Shown: one piece after another, positions 1 through 64,000 of the stretch
Position numbering within the stretch: position 1 is the stretch's first letter
Layout: each line of letters begins with the position of its first letter
Assembly (NCBI RefSeq): GCF_027579695.1
Contig: NC_083577.1
Coordinates: 29,979,698 to 30,043,697 of the forward strand
Direction of reading: 5' to 3'
DNA from: Neoarius graeffei
Taxonomy: Eukaryota > Chordata > Actinopteri > Siluriformes > Ariidae
DNA: 64,000 nucleotides
The notes under the pieces: model-generated
The model's input: only the letters and a program-made list of their open reading frames with translations
The model's database searches: none
Told to the model about the DNA's origin: nothing
Position numbers and translations under genes: made by a program

Positions 1-731
1 TTTTTTAAACCGCGCGGTAGAAATGAAAAATGGACAGACATCAATTGAGTGGTTGTGCGAAGAGAAAATTAAAAAAAAGAGAGACTCCAGGCGTGTAGGT
101 GTAATGAAAAATGTTCCAGTGTTTAGATCTTTTTTTTTTTTTTATAAAAACCTCGACAACTGCTGTCACTACCAGCGCTGAAGCCGAAGCTAGTGAAATC
201 AGCGATGCTAGTGAGGGAGCTGGCCCTGCTAGCACTAGCCGGGGAGATGCTACAACCACAGCCAGTGTTAGCCGAGGGGTCGGCGACGACGAGGATCCCC
301 TTGAGACATACAAATATATGCTGCTCATTTTTGAATAAGACATTTCAGTATGCCTACATGCATATCGTTGGTTGTTTTCAGTGAATTTGATGGGCTGATG
401 TAGCCTACTTAATAAATTTTCACTGAGGAAGAATGACCTTGTTTGTGTGTACTATTGTTTATGTATATGCTACTATTTTTGACAGCAAAGGGCAAGGTTT
501 GTGAGTGTGTGCAGGAAGTTACTGAACGCATGCGCGCAGGGTGTGTGTGTGTGGGGGGCACTTGAGGTATAGTGCCCAGGGGCACCGCATTGGCTTAATA
601 CGGCACTGATTGTTTGAGGAAGTGTTTTGTTTGTTTGAGCCAGGGTTAGCATTTGTTTGGTGGTACGCGCTGGTGCCTATTTGTGGCCAGTTTGAATATT
701 GTATTGGTGACATTGGATTTGTTGCAGCAGG
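1..731. other. Unassigned repeat-rich sequence
   Basis: No supportable gene. The stretch has poly-T and GT-rich runs. The phrase GGCACTTGAGGTATAG near 557 recurs near 14136, which points to dispersed repeat DNA. The short open frames here have no recognisable domain. Confidence 0.4.
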
Positions 732-950
732 ATGAGTAATCCTGAAGCGTTTTTTAAAGCTCCTTCGGAGGCATTGTTCCTCATGCTTACTAAGGATCAA
801 TTATATAGTGTTGCTGACCACTATGAAATTGATATAGCGTTGCCGAAGACCGCATTAAAAGAGGACTTTTTTTTTTATTCGGGGGATGTTGATGAAGAAA
901 CTATGGAGAGATTTTTGTTTCTTTATTATCCGTACTCGCAGACACCATGA
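732..950 (+). pseudogene. Fossil gag-like N-terminus of an LTR retrotransposon
   Basis: A 72-residue reading frame begins MSNPEAFFKAPSE and continues with LTKDQLYSVADHY. From memory, this resembles the N-terminal segment of gag-like proteins in fish Gypsy-type elements. Only this piece is present. No LTR, protease, RT or integrase of the same element is seen next to it, so it is a broken fragment. The family assignment is an inference. Confidence 0.4.
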
Positions 951-1430
951 TCCACGCGAATGATATGCAAACGCAAGTACAAAATTCGTGACTTGTAAAT
1001 TGGGATTTGCACGCATGTATCAGGTTTTGCATGTGCATCTGTACTGGAATTTCGTTTGCGACTCCTGCGTTCTTTGTGTGAAGTGATGAATCTGCATTTG
1101 CAGATCACCCAACACGCGGATGAATCCTTGCTTCCGCTTGCGTAATTTTGAGACATTCATTTCGCACTTTTCCAATCCGATCCGCATACGCAAAGGTCTC
1201 AGTCCACACGCCAGAGGCTTGCACCCCCCTCCAGTAGAGGGCGGTGTTTCTACTTTACCAAAGTTCACTCCGGTTCGGCTACCCGCAAACAACTACTGTA
1301 CTACCAAGGCGGCTGTGGTACTACCGGAGGTCTACCAGAAAATTTTTAATGGAGCGAAATATGGAAGCAATAACATCACGTTAACCTCAAGGACGAAATG
1401 GAAACAGAAATGAATACCTGGGTGAGTCGA
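930..1430 (+). repeat. Probable left end of IS3-like transposon copy A
   Basis: The block repeats motifs such as TTTGCA and CTTGTAAAT in varied order. Its composition and layout resemble the terminal inverted repeat of copy B (42539-43362), though the two do not align closely. A possible small first exon lies at 1398-1421 (ATG to a GTGAGT donor, phase 0), which would join the exon at 2760 in frame. The outer boundary is not defined and no matching right end is in the window. Confidence 0.3.
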
Positions 1431-4027
1431 ATATTTTGACATGATCAAGTAGTCAGAGATTAAGTACTTTAGACTGACTTTGCAAGTAGTCTACTGACTC
1501 GCTAGTACTTTTGGCAATGTGTGTTTGTTTCATTTCCCTTATGAAGAAAAGTACAGTAGCCTATTACTGAATAGCCTACAATATGTTGACACAAAACCAC
1601 GAAAATGCAAAAAGAGTGTATTGCAGTTACCGTATTTTCTGGACTATAGAGCGCACCTGTATATAAGCCGCATCCGCTCTATTTAAAAAAAAAAAAAAAG
1701 ATATACAAGCCGCAGATCTCTATGTTGAAAAATTAGATATTTACTGCATGTACAGAACGATTTTGTACTGTAAATGTACATGTATGTACCTGAACAGATT
1801 CTTTCCGAACAGTGCCTTTTAACACGGCAGCAACTTTGCTGATTAAAACGGAACAGAACCAAGAGAAAATAACCGGTATTTATTTACCTTCATTTCTCCT
1901 GTGTTTGAAACCACAAGTCACTTTAATCATCTTCGCTGGATTTGAAAATAATTACCAGTTAGTAATTTGTCGTGCGTGTTCTATCTGCTAAAGATCTGCT
2001 AATTCTTCTTTGCATTGATTTTTCGTCTATCTTATTTTTGATTCTACTTCCGGTTAGAGCGCCCCTAGCGGTGGAAGAAAAATCCACAGAATAGCCGCAC
2101 CTTTGTATAAGCCGCATGGTTCAAAACCTAGGAAAAAAAGTAGCGGCTTATAGTCCAGAAAATACGGTATTCCATAAGGGTTGTCACACACAGGCTATCA
2201 CATTGCTAGCAGGCTAGTCGACTACAAACGAAACAACCAAATGAAATGACGTTTATGTAGGCTACAGTGGAAATGTATGGTCTAGGTAGCCAAATGCAGA
2301 TTGCGTATATGAAAATGGCTTCCAGTCGATCGATGGCGTTATGGATTTCAGACAGATTTAAGCTTTCAGGATTGAGACAAAAACAGCATTATCTAATAAA
2401 CAGACAGGCCACAGTATGCAGCAAACATTGTAATCATAGATTCATAGGCGCCAAAACTATTCACTTTTCTAAAAGCTATCTCTGGAGTACCATTAACGTA
2501 TGAAAGCTTATTCTCTCTGGATTTAATATAAAGAGGGATGTTCCAACCTCCTCTATACTTTATTGCCCACACATGATTATAAATCAAATGCATAAATACA
2601 GTAGGTGCATTTACTTAGGGCTTAGGGGGCTGGTACGTTTAATAACATAGAGTATTAGGGAGTGAATACTTTTAGGATATGCTTTTGGGGGGTTTATTAT
2701 TTTCTTTAATTTTAGAGATTATGCATGCATGCCATCTTATGTTTGATTTTTCTTTGTAGGAATTATTGAGACAGCATGTTTTGGACAGACTGTTGACCAG
2801 GGTCACACTTGTTCTTCAGCAAACAGACATGGATGAAGACTATCTGCGGTTTGTGTGTACACAGGAAATGGTTTTCCTGGACATCATATCCCACCATATT
2901 CCAGTGTCCCAGGAAATAACTGACTGTTTGAGGGCATTGGTCAATGCCCTGATGCTAAGGGAACATCAGCACCACCCTGTAGCACCAGTGCAATTTGAAA
3001 GCCGAAGTACAGCTGGTCAACCTAAAATCTCCATTTGTCCTGATCATCTGAAGCACCTTCTAGACATTGGGTTACCATTGAATACCATAGCTGGATTGAT
3101 GGGGTTGTGTCGTGCTACACTGTACAGAAGGATGTCTGAGTACAACATTTCTGTCAGAGAACTGTACAGCACTTGCACAGATGCTGAGCTGGATGAGCGT
3201 GTTTCTGCCATAAAGGAGACAATGCCACATGCAGGATACAGGCTGGTCAAGGGGACTCTGGCGGCACAAGGGTACCGAATCCAATGGAGTCGTGTTAAGG
3301 CTGCTATGCATCGTGTGGACAGTCTAGGGACACTATGCAGAATGACCCAAATGGGGTGTGTTGTAAGGAGAACTTATTCAGTTCCCTGCCCTATGTACCT
3401 TGTGCATATGGACACAAAGACAGAACAAACATTAAATTCAGAACATGAAGTAAAGTATGGTATTATGTTCTTAACCATCCTAGGTTTAACAAGTAACATT
3501 ATTGTAATAACATTTTTACTAGCTACTACAGTATCCTCAAATACATAAAGCTGAACATCTTGTAGTGTGTGTGTGCGCGTTATTTATTTTGAGCATGTAT
3601 CTTGGTTTACAAAAATGCGAAGTGTTACTGCATGTCTTTTCATGTTGTTCCCCCAGATACAATATCGTCATCTTTGGCTGCATAGATGGCTTTTCCCGTA
3701 AGGTGAGTACAGCACAAAAGTCCAATCATCCATGCCGTTTTATGGTAATCCAAGTGTGGTCACAGAATATTGGCTTTGCCATGTATTTACATTAATGCCA
3801 TGTATTTACATAAATTTGAAAACAAAAAAGGCAATTTGAGACACATTGTGTTTGCTTACCTGCTTGTTTATGTCAAAAGCTATGGTTGAACGTTTTTTTT
3901 TTTTTTTTCTAAACTTGCGTCCATCTTGTCAACAGATAATGTACCTGAGAGCTGCAGACAATAATCGGTCTGAAACAAACCTAGCCTTCTTCCAAGAGGC
4001 AGTTCAGGAATTAGGCTATCCACTCAG
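1398..4027 (+). pseudogene. Relic IS3-like (rve) transposase gene, copy A
   Basis: Exons: possible 1398-1421; 2760 to about 3430; 3657-3702; 3936-4027. The large exon starts ELLRQHVLDRLLTR. It carries a helix-turn-helix (LPLNTIAGLMGLCRATLYRR) and an IS3 OrfB-like HTH_21 block (AGYRLVKGTLAAQGYRIQWS). It then reaches YLVHMD, the first catalytic Asp of an rve/DDE integrase. The following exons read FGCIDGFSRK and YLRAADNN...FFQEAVQELGYPLR, standard rve core segments. The exon phases agree. The end of the large exon departs from the homologous HIDTNHKLIR of copy B, and the next core exon lies downstream in inverted orientation (5234-5293), so the gene is broken. Role when whole: cut-and-paste transposition. 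The superfamily resembles Repbase IS3EU, named from memory. Confidence 0.7.
1630..2167. mobile_element. Non-autonomous Tc1/mariner-like element (MITE)
   Basis: A 538-bp element with about 19-bp terminal inverted repeats, CCGTATTTTCTGGACTATA at the left and its complement at the right. It is flanked on both sides by TA, the target duplication typical of Tc1/mariner. Internal sequence next to each end is related (GTATAAGCCGCAT). No coding capacity is seen. Confidence 0.7.
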
Positions 4028-4119
4028 GTGAAATTTCACTTGGGTCCACTATGTCAAGGAACTACTAACCATGGCACAACTATTCAGATAATCTTATTGA
4101 CCATGTCTACATGCCTTAA

Positions 4120-5013
4120 AGGAACAGACCGCTGTATTTCTATAAATGTGTTCTTCTCTGAACTGAGACAGGCTGATGGGTAGCTCTGTGCGTACCCCCA
4201 GTCAGTTAGACGCGCCCCCCAAAGTTGTTAGAATGTAGCTAGGCTCAGCAAAGTGGGTGGCATTTTTTCGGGCTAACGTTAGATATGACCAAGCTCTTCC
4301 ACATTTTCCCTGGACACTTACAATGTTGAGCATTTACGCCATTGCATTGGATTGACGGTGTTGCCATGTCATTCAGATGTTTTCCAGGTTCCTTATAGTC
4401 CTCCTCTGTGAAATGCTCAGAGCAAACTCGCCAGGTCTTCACAACTTCCAGTGTTGAGGGATCCAGTTGTAACGCAACTAGCTTCTAGCTGCTATCCAAA
4501 CTTGCCATTGTTTGTAGTAGGTTGGAATTGTGTGAAACATCACAGGACTGTATACCCTCGACTTGTTGTCTCAACCCAGCAAGATGCATTTAACAACCAT
4601 TACATGCATTTCATTATAGAAATATGGTGGTCTCATTCATTCTCATTATCTCAAGCCGCTTTATCCTTCTACAGGGTCGCAGGCAAGCTGGAGCCTATCC
4701 CAGCTGACTACGGGCGAAAGGCGGGGTACACCCTGGACAAGTCGCCAGGTCATCACAGGGCTGACACATAGACACAGACAACCATTCACACTCACATTCA
4801 CACCTACGGTCAATTTAGAGTCACCAGTTAACCTAACCTGCATGTCTTTGGACTGTGGGGGAAACCGGAGCACCCGGAGGAAACCCACGCGGACACGGGG
4901 AGAACATGCAAACTCCACACAGAAAGGCCCTCGCCGGCCCCGGCGCTCGAACCCAGGACCTTCTTGCTGTGAGGCGACAGCGCTAACCACTACAAATACG
5001 GTGGTCTTTTCCT
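4120..5013 (-). mobile_element. Kolobok-like element with THAP fragment, TTAA target
   Basis: The ends are inverted repeats (AGGAACAGACCGCTGTATTT at the left; the right end complements to AGGAAAAGACCACCGTATTT). Each is bounded by TTAA (4116-4119 and 5014-5017). On the minus strand around 4442-4300 the translation TWRVCSEHFTEEDYK matches the C-terminal part of a THAP zinc-finger domain (C-x2-H). TTAA duplication plus THAP fits Kolobok-type transposons. The rest of the transposase is absent. A SINE interrupts the right end. The element sits in an intron-like part of copy A. Confidence 0.6.
4634..4994 (-). mobile_element. V-SINE (tRNA-derived), full-length
   Basis: Read on the minus strand it has a tRNA-like head with A-box (GTAGTGGTTAGC) and B-box (GGTTCGAGC). 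The conserved central V domain (GTTTGCATGTTCTCCCC) follows, and the end is GGATAAAGCGGC plus an ATGAG-type tail. It is flanked by imperfect 13-bp duplications (AATATGGTGGTCT / AATACGGTGGTCT). It is inserted in the end of the Kolobok-like element. Confidence 0.85.
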
Positions 5014-5189
5014 TTAAATGATTTCATTCATTTCTGAGCCTGATGATTGGCTGATATTAGTTAACATACAGTAAAACAGGCTTGCCCGAAAAGGGGTAGA
5101 GGACTATTACAGTATGTGTTCCCTATCACCTTCAGTTTCACTACCATTATACAAAAACAATTGCTTGACATCTGTGATATTCATTCCCC

Positions 5190-5740
5190 TCTCATGTAGG
5201 ACCTGTTTACACGTATATGGATATTTTTGTAAACGTACAGTAAACATCAAGCGAGCCACTCCAACATTCTCTCCCCCTTGATCTACTCGAACTCTATGCA
5301 AAATATTGTCAAAAAAACATAAAATAAGGTGTGGTAAAGAACAATATCATTTAACAAGCATACAAGGAACTTACAAAGAGCAAATAAAGGACAGCTTCTT
5401 TACTGTGATATTGGACTGGTGCAGTGGACATGTGGGAAAGGGAAAATGTGAAAAGGGATATGGGACCTACTGATTAGGGACTTGGCTACACGTATGTGGA
5501 TATTTTTAAATGCTTTTTTTTTTTTTTTTTTACCTGTTTACATAAAAACACGGCATGTGGATAAACATAAAAACGCCATTGTGACAGGTGTGTTTCAGAA
5601 ATCTCCACTTAAAACTCCTACTTTAAAAATATCCACTTTAGGGAGCTAAAACTCTGTTTGTGTAACAAAAGGCCTAAACGGATACATTTACAAAAATATC
5701 CATATACGTGTAATCAGGTCCTACATGAGAGGAGTGTAAC
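5190..5740. repeat. MITE pair with CCTGTTTACACGTATATGG ends
   Basis: One end-type sequence (ACACGTATATGGATATTTTTG) lies near 5206-5231. A similar one lies near 5490-5513, and the reverse complement lies near 5690-5715. The segment 5475-5740 looks like one MITE of about 265 bp with inverted ends. The 5190-5235 piece looks like a truncated sister. The right end abuts the start of homology with the second TRIM locus. Confidence 0.5.
5234..5293 (-). pseudogene. Inverted rve integrase exon fragment
   Basis: On the minus strand, after a TTGCATAG acceptor, the reading is RVRVDQGGENVGVARLMFTVR. This is the segment with the second catalytic Asp of the IS3-like integrase. Its acceptor phase (2) matches the donor at 4027 of copy A, but the orientation is opposite. 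It is cut off by a MITE end. I infer a local inversion inside copy A, or a piece of a second relic. Confidence 0.65.
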
Positions 5741-5838
5741 AGGTCATAATGTGTCTCTCGAAAACTCCTCCTATTAAGGAAGTGCCAAGTCTGACACAAC
5801 TGAAGTCCTTCATTAACAGCCTGCAGTGTTCTGCTCTG
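5735..5838 (+). promoter_or_regulatory. TRIM gene 1 promoter-proximal noncoding exon
   Basis: This block is nearly identical to 37257-37370 upstream of TRIM gene 2. Both end at a GCTCTG/GTGAGT donor. The next acceptor (TTTTCACAG/AAGTG) lies at 5983, 54 nt before the start codon. A 5' untranslated exon is inferred from conservation and splice signals. The transcription start is not defined. Confidence 0.5.
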
Positions 5839-7580
5839 GTGAGTTGAGATTTATTCTCAGTTTATGGAGAAATCCAAGTCTCATTTTCAGCACAGTGAAA
5901 AGAAGTGATGATTAACTGAACCTACAAAGTCATCTATTTAGCTTTAAAGAATCCTGAAATCAGGGTGTGATTACTTTTCACAGAAGTGAAACTCTGAGCA
6001 TTCGGACGAGAGAGAACAACAGCAGCAGCAAAATAACATGGCTTCTAAGTTTTCAGAGGAGGATTTCTCCTGTCCTGTGTGCTGTGAAATCTTCAAGGAT
6101 CCTGTTGTTCTGCACTGCAGTCACAGTGTGTGTAAAGTGTGTTTGCAGCAGTTCTGGGAGACCAAAGGATCCAGAGAATGTCCTGTTTGTAGGAGGAAGT
6201 CATCTATAGAGTCTCCTCCCATAAACCTGGCCTTAAAGAACCTGTGTGAGACTTTCTTACAGGAGAGAAGTCAGAGATCTTCATCAGGGTCTGAAACAGT
6301 CTGCAGTCTGCACAGTGAGAAACTCAAACTCTTCTGTCTGGATCATCAACAGCCGGTGTGTGTGGTGTGTCAGACTTCAAGAAAACACACCAACCACAAA
6401 TTCTGCCCCATTGATGAGGCAGTAACAGACTGTAAGGTAAATAAAATGGACATATGAACTCGTGGGTCACATGTGAACAAATGATGTTGTTCATAATTAT
6501 GACAATTTCTTTGTAATCAATTTAGTTCATCTGAGTTCAAATAATATCTAAAACACAGAGACTCCATGCAGCGTATTAATTTATTTCAGGAGAAGCTCAA
6601 AACTGCACTGAAACCCCTACAGGAGAAACTGAAGATATTTAAAAACTGTAAACGGAAATGGAGTCAGACTGCAAAACATATAAAGGTTAGAATCAATAAC
6701 ATGGGTTTGATTATAATTATATATTTTTTCATTGCATATTCAGTGATGTTTCATTTGATTTTCTCTTCACTGCAGATTCAGGCCCAACACACAGAGTCAG
6801 ATTCAGGAAGAGTTTGAGAAGCTTCACCAGTTTCTACGAGATGAAGAGGCAGTCAGGATCACTGCACTGAGAGAGGAAGAGGAGCAGAAGAGTCAGATGA
6901 TGAAGGAGAAGATTGAGAAGCTGAGCAAAGACATATCCTCTCTTTCAGACACAATCGGAGCCGTAGAAGAGATGAGAGCTGAAGACATATCGTTCTTAGA
7001 AGTGAGGGTCATTTAGTCAGTATTTATACTGTGAGAAAGTAAAACTTCTTTCCATCACCAGAAATGTCACATTTCAGTGGTGTAAAAATGTAAATCATAT
7101 CCACTGATATTTGCTTTGTTGTTTTACAGAACTACAAGGCCACAGTGAAAAGGTGAGTGATGTGCTTCCTGTCTCTCTCATTCTCTGTGTTTCTGAATCC
7201 AAACCTACAGCAACACTGACTCCTGAATGTTTTTGCAGAGCCCAGAGCACACTGCAGCATCCAGAGGAGCTTTCAGGAGCACTGATCCATGTGGCAAAAC
7301 ATCTGGCCAACCTGCAGTTCAGAGTCTGGGAGAAGATGCAGTACACCATCCAATACAGTAAGACAATGGCTTAGGTTTGGTATTAACATTGGTGGGGACA
7401 TAAACCCAATGCCAACCCCCACTGGCGCCAACTTCAGGTCAACATTATAGAGTCGCAATATTTTGCTCTGTTGTGTTCTACCAAAAGAGTATCCATCATC
7501 TCTCCAAAGTCCAGACTTTTAAAATTTGAAGTTCAGAACTGTAATAATTCATGAATAATAATAATAATATGCAGTTCATT

Positions 7581-7870
7581 GGGCAGCATGGTGGTGTAGT
7601 GGTTAGCACTGTCGCTTCACAGCAAGAAGGTCCTGGGTTCAAGTCCAGCAGCTGGTGGGGGCCTTTCTGTGTGTTGTGTGCATGTTCTCCCTGTGTCTGT
7701 GTGGGTTTCCTCCGGGTGCTCAAGTTTTCCCCCACAGTCTAAAGACATGCAGGTTAGGCTAATTGGTGGCTCTAAATTGACCGTAGGTGTGAATGTGAGT
7801 GTGAATGGTTGTTTGTCTCTGTGTCAGACCTGTCTAACAGGATAAGCGGCTACAGATAATGGACGAATGG
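7581..7870 (+). mobile_element. Older V-SINE in TRIM gene 1 intron 5
   Basis: A diverged V-SINE with tRNA-like head (GTGTAGTGGTTAGC, GGTTCAAGT) and V domain. Its tail is ATGGACGAATGG rather than the ATGAG repeats of the young copies. Flanking duplications are ATGCAGTTCATT / ATGCAATTCATT. The orthologous insertion is present in TRIM gene 2 at 39114-39399, so it predates the duplication. Confidence 0.8.
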
Positions 7871-8155
7871 ATGCAATTCATTTGATTAATTGCAAATCTT
7901 GCATGTGATGATTAACTCATTCTACCAATTTGCAATTGTGTTTTACAAGTGAATAACGCATTGACTGTTGGGAGGGTGTATGTTCCTTTCCCTCATCAAT
8001 GGAAGTAAAACACATCCGGAGCCTTAAACACTGCGTTCCATGAGGCTGGCAGGGGGAGTCGGCTCTCTTCTGTGGGATCTTCCACTATTTTTAAAATGCT
8101 AGTTTAAGCTGATATGTGATTGATCTAATGGTAAAACAGGACAAGGGCTCTAGAA

Positions 8156-8712
8156 CGGGGCTTTTCAAAGTGTGGGGCGCGCCTCCCCTAGGGGGTGCCA
8201 GAGTTCTTCGGGGGGGGGGTGCAACGTGAGGAAAAATAAACCAGAATAAGTTACTATTGTGGGCATTTAGCGAACTTCAGCTAGCCTTTGCCAGAGACAA
8301 AATGGATCAATTTTTAGTACCTAAAGCTACAGTGAGTGAGGAGACAGAGTCTGGGCCAAGCAAAAAAAAAGAAGGAAGTATGACCACGATTATTTAAAGT
8401 TTGGATTTTCATGGACTGGATCTGAAGATGCTCCACTGCCACAGTGTGCTGTCTGCCAAGAGGTGCGAGCTAATGATGCTATGAGATGTTTAAAATGTGT
8501 AAAACAAGATGTTTTAAAAAGCACAGATGTTTAAAATGTGTAAAAAATAGGTTTTAAAAAAGCTCATATGTTTAAAATAAAAGTGTACAACAACCATTTT
8601 TTAAATACGAATGGAACATTAAGTATAGCAACAATAAAAATTGTAAGCGGGGGCGCTGTTGTTTATTTGCTCTGTGAGGGGGGTCTGACTCTCCCACACT
8701 CTGAAACCCCTG
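8156..8712 (+). mobile_element. Non-autonomous hAT (Charlie-like) in TRIM gene 1 intron 5
   Basis: The ends CGGGGCTTTTCAAAGTGTGG and the complement of CAGGGGTTTCAGAGTGTGGG are flanked by an exact 8-bp duplication, CTCTAGAA (8148-8155 and 8713-8720). Inside is a remnant of a transposase N-terminus ([14 protein letters not shown], then [14 protein letters not shown] and a CxxC), typical of hAT-derived ZBED/ZMYM-like proteins. It carries a frame break and lacks the catalytic part. The same insertion lies in TRIM gene 2. Confidence 0.85.
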
Positions 8713-9651
8713 CTCTAGAACCTTTTTGACACGTTGAAAGGTTACAATTTTACTTGGCAACAGAATGTATCTGAATTCTGATTGGTTGTTGTATCTGAAT
8801 TCTGATTGGTTGTTATATTATTGCCCTTCTTGAGTCCAGAGCAGAGGGGGGAGGGGGAGGAGGGACTGACAGGGTTCTCCAGAGAAAAGTTTTTGCCCCC
8901 GCTTTCAAATGAAGCCCCTCGAGAACCAATCAGTTCAGCGGATGCGTGTTCTCGGTATGGGACGTTTTCAAAAGAGAGACGGGAGGAACCAAACATTTCT
9001 GATCCAGAAGGCGGAGCCTGTTTTGCTTATTACGTGAAAATGTTTGAGAGCGAATATTCATGAGCGAATTTTGCATGCTGTTTCGCCCAGTGGAAACCTA
9101 CAGGAACCATTTGTGTACCGCCATTTTTTTTCCTTAATCAGAAATATCGGTCGGGACACGCCTATACCGTCCATACCCAATTCTACACCTCTGCAGTAAG
9201 ACTCTTAACTCCGTGTGTGTGTGTGTGTGTGTTTTCAGCACCTGTAACTCTGGACCCCAACACTGCTGATCCTCAACTCATTGTATCTGATGATCTGAAA
9301 AGTGTGAGACGCAGCGATGAGAAACAGAAACTTCCTGATAATCCAGAGAGATTTGATAAATATCTGTGTATCCTGGGATCTGAGGGCTTTAACTCAGGGA
9401 CACACTGCTGGGATGTGGAAGCTGGAGACGGTACAGGGTGGATTGTGGGTGTGATGACAGAATCTGCTCAGAGGAAGGGGGAGATATTCTCCAGAAGTGG
9501 AATCTGGTATGTGCGGGATTATGGTGATAAATATTGCGCAGTTTCTACACCAGATACAGTCACTCACTTCAGTTGCACAGAAACTCCAGAGGATCAGAGT
9601 GAAGCTGGACTGGGACAGAGGAAAACTGTCATTCTCCGACCCTCTCACTAA

Positions 9652-10244
9652 CACACACTTACACACTTTCACACACACATTTACTGATAAATTACTGCCA
9701 TTCCTACATGTTTATGGTTCCATAAAGATCCTCCCACTTGAGTGCTCTGTAAGAGTGAATCAGATCAGTTAGCACTGATGTTGTTTTATTCCAGTTCATT
9801 AATAAAATACTGCAGATTAAAAGATTAGTGTTCTTTGTGTAAGTCTTTTTTCCCCCTTTTGGAAACCCTGAAGCACAAACTGTGATTTTTTTTTTTTTTT
9901 CAGGTGAATCAACTCAAAATATTGACAGAATATCTTGAAATAATGAATTAACTCAAATAATAAGATATCTTAAAATATTATGATATATTTTGAAAGCACG
10001 AGGAAGTCAAAATAGTAAGTGAAATGACAAACTGTCTTGAAATAACAAGGTATTAACTCAAAATAATGACTTAGCGTTTAATTAAAACCACAAAAGTGTG
10101 TTTAATGCAGAATGAGCTGAAAAGAAATTTTATTTTAGTTTTTAAATAGTTTAAATAAACTGAGAATTTGTTTCTTAGTTTATTCTCAGTAAATATGTCT
10201 TTACTGTATTTGTACTTGTTTGCATTTGCTGTTAATCTTGGATT

Positions 10245-10282
<38 letters not shown>

Positions 10283-10800
10283 CTGTGCAGTGGAGGAGAA
10301 TTCCAGCTCTAAGTTTCCCTCCACCAGCAGTTTGTGGTTTTGTAAAGATCAGATGGATTTGTATGTTAATGCTGCATTAGGTGATGATTCACAAGTTCAA
10401 ATCAATTCTGAGTGAAATAAATTCACTTTGTTCATTCTGATAAACATTGTTAATCTGCATAATGGGACAATTAAAATATGCACAAATAAATATCTGTAAT
10501 CTGTGTAATGTTTGTATTAACAGTTAAAATGTTCATGATGTGCACAGTTATATATTTGTACAGATGTGTGCAGTGGTTGTTGTTATTTACATGATTAGTA
10601 TCAGGGATGTGTTCAGTTTAATGTGTGTGTAAGTGATCACTGAGAGGATGTGGAAGAGAGAGAGGCAGGTGAGAGAGTCAGTCATTAAAGGTGTTAAAAG
10701 CAACAATTTTCTCAATGTTCTCTATCGTCATTTAACCACAAGTTATATTTAACTCTCATCCATTATCCCTGGCTGCTGTATCATATGGGTTAAAACATGA
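9652..10800 (+). other. TRIM gene 1 3' region (recurrent unit)
   Basis: Polyadenylation signal AATAAA at 9801-9806. From about 10120 to 10790 the sequence, with a GT microsatellite near 10248-10277 and the phrase GTGCAGTGGAG, recurs at 33780-34510, 41890-42420 and 52130-52535. This is TRIM-unit downstream DNA. No separate gene is supported; the short frame after the GT run is noncoding in character. Confidence 0.6.
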
Positions 10801-10883
10801 CAAGATCTGTCTCGACTATAATAAATAAAAAAATTAAACATTTAGGCCTAGGTATTTTATTTTTGTCCCATGTCTTCCCACTA

Positions 10884-10918
10884 CACAGTGTTCCAACTTT
10901 TTTGGAATTGGGGTTGTA
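10884..10918. repeat. Tc1-like element end fragment
   Basis: TTCCAACTTTTTTGGAATTGGGGTTGTA matches the terminal inverted repeat of the Tc1-like element ending near 28405. Only this end is recognisable. Confidence 0.5.
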
Positions 10919-11270
10919 TTATTATTACAAAGCTTTGTTAAATACTTGATTCTGATTGGTTTACAGTCTGTTTTTTCTTTATTACAAACTGTTGTTATGG
11001 ACCATGACATTACCAGAAGCAATAAAATAATTTTAAAACAATATTTTGTTAGATGTTGAGTTTTTTTAGTACCTAACTGTGTAATAAGTGGGATCATGTA
11101 TAGTGAGCTGATTCTTATCGCAAAATAAAACCCCTTCAGGGTGATTCAAGACCTTCTCTGCTTTGTGTTGGACTCCTGCATCACCCTGTCAGGGTGTATT
11201 TCATGATAATTACCAGCTTACTGTACATTCACTCATTTACATGAACATAATGATCTTTGGCCTAAACTGA

Positions 11271-11961
11271 GGCTACGTTTACATTACGTCGAATCAGCGG
11301 ATCATCAGATTAATGTTCTTAAAACGATTCGTGTTTACACTAAAACCGTTAGTCGTGCACACAGCAACACCAATACGCGGATACGCTCGGCTCCGCAGGC
11401 ATCCTGCGCTCCAAATCACTCCGCCCTGAACAGCGAGTGCCCTCTGGAGGGTGCGCACTCCGGCCCTGCGCAGCTCACAGAGCGCGCGAGTGAAGTGCAC
11501 AAGCTGTGATTCGGGACTGAGCCACTGTGTGTGTGATCCCAGCGCATATCACTTACCACTTGCAAGTGGAAGGATGGCAAGCCTAAAGACAATCATAACT
11601 ACACAATGGGCAGTATTTGCATCAGTATTTGCAGTATTTTCATACTTTTATACTCTTTAATGAAAGGTGATACAAGGCGGAAGTCCGCGCCGTTTTTCAG
11701 CAGTCGCGTCACATGACCAACGCCAGCGAATCAGGAAGGTGGATGTCACAGTGACGTTGTCCAATGAGACGCCAGCTAGAGCTCAGCACAGCGTATTCGC
11801 GTATTCTCAATGTTTACACAGCACCGGAGCTGACACGATCTGGATTGAATACGTGGACGCTGGCGGATTCCCGTTTCCTGGCTTTTCCAGGGGGTTTAAT
11901 GTAAACGGACAGTGCGTCCGCAAAGAAAACGAGACAGATACGGTCTAATGTAAACGTAGCC
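11271..11961. mobile_element. hAT-like MITE with GGCTACGTTTACATT ends
   Basis: The left end GGCTACGTTTACATTA and the right end complement to the same motif over about 16 bp, enclosing 691 bp. The internal open frames show no transposase domain. An exact 8-bp duplication is not clear. The superfamily is inferred from end style. Confidence 0.55.
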
Positions 11962-12689
11962 TAACCTAGAGCCATGGGTTCTTTGCAAACGACCACTAAC
12001 GATGCAAAAGTGCTGATGGTTTGTGCTGCTTACAGCTGTTCTAATAGATCAACCCTGGGGGCAAAAAAGAAAAACAAGGGCTACAGAAATGGACAAATTT
12101 CCCCATCCAGCTACCTCTGCTAAACAAACGAGCGCTGTCTTTTTCGAGACCATTATTGAGTACGAACACGATCCAGTTTTCCTCTTACAGTTCATGTTTG
12201 AATTTTACCAAAAGGTCTGTTTTGTGTGCCAGTCTTATGGACTTTCTGGATTTACGTTTGTTTATTTTTTGAATGTAAGATCAGAGATCTTGATTTGCAG
12301 CACAGCTCATGACAACAATCACGATGACAGTGGAATGTTTGAAGAGAAACATTGATGATCAGTGTGTTTAAACTGTGAAACCTTTTAAAGATTGACTTGG
12401 AAACCTGACGGACAGGTGTTTTTAAGTGTCCAAATACTTTTGGGGGCCTTGCATAAGATTCCACAACCATCCCGAGTGGGACTAGTTGGACAGGTACTGT
12501 GGGTTTTTCCCTATCTTTCAATTCAATTCAGGACTAGAAGTAGATTTTTATGAGGAACACTAATTTTGAAGCTGCACTGCCTTTCAGATTTTTCAAGTTT
12601 AGGTCATAAAAATAATTTTCCCCTGACACCCAATCATTTTTTGGTTAGTGGAGCAAACGCTACTGAATTCAAATCACAGACTTTCCAAT

Positions 12690-13660
12690 TGCCGGCAGTA
12701 AGTCAGACCTGTTCCCAGTGCATGTTGGACTCCGGCAGGGCTGCCCTTTGTCACCGGTTCTGTTCATAATTTTTATGGACAGAATTTCTAGGCGCAGCCA
12801 GGGGCCAGAAGGAATCCTGTTTGGGAACCACAGGATTTCATCTCTGCTTTTTGCGGATGATGTTGTCCTGTTGGCTTCTTCAAACCAGGACCTTCAGCAT
12901 GCACTGGGGAGGTTTGCAGTCGAGTGTGAAGCGGCTGGGATGAGAATCAGCACCTCCAAGTCCGAGGCCATGGTTCTCGACCGGAAAAGGGTGGCTTGCC
13001 CTCTCCAGGTTGGTGGAGAAGTTCTGCCTCAAGTGGAGGAGTTTAAGTATCTCGGGATCTTGTTCACGAGTGAGGGAAGGATGGAGCGTGAGATCGACAG
13101 GCGGATCGGTGCAGCCTCCGCAGTGATGCGGTCGCTTTACCGGTCCGTTGTGGTGAAGAAGGAGCTGAGCCAAAAGGCGAAGCTCTCAATTTACCGGTCG
13201 ATCTACGTTCCGACTCTCACCTATGGTCATGAGCTTTGGGTAATGACCGAAAGGACAAGATCGCGGATACAAGCGGCCGAAATGAGTTTCCTTCGCAGGG
13301 TGGCTGGGCGCTCCCTTAGAGATAGGGTGAGAAGCACAGTCACTCGGGAGGAGCTCGGAGTAGAGCCGCTGCTGCTCCACATCGAGAGGAATCAGCTGAG
13401 GTGGCTCGGGCATCTTTTTCGGATGCCTCCTGGACGCCTCCCTGGGGAGGTGTTCCAGGCATGTCCCCCCAGGAGGAGGCCCCGGGGAAGACCCAGGACA
13501 CGCTGGAGGGACTATGTCTCTCGGCTGGCCTGGGAACGCCTCGGTGTTCTTCCCGAGGAGCTGGCCGAGGTGTCTGGGGAAAGGGAAGTTTGGGCTTCCC
13601 TGCTTAGACTGCTGCCTCCGCGACCCGGTCCCGGATAAAGCGGAAGAAGACGAGACGAGA
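12690..13660 (+). mobile_element. 5'-truncated LINE with open reverse-transcriptase end
   Basis: An uninterrupted frame runs to the stop at 13638. It contains RT motifs GLRQGCPLSPVLF and LLFADDVVLLA (the FADD catalytic aspartates), the thumb-type EEFKYLGILFTSEG, and the C-terminal block common in fish LINEs (MSFLRRVAG, RNQLRWLGHLFRM, RPRTRWRDYVSRLAWERLG). The endonuclease and the front of RT are missing, as expected for 5' truncation. Flanks carry near-identical duplications (ACTTTCCAATT / ACTTCCAATTT). The 3' end reads GGATAAAGCGGAAGAAGACGAG. The open frame suggests a fairly recent insertion. I do not assign the clade firmly. Confidence 0.8.
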
Positions 13661-15089
13661 CTTCCAATTTTATTTTATTTTTTTAATAGAACACTAAATG
13701 AACTGAGGGCCATGTGGCGCTAAATTCTCCGCTATTTTTTCCTGCTTCACCATGACCCAATTCAAGATACTATGTCATGCATCATGTGGTGGGCTTTCCC
13801 CGTTCTTGCAAGGCATTGTGGGATACAAATTTGAAACAGGAGAGAAAAATGGAGGAAGTGAGTGTGCGAATGAAACGTGAAAGACCGACTACAGTCAAGT
13901 CAAGTCAACTTTATTGTCAAATATGCTATACATGCTCGACATACAGCACAGATGAAATTTCAGTCCTCTCTGACCCACGGTGCAAACAGGCAATGCAATA
14001 AATAAAAATAGAATAATTGAAAAAAAAAAAACAATATAAACAGTATAAACACTCTAGATAAGAACTAGACATAGACTAAACACTCATACACACACACACA
14101 CACGTAAATTGGTGCAAATAAACAAACAGTCAAGGGCACTTGAGGTATAGCAGGTACAGTAACGGAAAGCGAGAAGAAAAGACGCTACGTTGCGAAGGAA
14201 AGGAAACGCAGGACCAAACTAATAAATATCGGTGGTCAGCGAACACCTCGGTGTGATCAGGGGTTCGTTTAGCGACAGAATGATGGAAGTGTCAGGGCAG
14301 GGTCAAAGGTAAACCTGTAGATGGCAGTAATGCAATACTGTGGATGCTAGCTGCTGTAAAACCCAAAAGAAGTAGCAGATAAACCTGCGCATGCGCACAC
14401 GGACTTCTTCTGTCTGCTTGACTGCATGAAACGAGCGATTTGATGCACATTATTTGCTTGGGAATCCCCTCAAATCACTTCCCAGCCACAGAATGGCCTC
14501 TGGTTTTTTTTTTATCCCCCCCCTGGCCTAAATGCCCGAAGAGGGATTATTTGGTGGCGAAGTCCATCCGTCTGTCTGTCCATCCTTCCGTCCCGGAAAG
14601 GGTTCTCACCTTCTGAAATCAACTCCTCTCACAATTTTTGGAGGAATTTCATGAAACTTGGCCAAAGGCTTTGTTATAGGACAGTCATGTGCATATTGCA
14701 ATTTCATTTGCAATATATTGTAGTGGGGGATATTGTGCTCTCAGAGCACCCTTGTTTAGATATTACAGAAATAAACATACAGTATAGGGTGGATTTTGAC
14801 GCTATTTCAAGAAGCAAAATGCTATTTCAAAATGACCGTTTACCGGGATGCTATTTGAAATCCCTGGGGAGAACACTGCTCTTTACTTACTTGTTTCAGG
14901 GTTAATTATTTGTTGAAGTCAACATTCATAATAAGTGTGCTGTTCCTTTGATTGCTCGCATTCTGATAGAAGTGAGAGCGGGGGATACGTAAGTGAGCAG
15001 TAGCTCACAGTTGATCTTGTTGCGGGCGTGTCGGACAGAATGTACCCACATGTGGCTTTGCCTGAGTCTGGGTTGAATATTTAAAGGAG
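13661..15089. other. Dispersed repeats, no gene recognised
   Basis: 13895-14145 is a TCAAGTCAACTTTATTGTC-type dispersed repeat ending in a CA run. 14500-14770 contains GGTGGCGAAGTCCATCCGTC and a GAAACTTGGCCAAAGGC segment that I take to be another repeat. TTAAAGGAGAACTGAAG at 15080 resembles a Kolobok-type end with a TTAA target, but no partner end is found. Nothing else is supportable. Confidence 0.4.
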
Positions 15090-15101
15090 AACTGAAGTCA
15101 T

Positions 15102-15470
15102 GGGCGGCACGGTGGTGTAGTGGTTAGCGCTGTCGCCTCACAGCAAGAAGGTCCTGGGTTCGAGCCCCGGGGCCGGCGAGGGCCTTTCTGTGCGGAGTTT
15201 GCATGTTCTCCCCGTGTCTGCGTGGGTTTCCTCCGGGTGCTCCGGTTTCCCCCACAGTCCAAAGACATGCAGGTTAGGTTAACTGGTGACTCTAAATTGA
15301 CCGTAGGTGTGACTGTGAGTGTGAATGGTTGTCTGTGTCTATGTGTCAGCCCTGTGATGACCTGGCGACTTGTCCAGGGTGTACCCCGCCTTTCGCCCGT
15401 AGTCAGCTGGGATAGGCTCCAGCTTGCCTGCGACCCTGTAGAAGGATAAAGCGGCTAGAGATAATGTAAT
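15102..15470 (+). mobile_element. V-SINE, full-length
   Basis: Head GGGCGGCACGGTGGTGTAGT, B-box GGTTCGAGCCC, central V domain, and tail GGATAAAGCGGCTAGAGATAA. Exact 12-bp duplications (AACTGAAGTCAT) flank it at 15090-15101 and 15471-15482. Confidence 0.9.
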
Positions 15471-15482
15471 AACTGAAGTCAT

Positions 15483-16422
15483 TTTTAAAATTACTTTATT
15501 TCTGAATTAACGTGTTATTCAATTATGTTTTTGTTTTTAGTAACCTTATATCGTGACTCATATTGGCAATTAATTGCAATTAAATATTATACTTATTGGC
15601 CTGTTCGGTTTTTAGCCATGTTGAATTTAGTTTGTTTGGTCCACGGCAGGTGTCGCTTATCCACACGATCTTCACGAGACTTGTGCGAGACTTCGAAACG
15701 TGAAGTGTCAACCAGGTGTCCGTGCCGCCATTTTGAAAACTGTTTTCCAAATGAAATATTGCACAAAAAAAAGTTTTAATGACGATTACTGCTGACTTTT
15801 TTCAAACTTTCCTGATTGCTATCAAAACAAACAAAATGTCCAGCTTGATTACATCACCATTCGAACAAGGGCGCGCGTCTTTTAACAACGTTGGCAGATG
15901 TTGGTTACTTTCACTGACTGAAATCGCTCCCTACTCACTATATAGGGCACTATATTGTGGGGACGCCATTTTGTAGTGTTGTCCAAAACCTTAGTGAGGA
16001 TTATTTACACCCTATATATTACACTCAAAGTATCCCACAATGCATCATGAAAAGTAGTGTACAACCGATGGTCACTAACCCAAGCAATATATCCCATCAT
16101 GTATTGTAGTCGTGTTGAAAGAAGTCAAATTAAAAGTCTCAAATTTGATTTAATAAAACGTAGCGGCAAAGAAGAAAGTATTCAGCATTGATTTAAAAGA
16201 ACTGAAAGATGCAGGTACTTTGTACTGATTAATGTTGGAAATACGCTCAGTATAATATGGATTTATCACAAAAATACATGCATGTGTTTATTATTTTGAA
16301 AACCACCAGTCAACTGATTTGGCACGTTTTAATTGTGCAACAGTAATGATGTAAATACCAGCACGACGGAGTAATGTCCAAAAGTATTTTTTCATTTTAC
16401 TAATGAACTCACTATATAGTCC
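15483..16422. other. No gene recognised; possible MITE
   Basis: ACTCACTATATAGGGCACTAT near 15933 and AACTCACTATATAGTCC near 16405 resemble ends of a common fish MITE, but the pair is not a clean inverted repeat. The rest is AT-rich with no coding signal. Confidence 0.3.
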
Positions 16423-16836
16423 TCATCTCATCTCATCTCATCTCATCTCATCTCATCTCATCTCATCTCATCTCATCTCATTATCTCTAGCCGCTTTATC
16501 CTGTTCTACAGGGTCGCAGGCAAGCTGGAGCCTATCCCAGCTGACTACGGGCGAAAGGCGGGGTACACCCTGGACAAGTTGCCAGGTCATCACAGGGCTG
16601 ACACATAGACACAGACAACCATTCACACTCACATTCACACCTACGGTCAATTTAGAGTCACCAGTTAACCTAACCTGCATGTCTTTGGACTGTGGGGGAA
16701 ACCGGAGCACCCGGAGGAAACCCACGCGGACACGGGGAGAACATGCAAACTCCACACAGAAAGGCCCTCGCCGGCCACAGGGATCGAGCCCGGACCTTCT
16801 TGCTGTGAGGCAACAGCGTTAACCACTACACCAGTT
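16423..16836 (-). mobile_element. V-SINE with expanded TCTCA tail
   Basis: Minus-strand V-SINE with head, V domain and GGATAAAGCGGC end. Its 3' tail is expanded to about a dozen TGAGA pentamers (plus strand CTCAT repeats near 16425-16480). It shows how the SINE tail seeds a microsatellite. Confidence 0.85.
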
Positions 16837-17027
16837 CATCATGTTTCAGGTTGATTCTTGTGATTGACAAATTTTTTTTTTTAAATGTGGGCATGTCCCT
16901 ACATGAGGATGAAGCTGATTTCATTCCTTCTTGAGAATGGAACTGTTTTGTCGAGTCAGGTTTTGGGTAAACTGACATTTTTCTATCGCTGTACCAGCAT
17001 TGTGTGTTCATACAGTTCATGTTGCTG

Positions 17028-17392
17028 TATAGAGCTGAAGACGTCTCATTCTTAGAAGTGAGGGTCATTTAGTCAGTATTTATACTGTGAGAAAGTAAAA
17101 CTTCTTTCCATCATCAGAAACGTCACATTTCAGTGGTGTAAAAATGTAAATCATATCCACTGATGTTTGTTTTACAGAACTACAAGGCCACAGTGAAAAG
17201 GTGAGTGATGTGCTTCCTGTCTCTCTCATTCTCTGTGTTTCTGAATCCAAACCCACAGCAACACTGACTCCTGAATGTTTTTGCAGAGCCCAGAGCACAC
17301 TGCAGCATCCAGAGGAGCTTTCAGGAGCACTGATCCATGTGGCAAAACATCTGGCCAACCTGCAGTTCAGTGTCTGGGAGAAGATGCAGTAC
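17028..17392 (+). pseudogene. TRIM exon 3-5 fragment (third TRIM copy)
   Basis: Contains the end of coiled-coil exon 3 (GAAGACGTCTCATTCTTAGAA), the 23-nt exon 4 at 17178-17200 with intact AG and GT, and exon 5 from 17287. All are nearly identical to TRIM genes 1 and 2, introns included. Homology stops at 17392, before the normal end of exon 5, and there is no RING, B-box or SPRY nearby. It is a truncated segmental duplicate. Confidence 0.85.
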
Positions 17393-18035
17393 ACTCAAGG
17401 CCGCGTTAACCCTTGCCGAGGCCCTGTCCAGCTGTCTGTCCGGTCACGTTTTCATTTCCGGGCCATATCTTTAAAACTACTGAAGATATATTCATGATAC
17501 TTTGTATAAATATCAAGCAACATGTGAACTGGTGCCTTTTGCCATTTTGGTTTTTGAAAAAGAGTATTTTTCAAATGTTTACATAAAAAATAGATTTTGA
17601 TTTAGTTTCTCAGAGCAATATTCCTTTCTGGAGCATATATCCAAAACTATTCATGATATCTGAGCTCCGATATCAATGCGCTGTCGAAGCGCGCAGAAGG
17701 TGTTAGTACGCCTGTCATTATAGTGCGGACTTTCCATAGCATAGAAAATCGCTACATTTCAATTTGTGTAATTGAACTTGTTTCATATCACTGGTCATAT
17801 AAACCTATGTAAACAGGAAAAACGCAGAAGAGTTTGCTCGCATCTAACTACAGCCCCAAAAAATACCGTTGGCCATACTGAGCCTAGCTACATTGCTAAC
17901 AGGAGTGACAGCGCGTCTGACTGCGTCTGACTGACTGGGAGGTCGCGCAAAGCTCGGACAGGTACGGAGCAGCTCGTCTCAATTCAGATAAGAGCATATT
18001 TCATTATGGAAATACGGTGGACCGTTCCTTTAATC
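17393..18035. other. Unassigned sequence with a Kolobok-like right end
   Basis: No gene recognised. The segment ends at ACGGTGGACCGTTCCTTTAA (18010-18029), which complements to the same AGGAACGG end style and TTAA target as the element at 4120-5013. No left end is found. Confidence 0.35.
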
Positions 18036-18350
18036 GAAGTGTGGCAAGCAACGTATGTTGCTATCCGTAGTTCACGACGTTTCTGGTCATCACGGATATC
18101 AGCCGTGTTAGCTCTCCTCACCGTAAAAGTTCTGACCATTGGCTGGCACCTCATCTTGTGCTTTTTAGTTGCAGCGTGGTCTTTCAAGTCCTTGAGGTGA
18201 GCTCTTATGTCGGTGTTGCAAACTTTGCAGTGTGCCTTCTCTCCGTCATTCGATGAAACTATCCATAACTTTAAATCTGGGTTGTTTTCCCACTCCTTTC
18301 TGTACTTTTTTTTGTATTTTGTCCACTATGGCATCTTGACTAGCCGTCAT
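18036..18350 (-). pseudogene. BED-like zinc-finger exon of a hAT-type transposase
   Basis: On the minus strand the reading includes ENNPDLKLW, then AHCKVCNTDIRAHLKDLKDH and AATKKHKMR. This gives a C-x2-C ... H-x4-H finger of the BED type found at the N-terminus of hAT transposases and their domesticated relatives. A frame slip lies near the start (an A-run around 18310). The piece ends where the Kolobok-like end begins, so only one broken exon is present. Confidence 0.5.
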
Positions 18351-18594
18351 TCACTAACTGCACTCTGTGTCGTGTGATGCCCACGATCTCTGATTGGGTC
18401 ACAGAAGTGTTTAATATGGATTGGATTGGATGTAGACTAGTGGACGTAAATAGTACATAGAATGTGCTGCATCAAAGTCCTTCTAAGGCTATATACAGGT
18501 AAGTGTCTCTGGCTGCATTCTCACACAGAACGTTGGTGCGAAATATTCATAAACATCTGATAAAAACCCGCCGAACTAACATCAAACCTACCCA

Positions 18595-18687
18595 ATTTTT
18601 GTCAGCCAGCCCAAGCCATTTTTTGCCCACAAAGTAAAATTCAAAACCGCCCAACTGGGCGGGAAACCGCCCAATCTGGCAACACTG
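18595..18687 (-). mobile_element. Micro-MITE of the AGTGTTGCCAGAT family (partial)
   Basis: Ends in CAATCTGGCAACACTG and contains AACCGCCCAACTGGGCGGG. It matches the elements at 57405-57503 and 60019-60110 in reverse orientation. The left end is not clear. Confidence 0.55.
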
Positions 18688-18772
18688 CTAGTGTCTGGGG
18701 ACAGGACCCCCCACCCTTTGCACAAAATGGTTTAGTCCACTTTCACTGGGCTTTTTAACGAGGCGCAATTAA

Positions 18773-19228
18773 AGGTGTCATTCCATGACAAACCGTTTAA
18801 TACTTGCTCTTTTTGAAATACCACAGGTCACTCCGAGTTGCATATGCATGTTGCACGTGAAAATGTTCTTCTACCCCCATTCCCTGTATTAGCTTATGAA
18901 AGAAAATAGATGGAAAAACGAGAGAATCAGAAAAAGTCCTACAAACTTACGTCACTTCAAAAATTAGTAGTCATAGCCTCGCCCATAACCCACCGGAGGG
19001 AGCGTCACAGTGCTGTTAGCCAATCAGAAGCGATATGTTTACATGTCATGAATATTCATGAGTAAGAGCTGAAATCCTGTCGTTCTCTCTCCACCCACTC
19101 CTCCACCAAACTAGAACAGCCTGAAACAGGAGCACCACAGCATTTTTTTCACCAAAACTGGCTCACAGGGCATTCATTCATACTAGAGACCACCGCACAA
19201 TTAATGAAAAAACGATGCAATGACACCT
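18773..19228. mobile_element. Kolobok-like MITE with TTAA duplication
   Basis: A 456-bp element with inverted ends AGGTGTCATTCCATGA and the complement of TGCAATGACACCT. It is flanked by TTAA (18769-18772, 19229-19232). No coding sequence. Confidence 0.7.
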
Positions 19229-19292
19229 TTAACGTAGCGTTCATTCTGCTGAAGCAGCGCATGCGCATTGCAGGCAATCTGTGCTATGGAAG

Positions 19293-19404
19293 ATGATGCA
19301 CAAGAAAACAAAATCCGGTTTTCAGAAACGAAAAGAGAGGCAGGAAAGAGACAAGAAAAGAAATGAGGGAAAGCAACTGCTCACAAACTTCTTTCCCAAG
19401 AAAG
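19293..19404 (+). pseudogene. First exon of a ZMYM-like hAT transposase remnant
   Basis: Starts MMHKKTKSGFQKRKERQERD and ends LLTNFFPKK at a GTGAGC donor. The basic KSGFQKRKERQ...FF pattern is common at the start of hAT transposases of the ZMYM/THAP12-like type. A possible second exon (VSETVTEGDAATDPSSSH) ends near 19746. No catalytic part follows. A hAT-type right end, complement of CAGGGGCGTAGCACC, lies near 20305-20320. Confidence 0.45.
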
Positions 19405-20320
19405 GTGAGCCCAAACGTGAAAGCAAATAGCCTACAGTAAATGAACACCCGTGGTTGTCAGTGCTAAAAACTGCACAACACAAAATTAGAAATAACATGA
19501 TGCCTTTTTTGTTTGCATTGCAATAGTATACTAATCAAAAATTAAATTAATATTTATTATTGGGCCATAACATAATTAGGCTAATAGCCTAATTTAGTCT
19601 CAATGTCATAGGTTCATAAGGGTAGGCTGTCAAATTAGTAGCAAAGCTAACTTGTGAACCGCATGGCACTCAGTTTCAGAGACTGTCACAGAGGGGGATG
19701 CAGCAACAGACCCCTCATCCTCTCATACTGGGGATCTGAGACAAGGTGAGGCTTTAGTTTAAAATGAAAGCACATAATTTTAGCTATTTTTACTGTAATG
19801 TGTTAAGCAACACTAAAGTCATGCTCTGTGTTTTACTGAAGGCTGTTCGGCTATAGCCTAATTAGAATAAGAGACTAAAAGTTTACCTGTTTGTCACATC
19901 CATAAGAAAAATAAAATGCCACATAGTTTATGATGCAAATGAATCTATTTTCTTTTATGTAATAAATAGGCTACTTGACAAAAATCTGTTCTCTTCAGCC
20001 CAGTGCAAAGGTGCTCAATTTTCATGCAGGCCTATTATGTTTGGCGACCTTTGGTGGCATTTACTGTTACAACTTTTAATCATTCTGCAAATAAAACAAA
20101 GATTCAGGGAAGTATTGTGTGATTAGGGTTTTTTTTAAATTCATTTAAGAGTTGTTAGATTAATGCGTGGCTACATAACTGACCGGACTGGTAGTACGCC
20201 CTTGTTGTTAGATACTTTCAGCATTGTTAACTGCTGAGCTTTTTTTTTCTTTTTTTTGGGGGGGGGGCCCATGGCCACTGCTTGTGCATAGGGCCCAGAA
20301 TTTGGTGCTACGCCCCTGCA
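19405..20320. other. hAT remnant interior and right end, no further gene
   Basis: AT-rich sequence with no open domain, ending in a T/G run and GGTGCTACGCCCCTG. It abuts the RTE-like LINE, so the hAT element appears to have inserted into it. Confidence 0.35.
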
Positions 20321-21853
20321 TCACTATGGCAAACAAGAAAGGACTCAAAGCAGATCCTTGATGAAGTCCCACCTTCACCTCGAACCATTCAGCTGTTCCA
20401 ACTGCACGCCTCACTGCTGTTTCACTGTTCTCATACATGTCTTGCACCACTCTAATATACTTCTCATTCACTCCACACTTTCTCATATAATACCATAACT
20501 CATCTCTCAGCACTCCATCGTATGCCTTCTCCAGGTCTACAAACACACAATGTAGCTTTCTCTGGCCTTCCCTGTACTTCTCCATTAACATTCTTAAAGC
20601 AAAAAATTGCATCCGACGTGCCCTTCCTTGGCATAAACCCATACTGCTGTTCACAGATTGCTACCTCTCTTCTCAATCTCGCCTCCAATACCTTTTCTCA
20701 TAACTTCATGGTGTGGCTCATCAATTTTATTCCTCTGTAATTACTGCAGCTCTGTACACCTTCCTTATTCTTGTATATTGGGACTAGCACACTCTTTCTC
20801 CATTCATTCAGCATTTTCTCATTCTCTAAGATCTTGTTAAACTCCACAGCGATCTCACCCAAACATCTCCAAGCCTCAATCAGGATACCATCTGGTCCGA
20901 CTGCTTTCCCAGTCTTCATTCTTTTCATGGCTGCCCTCACATCATCCTTACTAACCGACTCTACTTCCTGATTTGCTGTCTCCAGCAAATCTGACCTTTT
21001 CTCTTTTGGATTCTCCTCATTTAATAAATCCTCAAAGTACTCTTTCCACCTTCTTAAGAAAGAAAAGAAAGCACAACTTTATTCATCACACACTTGTGAA
21101 ATTCCTCTCTGCATTTCACCCATCTGAAGCAGTGAAAACACACATACTATGTGTGTTAGCCATGCTAACAGCGCCCGGGGAGCAGTTGGGAGTTAGGTGC
21201 CTCGCTCAAGGGCACCTCAGCCCAAGGCCGTCCCATATTAACCTAACTGCATGTCTTTGAACTGTGGGGGAAACCGGAGCACCTGGAGGAAACCCACACA
21301 GACACAGGGAGAACATGCAAACTCCACACAGAAAGGTCCCTGCCGGCCGCTGGGCTCAAACCCAGAACCTTCTTGCTATGAGGCGACCATGCCTCACCAC
21401 CGTGCCGCCCCACTTAATACACTCTCTTTGTTTGTCAGCACATTTCCATTTACATCTTTCATCACTCTTACCTGCTGTACATCCCTTGCCTTTGCTACCG
21501 CTCTTTTTGCCTTCTGTCTCGTCTCTCTGTATAACCGCCTGCTTTCCTCGTCTCTCTGATCATCCCAATTCTTCTTTGCTAGCCTCTTCTCTTTTATAAT
21601 TTCCTGGACTTCTTTGTTCCACCACCATGTCTCCTTGTCTTCCTCCCTCCCTCCCGATGACCACCCTAGCACCTTCCTTGCTGCATCTCTTACTAGTATA
21701 GCAGTAGTATCCCAATCTTCTGGCAGACTTCCATTACCACTCAATGCTCATTTCATTCCTTCCCTAAACTCCTTCTGGTGTTCAACCCGTTTTAGTTTCC
21801 ACCACCTAATCTTTGGCTCCACTATTTCACGCTTCCTCTTTTTCACTTTCAAG
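20321..21853 (-). mobile_element. RTE-like LINE fragment (endonuclease-RT linker and RT)
   Basis: On the minus strand, from high to low coordinate: a linker (RWWKLKRVEHQKEFREGMK, WWWNKEVQEIIKEKRLAKK); RT motifs near 20900 (MKTGKAVGPDGILIEAW) and 20750 (SVLVPIYKNKEG, NYRGIKLM); then [29 protein letters not shown] and [17 protein letters not shown]. The catalytic ADD motif and everything after it are missing, because a hAT end abuts at 20320. The frame shifts between blocks. A SINE interrupts it at 21058-21415 and a hAT element cuts its 5' side at 21854. The clade is judged from the [16 protein letters not shown] style. Confidence 0.75.
21058..21415 (-). mobile_element. V-SINE of a second subfamily
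   Basis: Read on minus: tRNA-like head, V domain, then a different 3' part (TATGGGACGGCCTTGGGCTG, AAGGGCACC-type, CTCCCCGGGCGCTG) known from other fish V-SINEs. It is inserted in the RTE-like LINE. Flanks CTTAAG / CTTAAT are only weakly matched. Confidence 0.7.
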
Positions 21854-22493
21854 TAGGGGTGGGCATATTGATCTGAGTATCGATAGTATCGATACCAAGG
21901 TGAGTATCGGAATCGAATCGATACTAGCATGATGAGATCGATACTCTCGTCGCAGTTTCTCTTCAATACATCCAGTAAATTACTCGAATTTACGCAGAGT
22001 TCATGCGAGGATAGTTTCTCTCTAAATCTGTCTGTGTAAACAGCGCACCTGTCTCTCTCGCTCTCTGCCGCTCACACCTTACCCCTCTCCCTCCCTGCTG
22101 TGTCGGAGAGCGGAGAGTCAGGGCGCTGACTGAGAGCAGGCCGTGATGGCGGAGAGAAAGAGAAGCGCTGTGTGGACATTATTCACTGCAGTTGACAAAG
22201 ACAATGCCACATGTGATGTGTGCAGAAAAGTTATTCGCTACTGTGGTAACACCACCAATTTATTTAAACATATTAAAGCTGTTCACCCCAGAGAGAACAC
22301 TGAACTGCAAAAAAAGTTGAGGGAGGGGGAGGGGGAGATCCCCAAACCCAGGCCAGACCTCCGACAGACACAGAGGTCTCTGGAAGAGGCTCTTCAACCC
22401 AAAACTCAGGAATATCCAGGTAATCTCCAGCATAAAGTAATATTTTCACAGCGTAATTGGTGATCAGAGATGCAATTTCAGCAGACTAATTAA

Positions 22494-23569
22494 CCCTTTG
22501 ATGCAAAACATGGGTCAAAAGTGACCCGGTTGAGTTTTTATCTTCTATATCTTTGCAATAAATTAATTCCATCATTCAGTATTCAAGGTATTCTTCAATT
22601 AACTTGTTTTTGATCATCATACATCCTTATTTTATTTTTTCCTTTCTTACTTTTTGAATAAAAACCCTTTTTGTATCACTACCCTTCTAATGCACAGCAC
22701 GGGTCAAAACCGACCTGCATTCATTTTCCAGGTTATTTCATGTATGGCTGAGTATTTCTATGATATACTTTTGAAATAAATTCATTTTGTCATTTACTTT
22801 TCCAAATATGCAGTAAATATCTTGTTTTTGTTTAGCACAAATCATCATTTTAATTTTTCCTTTCTTAAGTTATGAACAAGCACAGCTTTTGTAATTCTAC
22901 ATCAAGTTTACACACATGGGTCAGAACCGACCCGCATGCATTTACTCCAGCGTTTGGTGGGAACTGTGAATTGTGCTTGTGTCAGACATTTCACAGCTCA
23001 GCACAGCGCCCTTTGCCCATCTAATACATGTAAGTAATGTTTTTCAATTGTTCTAACATTACCTTAGAAAAAAATTGGTTATGTTTAGTTTACCTTGAGA
23101 GTGAGTAGATTACTTGTCAGAAAGTTACAAGTAATTACTATTAGCTACCGAGCTGTTGACATATTCTACTTTAGTTAGCTAATTTTATTGTAGTTGGCTT
23201 AGCTAACTACATAGTTAATAAATAAATAACTGGCCCCATTCACTGCTAAAGTAATTACTTGAAACAAAATTATTATTATAATATTAAGACATTTAATTTT
23301 AAATCACACTTGGATGACCCATGTGTAGTATTATAAAAAGTATTTTTGTTCATAAAGTAGGAAAGAAAAAATTTAATTAATGATTTGTGGTAATTAAAAA
23401 CAGGATATTTAAAGAATACTTGGAATATTCATTCATAAAATAAATTGATTTCAAAGGATAGAGCAAAGAAAAACTCAGTCAGGATGAAATAACCTGGAAA
23501 ATGAATGCGGGTCATTTTTGACCCATGCTGTGCATTAGAAGGGGTGTGCATATGTTTTGCATCAAAGGG
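22494..23569. mobile_element. piggyBac-like MITE with TTAA duplication
   Basis: The ends CCCTTTGATGCAAAACAT and their complement are flanked by TTAA (22490-22493 and 23570-23573). A near-palindromic GGGTCAAAA-N-TGACCC motif occurs near 22511, 22704, 22920 and 23515. It is inserted in the intron of the hAT transposase gene and has no coding capacity. Confidence 0.75.
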
Positions 23570-24901
23570 TTAAACTATTATCATATAATTCAGCCAGTTG
23601 AAAAAAAAATTAGTTGTTTTACTGAAACTAAAAAAATATACCCATAAACATATATGTCTCAAAACTGAAATATGAATATGGCTGAATATAAAAACCCTTT
23701 TGTGTTAACTGTTGAAGGAAAAATAGTATTCCTATTTAGGCTACATGCAGATTACAGTTATAGAATTAATTATCTTAATCATTTTGTTATGTCACCTAGA
23801 TAATTCACAAAGACCCATGGATATCACGAAGAGCATTGCCGAGATGATCGTGAAGGACCTACAACCCCTCTCTGTGGTTGAACAGGAGGGTTTTAAGAGT
23901 TTAATCAAGACACTTGATCCCTGCTACAGAATTCCAAGTAGGAAATTTTTCACGGGAGAGAAAATGCCTTCAATGTATGAAGAGTGTCGGTCAAAAATAA
24001 GAAAATGTCTGGATGCTGCTGACAGTGCTGTATTGACCACTGCTATGTGGACATCAAGAGCCACAGAGGCTTATTTAACTGTCACTTGCCATATTATTGA
24101 TGAAAACTGGCAAATGCAAGCATATGTGCTAGAAACCAGTAGTTTCTCAGGAAAGCACAGTGCTGATAATATTTGCTCGGAATTAAAAAGAATCACAGAT
24201 GAATGGGGCATAACTGCCAAAATTCAGGCTGTGGTCACGGATAATGCTGCCAATGTGGTTGCTGCTGTATACAGAGCAGGTTGGGCACATTATCCATGTT
24301 TTGCACACACCCTTAATCTGGTAGTGAAAGACTCCATTAAAACCCTCCCTGAGCTTCTCGACATCCAACACAGATGCGGTGCTATTGTAGCTTTTTTCCA
24401 TCACAGCACAAAAGCAACAGAGAAGCTCAAAGAAATACAGAAACAATTGAAGTTTCCAGAGCACAAACTGATCCAATCAGTTGAAACACGCTGGAACTCT
24501 GTATTTTACATGTTTGAGAGACTTTGTGAGCAAAAGGAAGCAGTGACCACCGTACTTTGCCTTCTTGGCAAGAGCTCACTGTGCTTGAGTGAAGAGGATT
24601 GGTCCATGGTTCGTCTCTCCCTTGCTGCCTTGAGACCATTTGAAGAAGTCACGAGGGAGATATCATCTGAAAAACACGTGTCAGTTTCAAAGGTGATCCC
24701 CCTGGTAACATTACTTCTTAGATCAGCTGCATCTCATGAGGCCCAAGGCAGCAAGCTAGCTGTTGTGCTGTCAGCACAGTGCCAGAACCATTTCAGGAAT
24801 ATTGAAACCTACTATGGTCTCAGTACCAGCACTTACCTGGACACAAGATTTAAAAACTTTGGGTTCTGGGACATGGCAAATGTTAACACAGTGGAAAAAA
24901 A

Positions 24902-25269
24902 CCTCATCTCATCTAGCTGCTTTATCCTTCTACAGGGTCGCAGGCAAGCTGGAGCCTATCCCAGCTGACTACAGGCGAAAGGCGGGGTACACCCTGGACA
25001 AGTCGCCAGGTCATCACAGGGCTTACACATAGACACAGACAACCATTCACACTCACATTCACACCTACGGTCAATTTAGAGTCACCAGTTAACCTAACCT
25101 GCATGTCTTTGGACTGTGGGGGAAACCGGAGCACCCGGAGGAAACCCACGCGGACACGGGGAGAACATGCAAACTCCGCACAGAAAGGCCCTCGCCGGCC
25201 CCGGGGCTCGAACCCAGGACCTTCTTGCTGTGAGGCGACAGCGCTAACCACTACACCACCGTGCCGCCC
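24902..25269 (-). mobile_element. V-SINE inside hAT transposase exon 2
   Basis: Minus-strand V-SINE with clear A- and B-boxes, V domain and GATAAAGCAGC end. It is flanked by GGAAAAAAA-type duplications. It lies within the coding exon, so it postdates the hAT insertion. Confidence 0.85.
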
Positions 25270-26429
25270 GGAAAAAAAACTTGTTGCTGAAACGCAGTCA
25301 CTGAGCCAGTCCTCAGTCTATTCAGAATCAGATCCTCAACCTAGCACAAGCTCTGCCACCAGCACTGCCTCAGCAATGGCTCCTGCAACTACCTCACACT
25401 ACCCTGCATGAGCTCCTCCATCCCCAGCTGCAGCAAAAGGCAGGATATGGACAGAGTTTGACACTCAAATCCTGGAATCACAGCAGCATCGCACAGCTGG
25501 CACTGATGCGACTATTGAAATGCGCCGGTACACGGAAGAGAAGCCAATTCCACAGGATGGAGACCCACTTCTTTGGTGGAAAATGAATGAACCTACATTT
25601 CCCTCTCTGAGCAAGATTGCAAAAAAACATCTGCAAGTAATTGCAACATCTGTACCTGCAGAAAGGATTTTCTCTAAGGCGGGACATTTAATAACTCAGA
25701 GAAGTGCAATAAAAGGGAAGAATGTAAACATGTTACTGTTCCTGAACAAAAACCTTTAAATCTGTTATCAACATGGGAACAGAGCCAAAAGGGCACCTCA
25801 AGGGATACTTCCTTGGAGGGCTTTGTGAGCAAAGAGCCAAAGGTTACGAGCCACTTGTAGTTTACACCTGATTTGCACTACTGACTTTATTTTTCACACA
25901 TTTGTGTGCAATGGAAGTTTTTTTGTTGTTGTTGTTGTGTTGTTTATATTGTTATATTTATTACATTGTTGCTTTTGTTTACTTATTTTGCACTACTGAC
26001 TTTGTTACTTTATTACTGACTATTTTTCACAAATATTTGCGTGCAATGGAAGGTATTTTTTGTGGTGTTGTTGACATTGTTATATTTATATTTTTGTTAC
26101 ATTGTTGCTTTTTTGTTATTTTGCACTAGTGACTTTTTTCTTAAACAATTTTGTGTAGCAGAAGGTGATAAGGGAATTATTTTATTATTAATATCCTGTT
26201 ACATTGTTTTATATTGTTGTAGTTAGTTAATAAAGAACATTTTTATTTGCCTAAAATCTTTGTCCTGTGTTTTATCATACTCATAATCAACTAAAAAAGG
26301 CAAAATCACAAAATTATTCAATGATCATAACATTTCAAGTAAAAAGTATCGGTATCGGCAATACTAGCCCTGTATTTACTTGGTATCGGATTGATACCCA
26401 AATTCCCAGTATCGCCCACCCCTAACAAA

Positions 26430-26755
26430 CAGTTTAAGGTGGGTGGAGCACAGAAGCACGGCAGGCCAGAACTGAGTTCTCATAAACTCTTTTATTTTAG
26501 CTTTTAAGCTGTTACTTTCCCAGTCACACGCACGCGCACACACAAGTGTTCTGGTTGGGGAGAGAGCTCCCTTTCTCTGCTCTCTCTCTCCTTTTATAGG
26601 GCGCGGTCACTGGGGAAGACACACAAACACAGGTTAACTCACATCAGGTGCAATGATTCTGCCACTTACCTTCCCTGACTCCGCCCTCCATTCACAGACC
26701 ACTGCTTGACCACGCCCCCACTGCCAGCTGAATCTTGTTATTTGCTAAAATCCAG
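26430..26755 (-). repeat. LTR remnant of a retrotransposon (fossil)
   Basis: On the minus strand it has the order expected in an LTR: a GC-rich upstream part, a CTATAAAAGG TATA-type box near 26595, a CT/GA-rich leader, then AATAAAAG near 26488. No internal coding region of the element adjoins it. It is a lone, broken fragment; the family and exact ends are not determined. Confidence 0.45.
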
Positions 26756-27085
26756 GAGTTTCTGAGGACATCAAGACATGTGGCCCCTTATTTTAACTCA
26801 AGCTGTGTATATATTGTAAAAAAGGTATCACAGCAAAAGCAGATTAAAAATAGTTGTTTCAACATTTAAATTAGTAGTTGCTAGATGTTTTGAAATATCA
26901 AGCCTTTTACTTGAAATATTGTTATTTCAGATGAATTGATGAAATGTATTAACATTTGATGTGAATATGCAAATCATATAACTATTAATATTATAAATGT
27001 TTGCATGAGATTGCATGAGAGACAACCATTTTAACTTGTAATTTAAATTTTTTTTCGAGCCCTAAGGGGGGGTTCACCCCCCTTT

Positions 27086-27131
<46 letters not shown>

Positions 27132-27158
27132 TGGCTGCGCAATGCACGTCTGACTTTG
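26756..27158. other. Unassigned sequence with CA microsatellite
   Basis: AT-rich DNA followed by a CA repeat at 27091-27128. No gene recognised. Confidence 0.5.
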
Positions 27159-28405
27159 TCAGACTTTACAGGTTTTTGAAAATTTTATACTTGCACCCAT
27201 GTTTCTGTGGGTGAAAGATCTGGACTGCAGGCCTGGCCAGTTCAGTACCTGGACCCTTCTTCTACGCAGCCATGATGCTGTAATTGATGCAGTATGTGGT
27301 TTGGCATTGTCATGTTGGAAAATGCAACGTCTTCCCTGAAAGAGACGTCGTCTGGATGGGAGCATATGTTGCTCTAGAACCTGGATATACCTTTCAGCAT
27401 CGATGGTGTCTTTCCAGATGTGTAAGCTGCCCATGCCACACGCACTAATGCAACCCCATACCATCAGAGATGCAGGCTTCTGAACTGAGCGCTGATAACA
27501 ACTTGGGTCGTCCTTCTCCTCTTTAGTCTGAATGACACGGCGTCCCTGATTTCCATAAAGAACTTCAAATTTTGATTTGTCTGACCACAGAACAGTTTTC
27601 CACTTTGCCACAGTCCATTTTAAACGAGCCTTGGCCCAGAGAAGACGTCTGCGCTTCTGGATCATGTTTAGATACAGCTTCTTCTTTGAACTGTAGAGTT
27701 TTAGCTGGCAGCGGCGGATGGCACGGTGAATTGTGTTCGCAGATCATGTTCTCTGGAAATATTCCTGAGCCCATTTTGTGATTTCCAATACAGAAGCATG
27801 CCTGTATGTGATGCAGTGCCGTCTAAGGGCCCGAAGATCATGGGCACCCAGTATGGTTTTCCGGCCTTGACCCTTACGCACAGAGATTCTTCCAGATTCT
27901 CTGAATCTTTTGATGATATTATGCACTGTAGATGATGATATGTTCAAACTCTTTGCAATTTTACACTGTCAAACTCCTTTCTGATATTGCTCCACTATTT
28001 GTCGGCGCAGAATCGGGGGACTGGTGATCCTCTTCCCATCTTTACTTCTGAGAGCCGCTGCCACTCCAAGATGCTCTTTTTATACCCAGTCATGTTAATG
28101 ACCTATTGCCAATTGACCTAATGAGTTGCAATTTGGTCCTCCAGCTGTTCCTTTTTTGTACCTTTAACTTTTCCAGCCTCTTATTGCCCCGTCCCAACTT
28201 TTTTGAGATGTGTTGCTGTCATGAAATTTCAAATGAGCCAATATTTGGCATGAAATTTCAAAATGTCTCACTTTCGACATTTGATATGTTGTCTGTGTTC
28301 TATTGTGAATACAATATCAGTTTTTGAGATTTGTAAATTATTGCATTCCGTTTTTATTTACAATTTGTACTTTGTCCCAACTTTTTTGGAATCGGGGTTG
28401 TATAT
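27159..28405 (-). mobile_element. Tc1-like transposon, truncated
   Basis: The right end carries TTGGAATCGGGGTTGTA, with an internal repeat of CCCAACTTTTTTG at about 28195 and again at 28377. On the minus strand the transposase reads STVHNIIKRFRESGRIS (paired-type HTH) and RKGQGRKTIL. Then come [17 protein letters not shown] (first catalytic Asp) and [11 protein letters not shown] (second Asp). The frame breaks between the HTH and catalytic parts. The C-terminal SPDLNPIE block is replaced by unrelated residues ([11 protein letters not shown]), and no left inverted repeat is found. Inactive. Confidence 0.8.
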
Positions 28406-29127
28406 GACTTTCATGTATGTGTTGGAAAGTTTTGACCAAGTGTTGTAATATAGAAATTTACACTTTAATTTGTTTGTTGTTTATCTAATACAAAGGACTT
28501 GTATTCCATCAACACATCTGCCTCAAATGTTCTGCTTTAAAAAGTGAGTTTCAGTAGCTTTCAATGTTGATCACAGTTAACTAGGTTTACCAGTTGTGAG
28601 AGGAACACAAAACAATGCAACTTTACCATGACTATTTCTAGGAAAAGAGTTACTATTAGTTAAATAATGATGACATAGTGCACAATGTATGCCATTAATT
28701 GCATTATAACTTTTTGCACATTTGTGTGCGCAATGCTTCAAGCATTTGTTGCTATTTGAAGAAGCAATTCAAATAAATATTGTTGAAGAAGATACTGTGC
28801 TTGATTTCATTTAGTGTAAATGCTTTGTCTTATTTTAAGACAGAAAACCTAAAAACAATTCTTGAATTCAGACTATTCATCTTGTTTAGTTGCTCCTGTT
28901 TTAAGATATTTTCTTTCAAAATTAGAAAGAAACAACAATCAAAGAAGCACTTACAGGCTAATTTTGAGTTTATTTAACTTAATGAAGAGCTTGAAATGAG
29001 TGTTTAAGCACTTGTTTTAAGATATTTCTCACTTGCCTAATGCCTATATATTTTCTCTTATTTCAAGAAATCTTACCAAGTGTAATTATCTTACTGCACT
29101 GGCAGATTATTTCACTTGATTATAGTC
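28406..29127. other. AT-rich DNA, no gene recognised
   Basis: Long AT-rich stretch with short hydrophobic frames only. Nothing supportable was found. Confidence 0.5.
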
Positions 29128-29521
29128 CATATGCAGGGCTCGACATTAATGCTTGTCCGGGACAAGTGATACTTTACGTCGGACAAGTTCATCGTCTCAG
29201 TTATTTGTCCGATCGGACAAGTGCCAAAATACGCCGATATTCGGGTTACATATCAAATTTATCAGTTTATTCACATGATTTCCGAAGCATCTCACTCGAC
29301 ATATTGTTTTGATAAATCGCCGGATGTTTCTGTTCGGAAAGAGCGATGTGCGCATGCGCAATATTCCACTTGCGAGCACTTGCATGTGACGTCACAGCTG
29401 ATCCAGATTGTGACAGACGCCATCTTGTAGGTCAAACGCCATATTCCGCCTTCTACTTCTACTTCTGCTTTTACTTCTACCTTTTCTTCTGGAAAACCCT
29501 ACTATATACAATTCTACTACA

Positions 29522-29930
29522 ATGGCTGCGGCTACAAGCTCTCCCTACCTGTGCACGTTTTTTATGTTTTTTGTGTGTTGTTTGTCTGTACCGGACTTCA
29601 ATATCCACTACAACCGTATGGACTTACTGGACATTGGTTTCCAGCAGAAAATGACGGTTTGTAGCGATTTCCATCGCATGCACAACATTCCGGACGAGAT
29701 AGCGAGACCAGCGGGGTCTCCGTGGATTGTTATCGGAAGCAAAGCGAAGGAGGCGGCGCCGGGAGCGGAAGCAAAAGCGAGGCTGCAGAGCCGGCCTGTT
29801 GACTAAGCTCAGAAAACAGCCACTCAAACCTCCACTGCTAAGCCTCTCTCTCTCCAACGCCAGATCCATGTAAACAAGACGGACAATTTGGAATTAGAGC
29901 TGGGATTACCTTATTCTATTCTATAATCGG
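29522..29930 (+). pseudogene. LINE N-terminal coding fragment captured in transposon
   Basis: The reading includes DFHRMHNIPDEIARPAGSPW and, after a frame change, LSLSNARSM followed by NKTDNLELELGL. From memory, this matches the front of fish LINE proteins, just before the endonuclease. Only this part is present. Confidence 0.45.
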
Positions 29931-29974
29931 CTGGTCAGTGCATCTAGTATCAGTACTAGTAATACTTAAGTGAC

Positions 29975-30367
29975 TTACCTGTCCAATGAGGATTCTTGTT
30001 TACAAGATGCCACATCTGAGTCGCTGACAAATCCTGAATTTCTGTAAAGATAACTGTCCAGAGATTTATAAGCACGCAGTGCTTCACCACTGAACAGCGA
30101 GGGAAAGTTAATGAGGTAATTATACACGTCTGGGTATTCCGCTGGCAGTTCAAAATCCACTGACACGGTCGTGAAAACGCCATCCGGTAAGCCATAAGGG
30201 TCACTAATCTGTTGATCGTTTATTTTAGACATATATCTAGTTATCTGTTCATTAGAAAAATGAGCCGTGTAGTCTGTCGGTTGAAATTGATCCATTCTGT
30301 ACACGAGTGCAGGAGTATCCAGCGGTGTTTTTACCGACAAGATGGCGGTTGTGTACTTTCCGGTCAC
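29975..30367 (-). pseudogene. Conserved coding fragment of unknown origin
   Basis: A 130-residue open frame on minus starts MTGKYTTAILSVKT and contains DPYGLPDGVF, YPDVYNYLINFPSLFSGEA and LRAYKSLDSYLY. The AYKSLD(A/S)Y motif recurs, as I recall, in fish proteins associated with YqaJ-type nuclease or SWIM domains. It ends near a CTTACCTGTCCAATG donor-like site, so it could be one captured exon. The function is not assigned. Confidence 0.4.
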
Positions 30368-31123
30368 GTGACTGCAAGAGCTCTATACCGGTTGGCCAAT
30401 GGGGTCAGAACACGCAGAACTCAAGGGTTGATAGATGAAGATGAATAGAAACTTTATTTGTATCCATTCATCTGTGAGTCAATAGAGGTGTGGAGGTTTT
30501 CATAACAAGATATATTATCTTGTCATTTGATAACTAGATTTCAGTGTATAATAATCAGTGATTTACAGTATTAATCAGTCAATTTTGTTATCAGTTGCTT
30601 TTATTTGTAGCATTGTTGTTTTGTTTCTCTTGTCCAAACTAGTGATATCTCATCAAGTCATAAATTTTATGATAATGTTACTTTTTGTGATATTTGTTAC
30701 TGGACTGCAGAGTACTGATCTGTGTATACTAGTAGATAATGATTAGTGTTTCTGGATCTCATAGTATAGTTATTTTGTTCTTAAATTTTTATATGTTCAT
30801 AATTTCTACTCTATTGGAATATACTGCTTCTGAACTTCAGCATAATAATTGGTGAATTATGGTATCAGTCTGTTTTACTATATTTTTGAACTTTTGCCTC
30901 ATATCAAGTATTGATTACTTTTGATTCATAGATATTATGCATATGTTGTGAATTCGGAAACAAATGCAATAAAGATTGTTGGGTTAGAAATAGTTTATTT
31001 GTGTTTTTTTTTTCTCAAATATTTCTTTGGACAAGTCAACTTCACATTCGGACAAGTACATTTCCTTTCAACTTGCCCGACAGGACAAGTGGTTTCAAAA
31101 GTTAATGTAGAGCCCTGCATATG

Positions 31124-31432
31124 TTCTCAAATTTATTATGTTTTTCCTTATATTATGGAATCAATTTTGTGCCAAAATGTTCATACAATACTTTTGAAAT
31201 ATCAAACAAAAACGACAAATCAAAATACAAAAAAACAAAAAAAAAGTCAATTTTTTTAGACTGGCAAACAAATTATTCGTGTAATCGTGCAAAATATCAG
31301 TCTATTACTCTTCAGAAACCTTTTATTTTTGTTCCGCGTCTTTCTCAGTTTTGTTTGACGTAATTTATTTTGGTTGCGATTCCAGCTTTCTCGTTTGCGC
31401 TCCCTGACTTTTTGCTTGCAGTTTTGGCACAA
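31124..31432. other. AT-rich DNA, no gene recognised
   Basis: A-rich and T-rich runs between the 2-kb element and the SINE. Nothing supportable. Confidence 0.5.
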
Positions 31433-31814
31433 GGGCGGCACGGTGGTGTAGTGGTTAGCGCTGTCGCCTCACAGCAAGAAGGTCCTGGGTTCGAGCCCCG
31501 GGGCCGGCGAGGGCCTTTCTGTGTGGAGTTTGCATGTTCTCCCCGTGTCCGCGTGGGTTTCCTCCGGGTGCTCCGGTTTCCCCCACAGTCCAAAGACATG
31601 CAGGTTAGGTTAACTGGTGACTCTAAATTGACCATAGGTGTGAATGTGAGTGTGAATGGTTGTCTGTGTCTATGTGTCAGCCCTGCGATGACCTGGCGAC
31701 TTGTCCAGGGTGTACCCCGCCTTTCGCCCATAGTCAGCTGGGATAGGCTCCAGCTTGCCTGCGACCCTGTAGAAGGATAAAGCGGCTAGAGATAATGAGA
31801 TGAGATGAGATGAG
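31433..31814 (+). mobile_element. V-SINE, full-length
   Basis: Complete head-V-tail structure ending in GATGAGATGAGATGAG. Exact 11-bp duplication TTTTGGCACAA at 31422-31432 and 31815-31825. One of the cleanest copies here. Confidence 0.92.
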
Positions 31815-31825
31815 TTTTGGCACAA

Positions 31826-32729
31826 ACTTCACGTGTGGGTGGGCTGTCCAGGAATGCATTCCCATTGGCTAACTTGTGTTTGACTGACAGCTGCGCTCAG
31901 CCATTCCCTACTCGGATTCTGGCGGACTGTTTGACGAGTGACTGATCCATTGACGGTAAACAAGGATCGAGTGGAAATCAGTGGCGACTATGATATTCAA
32001 AATACACTCACGAGTAATCTTTCACTTAAAACCTCAAAACTCTATCAAGATCAATCACTTTCCAGATAATTCACTTGTAAACTTTCACTTAAAACTTTCA
32101 AGCATAAATTCAAAATAGCACTAAGACACTACCACACTATTCAAACACACTCACCAAACAAATTCTCTGTCATGCAAAATTTCACTAAACACTTTAGAAG
32201 TTGTACAGTTTGTTTCTGAAATGGTATGGAAGACTAGTTTTATTTCACACTCAAATGTCCATTATATTCTGATTTAAGGTAACTTTACCTTAAAATGTGT
32301 AACTGGCTGGTCGAACATTTGCTTATCCATGGAAATTAATTCTCCCATGCAACCTGGTATCTGCATTCATATTTTTGCCGTTTGGTATTGGGTTTAGTGG
32401 CTATGATGAATGACTGCTTGTAAAAAATGTCAGACAGCCTGGGTGGATCCTACATTACGGAAGTGACTGTCGTTCTGTTCATTGATTGGTTAAAATTCAG
32501 TTGACGTCAGCAGTGTTTCTCATACGATTCTGATTGGACATAATCAGGAGTATTTTTAACTTGGCGGTAGGGATTTCCCAAAACCGGGAGATTATCCAGT
32601 TTTTAACAAATATGATCAGGAGGAGGGAGACGGAGGCTAAAATCGGGAGCCTCCCGCTGAAATCGGGAGGGTTGGCAGCTACATGTTTGCCGTGCTCTGA
32701 TTTTCTTTTATTGACCAGGAAAATAATAG
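31826..32729. other. Unassigned; possible hAT end near 32640
   Basis: GGGAGCCTCCCGCTGAAATC followed by GGGAGGGTTGGCAG near 32646-32680 resembles a hAT terminal sequence next to the hAT C-terminal exon at 32730. The rest has no recognised gene. Confidence 0.35.
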
Positions 32730-32976
32730 ATGTATATTGGGGAAAGGTCTTCGATGTAAAAACTGTTCTGGGTGTTGCCAGGTTTCCAATGCTGAAACAA
32801 CTTTTTACTGCTTTGCTGTGCCTCCCACATAACAATGCAGATAGTGAGAGGGCTTTTTCATTGGTTAGGAAAATTCATACTGAGGACAGAAAAAATATGG
32901 CTGCAGACACATTAACTGCATATCTGCAAATTAAAATGAAGTGTGATGAGGAGCTACAACTGCTACCCAAGCAGTG
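32730..32976 (+). pseudogene. hAT transposase C-terminal dimerisation exon
   Basis: After a GACCAG acceptor the reading is IDVYWGKVFDV...ARFPMLKQLFTALLCLPHNNADSERAFSLVRKIHTEDRKNM, ending LLPKQ-stop. The LPHNNADSERAFS motif is the hallmark of hAT C-terminal dimerisation domains. The catalytic part is absent. Confidence 0.7.
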
Positions 32977-33779
32977 ATATTATAGCTAGTGCCAAATCTG
33001 CAACATCTTTGTACAACAAAGAACACTCCAAAAAGGAATACGATTTAAATTCTTGTTATAAATTGCTGGGAAGATTTTCAATTTAACTTCATAATTTATT
33101 AATATTTTCACTTATTCTTGTTTACATGATATACTTGATGTGGTTCAGTCATCTTTAGTTGGATCGAACACTGCTTGTGGTGTCAACACTTTTTTCTCAA
33201 ATGGAACTTTTGCTAACTTTCATTTACTGTTTGACATTATTATATATAATTAATTACATGTAACCCACTATTTTAATTAACATACCTACTTAGCACTGCT
33301 GTTATATTTCAAGTAATTTTCTTTGGTGGAATGGAATATTGTAGCTGATGTCAACACTTGTCAAATAGAACTTTGTGTAATTTTTATGAACTATTTAATA
33401 TTAATACATTTTATTTGCAAAATTTACATCAATAATTCTGGTATTACTGATACAATGTATATTAAATAAGTTTGTAGTTCAGTCATTCTCTTTAGGAGAT
33501 AATTGTTTACTTGACTGGACAAATAGTCCTTTTTAATTCAGTTGTTTTCTCTGGGATCTAAAATGTCTTTTTATTCAGTACATGCTTATTGATCCCTTTA
33601 ACTTGATGCAGTGTGATAAATAGGCCTATTACAATAGGAGTGTATAATGTGGAAAAAACCAATCAGTGCTTTGGATTATATATTGGAATTTTTTCTTGTG
33701 TATAAGGGCTCATGGGTGTATGTAAGTGAAAAGTACAGATTTTGTAAGGGCATGGGGAACTAAAGGTTGACATGTGAGA
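32977..33779. other. AT-rich DNA, no gene recognised
   Basis: Possibly the 3' flank of the hAT fragment. No domain, repeat end or RNA gene was found. Confidence 0.5.
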
Positions 33780-33909
33780 TTATTTAAATTTATTTAATTT
33801 TATTGATGCATTTTAAATAGTTTTAAATAAATTGAGAATTTGATGTCTCATATCTTGAATGTATTTCTATTTGTTAGTGTTTGCTGCTAATCTTGGATGA
33901 AATGTTTAG

Positions 33910-33975
<66 letters not shown>

Positions 33976-34515
33976 AACTGTGCAGTGGAGAATTCAAGCT
34001 CTAAGTTTCCCTCCACCAGCAGTTTGTGGTTTTGTAAAGATCAGATGGATTTGTATGTTAATGCTGCATTAGGTGATGATTCACAAGTTCAAATCAATTC
34101 TGAGTGAAATAAATTCACTTTGTTCATTCTGATATTAAACACTGTTAATCTGCATAATGGGACAATTCAAATATGCACAAATAAATACATCTGTAATCTG
34201 TGTAATGTTTATTATTAACAGTTAAAATGTTCATGATGTGCACAGTTATATATTTGTACAGATGTGTGCAGTGGTTGTTATTTTCATGATTAGTATCAGG
34301 GATGTGTTCAGTTTAATGTGTGTGTAAGTGATCACTGAGAGGATGTGGAAGAGAGAGAGGCAGGTGAGAGAGTCAGTCATTAAAGGTGTTAAAAGCAACA
34401 ATTTTCTCAATGTTCTCTATCATCATTTAACCGCAAGTTATATTTAACTCTCATCCATTATCCCTGGCTGCTGTATCATGTGGGTCAAAACATGACAAGA
34501 TCTGTCTCGTCTCCT
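33780..34515 (+). repeat. Orphan copy of TRIM 3' region
   Basis: Nearly identical to the DNA downstream of TRIM genes 1 and 2, including a GT microsatellite at 33913-33964, GTGCAGTGGAG, and TCACTGAGAGGATGTGGAAG. No TRIM exons lie upstream within 15 kb on this strand. It marks a TRIM unit whose gene has been lost or displaced. Confidence 0.8.
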
Positions 34516-35165
34516 TTGACTGAAAACACAAACTCCAACTGCCATGATTCTCAAAAGTACCGACCACATCACATTCACAATCACTCGATTTGAATTAATC
34601 ACTGTGAAATCTCACACTTGGTCTTTAGTCGGGACGTTAGTGAGCAGCTTATTCTGTGTTTGATATCCTGGTTTGTGATCATTATCGAGTCTCTCCCTGT
34701 CTATTTGCTCATCACCTGCACTGTGCCTGCTCGATGGTTTTTAAGTTCACTTTGTCCTGACAAATTTTCTGCCTCAAAGTGTTTTAATAAAACTAAACAT
34801 TTTAACCCAACCTGTATATCCAGAACTGCGCACAAGCCTTTTTTTCCCCACACCTTTAATCTGGATTATATTTGATGTGTAATCACACATACAAGTGACA
34901 AGTGTCAATTTCAGTTTTACTTTTCCAGCAGTTTCTTCGAGATCCAGACTTGTGTGTGTTGTGTAAAAACAAATCATATATAAAACTGTAGTTTGACTTC
35001 TCACACACATCTGGACCTTTATCTAATGTTTGGTTAGTTCAATATTAGTATATTTTATGATTATTTTTTGGAATTAGTTCTTTGGAGGAGGTGGAGTTAT
35101 ACTGTGTGCTTATGTCACATGTGGTGGAAAAAAAAAGTCTCCTATCTCTGCTCTCCTTGTTTCCT
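34516..35165. other. No gene recognised
   Basis: Sequence between the orphan TRIM 3' region and a SINE. The short frames carry no recognisable domain. Confidence 0.5.
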
Positions 35166-35178
35166 CTGAGAGAGAATT

Positions 35179-35553
35179 CATCTCATCTCATTATCTCTAG
35201 CCGCTTTATCCTTCTACAGGGTCGCAGGCAAGCTGGAGCCTATCCCAGCTGACTATGGGCGAAAGGCGGGGTACACCCTGGACAAGTCGCCAGGTCATCA
35301 CAGGGCTGACACATAGACACAGACAACCATTCACACTCACATTCACACCTACGGTCAATTTAGAGTCACCAGTTAACCTAACCTGCATGTCTTTGGACTG
35401 TGGGGGAAACCGGAGCACCCGGAGGAAACCCACGCGGACACGGGGAGAACATGCAAACTCCACACAGAAAGGCCCTTGCCGGCCCCGGGGCTCGAACCCA
35501 GGACCTTCTTGCTGTGAGGCGACAGCGCTAACCACTACACCACCGTGCCGCCC
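35179..35553 (-). mobile_element. V-SINE, full-length
   Basis: Minus-strand V-SINE with an exact 13-bp duplication CTGAGAGAGAATT on both sides (35166-35178, 35554-35566). Confidence 0.92.
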
Positions 35554-35727
35554 CTGAGAGAGAATTGATACATCCATAAAGATTTTATTTTATGGAAGGA
35601 TGATGGATGCAGGAGCAAGAAATCAAGAAGGTATGAAGTCGAGTAGTGAGATGCTTCTTATATCTTGACCCATAAAGCTTATCAAGGCACAGTATTCCAA
35701 TGTTTTTCCTCAGAAGCCATTGCATGT

Positions 35728-36010
35728 ACAGTGCCCTTCACAATTATTGGCACCCCTTGTAAAGATGAGTGAAAAGGGTTAGAAAGAAATCCACCTTTTC
35801 GTGAAATCGCTTCATCTCACGCTGAAAAAATGAGGAAAAATCCAACGTTTAACTGAACTAAATTTATTCAGAGAAAAACAAATGACTTATCAAGAAATAA
35901 TTATTTTCAACAAAAAAGTTCCACAATTATTGGCACCCCTGGAAAGTATAGCGAACACAGTGTAACTGAAGCATGTTTCCCATTAAAATTGTACATTTTT
36001 TAGTTGATTG
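35728..36010 (+). repeat. Tc1-like terminal repeat fragment
   Basis: ACAGTGCCCTTCACAATTATTGG... with CACAATTATTGGCACCCC repeated about 200 bp further in, a structure seen in the IR/DR ends of fish Tc1-like elements. The opposite end is missing. Confidence 0.5.
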
Positions 36011-36019
36011 GAGTGTCGG

Positions 36020-36705
36020 AACTTTCAAGCTGTAATCCATGATTTCCTGAGTCTATTACGTGACAACAGTTTTTCGAAGTACTCCCGAGCCCATGTGGCT
36101 GTATTTGTCATATTAGCATGACAGTTTCCCAGTCAGTGCCGCCTGAGGGCTCGAAGGTCACGCACATTCAACAGTGATTTCCGACCTTTATGCACTGTGA
36201 TGTCTCCGAATTCCCTAAAACTTTTCAAAATGTTATGTACTGTCGTTTTTGAAAGAGCTAAATTCTCTGTAACCTTGCATTGAGAATGTTTTTTTTTTTA
36301 TAACTAGCAATTCTCTCTCAAATTTTGGCACAAAGAGTGAGCCACAGCCCATCCTTGCTTGCAAAGACTGAGCTTTTGGTGCTGCTCCTTTTATACCCAA
36401 TCATGTTACCCATTAAGCTCCTTATTGTGAAATCTTCCAAAATGGTGTTACTTGAATATCCTATAAACTTTTCAGTCTTATTTTGTCTCCATCCCAACTT
36501 TTTTTTAATGTGTTGCAGGCATCAAATTCAAACTTCATTTATATTTACAAAATAGAATTAAGTTTGTCAGTAAAACTATTAAAAATCTTTTCTTTGTGCT
36601 TTTGTCAGTTAAATAAAGATACACATGAATTAACAAATCACAGATTTTTGTTTTTATTGCATTTTGGAAAATATCCCTACTTTTCTGGAAATGAGGTTTG
36701 TATTT
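36020..36705 (-). pseudogene. Second degenerate Tc1-like relic
   Basis: On minus the sequence parallels the start of the Tc1-like element at 27159-28405 (for example GGTCGGAAATCACTG...CTTCGAGCCCTCAGGCGGCA). It retains the CCCAACTTTTTTT repeat and a diverged end near 36690. Only the N-terminal coding part remains and it is badly decayed. Confidence 0.55.
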
Positions 36706-37250
36706 TTAAAAAAATTTTTGAAAAATGCTACAACTGACCCCCTTCTATAAAACAGTTAATGCAACATAATATCAGACAATATTATACAAATATGATGAAT
36801 ATCATTTGCCATTCAATATTGGTAAATATTTTCCATTTATGATCATCAACATCTTGTATCAGTTGTAGCACTACAGGATTTGCATCAACTGTGTTATGTA
36901 GAGTAAATATTATTAAAAACTATAAACTCACTCAGTACAGTATGTGACTATTTGCCATTGCGCTGTTTCCTGTGGGTGTCTTTCTTATTCAGGTCTGAGG
37001 ATAAGGTGCAGTATCATTTGCTGTTTATAAGAGCTTATAACTCTTCTGACTGAGATCCAGTTCATCCCACTGATGATTAGAGCATTCTGGGTCTTGTGTC
37101 CGAAACTGCAAGATCGACTTTAAATGATTCCAGAAGTGAAACATTATTTTCAGTTCAAAAGAGTGAAATTCATAACTGGATAAATTTGTCCCAAAATTAC
37201 AGTTAATTCTCAGTGCTTAAACATAAGTAAGTGCCGTGTGCTGTTTCTGA
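36706..37250. other. Upstream flank of TRIM gene 2
   Basis: AT-rich sequence with no gene recognised. Homology to the TRIM gene 1 locus begins only at about 37257 (GAGGAGTGTAACAGGTC), so the duplication boundary or a later break lies there. Confidence 0.5.
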
Positions 37251-37571
37251 TGTAACTGAGGAGTGTAACAGGTCATAATGTGTCTCTCGAAAACTCCTCC
37301 TATTAAGGAAGTGCCAAGTCTGACACGACTGAAGTCCTTCATTTACAGCCTGCAGTGTTCTGCTCTGGTGAGTTGAGATTTATTCTCAGTTTAGGGAGAA
37401 ATCCGAGTCTCATTTTCAGCACAGTGAAAGGAAGTGATGATTAACTGAACCTACAAAGTCATCTATTTAGCTTTAAAGAAACCTGAAATCAGGGTGTGAT
37501 TACTTTTCACAGAAGTGACAGTGAAACTCTGAGCATTTGGACGAGAGAGAACAACAACAGCAGCAAACAAA

Positions 37572-40500
37572 ATGGCTTCTAAGTTTTCAGAGGAGGATTT
37601 CTCCTGTCCTGTGTGCTGTGAAATCTTCAAGGATCCTGTTCTTCTGCACTGCAGTCACAGTGTGTGTAAAGTGTGTTTGCAGCAGTTCTGGGAGACCAAA
37701 AGATCCAGAGAATGTCCTGTTTGTAGGAGGAAGTCATCTGTGGCTGAGCCTCCCATAAACCTGGCCTTAAAGAACCTGTGTGAGACTTTCTTACAGGAGA
37801 GAAGTCCGAGATCTTCATCAGGGTCTGAAACAGTCTGCAGTCTACACAGTGAGAAACTCAAACTCTTCTGTCTGGATCATCAACAGCCGGTGTGTGTGGT
37901 GTGTCAGACTTCAAGAAAACACACCAACCACAAATTCTGCCCCATTGATGAGGCAGTAACAGACTGTAAGGTAAATAAAATGGACATATGAACTCGTGGG
38001 TCACATGTGAACAAATGCTGTTGTTCATAACTATGACAATTACTTTGTAATCAATTTAGTTCATCTGAGTTCAAATAATATCAAAAACACAGAGACTCCA
38101 AGCAGCGTGTTAATTTATTTCAGGAGAAGCTCAAAACTGCACTGAAGCCCCTACAGGAGAAACTGAAGGTCTTTAAAAACTGTAAACGAAAATGGAGTCA
38201 GACTGCAAAACATATAAAAGTTAGAATCAATAACATGGGTTTGATATAATTATATTTTGTTTCATTGCATATTCAGTTATGTTTCATTTGATTTTCTCTT
38301 CACTGTAGATTCAGGCCCAACACAGAGCGTCAGATTAAGGAGGAGTTTGAGAAGCTTCACCAGTTTCTACGAGATGAAGAGGCAGTCAGGATCACTGCAC
38401 TGAGAGAGGAAGAGGAGCAGAAGAGTCAGATGATGAAGGAGAAGATTGAGAAGCTGAGCAAAGACATATCCTCTCTTTCAGACACAATTGGAGCCATAGA
38501 AGAGGAGATGAGAGCTGAAGATGTTTCATTCTTAGAAGTGAGGATCATTTAGTCAGTATTTATACTGTGAGAAAGTAAAACTTCTTTCCATCATCAGAAA
38601 CGTCACATTTCAGTGGTGTAAAAATGTAAATCATATCCACTGATATTTGCTTTGTTGTTTTACAGAACTACAAGGCCACAGTGAAAAGGTGAGTGATGTG
38701 CTTCCTGTCTCTCTCATTCTCTGGGTTTCTGAATCCAAACCCACAGCAACACTGACTCCTGAATGTTTTTGCAGAGCCCAGAGCACACTGCAGCATCCAG
38801 AGGAGCTTTCAGGAGCACTGATCCATGTGGCAAAACATCTGGCCAACCTGCAGTTCAGAGTCTGGGAGAAGATGCAGTACACCGTCCAATACAGTAAGAC
38901 AATGGCTTAGGTTTGGTATTAACATTGGTGGGGACATAAACCCAATGCCAACCCCCAGTGGCGCCAACTTCAGGTCAACATTATAGAGTCGCAATATTTT
39001 GCTCTGTTGTGTTCCACCAAAAGAGTATCCATCATCTCTCCAAAGTCCAGACTTTTAAAATTTGAAGTTCAGAACTGTAATAATTCATGAATAATAATAA
39101 TAGGCAGTTCATTGGGCAGCATGGTGGTGTAGTGGTTAGCACTGTCGCTTCATAGCAAGAAGGTCCTGGGTTCAAGTCCAGTGGCCGGCAGGGGCCTTTC
39201 TGTGTGGAGTTAGCATGTTCTCCCCGTGTCTGCGTGGGTTTCCTCCAGGTGCTCCAGTTTTCCCCCACAGTCTAAGCACATGCAGGTTGGGCTAATTGGT
39301 GGCTCTAAACTGACTGTGAATGTGAGTGTGAATGGTTGTTTGTCTCTGGGTCAGCCCTGTAGAACAGGATAAGCAGCTACAGATAATGGACGGATGGATG
39401 CAATTAATTTGATTAATTGCAAATCTTGCATGTGATGATTAACTCAATCTACCAATTTGCAAATGTGTTTTACAAGCGAATAACGCATTGACTGTCGGGA
39501 GGGTGTATGTTCCTTTCCCTCATAAATGGAAGTAAAACACATCCGGAGCCTTAAACACTGCGTTCCATGAGGCTGGCAGGGGGAGTCGGCTCTCTTCTGT
39601 GGGATCTTCCACTAGTTTTAGAATGCTAGTTTAAGCTGATATGTGATTGATCTAATGGTAAAACAGGACAAAGGCTCTAGAACAGGGCTTTTCAAAGTGT
39701 GGAGCGCGCCTCCCCTACGGGGGTGCCAGAGTTCTTCAGGGGGGGCGCAATGTGAGGAAAAATAAACCAGAATAAGTTACTATTGCGGACATTTAGCGAA
39801 CTTCAGCTAGCCTTTGCCAGAGACAAAATGGATCGATTTTTAGTACCTAAAGCTACAGTGAGTGAGGAGTCTGTGCCAAGCAAAAAAAGAAGGAAGTATG
39901 ACCACGATTATTTAAAGTTTGGATTTTCATGGACTGGATCTGAAGATGCTCCACTGCCACAGTGTGTTGTCTGCCAAGAGGTGCGAGCTAACGATGCTAT
40001 GAGATGTTTAAAATGTGTAAAACAAGATGTTTAAAAAAAAGCACAGATGTTTAAAATGTGTAAAAAAAAAAAGATATTTTTAAAAAGCACAGATGTTTAA
40101 AATATGTAAAAAAGAGGTTTTAAAAAGCACAGATGTTTAAAATGTGTAAAAAAAAGAGGTTTTTAAAAAAGCACAGATGTTTAAAATGTGTAAAAAAAAA
40201 AAGAGGTTTTAAAAAAGCTCATATGTTTAAAATAAAAAAATAAAAATGTGTACAACAACCATTATTTTTTTGAAATACGAATGGAACCTGAAGTATCTGG
40301 GATAGGCTCCAGCTTGCCTGCGACCCTGTAGAACAGGATAAAGCGGCTAGAGATAATGAGATGAGATGAGACATTAAGTATAGCAACAATAAAAATTGCA
40401 AGTGTGGGGCGCTGTTGTTTATTTGCTCTGTGAGGGGGGTCTGACTCTCCCACACTCTGAAACCCCTGCTCTAGAACCTTTTTGACACGTTGAAAGGCTA

Positions 40501-41547
40501 CAATTTTACTTGGCAACAGAATGTATCTGAATTCTGATTGGTTGTTGTATCTGAATTCTGATTGGTTGTTGTTATATTATTGGCCTTCTGTTGTCTTGAG
40601 CCCAGAGCGGAGGGGGGGAGGGGGAGGAGGGAGTGACAGGGTTCTACAGAGAAAAGTTTTTGCCCCCGCTTTCAAATGAAGCCCCTCGAGAACCAATCAG
40701 TTCAGCGGATGTGTGTTCTCGGTATGGGACGTTTTCAAAAGAGAGGCGGGAGGAACCAAACATTTCTGATCCAGAAGGCGGAGGCTGTTTTGCTTATTAC
40801 ATGAAAATGTTTGAGAGCGAATATTCATGAGGGAATTTTGCATGCTGTTTCACCCAGTGGAAACCTACAGGAACCATTTGTGTACCGCGATTTTTTTTCC
40901 TCAATCAGAAATATCGGTCGGGACACGCCCATACCGTCCATACCCAATTCTACACCTCTGCAGTAAGACTCTTAATTCTGTGTGTGTGTGTGTTTTCAGC
41001 ACCTGTAACTCTGGACCCCAACACTGCTCATCCTAAACTCATTGTATCTGATGATCTGAAAAGTGTGAGACGCAGCGATGAGGAACAGAAACTTCCTGAT
41101 AATCCAGAGAGATTTGATGATGAATATCTGTGTATCCTGGGATCTGAGGGCTTTAACTCAGGGACACACTGCTGGGATGTGGAAGTTGGAGACTGTACAG
41201 TGTGGATTGTGGGTGTGATGACAGAATCTGCTCAGAGGAAGGGGGAGATATTCTCCAGAAGTGGAATCTGGGGTGTGGTGTATTATGATGATGAATATGG
41301 CGCAATTTCAACACCAGATACAGGCACTCATCTCTCAGTAGCACAGAAACTCCAGAGGATCAGAGTGAAGCTGGACTGGGACAGAGGAAAACTGTCATTC
41401 TCCGACCCTCTCACTAACACACACTTACACACTTTCACACACACATTTACTGATAAATTACTGCCAGTCCTAGGTGTTGATCATAAAGAATCTCCTATAA
41501 AGATCCTCCCACTTGAGTGCTCTGTAAGAGTGAATCAGATCAGTTAG
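37572..41547 (+). CDS. TRIM35/A33-like E3 ubiquitin ligase gene 2
   Basis: Exons: 37572-37970, 38124-38219, 38309-38537 (or from 38334), 38666-38688, 38775-38893, 41000-41547. RING at residues about 11-55 ([21 protein letters not shown]), B-box about 90-130 ([13 protein letters not shown]...H), coiled coil ([28 protein letters not shown]), then PRY ([15 protein letters not shown]) and SPRY ([30 protein letters not shown]). From the usual acceptor exon 3 stops early, being 2 nt short of the family phase. From the AG at 38332-38333 the whole gene stays open: 1389 nt, 462 residues. Whether splicing uses that site decides if the gene works. It is a tandem duplicate of gene 1, with the same intron-5 SINE and hAT. 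Expected role: cytosolic RING ligase with a SPRY target-binding domain. Confidence 0.75.
39114..39399 (+). mobile_element. Older V-SINE in TRIM gene 2 intron 5
   Basis: Orthologous to the copy at 7581-7870 (same site, same ATGGACGGATGG tail). A duplicate of an insertion that predates the TRIM duplication. Confidence 0.8.
39683..40468 (+). mobile_element. hAT (Charlie-like) in TRIM gene 2 intron 5
   Basis: Same insertion as 8156-8712, with the same CTCTAGAA duplication (39675-39682, 40469-40476). Here the N-terminal coding remnant reads [14 protein letters not shown]...[14 protein letters not shown] through a CxxC. The copy is longer because of about five tandem AAAGCACAGATGTTTAAAATG units (40020-40210) and a SINE tail fragment. 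Confidence 0.85.
40296..40371 (+). mobile_element. V-SINE 3' end fragment inside the hAT
   Basis: TCTGGGATAGGCTCCAGC...GATAAAGCGGCTAGAGATAATGAGATGAGATGAG-type sequence inserted relative to the homologous hAT in gene 1. It is a heavily 5'-truncated SINE that arrived after the TRIM duplication. Confidence 0.8.
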
Positions 41548-41621
41548 CATTGATGTTGTTTTATTCCAGTTCATTAATAAAATACTGCAGATTAAAAGAT
41601 TAGTGTTCTTTGTGTCAGTCT

Positions 41622-41648
41622 CCCCCCCCCCCCCCCCCCCCCCCCCCC
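41622..41648 (+). repeat. 27-base poly-C tract in TRIM gene 2 3' flank
   Basis: Twenty-seven consecutive C residues where gene 1 has TTTTTTCCCCC (near 9846). A copy-specific expansion. Confidence 0.9.
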
Positions 41649-41889
41649 TTTTGGAAACCCTGAAGCACACTGATTTTTTTTTTTCAGGTGAATCAACTCA
41701 AAATATTGACAGAATATCTTGAAATAATGAATTAACTCAAATAATAAGATATCTTAAAATATATTATGGCATATTTTGAAAGCACAAGGAAGTCAAAATA
41801 ATAAGTGAAATAATGACACACTGTCTTGAAATAAGAAGGCATTAACTCAAAATAATGACTTAGCGTTTAATTAAAATCACAAAAGTGTG

Positions 41890-42422
41890 TTTAAATGCAG
41901 AATGAGCTGAAAAGTATTTTATTTATGTTTTAAATAGTTTAAATAAACCGAGAATTTGTTTCTTAGTTTATTCTCAGTAAATGTCTTTACTGTATTTGTA
42001 CTTGTTTGCATTTGCTGTTAATCTTGGATTTTGTGTGTGTGTGTGTGTGTGTCTGTAACTGTGCAGTGGAGGAGAATTCAAGCTCTAAGTTTCCCTCCAC
42101 CAGCAGTTTGTGGTTTTGTAAAGATCAGATGGATTTGTATGTTAATGCTGCATTAGGTGATGATTCACAAGTTCAAATCAGTTCTGAGTGAAATAAATTC
42201 ACTTTGTTCATGCTGATATTAAAACTGTTAATCTGCATAATGGGACAATTAAAATATGCACAAATAAATATATCTGTAATCTGTGTAATGTTTATTATTA
42301 ACAGTTAAAATGTTCATGATATGGATGTTTATTTATTTGTACAGATGTGTGCAGGGGTTGTTGTTATTTACATGATTAGTATCAGGGATGTGTTCAGTTT
42401 AATGTGTGTGTAAGTGATCACT
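41890..42422 (+). repeat. TRIM gene 2 3' region (recurrent unit)
   Basis: Matches 10120-10650, including the short GT run near 42033 and GTGCAGTGGAGGAGAATTC. It is cut at AAGTGATCACTGA by a hAT-like end. Confidence 0.75.
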
Positions 42423-42536
42423 GACTACGTTTACATGCACATCCAAATCGAGCTGCTGTCGGTAATCGAGCTGAAGGTCCCAGCAGGGTGCCAGAGAAAT
42501 CCAATCCTACATGCACACAATGAAATCGGGCTATTG
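42423..42536 (+). repeat. Left end of hAT-like element (CTACGTTTACATGCAC family)
   Basis: Close match to 57194-57306, the left end of the nested element set. Here it is cut off after about 114 bp where copy B begins. The remainder is not found on the far side of copy B. Confidence 0.65.
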
Positions 42537-42538
42537 TA

Positions 42539-43362
42539 TGAAGGTAGGATAGTGCCATATATCCCAAGAAGAGCAGACTATGATTTGCACTTGTAAAACC
42601 CGTAATTCGCAACTTGTGAATGCGCATCTCAGAGTTTGTAAGTGTAACTTCAGATCCACACATCTGCAAATAGCAAACTGCAAGCATATTTCACAACTTG
42701 TGAAAGCGCATCTTCGAATTTGCACTTGTAACTTCAGATCTGCAAAGCTGCACAACAGGATTTGCATGTGCAGGTTCCTATTTGCTCGCTCAGTTGCGTC
42801 ATCCTTCTCACGTGATTTTTGGCACGATTCACTCGGATGGATTTGAAGGAAACGATTTGCGCGCAGAGACCAGGAATGCCTGTTCTACCACTTTTGTCCA
42901 GGAGGTGGCAGTGTGGTTATTGGCCCTGCAAAGTCGTATATAGGGATAATATCTCAATAAACGGCTCTGTGGCCATGAATCTTGGTCTGCGACACGGCGC
43001 CACGAAAGCATGGAGGGAAGAGGTGTTCAACAACGTGTAAGTAACATTATGGTTTAAATGTCTTATAGTTAACTAACTCTGTAATATACACGGTTAGTGA
43101 AATTATCCTATTTGAGGTAATGTGCACGTAAAAGCAGCCTTGAAGAATGAGGTAATTAGGCTATCTTGACAGGCTAAGTTGGCTAACTATATTGTAATAC
43201 ACGTGTAGTAACATTTACAGTTAGCGAAATTATCCTAATAGAGGAAATTTGCGAGCGATACAGCTTGAAGAGTGTAGGTAGTTATCTTGAGAAGCTACGT
43301 TAGCTAACTGTATATAGTAGGCTAACGTTTCACAGCAGTGGCGGGCTGACCATCGGGAGCAC
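42539..43362 (+). repeat. Left terminal inverted repeat of copy B
   Basis: Contains iterated ACTTGTGAA / TTTGCACTTGTAA / CTTCAGATC motifs (42580-42780), then a GC-rich part with CAATAAACGG, the start codon at 42975 and a donor after 43034. All of it is repeated in inverted orientation at the right end. It probably holds transposase binding sites and a promoter. Confidence 0.85.
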
Positions 43363-45578
43363 TCCTGGTGGCCTGACAGTTAGCCTGATTTAAACAGTCA
43401 ACTTCACCAGCAATAATATAGTAAGCAATTAAACACACCTATGACAATGGGCAACATTGGATTGTGGTATATTAAAACGCGCTGCCTGTCTTTGGGCTGC
43501 ACAGAGTATCCGCCTCCACTGAGAGAGGAGCGGAGCAGTATTATTTTTTCCTGAGTGCTGCAGTGACTATTGGCGGCTTTCCCTCCTGTTTTTCAGGGAA
43601 AAAACGATATTCAAACAGAGAACTTAATTGACATAAGGAGAGACCATTTTTAAATCTATTTTGTACATCATTTTCCCCTAGACATATAAACATGTTTATA
43701 CGACTATGGTTTTTCGATATTTTCTCCGCTGTCCATGATTTGTCAGTCAATAGTTATTTGGCTACCGGTACTTTACTACTGTTATTGTTACCATTCATAA
43801 GCGCATTGATATGGAACGGTGATTACTTTTTTGGGGACTACTTCAAAGGTAGGCCATTTATACGACGTTAATGGCCACCCCATCAGCCAATCAAGGAAGA
43901 GAATCCCATTGTTAAGGGAGATAAAAGTGATGCAGAACCTATGTATGTTTGCTAAGTGCCTTTCATGTATAGTACAATAACAATGGAAAATTGTCTTTTA
44001 TTTACAGGCACTGTTGCGTCATGTCCTTCAAAGACTGCTTACACGCCTGGAACATGTCCTGCAACAGCCACACCTGGACATGGACTTCATGCAGTTTGTA
44101 TGTTGTCAGGAGAGAGTTTTTCTCAGTGCCATAGCAGGTCAAGTCACTATTCCAGCAGAGGTAATTGCAGGAATAGATGAACTGGACCGTACGATCAACA
44201 CTGAGATTGATCAAGAAAAAGTAACAGCATTGAGTATGGAGCAAGGTGCAAGAGGGCGCCCAAAGACACTCATTTCTGACGAGCAAATAAGCAGCCTGTT
44301 GGAGTTGTCGTTCCCTGTACCGACAATTGCTGATTTACTTGGGGTGTCCATCAGAACAGTGCGTCGGCGGATGGAGGAGTTCAACCTTAGTGTTAGGGCC
44401 TCCTACAGCAACCTCTCAAATGAGCAGCTTGATGGGATTGTGTCTGAGATTAAAACCAGGATGCCACGTGCAGGATACCGCATGATGAAAGGGGCATTGG
44501 AGGCAGAAGGACACAAAGTGCAGTGGGATCGTATCCGAGCATCACTGCATAGGGTGGACACCCTTGGTGTGTATTCCTGCATGATAAACCTTGGGTGTGT
44601 GGTGAGACGGAGCTACTTTGTTCCGAGCCCAAGGTTTCTCATGCACATTGACACCAATCACAAACTGATCAGGTTAGTTTTTTTTTTGTTTAATCATGCC
44701 TGATGTTTAATTAAAAGTGGTGATATTCACAACCACCGAACTAAAGGAGTTTACATAACTGTGTGGAAGATAGTCAAAGGAGTTAAGTTGTAAGCAACTG
44801 GACTCCTTGTTGGAGCTTGAAGACCGTTCACCTTTTATCCCCAAGGCTTTTTCAGTTCTGGCCTGATGTTTGAAAACCAGGAATTATATCTCTGGATCAC
44901 TGGAGGTGTGAACCACACCCCTCATTTCCATGACAAAGGGGTCATGAGTTACCCATCAAGGTGTGAATTGGAGTGAGATAACTCCTGGTTTCCAACATCA
45001 GGCCAGAACTGAAGAATCCTTTTGGATAAAAGGTGAAATGTCTTCAAGCTCCAACAAGAAGCCCAGTTGCTTACAACTTAACTCCTTTGACTACCATGAC
45101 CGAATGAGAATCTACACAGACAGCTATAAGGTGCAATTTGCCATTCTGGCAAATGGATTTTTGTATTGTTCCACAGTCAAATTATGACACTCCTTTCTGT
45201 GCTCTTGAGACTGAAATAATGTACTGTTCTAAACCAGTTTTCCAACATAAAGATTTTTTTAGAGTGGAGAAGAAGACTGCACCTTTTTAAAATATACATT
45301 TTATCCCAAGATAGTGAACAAGTGTTTCACATGGGATCATGACTTTGTTTTAATATCACTTTCAGGTGTTAAACATTCCCCTGCTTGACTGGGAAAGCAG
45401 TGGACTGAGAACAGATCCAAACCCTGGGGTTACTGTGCCTTCAATTGCTTGCCCTTTGAGCAGTGCACAAATGGAGGAGTTGAAACAAAGGGTCAATCCA
45501 ACGGCTCCATCTTTGTCCTTTGGCACAGACCAGTACCTGGCAACTCTGCAAGCGGTGCAGAATATGCTTGCAAGTTAA
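42975..45578 (+). pseudogene. IS3-like (rve) transposase gene of copy B, core exons missing
   Basis: Exon 1 (42975-43034, 20 codons from MNLGLRHGATK) lies in the terminal repeat. Exon 2 (44008-44672) reads ALLRHVLQRLLTR, then an HTH (VPTIADLLGVSIRTVRRR), the IS3 OrfB-like HTH_21 block (AGYRMMKGALEAEGHKVQWD) and FLMHIDTNHKLIR with the first catalytic Asp. It ends in phase 2. The next recognisable exon (45366-45578) is the C-terminal tail (EELKQRVNPTAPSLSFGTDQYLATL) and starts in phase 0. The core exons seen in copy A (GCIDGFSRK, YLRAADNN, VRVDQGGENV) are absent, and a palindromic element occupies the gap. This copy should not make an active integrase. Confidence 0.75.
44770..45095. mobile_element. 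Palindromic element in transposase intron region
   Basis: About 50 bp at the left (AGTTAAGTTGTAAGCAACTG, GTTGGAGCTTGAAGAC) is repeated in inverted form at the right, with a second inverted block around GGATAAAAGGTGAA / CCTGATGTTTGAAAACC. The total is about 325 bp. It sits where the integrase core exons would be expected. Confidence 0.65.
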
Positions 45579-45835
45579 AATATTGTAGTTACCACAATGT
45601 TAATGTCCACTTTTGTTACTTAAATAAATAAACATGCTGATGTTTTACAGTGCTTTTAATGTTTTTTTTTCCCTTCTTCACTTTAGATGTTGACACACTT
45701 AACAGGCAGTGCTTCTACAAAGACAAAAACAGTCATTCCAGAGAACCTAAACCTTAAAAAATTGAATGAAATTACATGAAAGGTTGCATATACTGTAGAA
45801 AGTCAATCAAAATAACTTTATGCCTGTGTCACTTG

Positions 45836-48800
45836 TTATATGAGTCCAAATCCAGTGTTGCTTGTTTTGATGCACGCCTCTAGGTCCTTTTGAAACTGCC
45901 TGAAATCAGTGTAATGAGTGGGAAGACAGAGTGTTTCAAAACAAGTTGCTGCTCTTGGGTACTTTGATGAAGTCATCGCGACAATGAGTTCACGGGGCAA
46001 GACCTCCCATCCAGTCCAAAAACGCAGCAGTTCTTTCCAGTCATTGCTGGATGCTGCAGGTGAAAGACCAGATGTCTGTTGACCATACTTTACAAAATGA
46101 TGGATTCTTGAACAAATTGAAGTTGGGTGGTCTCTGTTTACATCCATGTCCAGTCATAATCAGTATTAGCTGCAGCATGTATATGGATGGTATAAGATAC
46201 TAATACTAAGACACTTAATACTGATTATGAGTGGACATGGACGTAAACCGAGAACAGTCAGACATTAACTGACAGCACGTTTACATGACAAAGTAAAATA
46301 TAGAAAATATTCTTTAGACGTTACAAATAACTGGTCACCTACCAGTCTCAATAAATTCACGAAGGTATCCTGTTATGCGACTTGTAGTCGCGACTGGACA
46401 TTCATCTTCAGAGTCGTCATCTGTAGCACTGGGCCAGGTAATTACACGTAGAATGGCCTTGAAACATTTTCAGAAGGTTAGAGTTAGATCTGAGATCAAC
46501 CACAGTTCCCCTTAAAGGCTATGCACTTGGCACTTAAGCATTTTTGTTTTACCTCTGAAGTCAATGAGGCATCCTTCTCCCTTGGAAAAATTAAGGGTAC
46601 CACATCAGGTTTTTCTGTCATGAGATGCCAGAGATGAGTCTCTTTTAGACCCTTGCGCAGTTGCTTCACTTGTCTGGTGGTGCGTCCAATGACCTTTAAA
46701 AATGAGAAATATTTTTATGTTAGGAATGCAGTGTCCTTGGTCCATGGATAACATCTTGTATAAAAGAAGGTTCGAGGAATTAGCTATCGACATGGCCATG
46801 AAACGGAACATCACTTAGTAAATGCTGTTGCTAAATGCTGTGATTGTGAATAATTTTATTTTTTCCATTAAAAACCCATATGAAACACATTTAAAATAGA
46901 ATTGAAATCCTGAAAATTAATTTATACATGTTAACAGGACTAATGTTGGTTAAAAATAAACTCGTTATCTGTTATGGCAGTCTTTTTATGTGGACAGATT
47001 TCTCCCCAAGGAACCCTAATGGGAAAAAATCTGTAATTGAGGCACAAGTGTTAAATGCCTAGACTAAGTGCACATTGAATCTTTTGCTCCATCTACAGTA
47101 CTGCTCTCTAGTAATACAGTAACTGCAAAGTAGGACTCACAGAATGAAGCATTTTTTCACATAACCATCTTCGGTTATTTTCAGTTACTCTGGGAAGGTC
47201 CCATGCAAAGGCCAAATTCTGAACACGCACTTTCTCTTGTTCTGATAGCTCTGATGTTCCATCAAGCTGTAAAAACAAACAATGCAAGCATGACATTTGG
47301 AAAATGTTCACCGTTTTGGACAATGCAAGGCCAACAGTTATTTCAACTCAACACACCAAAGTGATTGTTTCACGAATGTCAACATCTGGGCAGTCCTTTA
47401 TGATTACAGTTGCCACGTCAGGGCTTCCGCCAAGGAGGACGTGTAGTATTGCCTGGCTCATTCCCACAAAACCTGGGCCACCATGGAGAAAACTATGTCC
47501 CAGCATCCTTCCAGCCATCTGGAAAAGGTCGCTGTCAACGAGCAGTGATGACGAAGGAACCAAGTAGTCTGGCTCACCCTCAAAAAGCTGAGTGATATTG
47601 GCATTTCCTGCATTCAAAATGACAAATATACCAACCTTAACAGATGAACATTCTGTTCATTGAATACAATTCTTAAAACAAACAAACAAAAAAAAAATGC
47701 ACAGAATAAAATTATATTCACCACAGTTCAAAGAAAATCCTGATCTCAGCTTTTGCATGCAGATGGAGAAGAAACGGGTCACCCCCTCTCCAATAGCAGT
47801 GTCCCCTAGGATGGACATGAGAAGTGTTCAATTCAATTCAATAGAGCACATAATTTTTAAGTTTGTGTAATTCTTACCCTCCAATTTGCAATTCAATGGA
47901 CCTGCCCAGTTTTTTTGGTGTGCTTTATAGAATGCAACAATTGTCCTGTCCTGGTCTTCTGGGCTCTCTCTTAAATCCATCCTTAAACACAGTGGAGGTC
48001 CAGAGTCATGCGTTTTGAGAAGAGCCTCTCTGAACAGTATGGCAGCTTTAGCAGGGTCCAAGGCTACTTGCCACTCTGTTCATATAGTAGAGTGAGGAAA
48101 AATAAGTCAGATTGAATGTGTGTATCCCATAAATATTTTTTCCAATTACACTTGTTAACAAATCTTGTTATACCATCTGTAGTAGAATCAGTGGGTGCTG
48201 CTACTGAGAAACTTCTGGATGGACCTTCTAGGGCCTCCAACTGTGCCATCTGATGGATCAATGTCCCTAGTAGTATAAATACAACACAATGATTAATGTA
48301 ATTCTGACATTCACAAACCCGTTTCTTTTTCCAAAACAGTAAGTAGTCTCATGTCACTCTTATGGTAGCACATGTAAATAAAATGTTACTTCTGTAGGGT
48401 AAAAGATTGATTATAAATGTAGATAATATCCATGTTGTTACACTTGGTTCTTAGAACCCAGGTCTCCCAGGTGGTAATCTGTGGACAACCCACCAGTCTA
48501 CTGAGCTGAGAATGGTACGACTCAATAGCAGGCTAAGGAAAGTCTTTAGTGCATGGGTTTATTCCAATAGTAACTCAAGGCAAAAGCTCAGTTTCTCAAA
48601 CAGATAATTCCAGTTAGCACAGCAGGTCAACAGGAAAAGAATAGGCAAATCCAGTTCACAAAAAACACAGAAAATCCAAACAGATATATTCCACGAGGTA
48701 AGTTTAACAGGTAATCCAAAAGGTGAGTTCAGTCCACAAAAAGCACAGAAGATCCATAAGGCAAAACATAGGCAGAACAGGACATAGGTACTTCAGAACA

Positions 48801-51635
48801 AGGAAACCAGTGAAAACAAGAGAGAGTTCCTTACTGTGTTCTCCTCGAAGACTCAGCAACGACTGAATGAAACACATGGCTTAAATACAAAATGGCTAAT
48901 GAGTGGCAAGGCAGGCACATGACCAGAGTAACAGGGTGCAGGTGAGAGTAATCAACCAAGGACACAATAGGAAAGGTAACATCACATGAGGCTAGCCCAC
49001 AAGGGCGACATCTAGTGGCCAAAACACAAATGTCCAGAGAGTGGTGAAGGAAGTCCATGAGTGTGACACATGTTTCTGATGATCAGATTTTTCTGTGATA
49101 TACACAGTAACAATAATGACAACCATGTATGTTACACAACTCTTTTCGATTATTTTTGGATGGACTATTGTACATAACTTTAGTCATTTCTAAACTGACT
49201 GAATAAATCAAAGTACTTACCTCTCACCACACATGCTGGCATGCATTTCAATTGTGGCAGAGGAGAATACACATGAACACACTGGACATGTTGCATTGTC
49301 CTCTGGGATCTCATCACATGCTTCAGAGTCCTGGATTTTGAAGGAAATTGAAACTATTAACACATACTGTGCGTTACTACATTCCAGAAATACAATCAAA
49401 GAGAGAATTTTCACTTTAAAAGGGACATCATTATTGAAAGACAACCTCTACGGGAAAAATTACTTCATGTACTTGATAAGTGTAGTGATAACCTAAGCAG
49501 TACAGTTATATTATGAATATATTTGTTAGTATTTAACAGATTCATAACGTTAAAAAGTACACCAGGAAAATTCAAGAAGTCATTTACACCTCATCATGAA
49601 CCTTGTCAACAACTGTATAGGCTACTGTGTTGTAAATAGCAGGCCTATTAATGCGCTGGACATAAAAGTACAGATATTTATCATCATTATAGGTTTGTTA
49701 GTAAAATAGTGAACCTGTAGTGTCCCTTGACATTTCTCCAGGTGGACTAGCAGAACATGCACCGGCATTCTTGACCCACATTTTTTACAGTCACTTTTCG
49801 GCATTTTTGAAAAGAAACTGTCATCTTGTGGGAGGGGAGTTGTATCAAGTTCTTCTTGCAGAGGCATAATGAATAGTGTGTTTTTGCCATTGTTAGAAGC
49901 AATTTTTAACTGTCTGGCAGAGTACCCCTCTGCTTCGGGTGGAAGCAAGCTTAGCTTGCGTTGTCCAGTGCCTCCTATACAAAAAGAACACACACACACA
50001 GATTTATATTACTCTTTCATAATAATTTTAATCTTATTTGAATAACGTGAGGTCTAGTTCAGTAAATGCTACCTGAGGCTTTGTAGAGGAGCCATCCCCC
50101 AGTTAAATTCCCCATTTTGGGAAACTCTTGGGTTAGAAGTGATGTGATCTAAGAGAAGATAAAACTTAAGCTCAAGACAGATCTGATACAGGCTGAAATG
50201 CTAATATAAGATCAGCTGTAAATTAGTTTGTACCTGGGTATGGTCACTGTCCTCTGACATAGAAACATTCTTCCGGCCAAGCCCTGACATCAAATAGGAT
50301 ACTTCATCAGACGGCTGTGGTGTGCGGCTCATGGTCTTTGGAAGCAGGTAAAAAATAAAAGAGCATGTCTTGGAGACCGAGACATTTTGCCTTACTCCAA
50401 CATATGGCCTCTTTCTACCTCTTTGACCTCTCTGGAACAATCCAGGAAATGACCTGAAAAAAAAAAGACATTCAGTCATTTTGTTGACTTAAGAAACCAT
50501 TTTTTGCAGCTGTAGTATAGTCATTGATATTTCTATTCAATTCATGTGTTGAAGCACTGCAGCTCCCATTTTACTGACTGTGACAACTTTCACATGATGA
50601 AATATCAAGGGTGTAAATTTGAGTATTCAAAGTTCAGCTGAGTTAGTATCAGAAAAGCACAAGTCAAAAATACAAGGTCAGCAATCACCAGCAATTACCA
50701 ATGCCACAAATATTACCACTGAGTATTACAAGATAGGGACAGGTGCATGTGCACAAAGTGGATGGTGTTTATTTCCTCCTCATTTGTTGAACAGTTTATT
50801 TTGGTTAATATGATTTTCAAAGGTCAAACCTGGTCATTTCCTGATGAACTGTAGGCTGTTGCCCTGCAGTTAGGTTACTTTGCGGTTGAGATGTTCCCAC
50901 AGGTTCATCTGGCAATTGCTGGACAATAGGTTGCAAGACAGAGAGGAGGTTCTGTGCTGCATCCCGTATACTGACCTGTTTGGAAAAGAAACGTGAAAAA
51001 CGTAATGACTGACAGAATTTAAATGTTTCCACATACTTAAACTTTCACTTGCTCCCGTATGCCTATACACATTACAACATTCACTGCATTTTTAAAGGGT
51101 GCCGCGAAACAAGATATTTTAGGCCGCAAAAATCACAAACAGGCCAACGCAATCCTGGAGGGACTGATTAGCTAACTTGGATATTTGCAATCTAATGTTG
51201 CCCATCGACATATGTGGCGTCACGATGCTCCTGATGGTCAGCCCGCCACTGATGTGAAACGTTAGCCTACTACACGTATGTTACAAGCACAATTATATAC
51301 AGTTAGCTAACGTAGCTTCTCAGGATAACTACCTACACTCTTCAAGCTGTATCGCTCGCACATTTGCTCTATTAGGATAATTTCGCTAACTGTAAATGTT
51401 ACTACACGTGTATTACAATATAGTTAGCCAACTTAGCCTGTCAAGATAGCCTAATTACCTCATTCCTCAAGGCTGCTTTTACGTGCACATTACCTCAAAT
51501 AGGATAATTTCACTAACCGTGTATATTACAGAGTTAGTTAACTATAAGACATTTAAACCATAATGTTACTTACACGTTGTTGAACACCTCTTCCCTCCAT
51601 GCTTTCGTGGCGCCGTGTCGCAGACCAAGATTCAT
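45836..51635 (-). CDS. Transposon-borne HECT E3 ubiquitin ligase with two UBZ4 fingers
   Basis: Fourteen exons on minus: 51635-51576, 50975-50830, 50453-50234, 50148-50073, 49974-49715, 49330-49228, 48266-48174, 48063-47878, 47805-47722, 47607-47357, 47266-47141, 46693-46553, 46457-46343, 46053-45836. All have AG/GT borders and agreeing phases. They sum to 2079 nt: 692 residues plus stop, with no internal stop. Two C-x2-C-x11-H-x3-C fingers (C230/C233/H245/C249 and C269/C272/H284/C288) match the RAD18-type ubiquitin-binding UBZ4. From about residue 315 the HECT-like region follows: MDLRESPEDQDRTIVAFY, LFEGEPDYLVPSS, RQVKQLRKGLKETHLW, and KYPRAATCFETLCLP with the thioester Cys at 658. It ends GFGLI. 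Closest relatives recalled are fish G2E3-like multi-copy genes. It probably ubiquitinates a host or transposition factor (inference). The first exon lies in the right terminal repeat. Confidence 0.85.
46131..46251. repeat. Hairpin MITE in HECT intron 13
   Basis: TGTTTACATCCATGTCCAGT...ATAATCAGTATTA is followed after about 40 bp by its imperfect reverse complement (TAATACTGATTATGAGTGGA...). The inverted repeat of about 35 bp could form a stem. Confidence 0.55.
48436..49068. mobile_element. Solo LTR in HECT intron 6 (fossil)
   Basis: A 633-bp block beginning TGTTACAC and ending GTGTGACA (TG...CA), flanked by an exact 5-bp duplication CATGT (48431-48435 and 49069-49073). There is no internal coding region, so it is the product of LTR-LTR recombination. 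The clean duplication suggests it is not very old. The retrotransposon family is not determined. Confidence 0.75.
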
Positions 51636-52071
51636 GGCCACAGAGCCGTTTATTGAGATATTATCCCTATATACGACTTTGCAGGGCCAATAACCACACT
51701 GCCACCTCCTGGACAAAAGTGGTAGAACAGGCATTCCTGGTCTCTGCGCGCAAATCGTTTCCTTCAAATCCATCCGAGTGAATCGTGCCAAAAATCACGT
51801 GAGAAGGATGACGCAACTGAGCGAGCAAATAGGAACCTGCACATGCAAATCCTGTTGTGCAGCTTTGCAGATCTGAAGTTACAAGTGCAAATTCGAAGAT
51901 GCGCTTTCACAAGTTGTGAAATATGCTTGCAGTTTGCTTTTTGCAGATGTGTGGATCTGAAGTTACACTTACAAACTCTGAGATGCGCATTCACAAGTTG
52001 CGAATTACGGGTTTTACAAGTGCAAATCATAGTCTGCTCTTCTTGGGATATATGGCACTATCCTACCTTCA
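51224..52071 (-). repeat. Right terminal inverted repeat of copy B
   Basis: Inverted counterpart of 42539-43362. In the 88-codon stretch next to the end the two translations differ at one residue, and the next 73 codons are identical. It carries the HECT gene's first exon and donor, plus about 20 extra bp near 51275 relative to the left copy. Confidence 0.85.
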
Positions 52072-52129
52072 TAGGTTCTGGGAGTCCATATTTGTAGTCA
52101 GAGCATTATCAGCAGGTTTACTGACAGAG

Positions 52130-52258
52130 CTGAAAAGATTATTTAATTTTATTGATGCATTTTAAATAGTTTTAAATAAATTGATAATTTGAAAGCTCAT
52201 GTCTTTACTGTATTTGCATTTGTTAGCGTTTGCTACTAATCTAGGATGAAATGTTTAG

Positions 52259-52312
<54 letters not shown>

Positions 52313-52537
52313 CTGTGCAGTGGAGGAGAATTCAAGCTCTAAGTTTCCCTCCACCAGCAGTTTGTGGTTTTGTAAAGATCAGATGGATTTGTATGTTAAT
52401 GCTGCATTAGGTGATGATTCACAAGTTCAAATCAATTCTGAGTGAAATAAATTCACTTTGTTCATGCTGATATTAAACACTGTTAATCTGCATAATGGGA
52501 CAATTAAAATATGCACAAACAAATATATCTGTAATCT
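52130..52537 (+). repeat. Orphan copy of TRIM 3' region
   Basis: Fourth copy of the TRIM downstream unit, with a GT microsatellite at 52261-52310 and GTGCAGTGGAGGAGAATTC. It abuts copy B at its left and a hAT-like end at its right. Confidence 0.8.
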
Positions 52538-52774
52538 GCAGTGTTGGGAGTAACGTGTTACAAAAGTAATTAATTACTGTAATGCATTATACTTTTTGGC
52601 ATAACGCAGTAATGTAAGGCATTACAGGAGAGAAAACCGGTAATATTTACTCGTTACAGTGCCAGTAACGCACGTTACAATGCATTTTTAACCTGGATTG
52701 TTTTGTGGGTTTTCTTCATACAAAGTTCACGGATCACCGCGAGATCAGCTACTGATAAAAGTCCGCGCAGAACT
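52538..52774 (+). repeat. hAT-like end fragment (CAGTGTTGGGAGTAACG)
   Basis: Starts CAGTGTTGGGAGTAACGTGT and is rich in TTAC/GTAA subterminal repeats, a pattern common to fish hAT elements. The partner end is not recognised and a SINE follows. Confidence 0.6.
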
Positions 52775-53144
52775 CATCTCATCATCTCTAGCCGCTTTAT
52801 CCTTCTACAGGGTCGCAGACAAGCTGGAGCCTATCCCAGCTGACTACAGGTGAAAGGCGGGGTACACCCTGGACTAGTCGCCAGGTCATCACAGGGCTGA
52901 CACATAGACACAGACAACTATTCACACTCACATTCACACCTACGGTCAATTTAGAGTCACCAGTTAACCTAACCTGCATGTCTTTGGACTGTGGGGGAAA
53001 CCGGAGCACCCAGAGGAAACCCACGTGGACACGGGGAGAACATGCAAACTCCGCACAGAAAGGCCCTCGCCGGCCACGGGGCTCGAACCCAGGACCTTCT
53101 TGCTGTGAGGCGACAGCGCTAACCACTACACCACCGTGCCGCCC
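52775..53144 (-). mobile_element. V-SINE, full-length
   Basis: Minus-strand V-SINE flanked by a 12-bp duplication CCGCGCAGAACT (52763-52774 and 53145-53156). Confidence 0.9.
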
Positions 53145-53289
53145 CCGCGCAGAACTTCCTTTTATTAACTAGTCACGGACACGGAGACCGACACAGATGC
53201 ATATATGCATCTAGGGAGGGGGGTGTGTGACAGAGAAAAAGTGAGTTCATACACAAAAACAGCCACATAGCAAACTCTCACTTTTTCTC

Positions 53290-53291
53290 TG

Positions 53292-53348
<57 letters not shown>

Positions 53349-53458
53349 CATTGACAAAAAACAGCCACATAGCAAAGAGAGAGAGAGTGTGTGTGCGTGC
53401 GTGTGAAAGTGAGAGTGAAAAGAAATTATATATTTCTGTCATTGTGTGTATGTGTGTT

Positions 53459-53511
<53 letters not shown>
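53290..53511. repeat. CA and GT microsatellites in mirror arrangement
   Basis: A CA run (about 53296-53343), then about 120 bp, then a GT run (53464-53511). AAACAGCCACATAGCAAA occurs both before and after the CA run. Confidence 0.8.
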
Positions 53512-53539
53512 ATAGACCGCGGAACCGCCCGGGCCAGGG

Positions 53540-54944
53540 GGGCCGTGTCCCGGGTAACTTTTTGAAAATTATTTAAAAAAAATAGGCTAAACCTAGTGGT
53601 GTGTCGTTCACGAACGAACCGTTCTTTTTGAACGGGTCTTCGAAGTGAACGACTAGAACTAGTTCGCGCTGCCTCTCGTTCTCCGTCGTTGGTGAATCAG
53701 CAGTCTCTGCTCGCTGGCAGCAGGGCGGTCGCTGAATCTCGGTCGTTGGCGAATCAGCAGTCTCTGCTCGCTGGCAGCAGGGCGGTCGCTGAATCTCGGT
53801 CGTTGGTGAATCAGCAGTCTCTGCTCGCTGGCAGCAGGGCGGTCGCTGAATCTCGGTCGTTGGCGAATCAGCAGGATCTGTTCAGTAGCAGAAGGGCGTC
53901 CAACTTGCATTTTGATCTGTGCAGAGCAGCGCCACTTTACTTCTTTAAGGGCTATCTGAGCCCTATTATCAGAGCGTTGACACATGCCAGGTCTTTAGTT
54001 TACAATTTAGAGCTCTCACTCAGCAATACATTTCAGTTCACAGCGAACGAGCTCAGCAGTTCGCGAACGAACGAACGAGCAGCCAGCCTGCCTGCTGCCA
54101 TACTGGGCTGGGCGCATAGCAACGGTTTCCATGACTGTGATAAACAATGAAGAACGTGGCTCTGGAGATCGCGGCATACTATGTTCGTTTTTTTAATGTT
54201 AATGCAATTTGTAATAAAGTGGTTTGTTCTTTGTAATGAGCGTTGCTGTTGAATATGAGCAAAATGGGTGTTACTTAATGGGTTTGAACAACTGCATGAA
54301 ACAGTCTGCAAAGGAGGTCTCTTGCTCGAACAGCTGGAAAAGGTCTCGCTAGACATGACGTCAATCGAATGTTCGTGCATAACAACCGTTTCCATGTCCA
54401 TGACCAGGCCAAACAATGAATGATCATGAATGCAGCAGAGACACATCGCAGGCTACTGTTTGCTGAATACGATGACTTGTAAAAGTTGTTTATTCTCTGA
54501 AATGAGTGTTGCTGTTAAATAAGCTTTTTTTTTTTTTTTTGCTTAATGGGTTTGAGAGAACAACTGCATAGCCGGCAGACCATGGCTCTACTAAAATAAA
54601 TATAATAAATATAAAAACAGCTTTATTCTCATCTACATTTAATTAACTTTCAGAGCTTTGTTTATGTAGTCTTTTTCAGATAATGCTAGGATAATGTTTT
54701 TCTTCCATCTTTTTCTCAAGCACATTGTAATGTATGAAAATCTATTGTGGATGGCACCTCTGCCGCCTCTCGTTCACTCAAGATGAACTAAACTTCGGAC
54801 GAAGCCATTGTTGTGCCGCTTTGGTGTGACGTCATCAAAATGAACGAGTGAACGAACTGACCGACACGAACGAACTGGCGGAAATGAATCGCCATGTCCC
54901 ACCAATACGAGCCTGGCATGAACCGCTCCGACGCGCTATAATGA
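53540..54944. mobile_element. Element with GTGTCGTTCACGAACGAAC end, containing 57-bp repeats
   Basis: Left end GGTGTGTCGTTCACGAACG (about 53599). A matching inverted form (GAACGAACTGACCGACACG) lies near 54852-54872. The flanks on both sides (GTAACTTTTTGAAAATTATT and GAGCCTGGCATGAACCGCTC) are together again at 59640-59750 without the element, so it inserted into that sequence. No transposase is seen. Confidence 0.6.
53689..53880. repeat. 57-bp tandem repeat, three full units plus partial
   Basis: The unit GTTGGTGAATCAGCAGTCTC...GCTGAATCTCGGTC repeats with a 57-bp period (19 codons). Frames on both strands therefore stay open and give a 19-residue repeat (NQQSLLAGSRAVAESRSL-V/A). Expression as protein is not supported. 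Confidence 0.8.
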
Positions 54945-55208
54945 CACCAATCTATCACCAGCCAATCAGGAGACTTAATCAAACGCATCCCCCGCCCACC
55001 AATCTATCACCAGCCAATCAGGAGACGTAATCAAACGCATCCCCCGCCCACCAATCTATCACCAGCCAATCAGGACAGGAGACAATCAAACGCATCCCCG
55101 CCCACCAATCTATCACCAGCCAATCAGGAGACTTAATCAAATGCATCCCCCGCCCACCAATCTATCACCAGCCAATCAGAAAACTTAATCAAACGCATCC
55201 CCCGCCCA
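54945..55208. repeat. CCAAT-rich minisatellite, five units of about 52 bp
   Basis: Unit CACCAATCTATCACCAGCCAATCAGGAGACTTAATCAAACGC..., two CCAAT motifs per unit, five units. Followed at 55209 by GTGTCCGCGTCTGAGACG and a possible exon end GAAGTTGCCTGAG/GTAAGA near 55262. It could act as an NF-Y-bound promoter array (inference). Confidence 0.75.
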
Positions 55209-55311
55209 CTTGTGTCCGCGTCTGAGACGTTGAATTTTCACAGAAGGGAAGAAGTTGCCTGAGGTAAGACTGTGTGATAAATTAAGGAATGAACAAGAGA
55301 GGAATTTCAAC

Positions 55312-56757
55312 CAGTGGCGGCTGGTAGTCTTTCAAACAGGGGAGGCTGGTCGGTTACGACATTTCCAGATTTTAAAAGAAAAAACATCAGTTTTGCCCAT
55401 ACTCTTGCCTCTGATCTGGCTGATTGTTGGCAGCGTCACAAACTGTGAAATAACAGGTTCTTTTGGCCCATTAGCCTACTGTCCAATATACATGATGGTG
55501 GTGTTGGGGGGTATATGTTAACATTTTAAAATTGTGGCATGTTGTTTAAAAATTGATCATTATTGAAAGCAGCTCTTTGTCAGGAACCTCAGCAGTAGAG
55601 CTGGGTGCCACACATTTCATTCAATTTCATTCATTCCCTATATTTTACTTATTTTGACTGAGAAATGTTTTATTGACAATTTTGATAACCCTTCACTTTT
55701 AATCCAGGTCTGTAGTGTGAAATGTTCTCGGCTGTGTTTTTGTTTAAAAATGTTTTCCAAATTGTAGCTGTGTTTAATTCATATCCAGAAAAATATATAT
55801 TCCAATATAATATACTCAGCATAAACATTTTAAATAGAGTCTATATTTTTGGTCCATCCATGACATATTACTCAAGTAGCCTATTTACTGTTGTTGATGT
55901 GGGTCACTTGCTGTTAGCCAATTCACTTTCTCGTACCAGGAGAGCTGAAAGGAACGAGTATTATTCCCTACCTTTTTCACCAAGTCAATTTGAGGCGTTG
56001 GTCAAAAAATTTTAATTTTTTCCTCGAAAGGAAGACTGGCAAATGGCTTCGCCAAAATTAAATCAGCAATGCTTGGCATCCGTGCGCAGCTTTCTTGCTA
56101 GCTGACTAGCCCCCTCAAGTTCAGTCACTCAAATAAACGACATTTCTGGAACTAAGATAGCAAACTTGACAACACTATATTTACACTTTATTTACAATGA
56201 AAATATATACAAACTAAAAAAGCTGGTAGAAACCGTATGTAATGAATGAAATCGAAATGTAAGCTGATCTCTTACAATACACCACAGCACTTCCGAATCC
56301 GCATGGGAGTGAACTGAAATTCACCGCTGCCTGTCTATAGTTGAAACGAGCTGTCAATCAAAGAAAATATCCGGCCGCTTTCACCAATCACCAGTCTCCT
56401 CGCGGAAACTGCCATGTCCCTCCCATGTGAGGCTCGGAGTCCGTGGGCAGGCGTTTTTGCAGTATTTGTCCAAAAACCGTCTTGCATTTTGAGATTGAAA
56501 AGCGCATAGCTCCCAAATGCCGTTGAAGTCCACTGAGGCTGGGAGTCCGTAGGCGGGCATTTTCGCAGTATTTGTCCAATAATCGTCTTGCATTTTGAGA
56601 TTGAAAAGCACAGAGCTCCCAAATGCCATTGAAGTGCACTGAGGCTGCACTGCATCACACTGTCACGAGGGGGAGAAACTCATGCACACATTAAAATTAT
56701 AAGGGCATTTTTAGAGGAGGCTGAGCCTCCCTCGTTGTCTTAGAGCAATCGCCCGTG
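55312..56757 (+). mobile_element. Non-autonomous hAT with exact 8-bp duplication
   Basis: Starts CAGTGGCGGCTGG, ends CAATCGCCCGTG, flanked by ATTTCAAC (55304-55311 and 56758-56765). It contains two tandem units of about 109 bp near 56430-56647 (CTTGCATTTTGAGATTGAAAAGC in each). No transposase. Same family as 59759-61181 in opposite orientation. Confidence 0.85.
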
Positions 56758-56765
56758 ATTTCAAC

Positions 56766-57188
56766 ATATAGGGCTTAAGTTTGTTACCGTTAAATAAGCA
56801 TTGCTTGTACAGTAGCGTTATGTCGTTACAACGTTGACCCACTTTTAACGTGCCGAGTACCGACTGTAGCCAGTAACAAATGCTAATTAGCTTGCTGTCA
56901 AAAGTGCAAAGACCTTAAATTGCTCTGTGTAAATTAGAAAATGGCGCAACTTCCTCTGTAGCCGTCAACTCAACTTGTCTTGAGTTTTGAGCCGATCACA
57001 ACAGGGCAGCACTGTGGCCTGAGGTAAAACATGATAGTTTTAGTTTGTTTAAATTACAAAAATGAGTACACCCAATGACTGTCTCATATACTCTTCATAT
57101 ACTCATACTGTTTAAGTAATGCAATAAAACTAATCTTTAAAAGTGGTATTCACTCAAACTGTTTGCATAGAATGAACTTTGGGGTTAA
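56766..57188. other. No gene recognised
   Basis: Unique-looking sequence between the first paired hAT and the nested set. Nothing supportable. Confidence 0.5.
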
Positions 57189-57404
57189 CACTCAGTACGT
57201 TTACATGCACATCCAAATCGAGCTGCTGTCGGTAATCGAGCAAAGGGTCCCAGCAGGGGAGCCAGAGAAATCCAATCCTACATGCACTAAGGAAATCGAG
57301 CTATTGTGTGAGGTACATTGTGCACCCGAGCCACAGGTGGCGCTACACGCCCCATCGTGTTGGTACACTTCCGGTTGTCGTCATGAAGAAGAGCTATTCA
57401 AGAG

Positions 57405-57503
57405 CAGTGTTGCCAGATTGGGCGGCTTCCCGCCTAATTGGGCGGTTTTAAGTGCATTTTGGTGGGTTTTGAACATATTTTGGGCGAGTATCTGGCAACA
57501 TTG
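57405..57503 (+). mobile_element. 99-bp micro-MITE, AGTGTTGCCAGAT family
   Basis: Ends CAGTGTTGCCAGAT and ATCTGGCAACATTG, flanked by TTCAAGAG / TTTAAGAG (7 of 8). Contains GGCGGTTTTAAGTGCATTTTGG. Confidence 0.75.
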
Positions 57504-57728
57504 TTTAAGAGTATAAACAAAGTTATCAGTTCTGTGTTCACAAGAAGTGTTTGTAGTTTGTATGTATGAACAGAAGTGTTCCTAATAAAATGGGCACTAA
57601 GTTGATCTGAAGTGTTATGCCGATGGAGGCTGTTGTGTTTCCCGCTTGTGGACTCGTCACTTCCGGAAGGGGCAGTGCTGAAGTAAGTAGCTCAACTACG
57701 TAGCTCGATAGGGTTTACATGCACTAAC

Positions 57729-58785
57729 GCTACGTTCACACTGCAAGGCTTAATGCTCAATTCCGATTTTTTTGTGAAATCCGATTTTTTTGTGAGGTCG
57801 TTCACATTAACAAATATATGCGACTTGTATGTGATCCTCAGTATGAACGAAAAGCGACCTAAAGTGTTCCGCATGCGCGTTGCAGGATACGACGACGTCA
57901 CACGCAGTGAGCATGGCCAGTGTTTACGGAAGTAAAACCGCCCGGTTGCGGTATGACTCATCCAATCTAGCTTGAATAGCTGCATCCCCCCAAATGGAAA
58001 TCAGCTCCCTAACCTCTGCGTCCTTCCATTGAGAAGATTCAGAACCTTCACAGCCCGAAGCGTCCCTCGCACTGATGTCATGCGCAGGGGCGCAGATACG
58101 TTTTTTGAACTGGGGGGGGACAAAAAACTGGGGGGGACAAAGCTGCCAGCAAACCAACCCCAACCCCGATATGCCTGTCAAACTTGTTGTTAGTAACCAT
58201 AGCAACCAAGCTCGAGCTCGCAACCTGTGCAGTCTGCGCAGCTCAATCATCAATCAACCGAATATCAGTCTTTGTTTTGTTTTATGTGAGTTGTTGCAAC
58301 TATGTATACACTGCTGTGCACCTCAATAAACCGAATGGTAATTAGTCTTTTGATTTTTCCGTGAGGTTTGCCTTATGCAAAGAAAGACAGCATAGACGTT
58401 TTTTCCTCCCTATAAGTGGGGGGGGACCGAACGAGGTGAATTTAAATATGACTCGTCCCACCCTCTATCTGCGCCCGTGATTATGCGCCATGTTGTTGTA
58501 ACTTTTTTGAGAGACCCGCCGCCTACTTCAGCGCAGAATAGTGACGTTTGTGGCTTGTTGATGACGTGTAAGTCGGATGAATGCGACCTGGCGGTTCAGA
58601 CTGAAGTCGCATATGAAAAGAGCTGATAGGAATCGGAATTAGCACCACATATCCAAACGGCCTGGGTCGGATTTGAAAAAATCGGATCTGTGTCGTTCAT
58701 ATTGTCAATAAAAGATCGGATACAGGTCACATATGGGCGAAAAGATCGGATTTGAGTTACTTCAGCCTGCAGTGTGAACGTAGCC
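57729..58785. mobile_element. Middle hAT-like MITE of the nested set
   Basis: Ends GCTACGTTCACACTGCAAGGCT and the complement of GGCTACGTTCACACTGCAGGCT. Subterminal TCCGATTTTTTTGTG and AAAAGATCGGAT motifs repeat. No duplication is clear at its ends. Confidence 0.65.
58085..58479. mobile_element. Inner hAT-like MITE of the nested set
   Basis: Ends CAGGGGCGCAGATA and TATCTGCGCCCGTG, with flanks GTCATGCG / ATTATGCG (6 of 8). Both sides carry GGGGGGGAC runs. No coding region. Confidence 0.65.
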
Positions 58786-58961
58786 AGATCTGTAGCTCGG
58801 CAAAAATCGCATAATCTAGGTCGCGTAGCTCGATTACGAGAAATCAAGTTTGGTTCAATTTCAGCCGAGCTAAGGTGTTTCCATGCCATTTAGAACTTCG
58901 ATTTCAGTCGAGCAATGGCAGAAATTCGATTTTCTCTATGTGCATGTAAACGCACTGAGTG

Positions 58962-59636
58962 TAATAGTGTTGCAGTGTCTGCAAATTTGCAATTTAATAT
59001 TTCAGATCTTGAGACATGAAAGTGCTATTTTAAAAAATAAAAGGTCAGAAATGTTTTCTTTGTCGTCCATTTAGTTCATTTTATGTCCTCAATAATTTTC
59101 CTTGATTGAGAAATCGGTCTGGGCTCTTATGGGTTAATCAGTAGCCTGCATGCTAGTCATGTTCCATTTACAGTCAAACATTTTGATGTACTCCAGGCTC
59201 AATTTTGATTAATCAAAAATCTGCATAGTAGTACAGTCTGAAGATGCTCTTGCACATTCGGTGTCAATTGAACAAAAATTATGGGAGGATATAGGTTTAA
59301 TAAGTTTTACAATTTTTGAAGTGAGTGATGGATTGATAAGTTTAGATGTGTTCAATATTTTCTTATCTTCAGACATAATATTGTAGATGTTCCTTTACCT
59401 GCTTGATAGTTTTGACCGGGACTCCAATCTTCCTCAGAAGAGTCATTAGTCCTTAAGTTAAATTCATTATAGACATGAACTTAAAATCATTGTTTTGTTT
59501 TTATGGCCTCGGTGCCCTGGCTTTTGGCCTTCGTGCCCTCGGCAGTGTTTCCGCTATGTACAATTGGCTGTGGTGGGCCGTCGCACCTTGATTTTTGCCG
59601 CCGCACCTTCAGGAATTCCTGAAGGGGGGCCATGGC
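58962..59636. other. No gene recognised
   Basis: AT-rich sequence, then a GC-rich stretch (GCCGTCGCACCTTG, GGAATTCCTGAAGG) near 59520-59636 that may be a repeat end. Nothing else supportable. Confidence 0.4.
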
Positions 59637-59758
59637 CCGGGTAACTTTTTGAAAATTATTTTTGAAAATTATTAAAAAAAAATAGGCTAAACCAATATTT
59701 TTTGACATTGAGCGGACTCGAGCCTGGCATGAACCGCTCCGACGTGCTATAATGACAC
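59637..59758. repeat. Segment duplicated from 53540-53597 plus 54908-54944
   Basis: GGCCCGGGTAACTTTTTGAAAATT...AATAGGCTAAACC and GAGCCTGGCATGAACCGCTC occur together here but are separated by an inserted element at the other site. This is the empty-site form. Confidence 0.7.
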
Positions 59759-61181
59759 CAGGGGCGATTTCTCAGAGACAACAAGGGAAGCCGAGCTTCC
59801 CCTAAAATTCTCTCCCCAAACTGCGGCGTCTACAACGTTGAATTCTCATTAAAACAATAACTTGCATAACATAATATATGCCCAAGATTGTATTTATGTT
59901 CATAACTATCCTGTAACTTATTTGAGTGATGTCTGACGAACTTGCAGTTCGCTATGAGAATCACCTTTGCTGCCAGGCTGTAACCTTTCTTATTTCAATG
60001 GGCTCTATGGACTGGCAGCAGTGTTGCCAGATTGGGTGGTTTTAAGTGCATTTTGGCAGGTTTTGAACATATTTTGGGATGGAAAACGTCAGCAGTATCT
60101 GGCAACACTGACTGGCAGCCGGGTATCCGTTGCAGTCTACGAGACGGCTCTGAACTGCCAATTTCGGCTAGTTGTTATTGGTTAAAATCAACAAAATCGT
60201 CACTTCCAGGGAAGCTGGGCTTCTCTGGGACTAAACAAGACAGTGGGAGGGACAAGAAGCCGGGCTGATAAAGGATTATTGGAGGTAGTGTTTGAAAGAC
60301 ATTAGGAGGGCGGTACTTCGGCGAGGAACACGGAAGCATGATCAGTCAGTCCCTAGCGGATGTCAAGAAAGTGTAGTCGTGTGCCAAAGTGCTGTCCGAA
60401 TTTCTTTTCATATAAACGTTTCTTCTCATTGATGTCTCTGTACATTACTCTGTAAATAAATGTAAATATTACTCGTTGTGCTCCGTTAACTTTCATCCAT
60501 TCTATCAGTTTGATCATTCATGAATTCACTCGTTTATTTCATTTGTAGTTCAATCTGGTTGTAGGCTAGCTTGAGCCTTGTTGGGATCTGCAGTGCTAGC
60601 TGCTAACAGAAATTGGTGAAGTCTCTGGAAAGCACAACCAGCTGGTATGACAGGGTCACAGACCATTTTCTGGAAAAGGAGCGGAGGGCAGAATTTGTGT
60701 ATAAATAGTGTTCATGAATCTGAAGTGTGTATATTGTTCAGTAATGTTAAGAGAATGGTGGGCTCTGTGTTATAGGTTATACCTGGGTATAATATTCAAG
60801 GTTCTGTGTGTTGCATAGCCTACCTGGTTATGAATTTCCAGACTGTGTTGCAGAAGATGTTCAAGGATGTGTTGCACAGCTGGGTGTTGTGTTAAAGACT
60901 CTGTGTTGCATATCAGGGTATGATGTTCAAGGCTCTTCGTTGAATAGCCAGTGATTTTTGGATGTTTGATATTTTTGATTAAGGATATGAGGCACTAGCC
61001 TGGCAAGCCAGACTATAACATGAAATGTACAAGCAAAAATACTTTCTGCCACTAGGTAGGGTTGTCTAGTTCACTATGCTAATGGGGCACACCTTTCTAT
61101 GCTTTGATATCCGGCCTACAGGTTTTACGATGAATGCGTAAAATGGGCTTCCCCTGTTTTAAAAACCAGCAGCCGCCACTG
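59759..61181 (-). mobile_element. Second paired hAT with exact 8-bp duplication
   Basis: Starts CAGGGGCGATTTCTC, ends CAGCCGCCACTG, flanked by AATGACAC (59751-59758 and 61182-61189). The reverse complement matches the family at 55312-56757. It has landed in the first part of the CCAAT minisatellite locus. A micro-MITE lies inside. No transposase. Confidence 0.85.
60019..60110 (+). mobile_element. 92-bp micro-MITE with perfect 8-bp duplication
   Basis: Ends CAGTGTTGCCAGATTGGG and ATCTGGCAACACTG, flanked exactly by ACTGGCAG (60011-60018, 60111-60118). Inserted within the hAT at 59759-61181. Confidence 0.85.
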
Positions 61182-61188
61182 AATGACA

Positions 61189-61324
61189 CCAATCTATCAC
61201 CAGCCAATCAGGAGACTTAATCAAACGCATCCCCCGCCCACCAATCTATCACCAGCCAATCAGGAGACTTAATCAAACGCATCCCCCGCCCACCAATCTA
61301 TCACCAGCCAATCAGAAGACTTAA
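61189..61324. repeat. Second CCAAT minisatellite array, interrupted
   Basis: Two full 52-bp units and part of a third, identical in type to 54945-55208. The third unit stops exactly at GACTTAA, where the THAP-carrying element begins. Confidence 0.8.
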
Positions 61325-61691
61325 AGGATAAGGCAACTTTTGTACAAAATCACCACAAATAGATAGATAAGTATATAAAGTAATCGATCATGGAATTTAT
61401 AGAGAAAGAACAGACCGCATAACAGTATCTTTTAACTTTTAATAATATGGGCTTAAGAGGAGTCAAAGTTGGAGGAGGCAGCCATTTTGAGATTGTGGGC
61501 AACTATAAACCAATCAGAATCATGCGACTCCCTCTGATCTGTGACGTCACTGGGCCCATGAAAACAGTGTTTACAAACAGATCACTGTAGGAGTCCCGGC
61601 GGGTGGCTTGTATTCAATCTCTAAAATCTAAACTTTTTGCGCGTACTAGAAACATTTTTCGACTTTGGACAATACCACGTGAAAGAGAAGG

Positions 61692-62498
61692 ATGCCACAG
61701 TGCTCAGCTTTTGATTGCCATATTAATTCCGGGCGGAAAGAGGATGGAGTTTCTTTACATGGTTTTCCACTCAAGCGACCGCCATTATTGAAGCAGTGGG
61801 TGCACAATCTCGGAAGGAAGAATTTCAAGCCAACATCTAGTTCTAGAGTGTGTTCTAAACACCTTCTCCCGAGTTGTTATGAATGTAATCTGTACGCGGA
61901 ACATCTCGCCTCACTAGTTAGGACTTCTGCAAGGAAATTTAACCAGCCCCTTGTGAAATTACGGGATGACGCTGTGCCAACACTGTTCTCACACCGTCAG
62001 CCTGCGCCGAAGAAGGAGCGCCTTACAAGCGTCAATCGAGCTCGGAGACGCGAAATAGAGGAACAACAAAAGGTACGTTTAATGATTTAAATTTGATCAC
62101 GAATTGTGACTAATCTTTGTTTTTCAACAGATTTGAATCATTATAAATCATGGATACAGTTGTTGTTGTTGTTGAGCGATAATAGAAGAAAGTGTGACTA
62201 GTCTTACCATGCTTAATTAGATAATAGAATAACAATTAAACATCACTCTTCAATAGAATTAGGGTATTGGATGTCCATGTCATTTATGAAATTCTTAGTC
62301 ATGTCAGGTCCTTTCTCCTTTGATAGAGATTATTTGTTGTGTTAATTTCATATATATTCATATTAATTCTTTGCTAAAATAATGTAGAAGAATTTTTTCA
62401 TTTAATAACAGACAACGCCCTCGAAAGTCCAAAGGCTATCATTATCATCTTCATCAGAGGCAGCAAGCAGCAGAACGCGAAAGAAACAAAATCAAGAG
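61692..62498 (+). CDS. THAP-domain protein, first two exons (partial gene)
   Basis: Exon 1 (61692-62072, 127 codons) starts MPQCSAFDCHINSG. It has the THAP zinc-finger pattern: C-x4-C near the start, GFPLKRPPLLKQWVHNLGR with the conserved Trp, and RVCSKH for the C-x2-H. A basic stretch follows (KKERLTSVNRARRREIEE). Donor AAAG/GTACGT. Exon 2 (62412-62498, 29 codons) is in phase, Ser-rich (SLSSSSEAASSSR), and ends at QE/GTATGA. THAP domains bind DNA; in transposons they recognise the element ends. The catalytic part is not in the window. It could also be a domesticated THAP gene, but the TTAA-bounded start favours a transposon. Confidence 0.65.
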
Positions 62499-63511
62499 GT
62501 ATGATGATTTTTATGGGCTTATCTAAAAGTAAGAGTATGATATGGTCTAATAGCATTAACTTGGTCACATTGTAAATATATTATTTTTTCATTCAGTTTG
62601 TTCATGCTTAAAAAAGCATGCTTTCCGAACAATATTAAATCACAGACAAGCTGTTGTTGACTGGATTGTTGACCAAATTCAGTCTCATCATGTGGATACT
62701 GAACCTACCATTCATGTAATAAGACAGTGAATTTTGTTCAAAAGCATTCCCTGACAAGATATCATGCATGAGATTTACAAAAATTATAATATATGTGATG
62801 AGTAATGAAACCAAAAGTGCAAAGTGACTTTACATATTTCTATGCTATTTCTCATTTTGATTAGCAACATTCCAGACTAGTTCTTCAACAAACCTTAGTA
62901 AAACATGTCCACAGTGTTATTTTTATTTATATTTAATGTTTTTGATATTAAAATACTGTAAAGTTGAAGTAAGATATTATTGTTGATAATGTTGATAAAT
63001 ATTTGCTTATATCAAATTTTGACTAGCTGTTATTAAAGTTGTTATATGAATTCCAAAATATTTTAATGAGAGAGACTTTTTGACATATCTCTTTTTTTAA
63101 ACAAACATAAAGCTCATAATGACCTTGATAATTGCATAAGTTTAGTTTATCTTTGCTAACTGATCATTTATTGTATTTTGCACATACGTGTTGTTGTATC
63201 TTTTTAAAATGATCCGTTATCACATGATATACATTTATTAGTGCATTCATGTTACGCTGTATCCTACTGTGCCTAACTTTCCTTGTAAATTTGTGTATAA
63301 CTGTAATTCGTTACTTATTATTTCATTTCAGTACTTTTGTTTTTAGGAATACCCATTATTGGATATTATTTTACAAATCAGCTACAGCTTTATAGCTCAA
63401 CATATGATCATTTATGACAATTTAGACACACACCTTTCATATAATTTGAAAGTCAATACAAATGTCAATTTTATCATATATTTTGTTTGAAATTAATAAT
63501 AACAAATTAAT

Positions 63512-63893
63512 CTCATCTCATCTCATTATCTCAAGCCGCTTTATCCTTCTACAGGGTCGCAGGCAAGCTGGAGCCTATCCCAGCTGACTACGGGCGAAAG
63601 GCGGGGTACACCCTGGACAAGTCGCCAGGTCATCACAGGGCTGACACATAGACGCAGACAACCATTCACACTCACATTCACACCTACGGTCAATTTAGAG
63701 TCACCAGTTAACCTAACCTGCATGTCTTTGGACTGTGGGGGAAACCGGAGCACCCGGAGGAAACCCACGCGGACACGGGGAGAACATGCAAACTCCGCAC
63801 AGAAAGGCCCTCGCCGGCCCCGGGGCTCGAACCCAGGACCTTCTTGCTGTGAGGCGACAGCGCTAACCACTACACCACCGTGCCGCCCATAAC
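63512..63893 (-). mobile_element. V-SINE, full-length
   Basis: Minus-strand V-SINE flanked by an exact 11-bp duplication AACAAATTAAT (63501-63511, 63894-63904). It lies in an intron-like part of the THAP element. Confidence 0.92.
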
Positions 63894-64000
63894 AACAAAT
63901 TAATATCCTATTTAAAAAAGGTTAGAAATTGATTTAACAAATTATATCCATATAAGCATTGCAGTTCCAATAGCTTCATAGATATTGTTTATTTCAGATC

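Follow-up and report, generated by a model that had tools for sequence, protein, structure and literature searches.

DNA transposons usually require little more than a transposase. The IS3EU superfamily is marked by TA...TA ends and 6-bp target-site duplications, as given in the part of the source available to us (Kojima 2023, PMC10045372). Some fungal IS3EU families carry further genes; in those with TET/JBP, the portion of the later report at hand places the TET/JBP gene between the transposase gene and an alpha-kinase gene in the opposite orientation (Kojima 2025, PMC12730594). Here we describe an element from a 64,000-nucleotide stretch of the Neoarius graeffei genome (the window), in which the transposase gene is accompanied by a convergent gene for a HECT E3 ligase.

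The element of the window occupies positions 42537-52073 and is bounded by terminal inverted repeats, both defined by arm-to-arm alignment:

42537 to 43361, plus strand: left terminal inverted repeat, beginning TATGAAGG
51226 to 52073, minus strand: right terminal inverted repeat, ending CCTTCATA

The outer 780 nt of the two arms (42537-43316 and 51294-52073) differ at 5 positions, and when indels are allowed the match reaches the full limits listed above, with 848 aligned columns at 96.5% identity. This agrees with a previous sequence-only reading of the region, which had described near-identical inverted repeats of about 830-850 bp. The arms had been located correctly; the exact ends had to be corrected, the true borders lying 2 nt further out on each side. 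Each terminal repeat (42603-42755 and 51855-52007) also holds two direct units of 66-69 nt, 84 nt apart and 80% alike, which are perhaps binding sites for the transposase.

The left repeat was then used as a query against the window's own genome (2.34 Gb in 38 contigs), and matches were found at 50 or more places. These fall into 22 copies or fragments including that of the window, and the other 21 were fetched. Both ends are present in 15 of the 22. The TA...TA mark of IS3EU, in the form TATGAAGG...CCTTCATA, was observed in the window and in 13 of the 14 other two-ended copies, the sole exception being copy C3, whose right end is altered. A perfect 6-bp target-site duplication, the other mark of the superfamily, flanks 7 of the 15 two-ended copies, namely C14, C2:125.8M, C2:116.8M, C7, C2:114.8M, C22:2.07M and the mini-copy C22:41.0M. 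The duplication of C21 is near-perfect (GGAAGT with extra bases), and none was found for the window copy and six further two-ended copies. Copy C14 matches the window arrangement over its full length (98.3% over 9601 columns) and is flanked by the duplication AGTCTT. By its ends, the duplications and the DD(E) core described below, the window element belongs to the IS3EU-type DNA transposons, of which it represents a damaged copy. The mini-copy (L036, G000:C22:41006312-41006473) consists of the repeat ends only, 161 bp in all, within its perfect 6-bp duplication, and is a very short non-autonomous derivative.

Concerning the insertion site of the window copy, at whose flanks no target-site duplication is present, the left flank stops inside a dispersed repeat. 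Among 40 scored matches to 42284-42536, 32 span just the final 119-139 bases (95-100%), and positions 42417-42536 are the truncated terminus of a dispersed repeat of high copy number, which breaks off precisely where the element begins. The right flank is part of a tandem gene array; two paralogous units have it, with no element in the 300 bases ahead. A dispersed repeat on the left and a tandem array on the right make the ends unlike those of one simple insertion, and the mismatch probably arose when element copies exchanged sequence or when one flank was lost. The tandem gene array surrounds the element, and the reading frame before it (40984-41547) resembles a B30.2/SPRY domain, as judged by eye. 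The region downstream of this frame occurs four times in the window (9776-10643, 33797-34338, 41550-42424 and 52127-52538) and also at many places on contig C9.

The transposase gene lies in the left half of the element, where the following features were recognized:

43010 to 43036, plus strand: predicted transposase exon 1 (MEGRGVQQR), inside the left repeat, with an ATG, a GTAAGT donor and a phase-0 junction to exon 2
44008 to 44671, plus strand: transposase exon 2, from a helix-turn-helix-like region to the first catalytic D; open frame with sub-threshold Pfam HTH hits
44771 to 45093, no strand assigned: palindromic sequence (inverted repeat I2), of which one copy is left in the window
45366 to 45578, plus strand: predicted last transposase exon, open to its stop, with an acceptor chosen by eye; the same exon is found in copy C18

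The sequence-only reading had proposed an rve integrase at this position. A plus-strand transposase gene convergent with the HECT gene is indeed present, but a complete integrase was ruled out, as the second catalytic D and the E are absent from every frame of 43990-45580. Sister copies C6, C18 and C2:114.8M possess exons that encode the second D and the E, and C22 also has the exon with the E, which matches the Pfam family rva_4 (E 4e-25). An integrase-like DD(E) transposase is thus present in the sister copies, with the first D, the second D and the E assigned by eye, and the window retains the first D only. In the sister copies the core exons lie in a stretch of about 1.9 kb that is framed by two partial copies of the palindromic sequence, and window positions 44774-44978 occur twice in C6, C18, C2:114.8M and C22. 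The core exons of the window were presumably lost by recombination between the two partial palindromic copies. The transposase genes of three sister copies are damaged as well, with a stop in exon 2 of C18, a frame change in exon 2 of C2:114.8M and a stop in the E exon of C6.

The HECT gene runs towards the transposase gene from the right repeat:

45836 to 51600, minus strand: HECT E3 ligase gene with 14 predicted exons and GT-AG introns, 685 aa via an alternative exon-6 donor, matching PF00632
45836 to 46053, minus strand: last HECT exon with the catalytic cysteine (ATCF), from alignment to AREL1 and to other families
48174 to 48266, minus strand: HECT exon 7, with an 11-nt deletion common to C21, from an alignment of six copies
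49228 to 49330, minus strand: HECT exon 6, with the second CX2CX11HX3C motif, from the gene model
51574 to 51600, minus strand: predicted HECT exon 1 (MEGRGVQQR), inside the right repeat, with an ATG, a GTAAGT donor and a phase-0 junction to exon 2

The match to PF00632 has an E value of 1.4e-14 and a score of 54.9 bits against a cut-off of 23.9, and aligns profile positions 24-305 of 306 with residues 417-684 of the 685-aa model. Ahead of residue 417, no Pfam family was found at E values up to 1. Two CX2CX11HX3C motifs were recognized by eye upstream of the HECT domain; both are kept in L039, L040 and L043, three loci of other families introduced below, and in L037, L038 and L041 the searches ended short of the motif region. 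The exon-6 donor used in the window lies 7 nt upstream of the GTAAGT donor that keeps two sister copies open. With this sister-copy donor, the window and C21 stop at codon 306 owing to the 11-nt deletion in exon 7. Open HECT frames are present in C2:114.8M (694 aa) and in C22 (693 aa), the latter having a large insertion adjoining HECT exon 11, and those of C14 and C18 are frameshifted. An intact HECT gene in the window is not supported, since its open frame requires an exon-6 donor other than that of the sister copies. The HECT E3 ligase of the sequence-only reading thus holds as a convergent, minus-strand gene with PF00632, but not as an undamaged one, and the window ligase, open only via another donor, may be dead.

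According to the gene predictions, transposase exon 2 follows in phase 0 on the MEGRGVQQR exon of the left repeat, and the copy of this exon in the right repeat joins the HECT gene. That the two first exons agree follows from the likeness of the arms themselves. As exon 1 of both genes lies inside the repeats and in phase, the transposase and HECT genes may share a promoter and a start.

We then followed the HECT gene through the sister copies. Its last exon is kept in 15 of the 22 copies or fragments; six of these have all 14 exons, and nine of the 22 retain part of the exon set, the last exon included. The fragment C2:123.4M has part of the last HECT exon region. The gene is wholly missing in the remaining six, five of which are single-ended fragments and one the mini-copy. 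Sixteen copies having one or more full-sized end pairs were viewed in detail; nine are short of HECT exons, and the mini-copy has none. That the last exon occurs in 15 of 22, and all 14 exons in six, indicates that the HECT gene belongs to the element. The search with the terminal repeat, which the sequence-only reading had put forward as a check, therefore returned several copies with the same two genes between the ends within this genome, and the outcome that would have spoken against the proposal, repeats that always lack the HECT gene, did not occur. The common occurrence of HECT-deleted derivatives, on the other hand, argues against the ligase being needed in cis.

The pairing of the two genes extends to other families. 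A genome search with the transposase exon containing the E as query gave 78 hits. A HECT hit lies within 20 kb for 57 of these, and the orientation is convergent in all 57, which correspond to 52 elements once five split ones are merged. Fourteen weak HECT rows stood outside the pairing count, none of them near an unpaired transposase hit. Of the 21 unpaired hits, the comparison covered two, L042 and L044, which were fetched. In both, a family profile built from the window, L037, L038, L040, L041 and L043 recognized the C-lobe of a convergent HECT gene (E 3.7e-5 and 1.8e-6, respectively). As both unpaired loci that were fetched turned out to have HECT, the figure of 57 pairs is a lower bound. 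With the same profile, L039, which is outside the profile set, scores an E value of 2.2e-29. In L037-L041 and L043, picked from the paired hits, HECT was found by tblastn or Pfam. A convergent HECT end is thus present in all eight fetched loci of other families (L037-L044), and in 9 of 9 families when that of the window is included. The active-site Thr-Cys of the C-lobe is kept in eight of the nine, L042 being degenerate. L044 (G000:C18:3431001-3441000) has a distant transposase with a 370-aa open frame, and its divergent HECT partner is visible only to the family profile.

Repeat ends with a 6-bp duplication were not found in a strict search around any of the eight loci L037-L044. With a looser border search, clear ends were recognized at L042 only, where an inverted repeat of about 670 nt (92%) with TATGG...CCATA ends is flanked by an imperfect duplication. 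The ends of the other families may lie beyond the 10-kb stretches. Viral contigs scanned with one exon of each gene gave no relatives.

The divergence of the two genes was then compared. Pairwise distances of the transposase core and of the HECT C-lobe, taken from short alignments of about 75 and 117 residues, correlate with r 0.71 across nine families, 82 of 20000 permutations being as high. When the degenerate L042 was removed, r was 0.83 for eight families (5 of 20000 permutations), and without both L042 and L044 it was 0.84 for seven families (31 of 20000). Among the three closest families, dN/dS was 0.15-0.16 for HECT (dS 1.9-2.1) and 0.05-0.12 for the transposase (dS 1.5-3.2). These are rough figures: synonymous divergence between families comes close to saturation, and for HECT no finite value was obtained for 7 of the 10 family pairs. 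Within the family of the window, no constraint was observed, with pairwise dN/dS values of 0.46-0.81 and exons diverging about as much as introns, which is expected of copies after insertion. Judged by these comparisons, the two genes look co-inherited and constrained. The proposal of the sequence-only reading, a single transposon to which the ligase belongs as a second gene, is thus supported: the repeats recur with both genes, the pair recurs in distant families, and the genes have the look of joint inheritance and constraint.

Taking into account the duplications and TA...TA ends of the copies, the convergent arrangement in 57 of 57 pairs, the correlated distances, the low dN/dS between families and the position of exon 1 in the repeats, we consider the HECT ligase to be probably an integral accessory gene of the transposon lineage, a judgement that covers no particular substrate. 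The ligase gene might instead be a passenger that the transposon lineage took up from its host and that plays no part in transposition. Its deletion in 9 of 16 otherwise element-like copies, together with the lack of visible constraint within the window's family, would agree with such an origin. A passenger, however, would decay over the time needed for synonymous sites to saturate, whereas the pair is convergent in every paired hit and present in 9 of 9 families, its distances correlate, and HECT dN/dS between families is about 0.15. The location of exon 1 inside the terminal repeat also speaks against a passenger, which we regard as improbable.

HECT-like genes are annotated in large numbers in fish, and some family members have open frames, as would be seen if the ligases were domesticated host genes, spread by transposition and kept for a function in the host. 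The copies of the window's family, however, are found at many sites and are often broken or deleted, their exons and introns diverge alike, and the transposase is under constraint too, making domestication highly improbable. A host HECT gene that came to lie by chance between two repeats, or beside an inserted transposon, without forming a joint element has a probability close to nil. The absence of a target duplication in the window, with a dispersed repeat on one flank and a tandem array on the other, is what such a neighbourhood might look like, but C14 displays the same arrangement over its full length within a duplication of its own, and 15 copies have two ends. The recurring copies and the 57 convergent pairs rule out a chance pairing with a host HECT gene.

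With the ligase as an integral gene of the element, a promoter and an identical first coding exon of 9 residues would be provided by both long terminal repeats. One repeat would drive expression of the transposase, the opposite repeat that of the ligase, and the two proteins would be produced together. The transposase would recognize and bind the repeats, cleave at the TA...TA termini and integrate the element, generating 6-bp duplications. The ligase, which combines a HECT thioester cysteine with two C2HC zinc-finger-like motifs, would attach ubiquitin to at least one protein that bears on transposition, a role inferred from the conservation of the ligase gene. Within this mechanism, host proteins involved in silencing, restricting or repairing the element are plausible substrates, with a chance a little below even. 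The element's own transposase or strand-transfer complex is possible but rather doubtful, and some other substrate is unlikely. More tentatively, and with modest expectations, one may envisage a vertebrate transposon lineage that has long carried an E3 ligase as a counter-defence, marking host silencing or repair proteins and co-expressed with the transposase via the promoter and first exon present in both ends. If this were true, many HECT-like gene predictions in such genomes would be transposon genes.

AREL1 and G2E3 are both cellular HECT E3 ligases. The window ligase resembles AREL1 (structure 6jx5) in its HECT domain, in the active-site Thr-Cys and in a GFG motif near the C-terminus. The match to this solved HECT structure is weak (E 0.0033, residues 635-685), and, unlike the cellular ligases, the window ligase lies in a mobile element. 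In the available main text of a survey of animal HECT proteins (PMC2837046), no word starting with transpos occurs. In a carp BAC, the accessible part of the report describes a G2/M phase-specific E3 ligase-like gene annotated near 5S rDNA (PMC5549377). Annotations of this kind may be transposon genes, a caution that extends to HECT-like gene predictions in such genomes generally.

The element resembles IS3EU/GingerRoot, as far as the available text describes it (PMC10045372), in its TA...TA ends, its 6-bp duplications and its integrase-type DD(E) core (rva_4 in the sister copies). It differs from IS3EU as presented there in having repeats about 850 nt long, within which a first exon is predicted, and in its second, convergent HECT gene, HECT being absent from that text. 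A literature search, whose reach stopped short of most subscription papers, preprints and Repbase, did not find HECT paired with IS3EU/GingerRoot, and the pairing may already be catalogued in Repbase or in literature outside the search. IS3EU itself is known. A constrained ligase beside the transposase in several families of one superfamily suggests that modification of proteins is of importance to these elements in a fish genome, and raises the question of which protein the transposon wants ubiquitinated. The fungal IS3EU families, in the part of the report at hand (PMC12730594), likewise contain, as a standard component, an enzyme gene oriented opposite to the transposase gene. Their enzymes are an alpha-kinase and a TET/JBP dioxygenase, whereas that of the fish element is a HECT ligase, and the ligase would matter to the fish element as the kinase and dioxygenase genes do to the fungal relatives.
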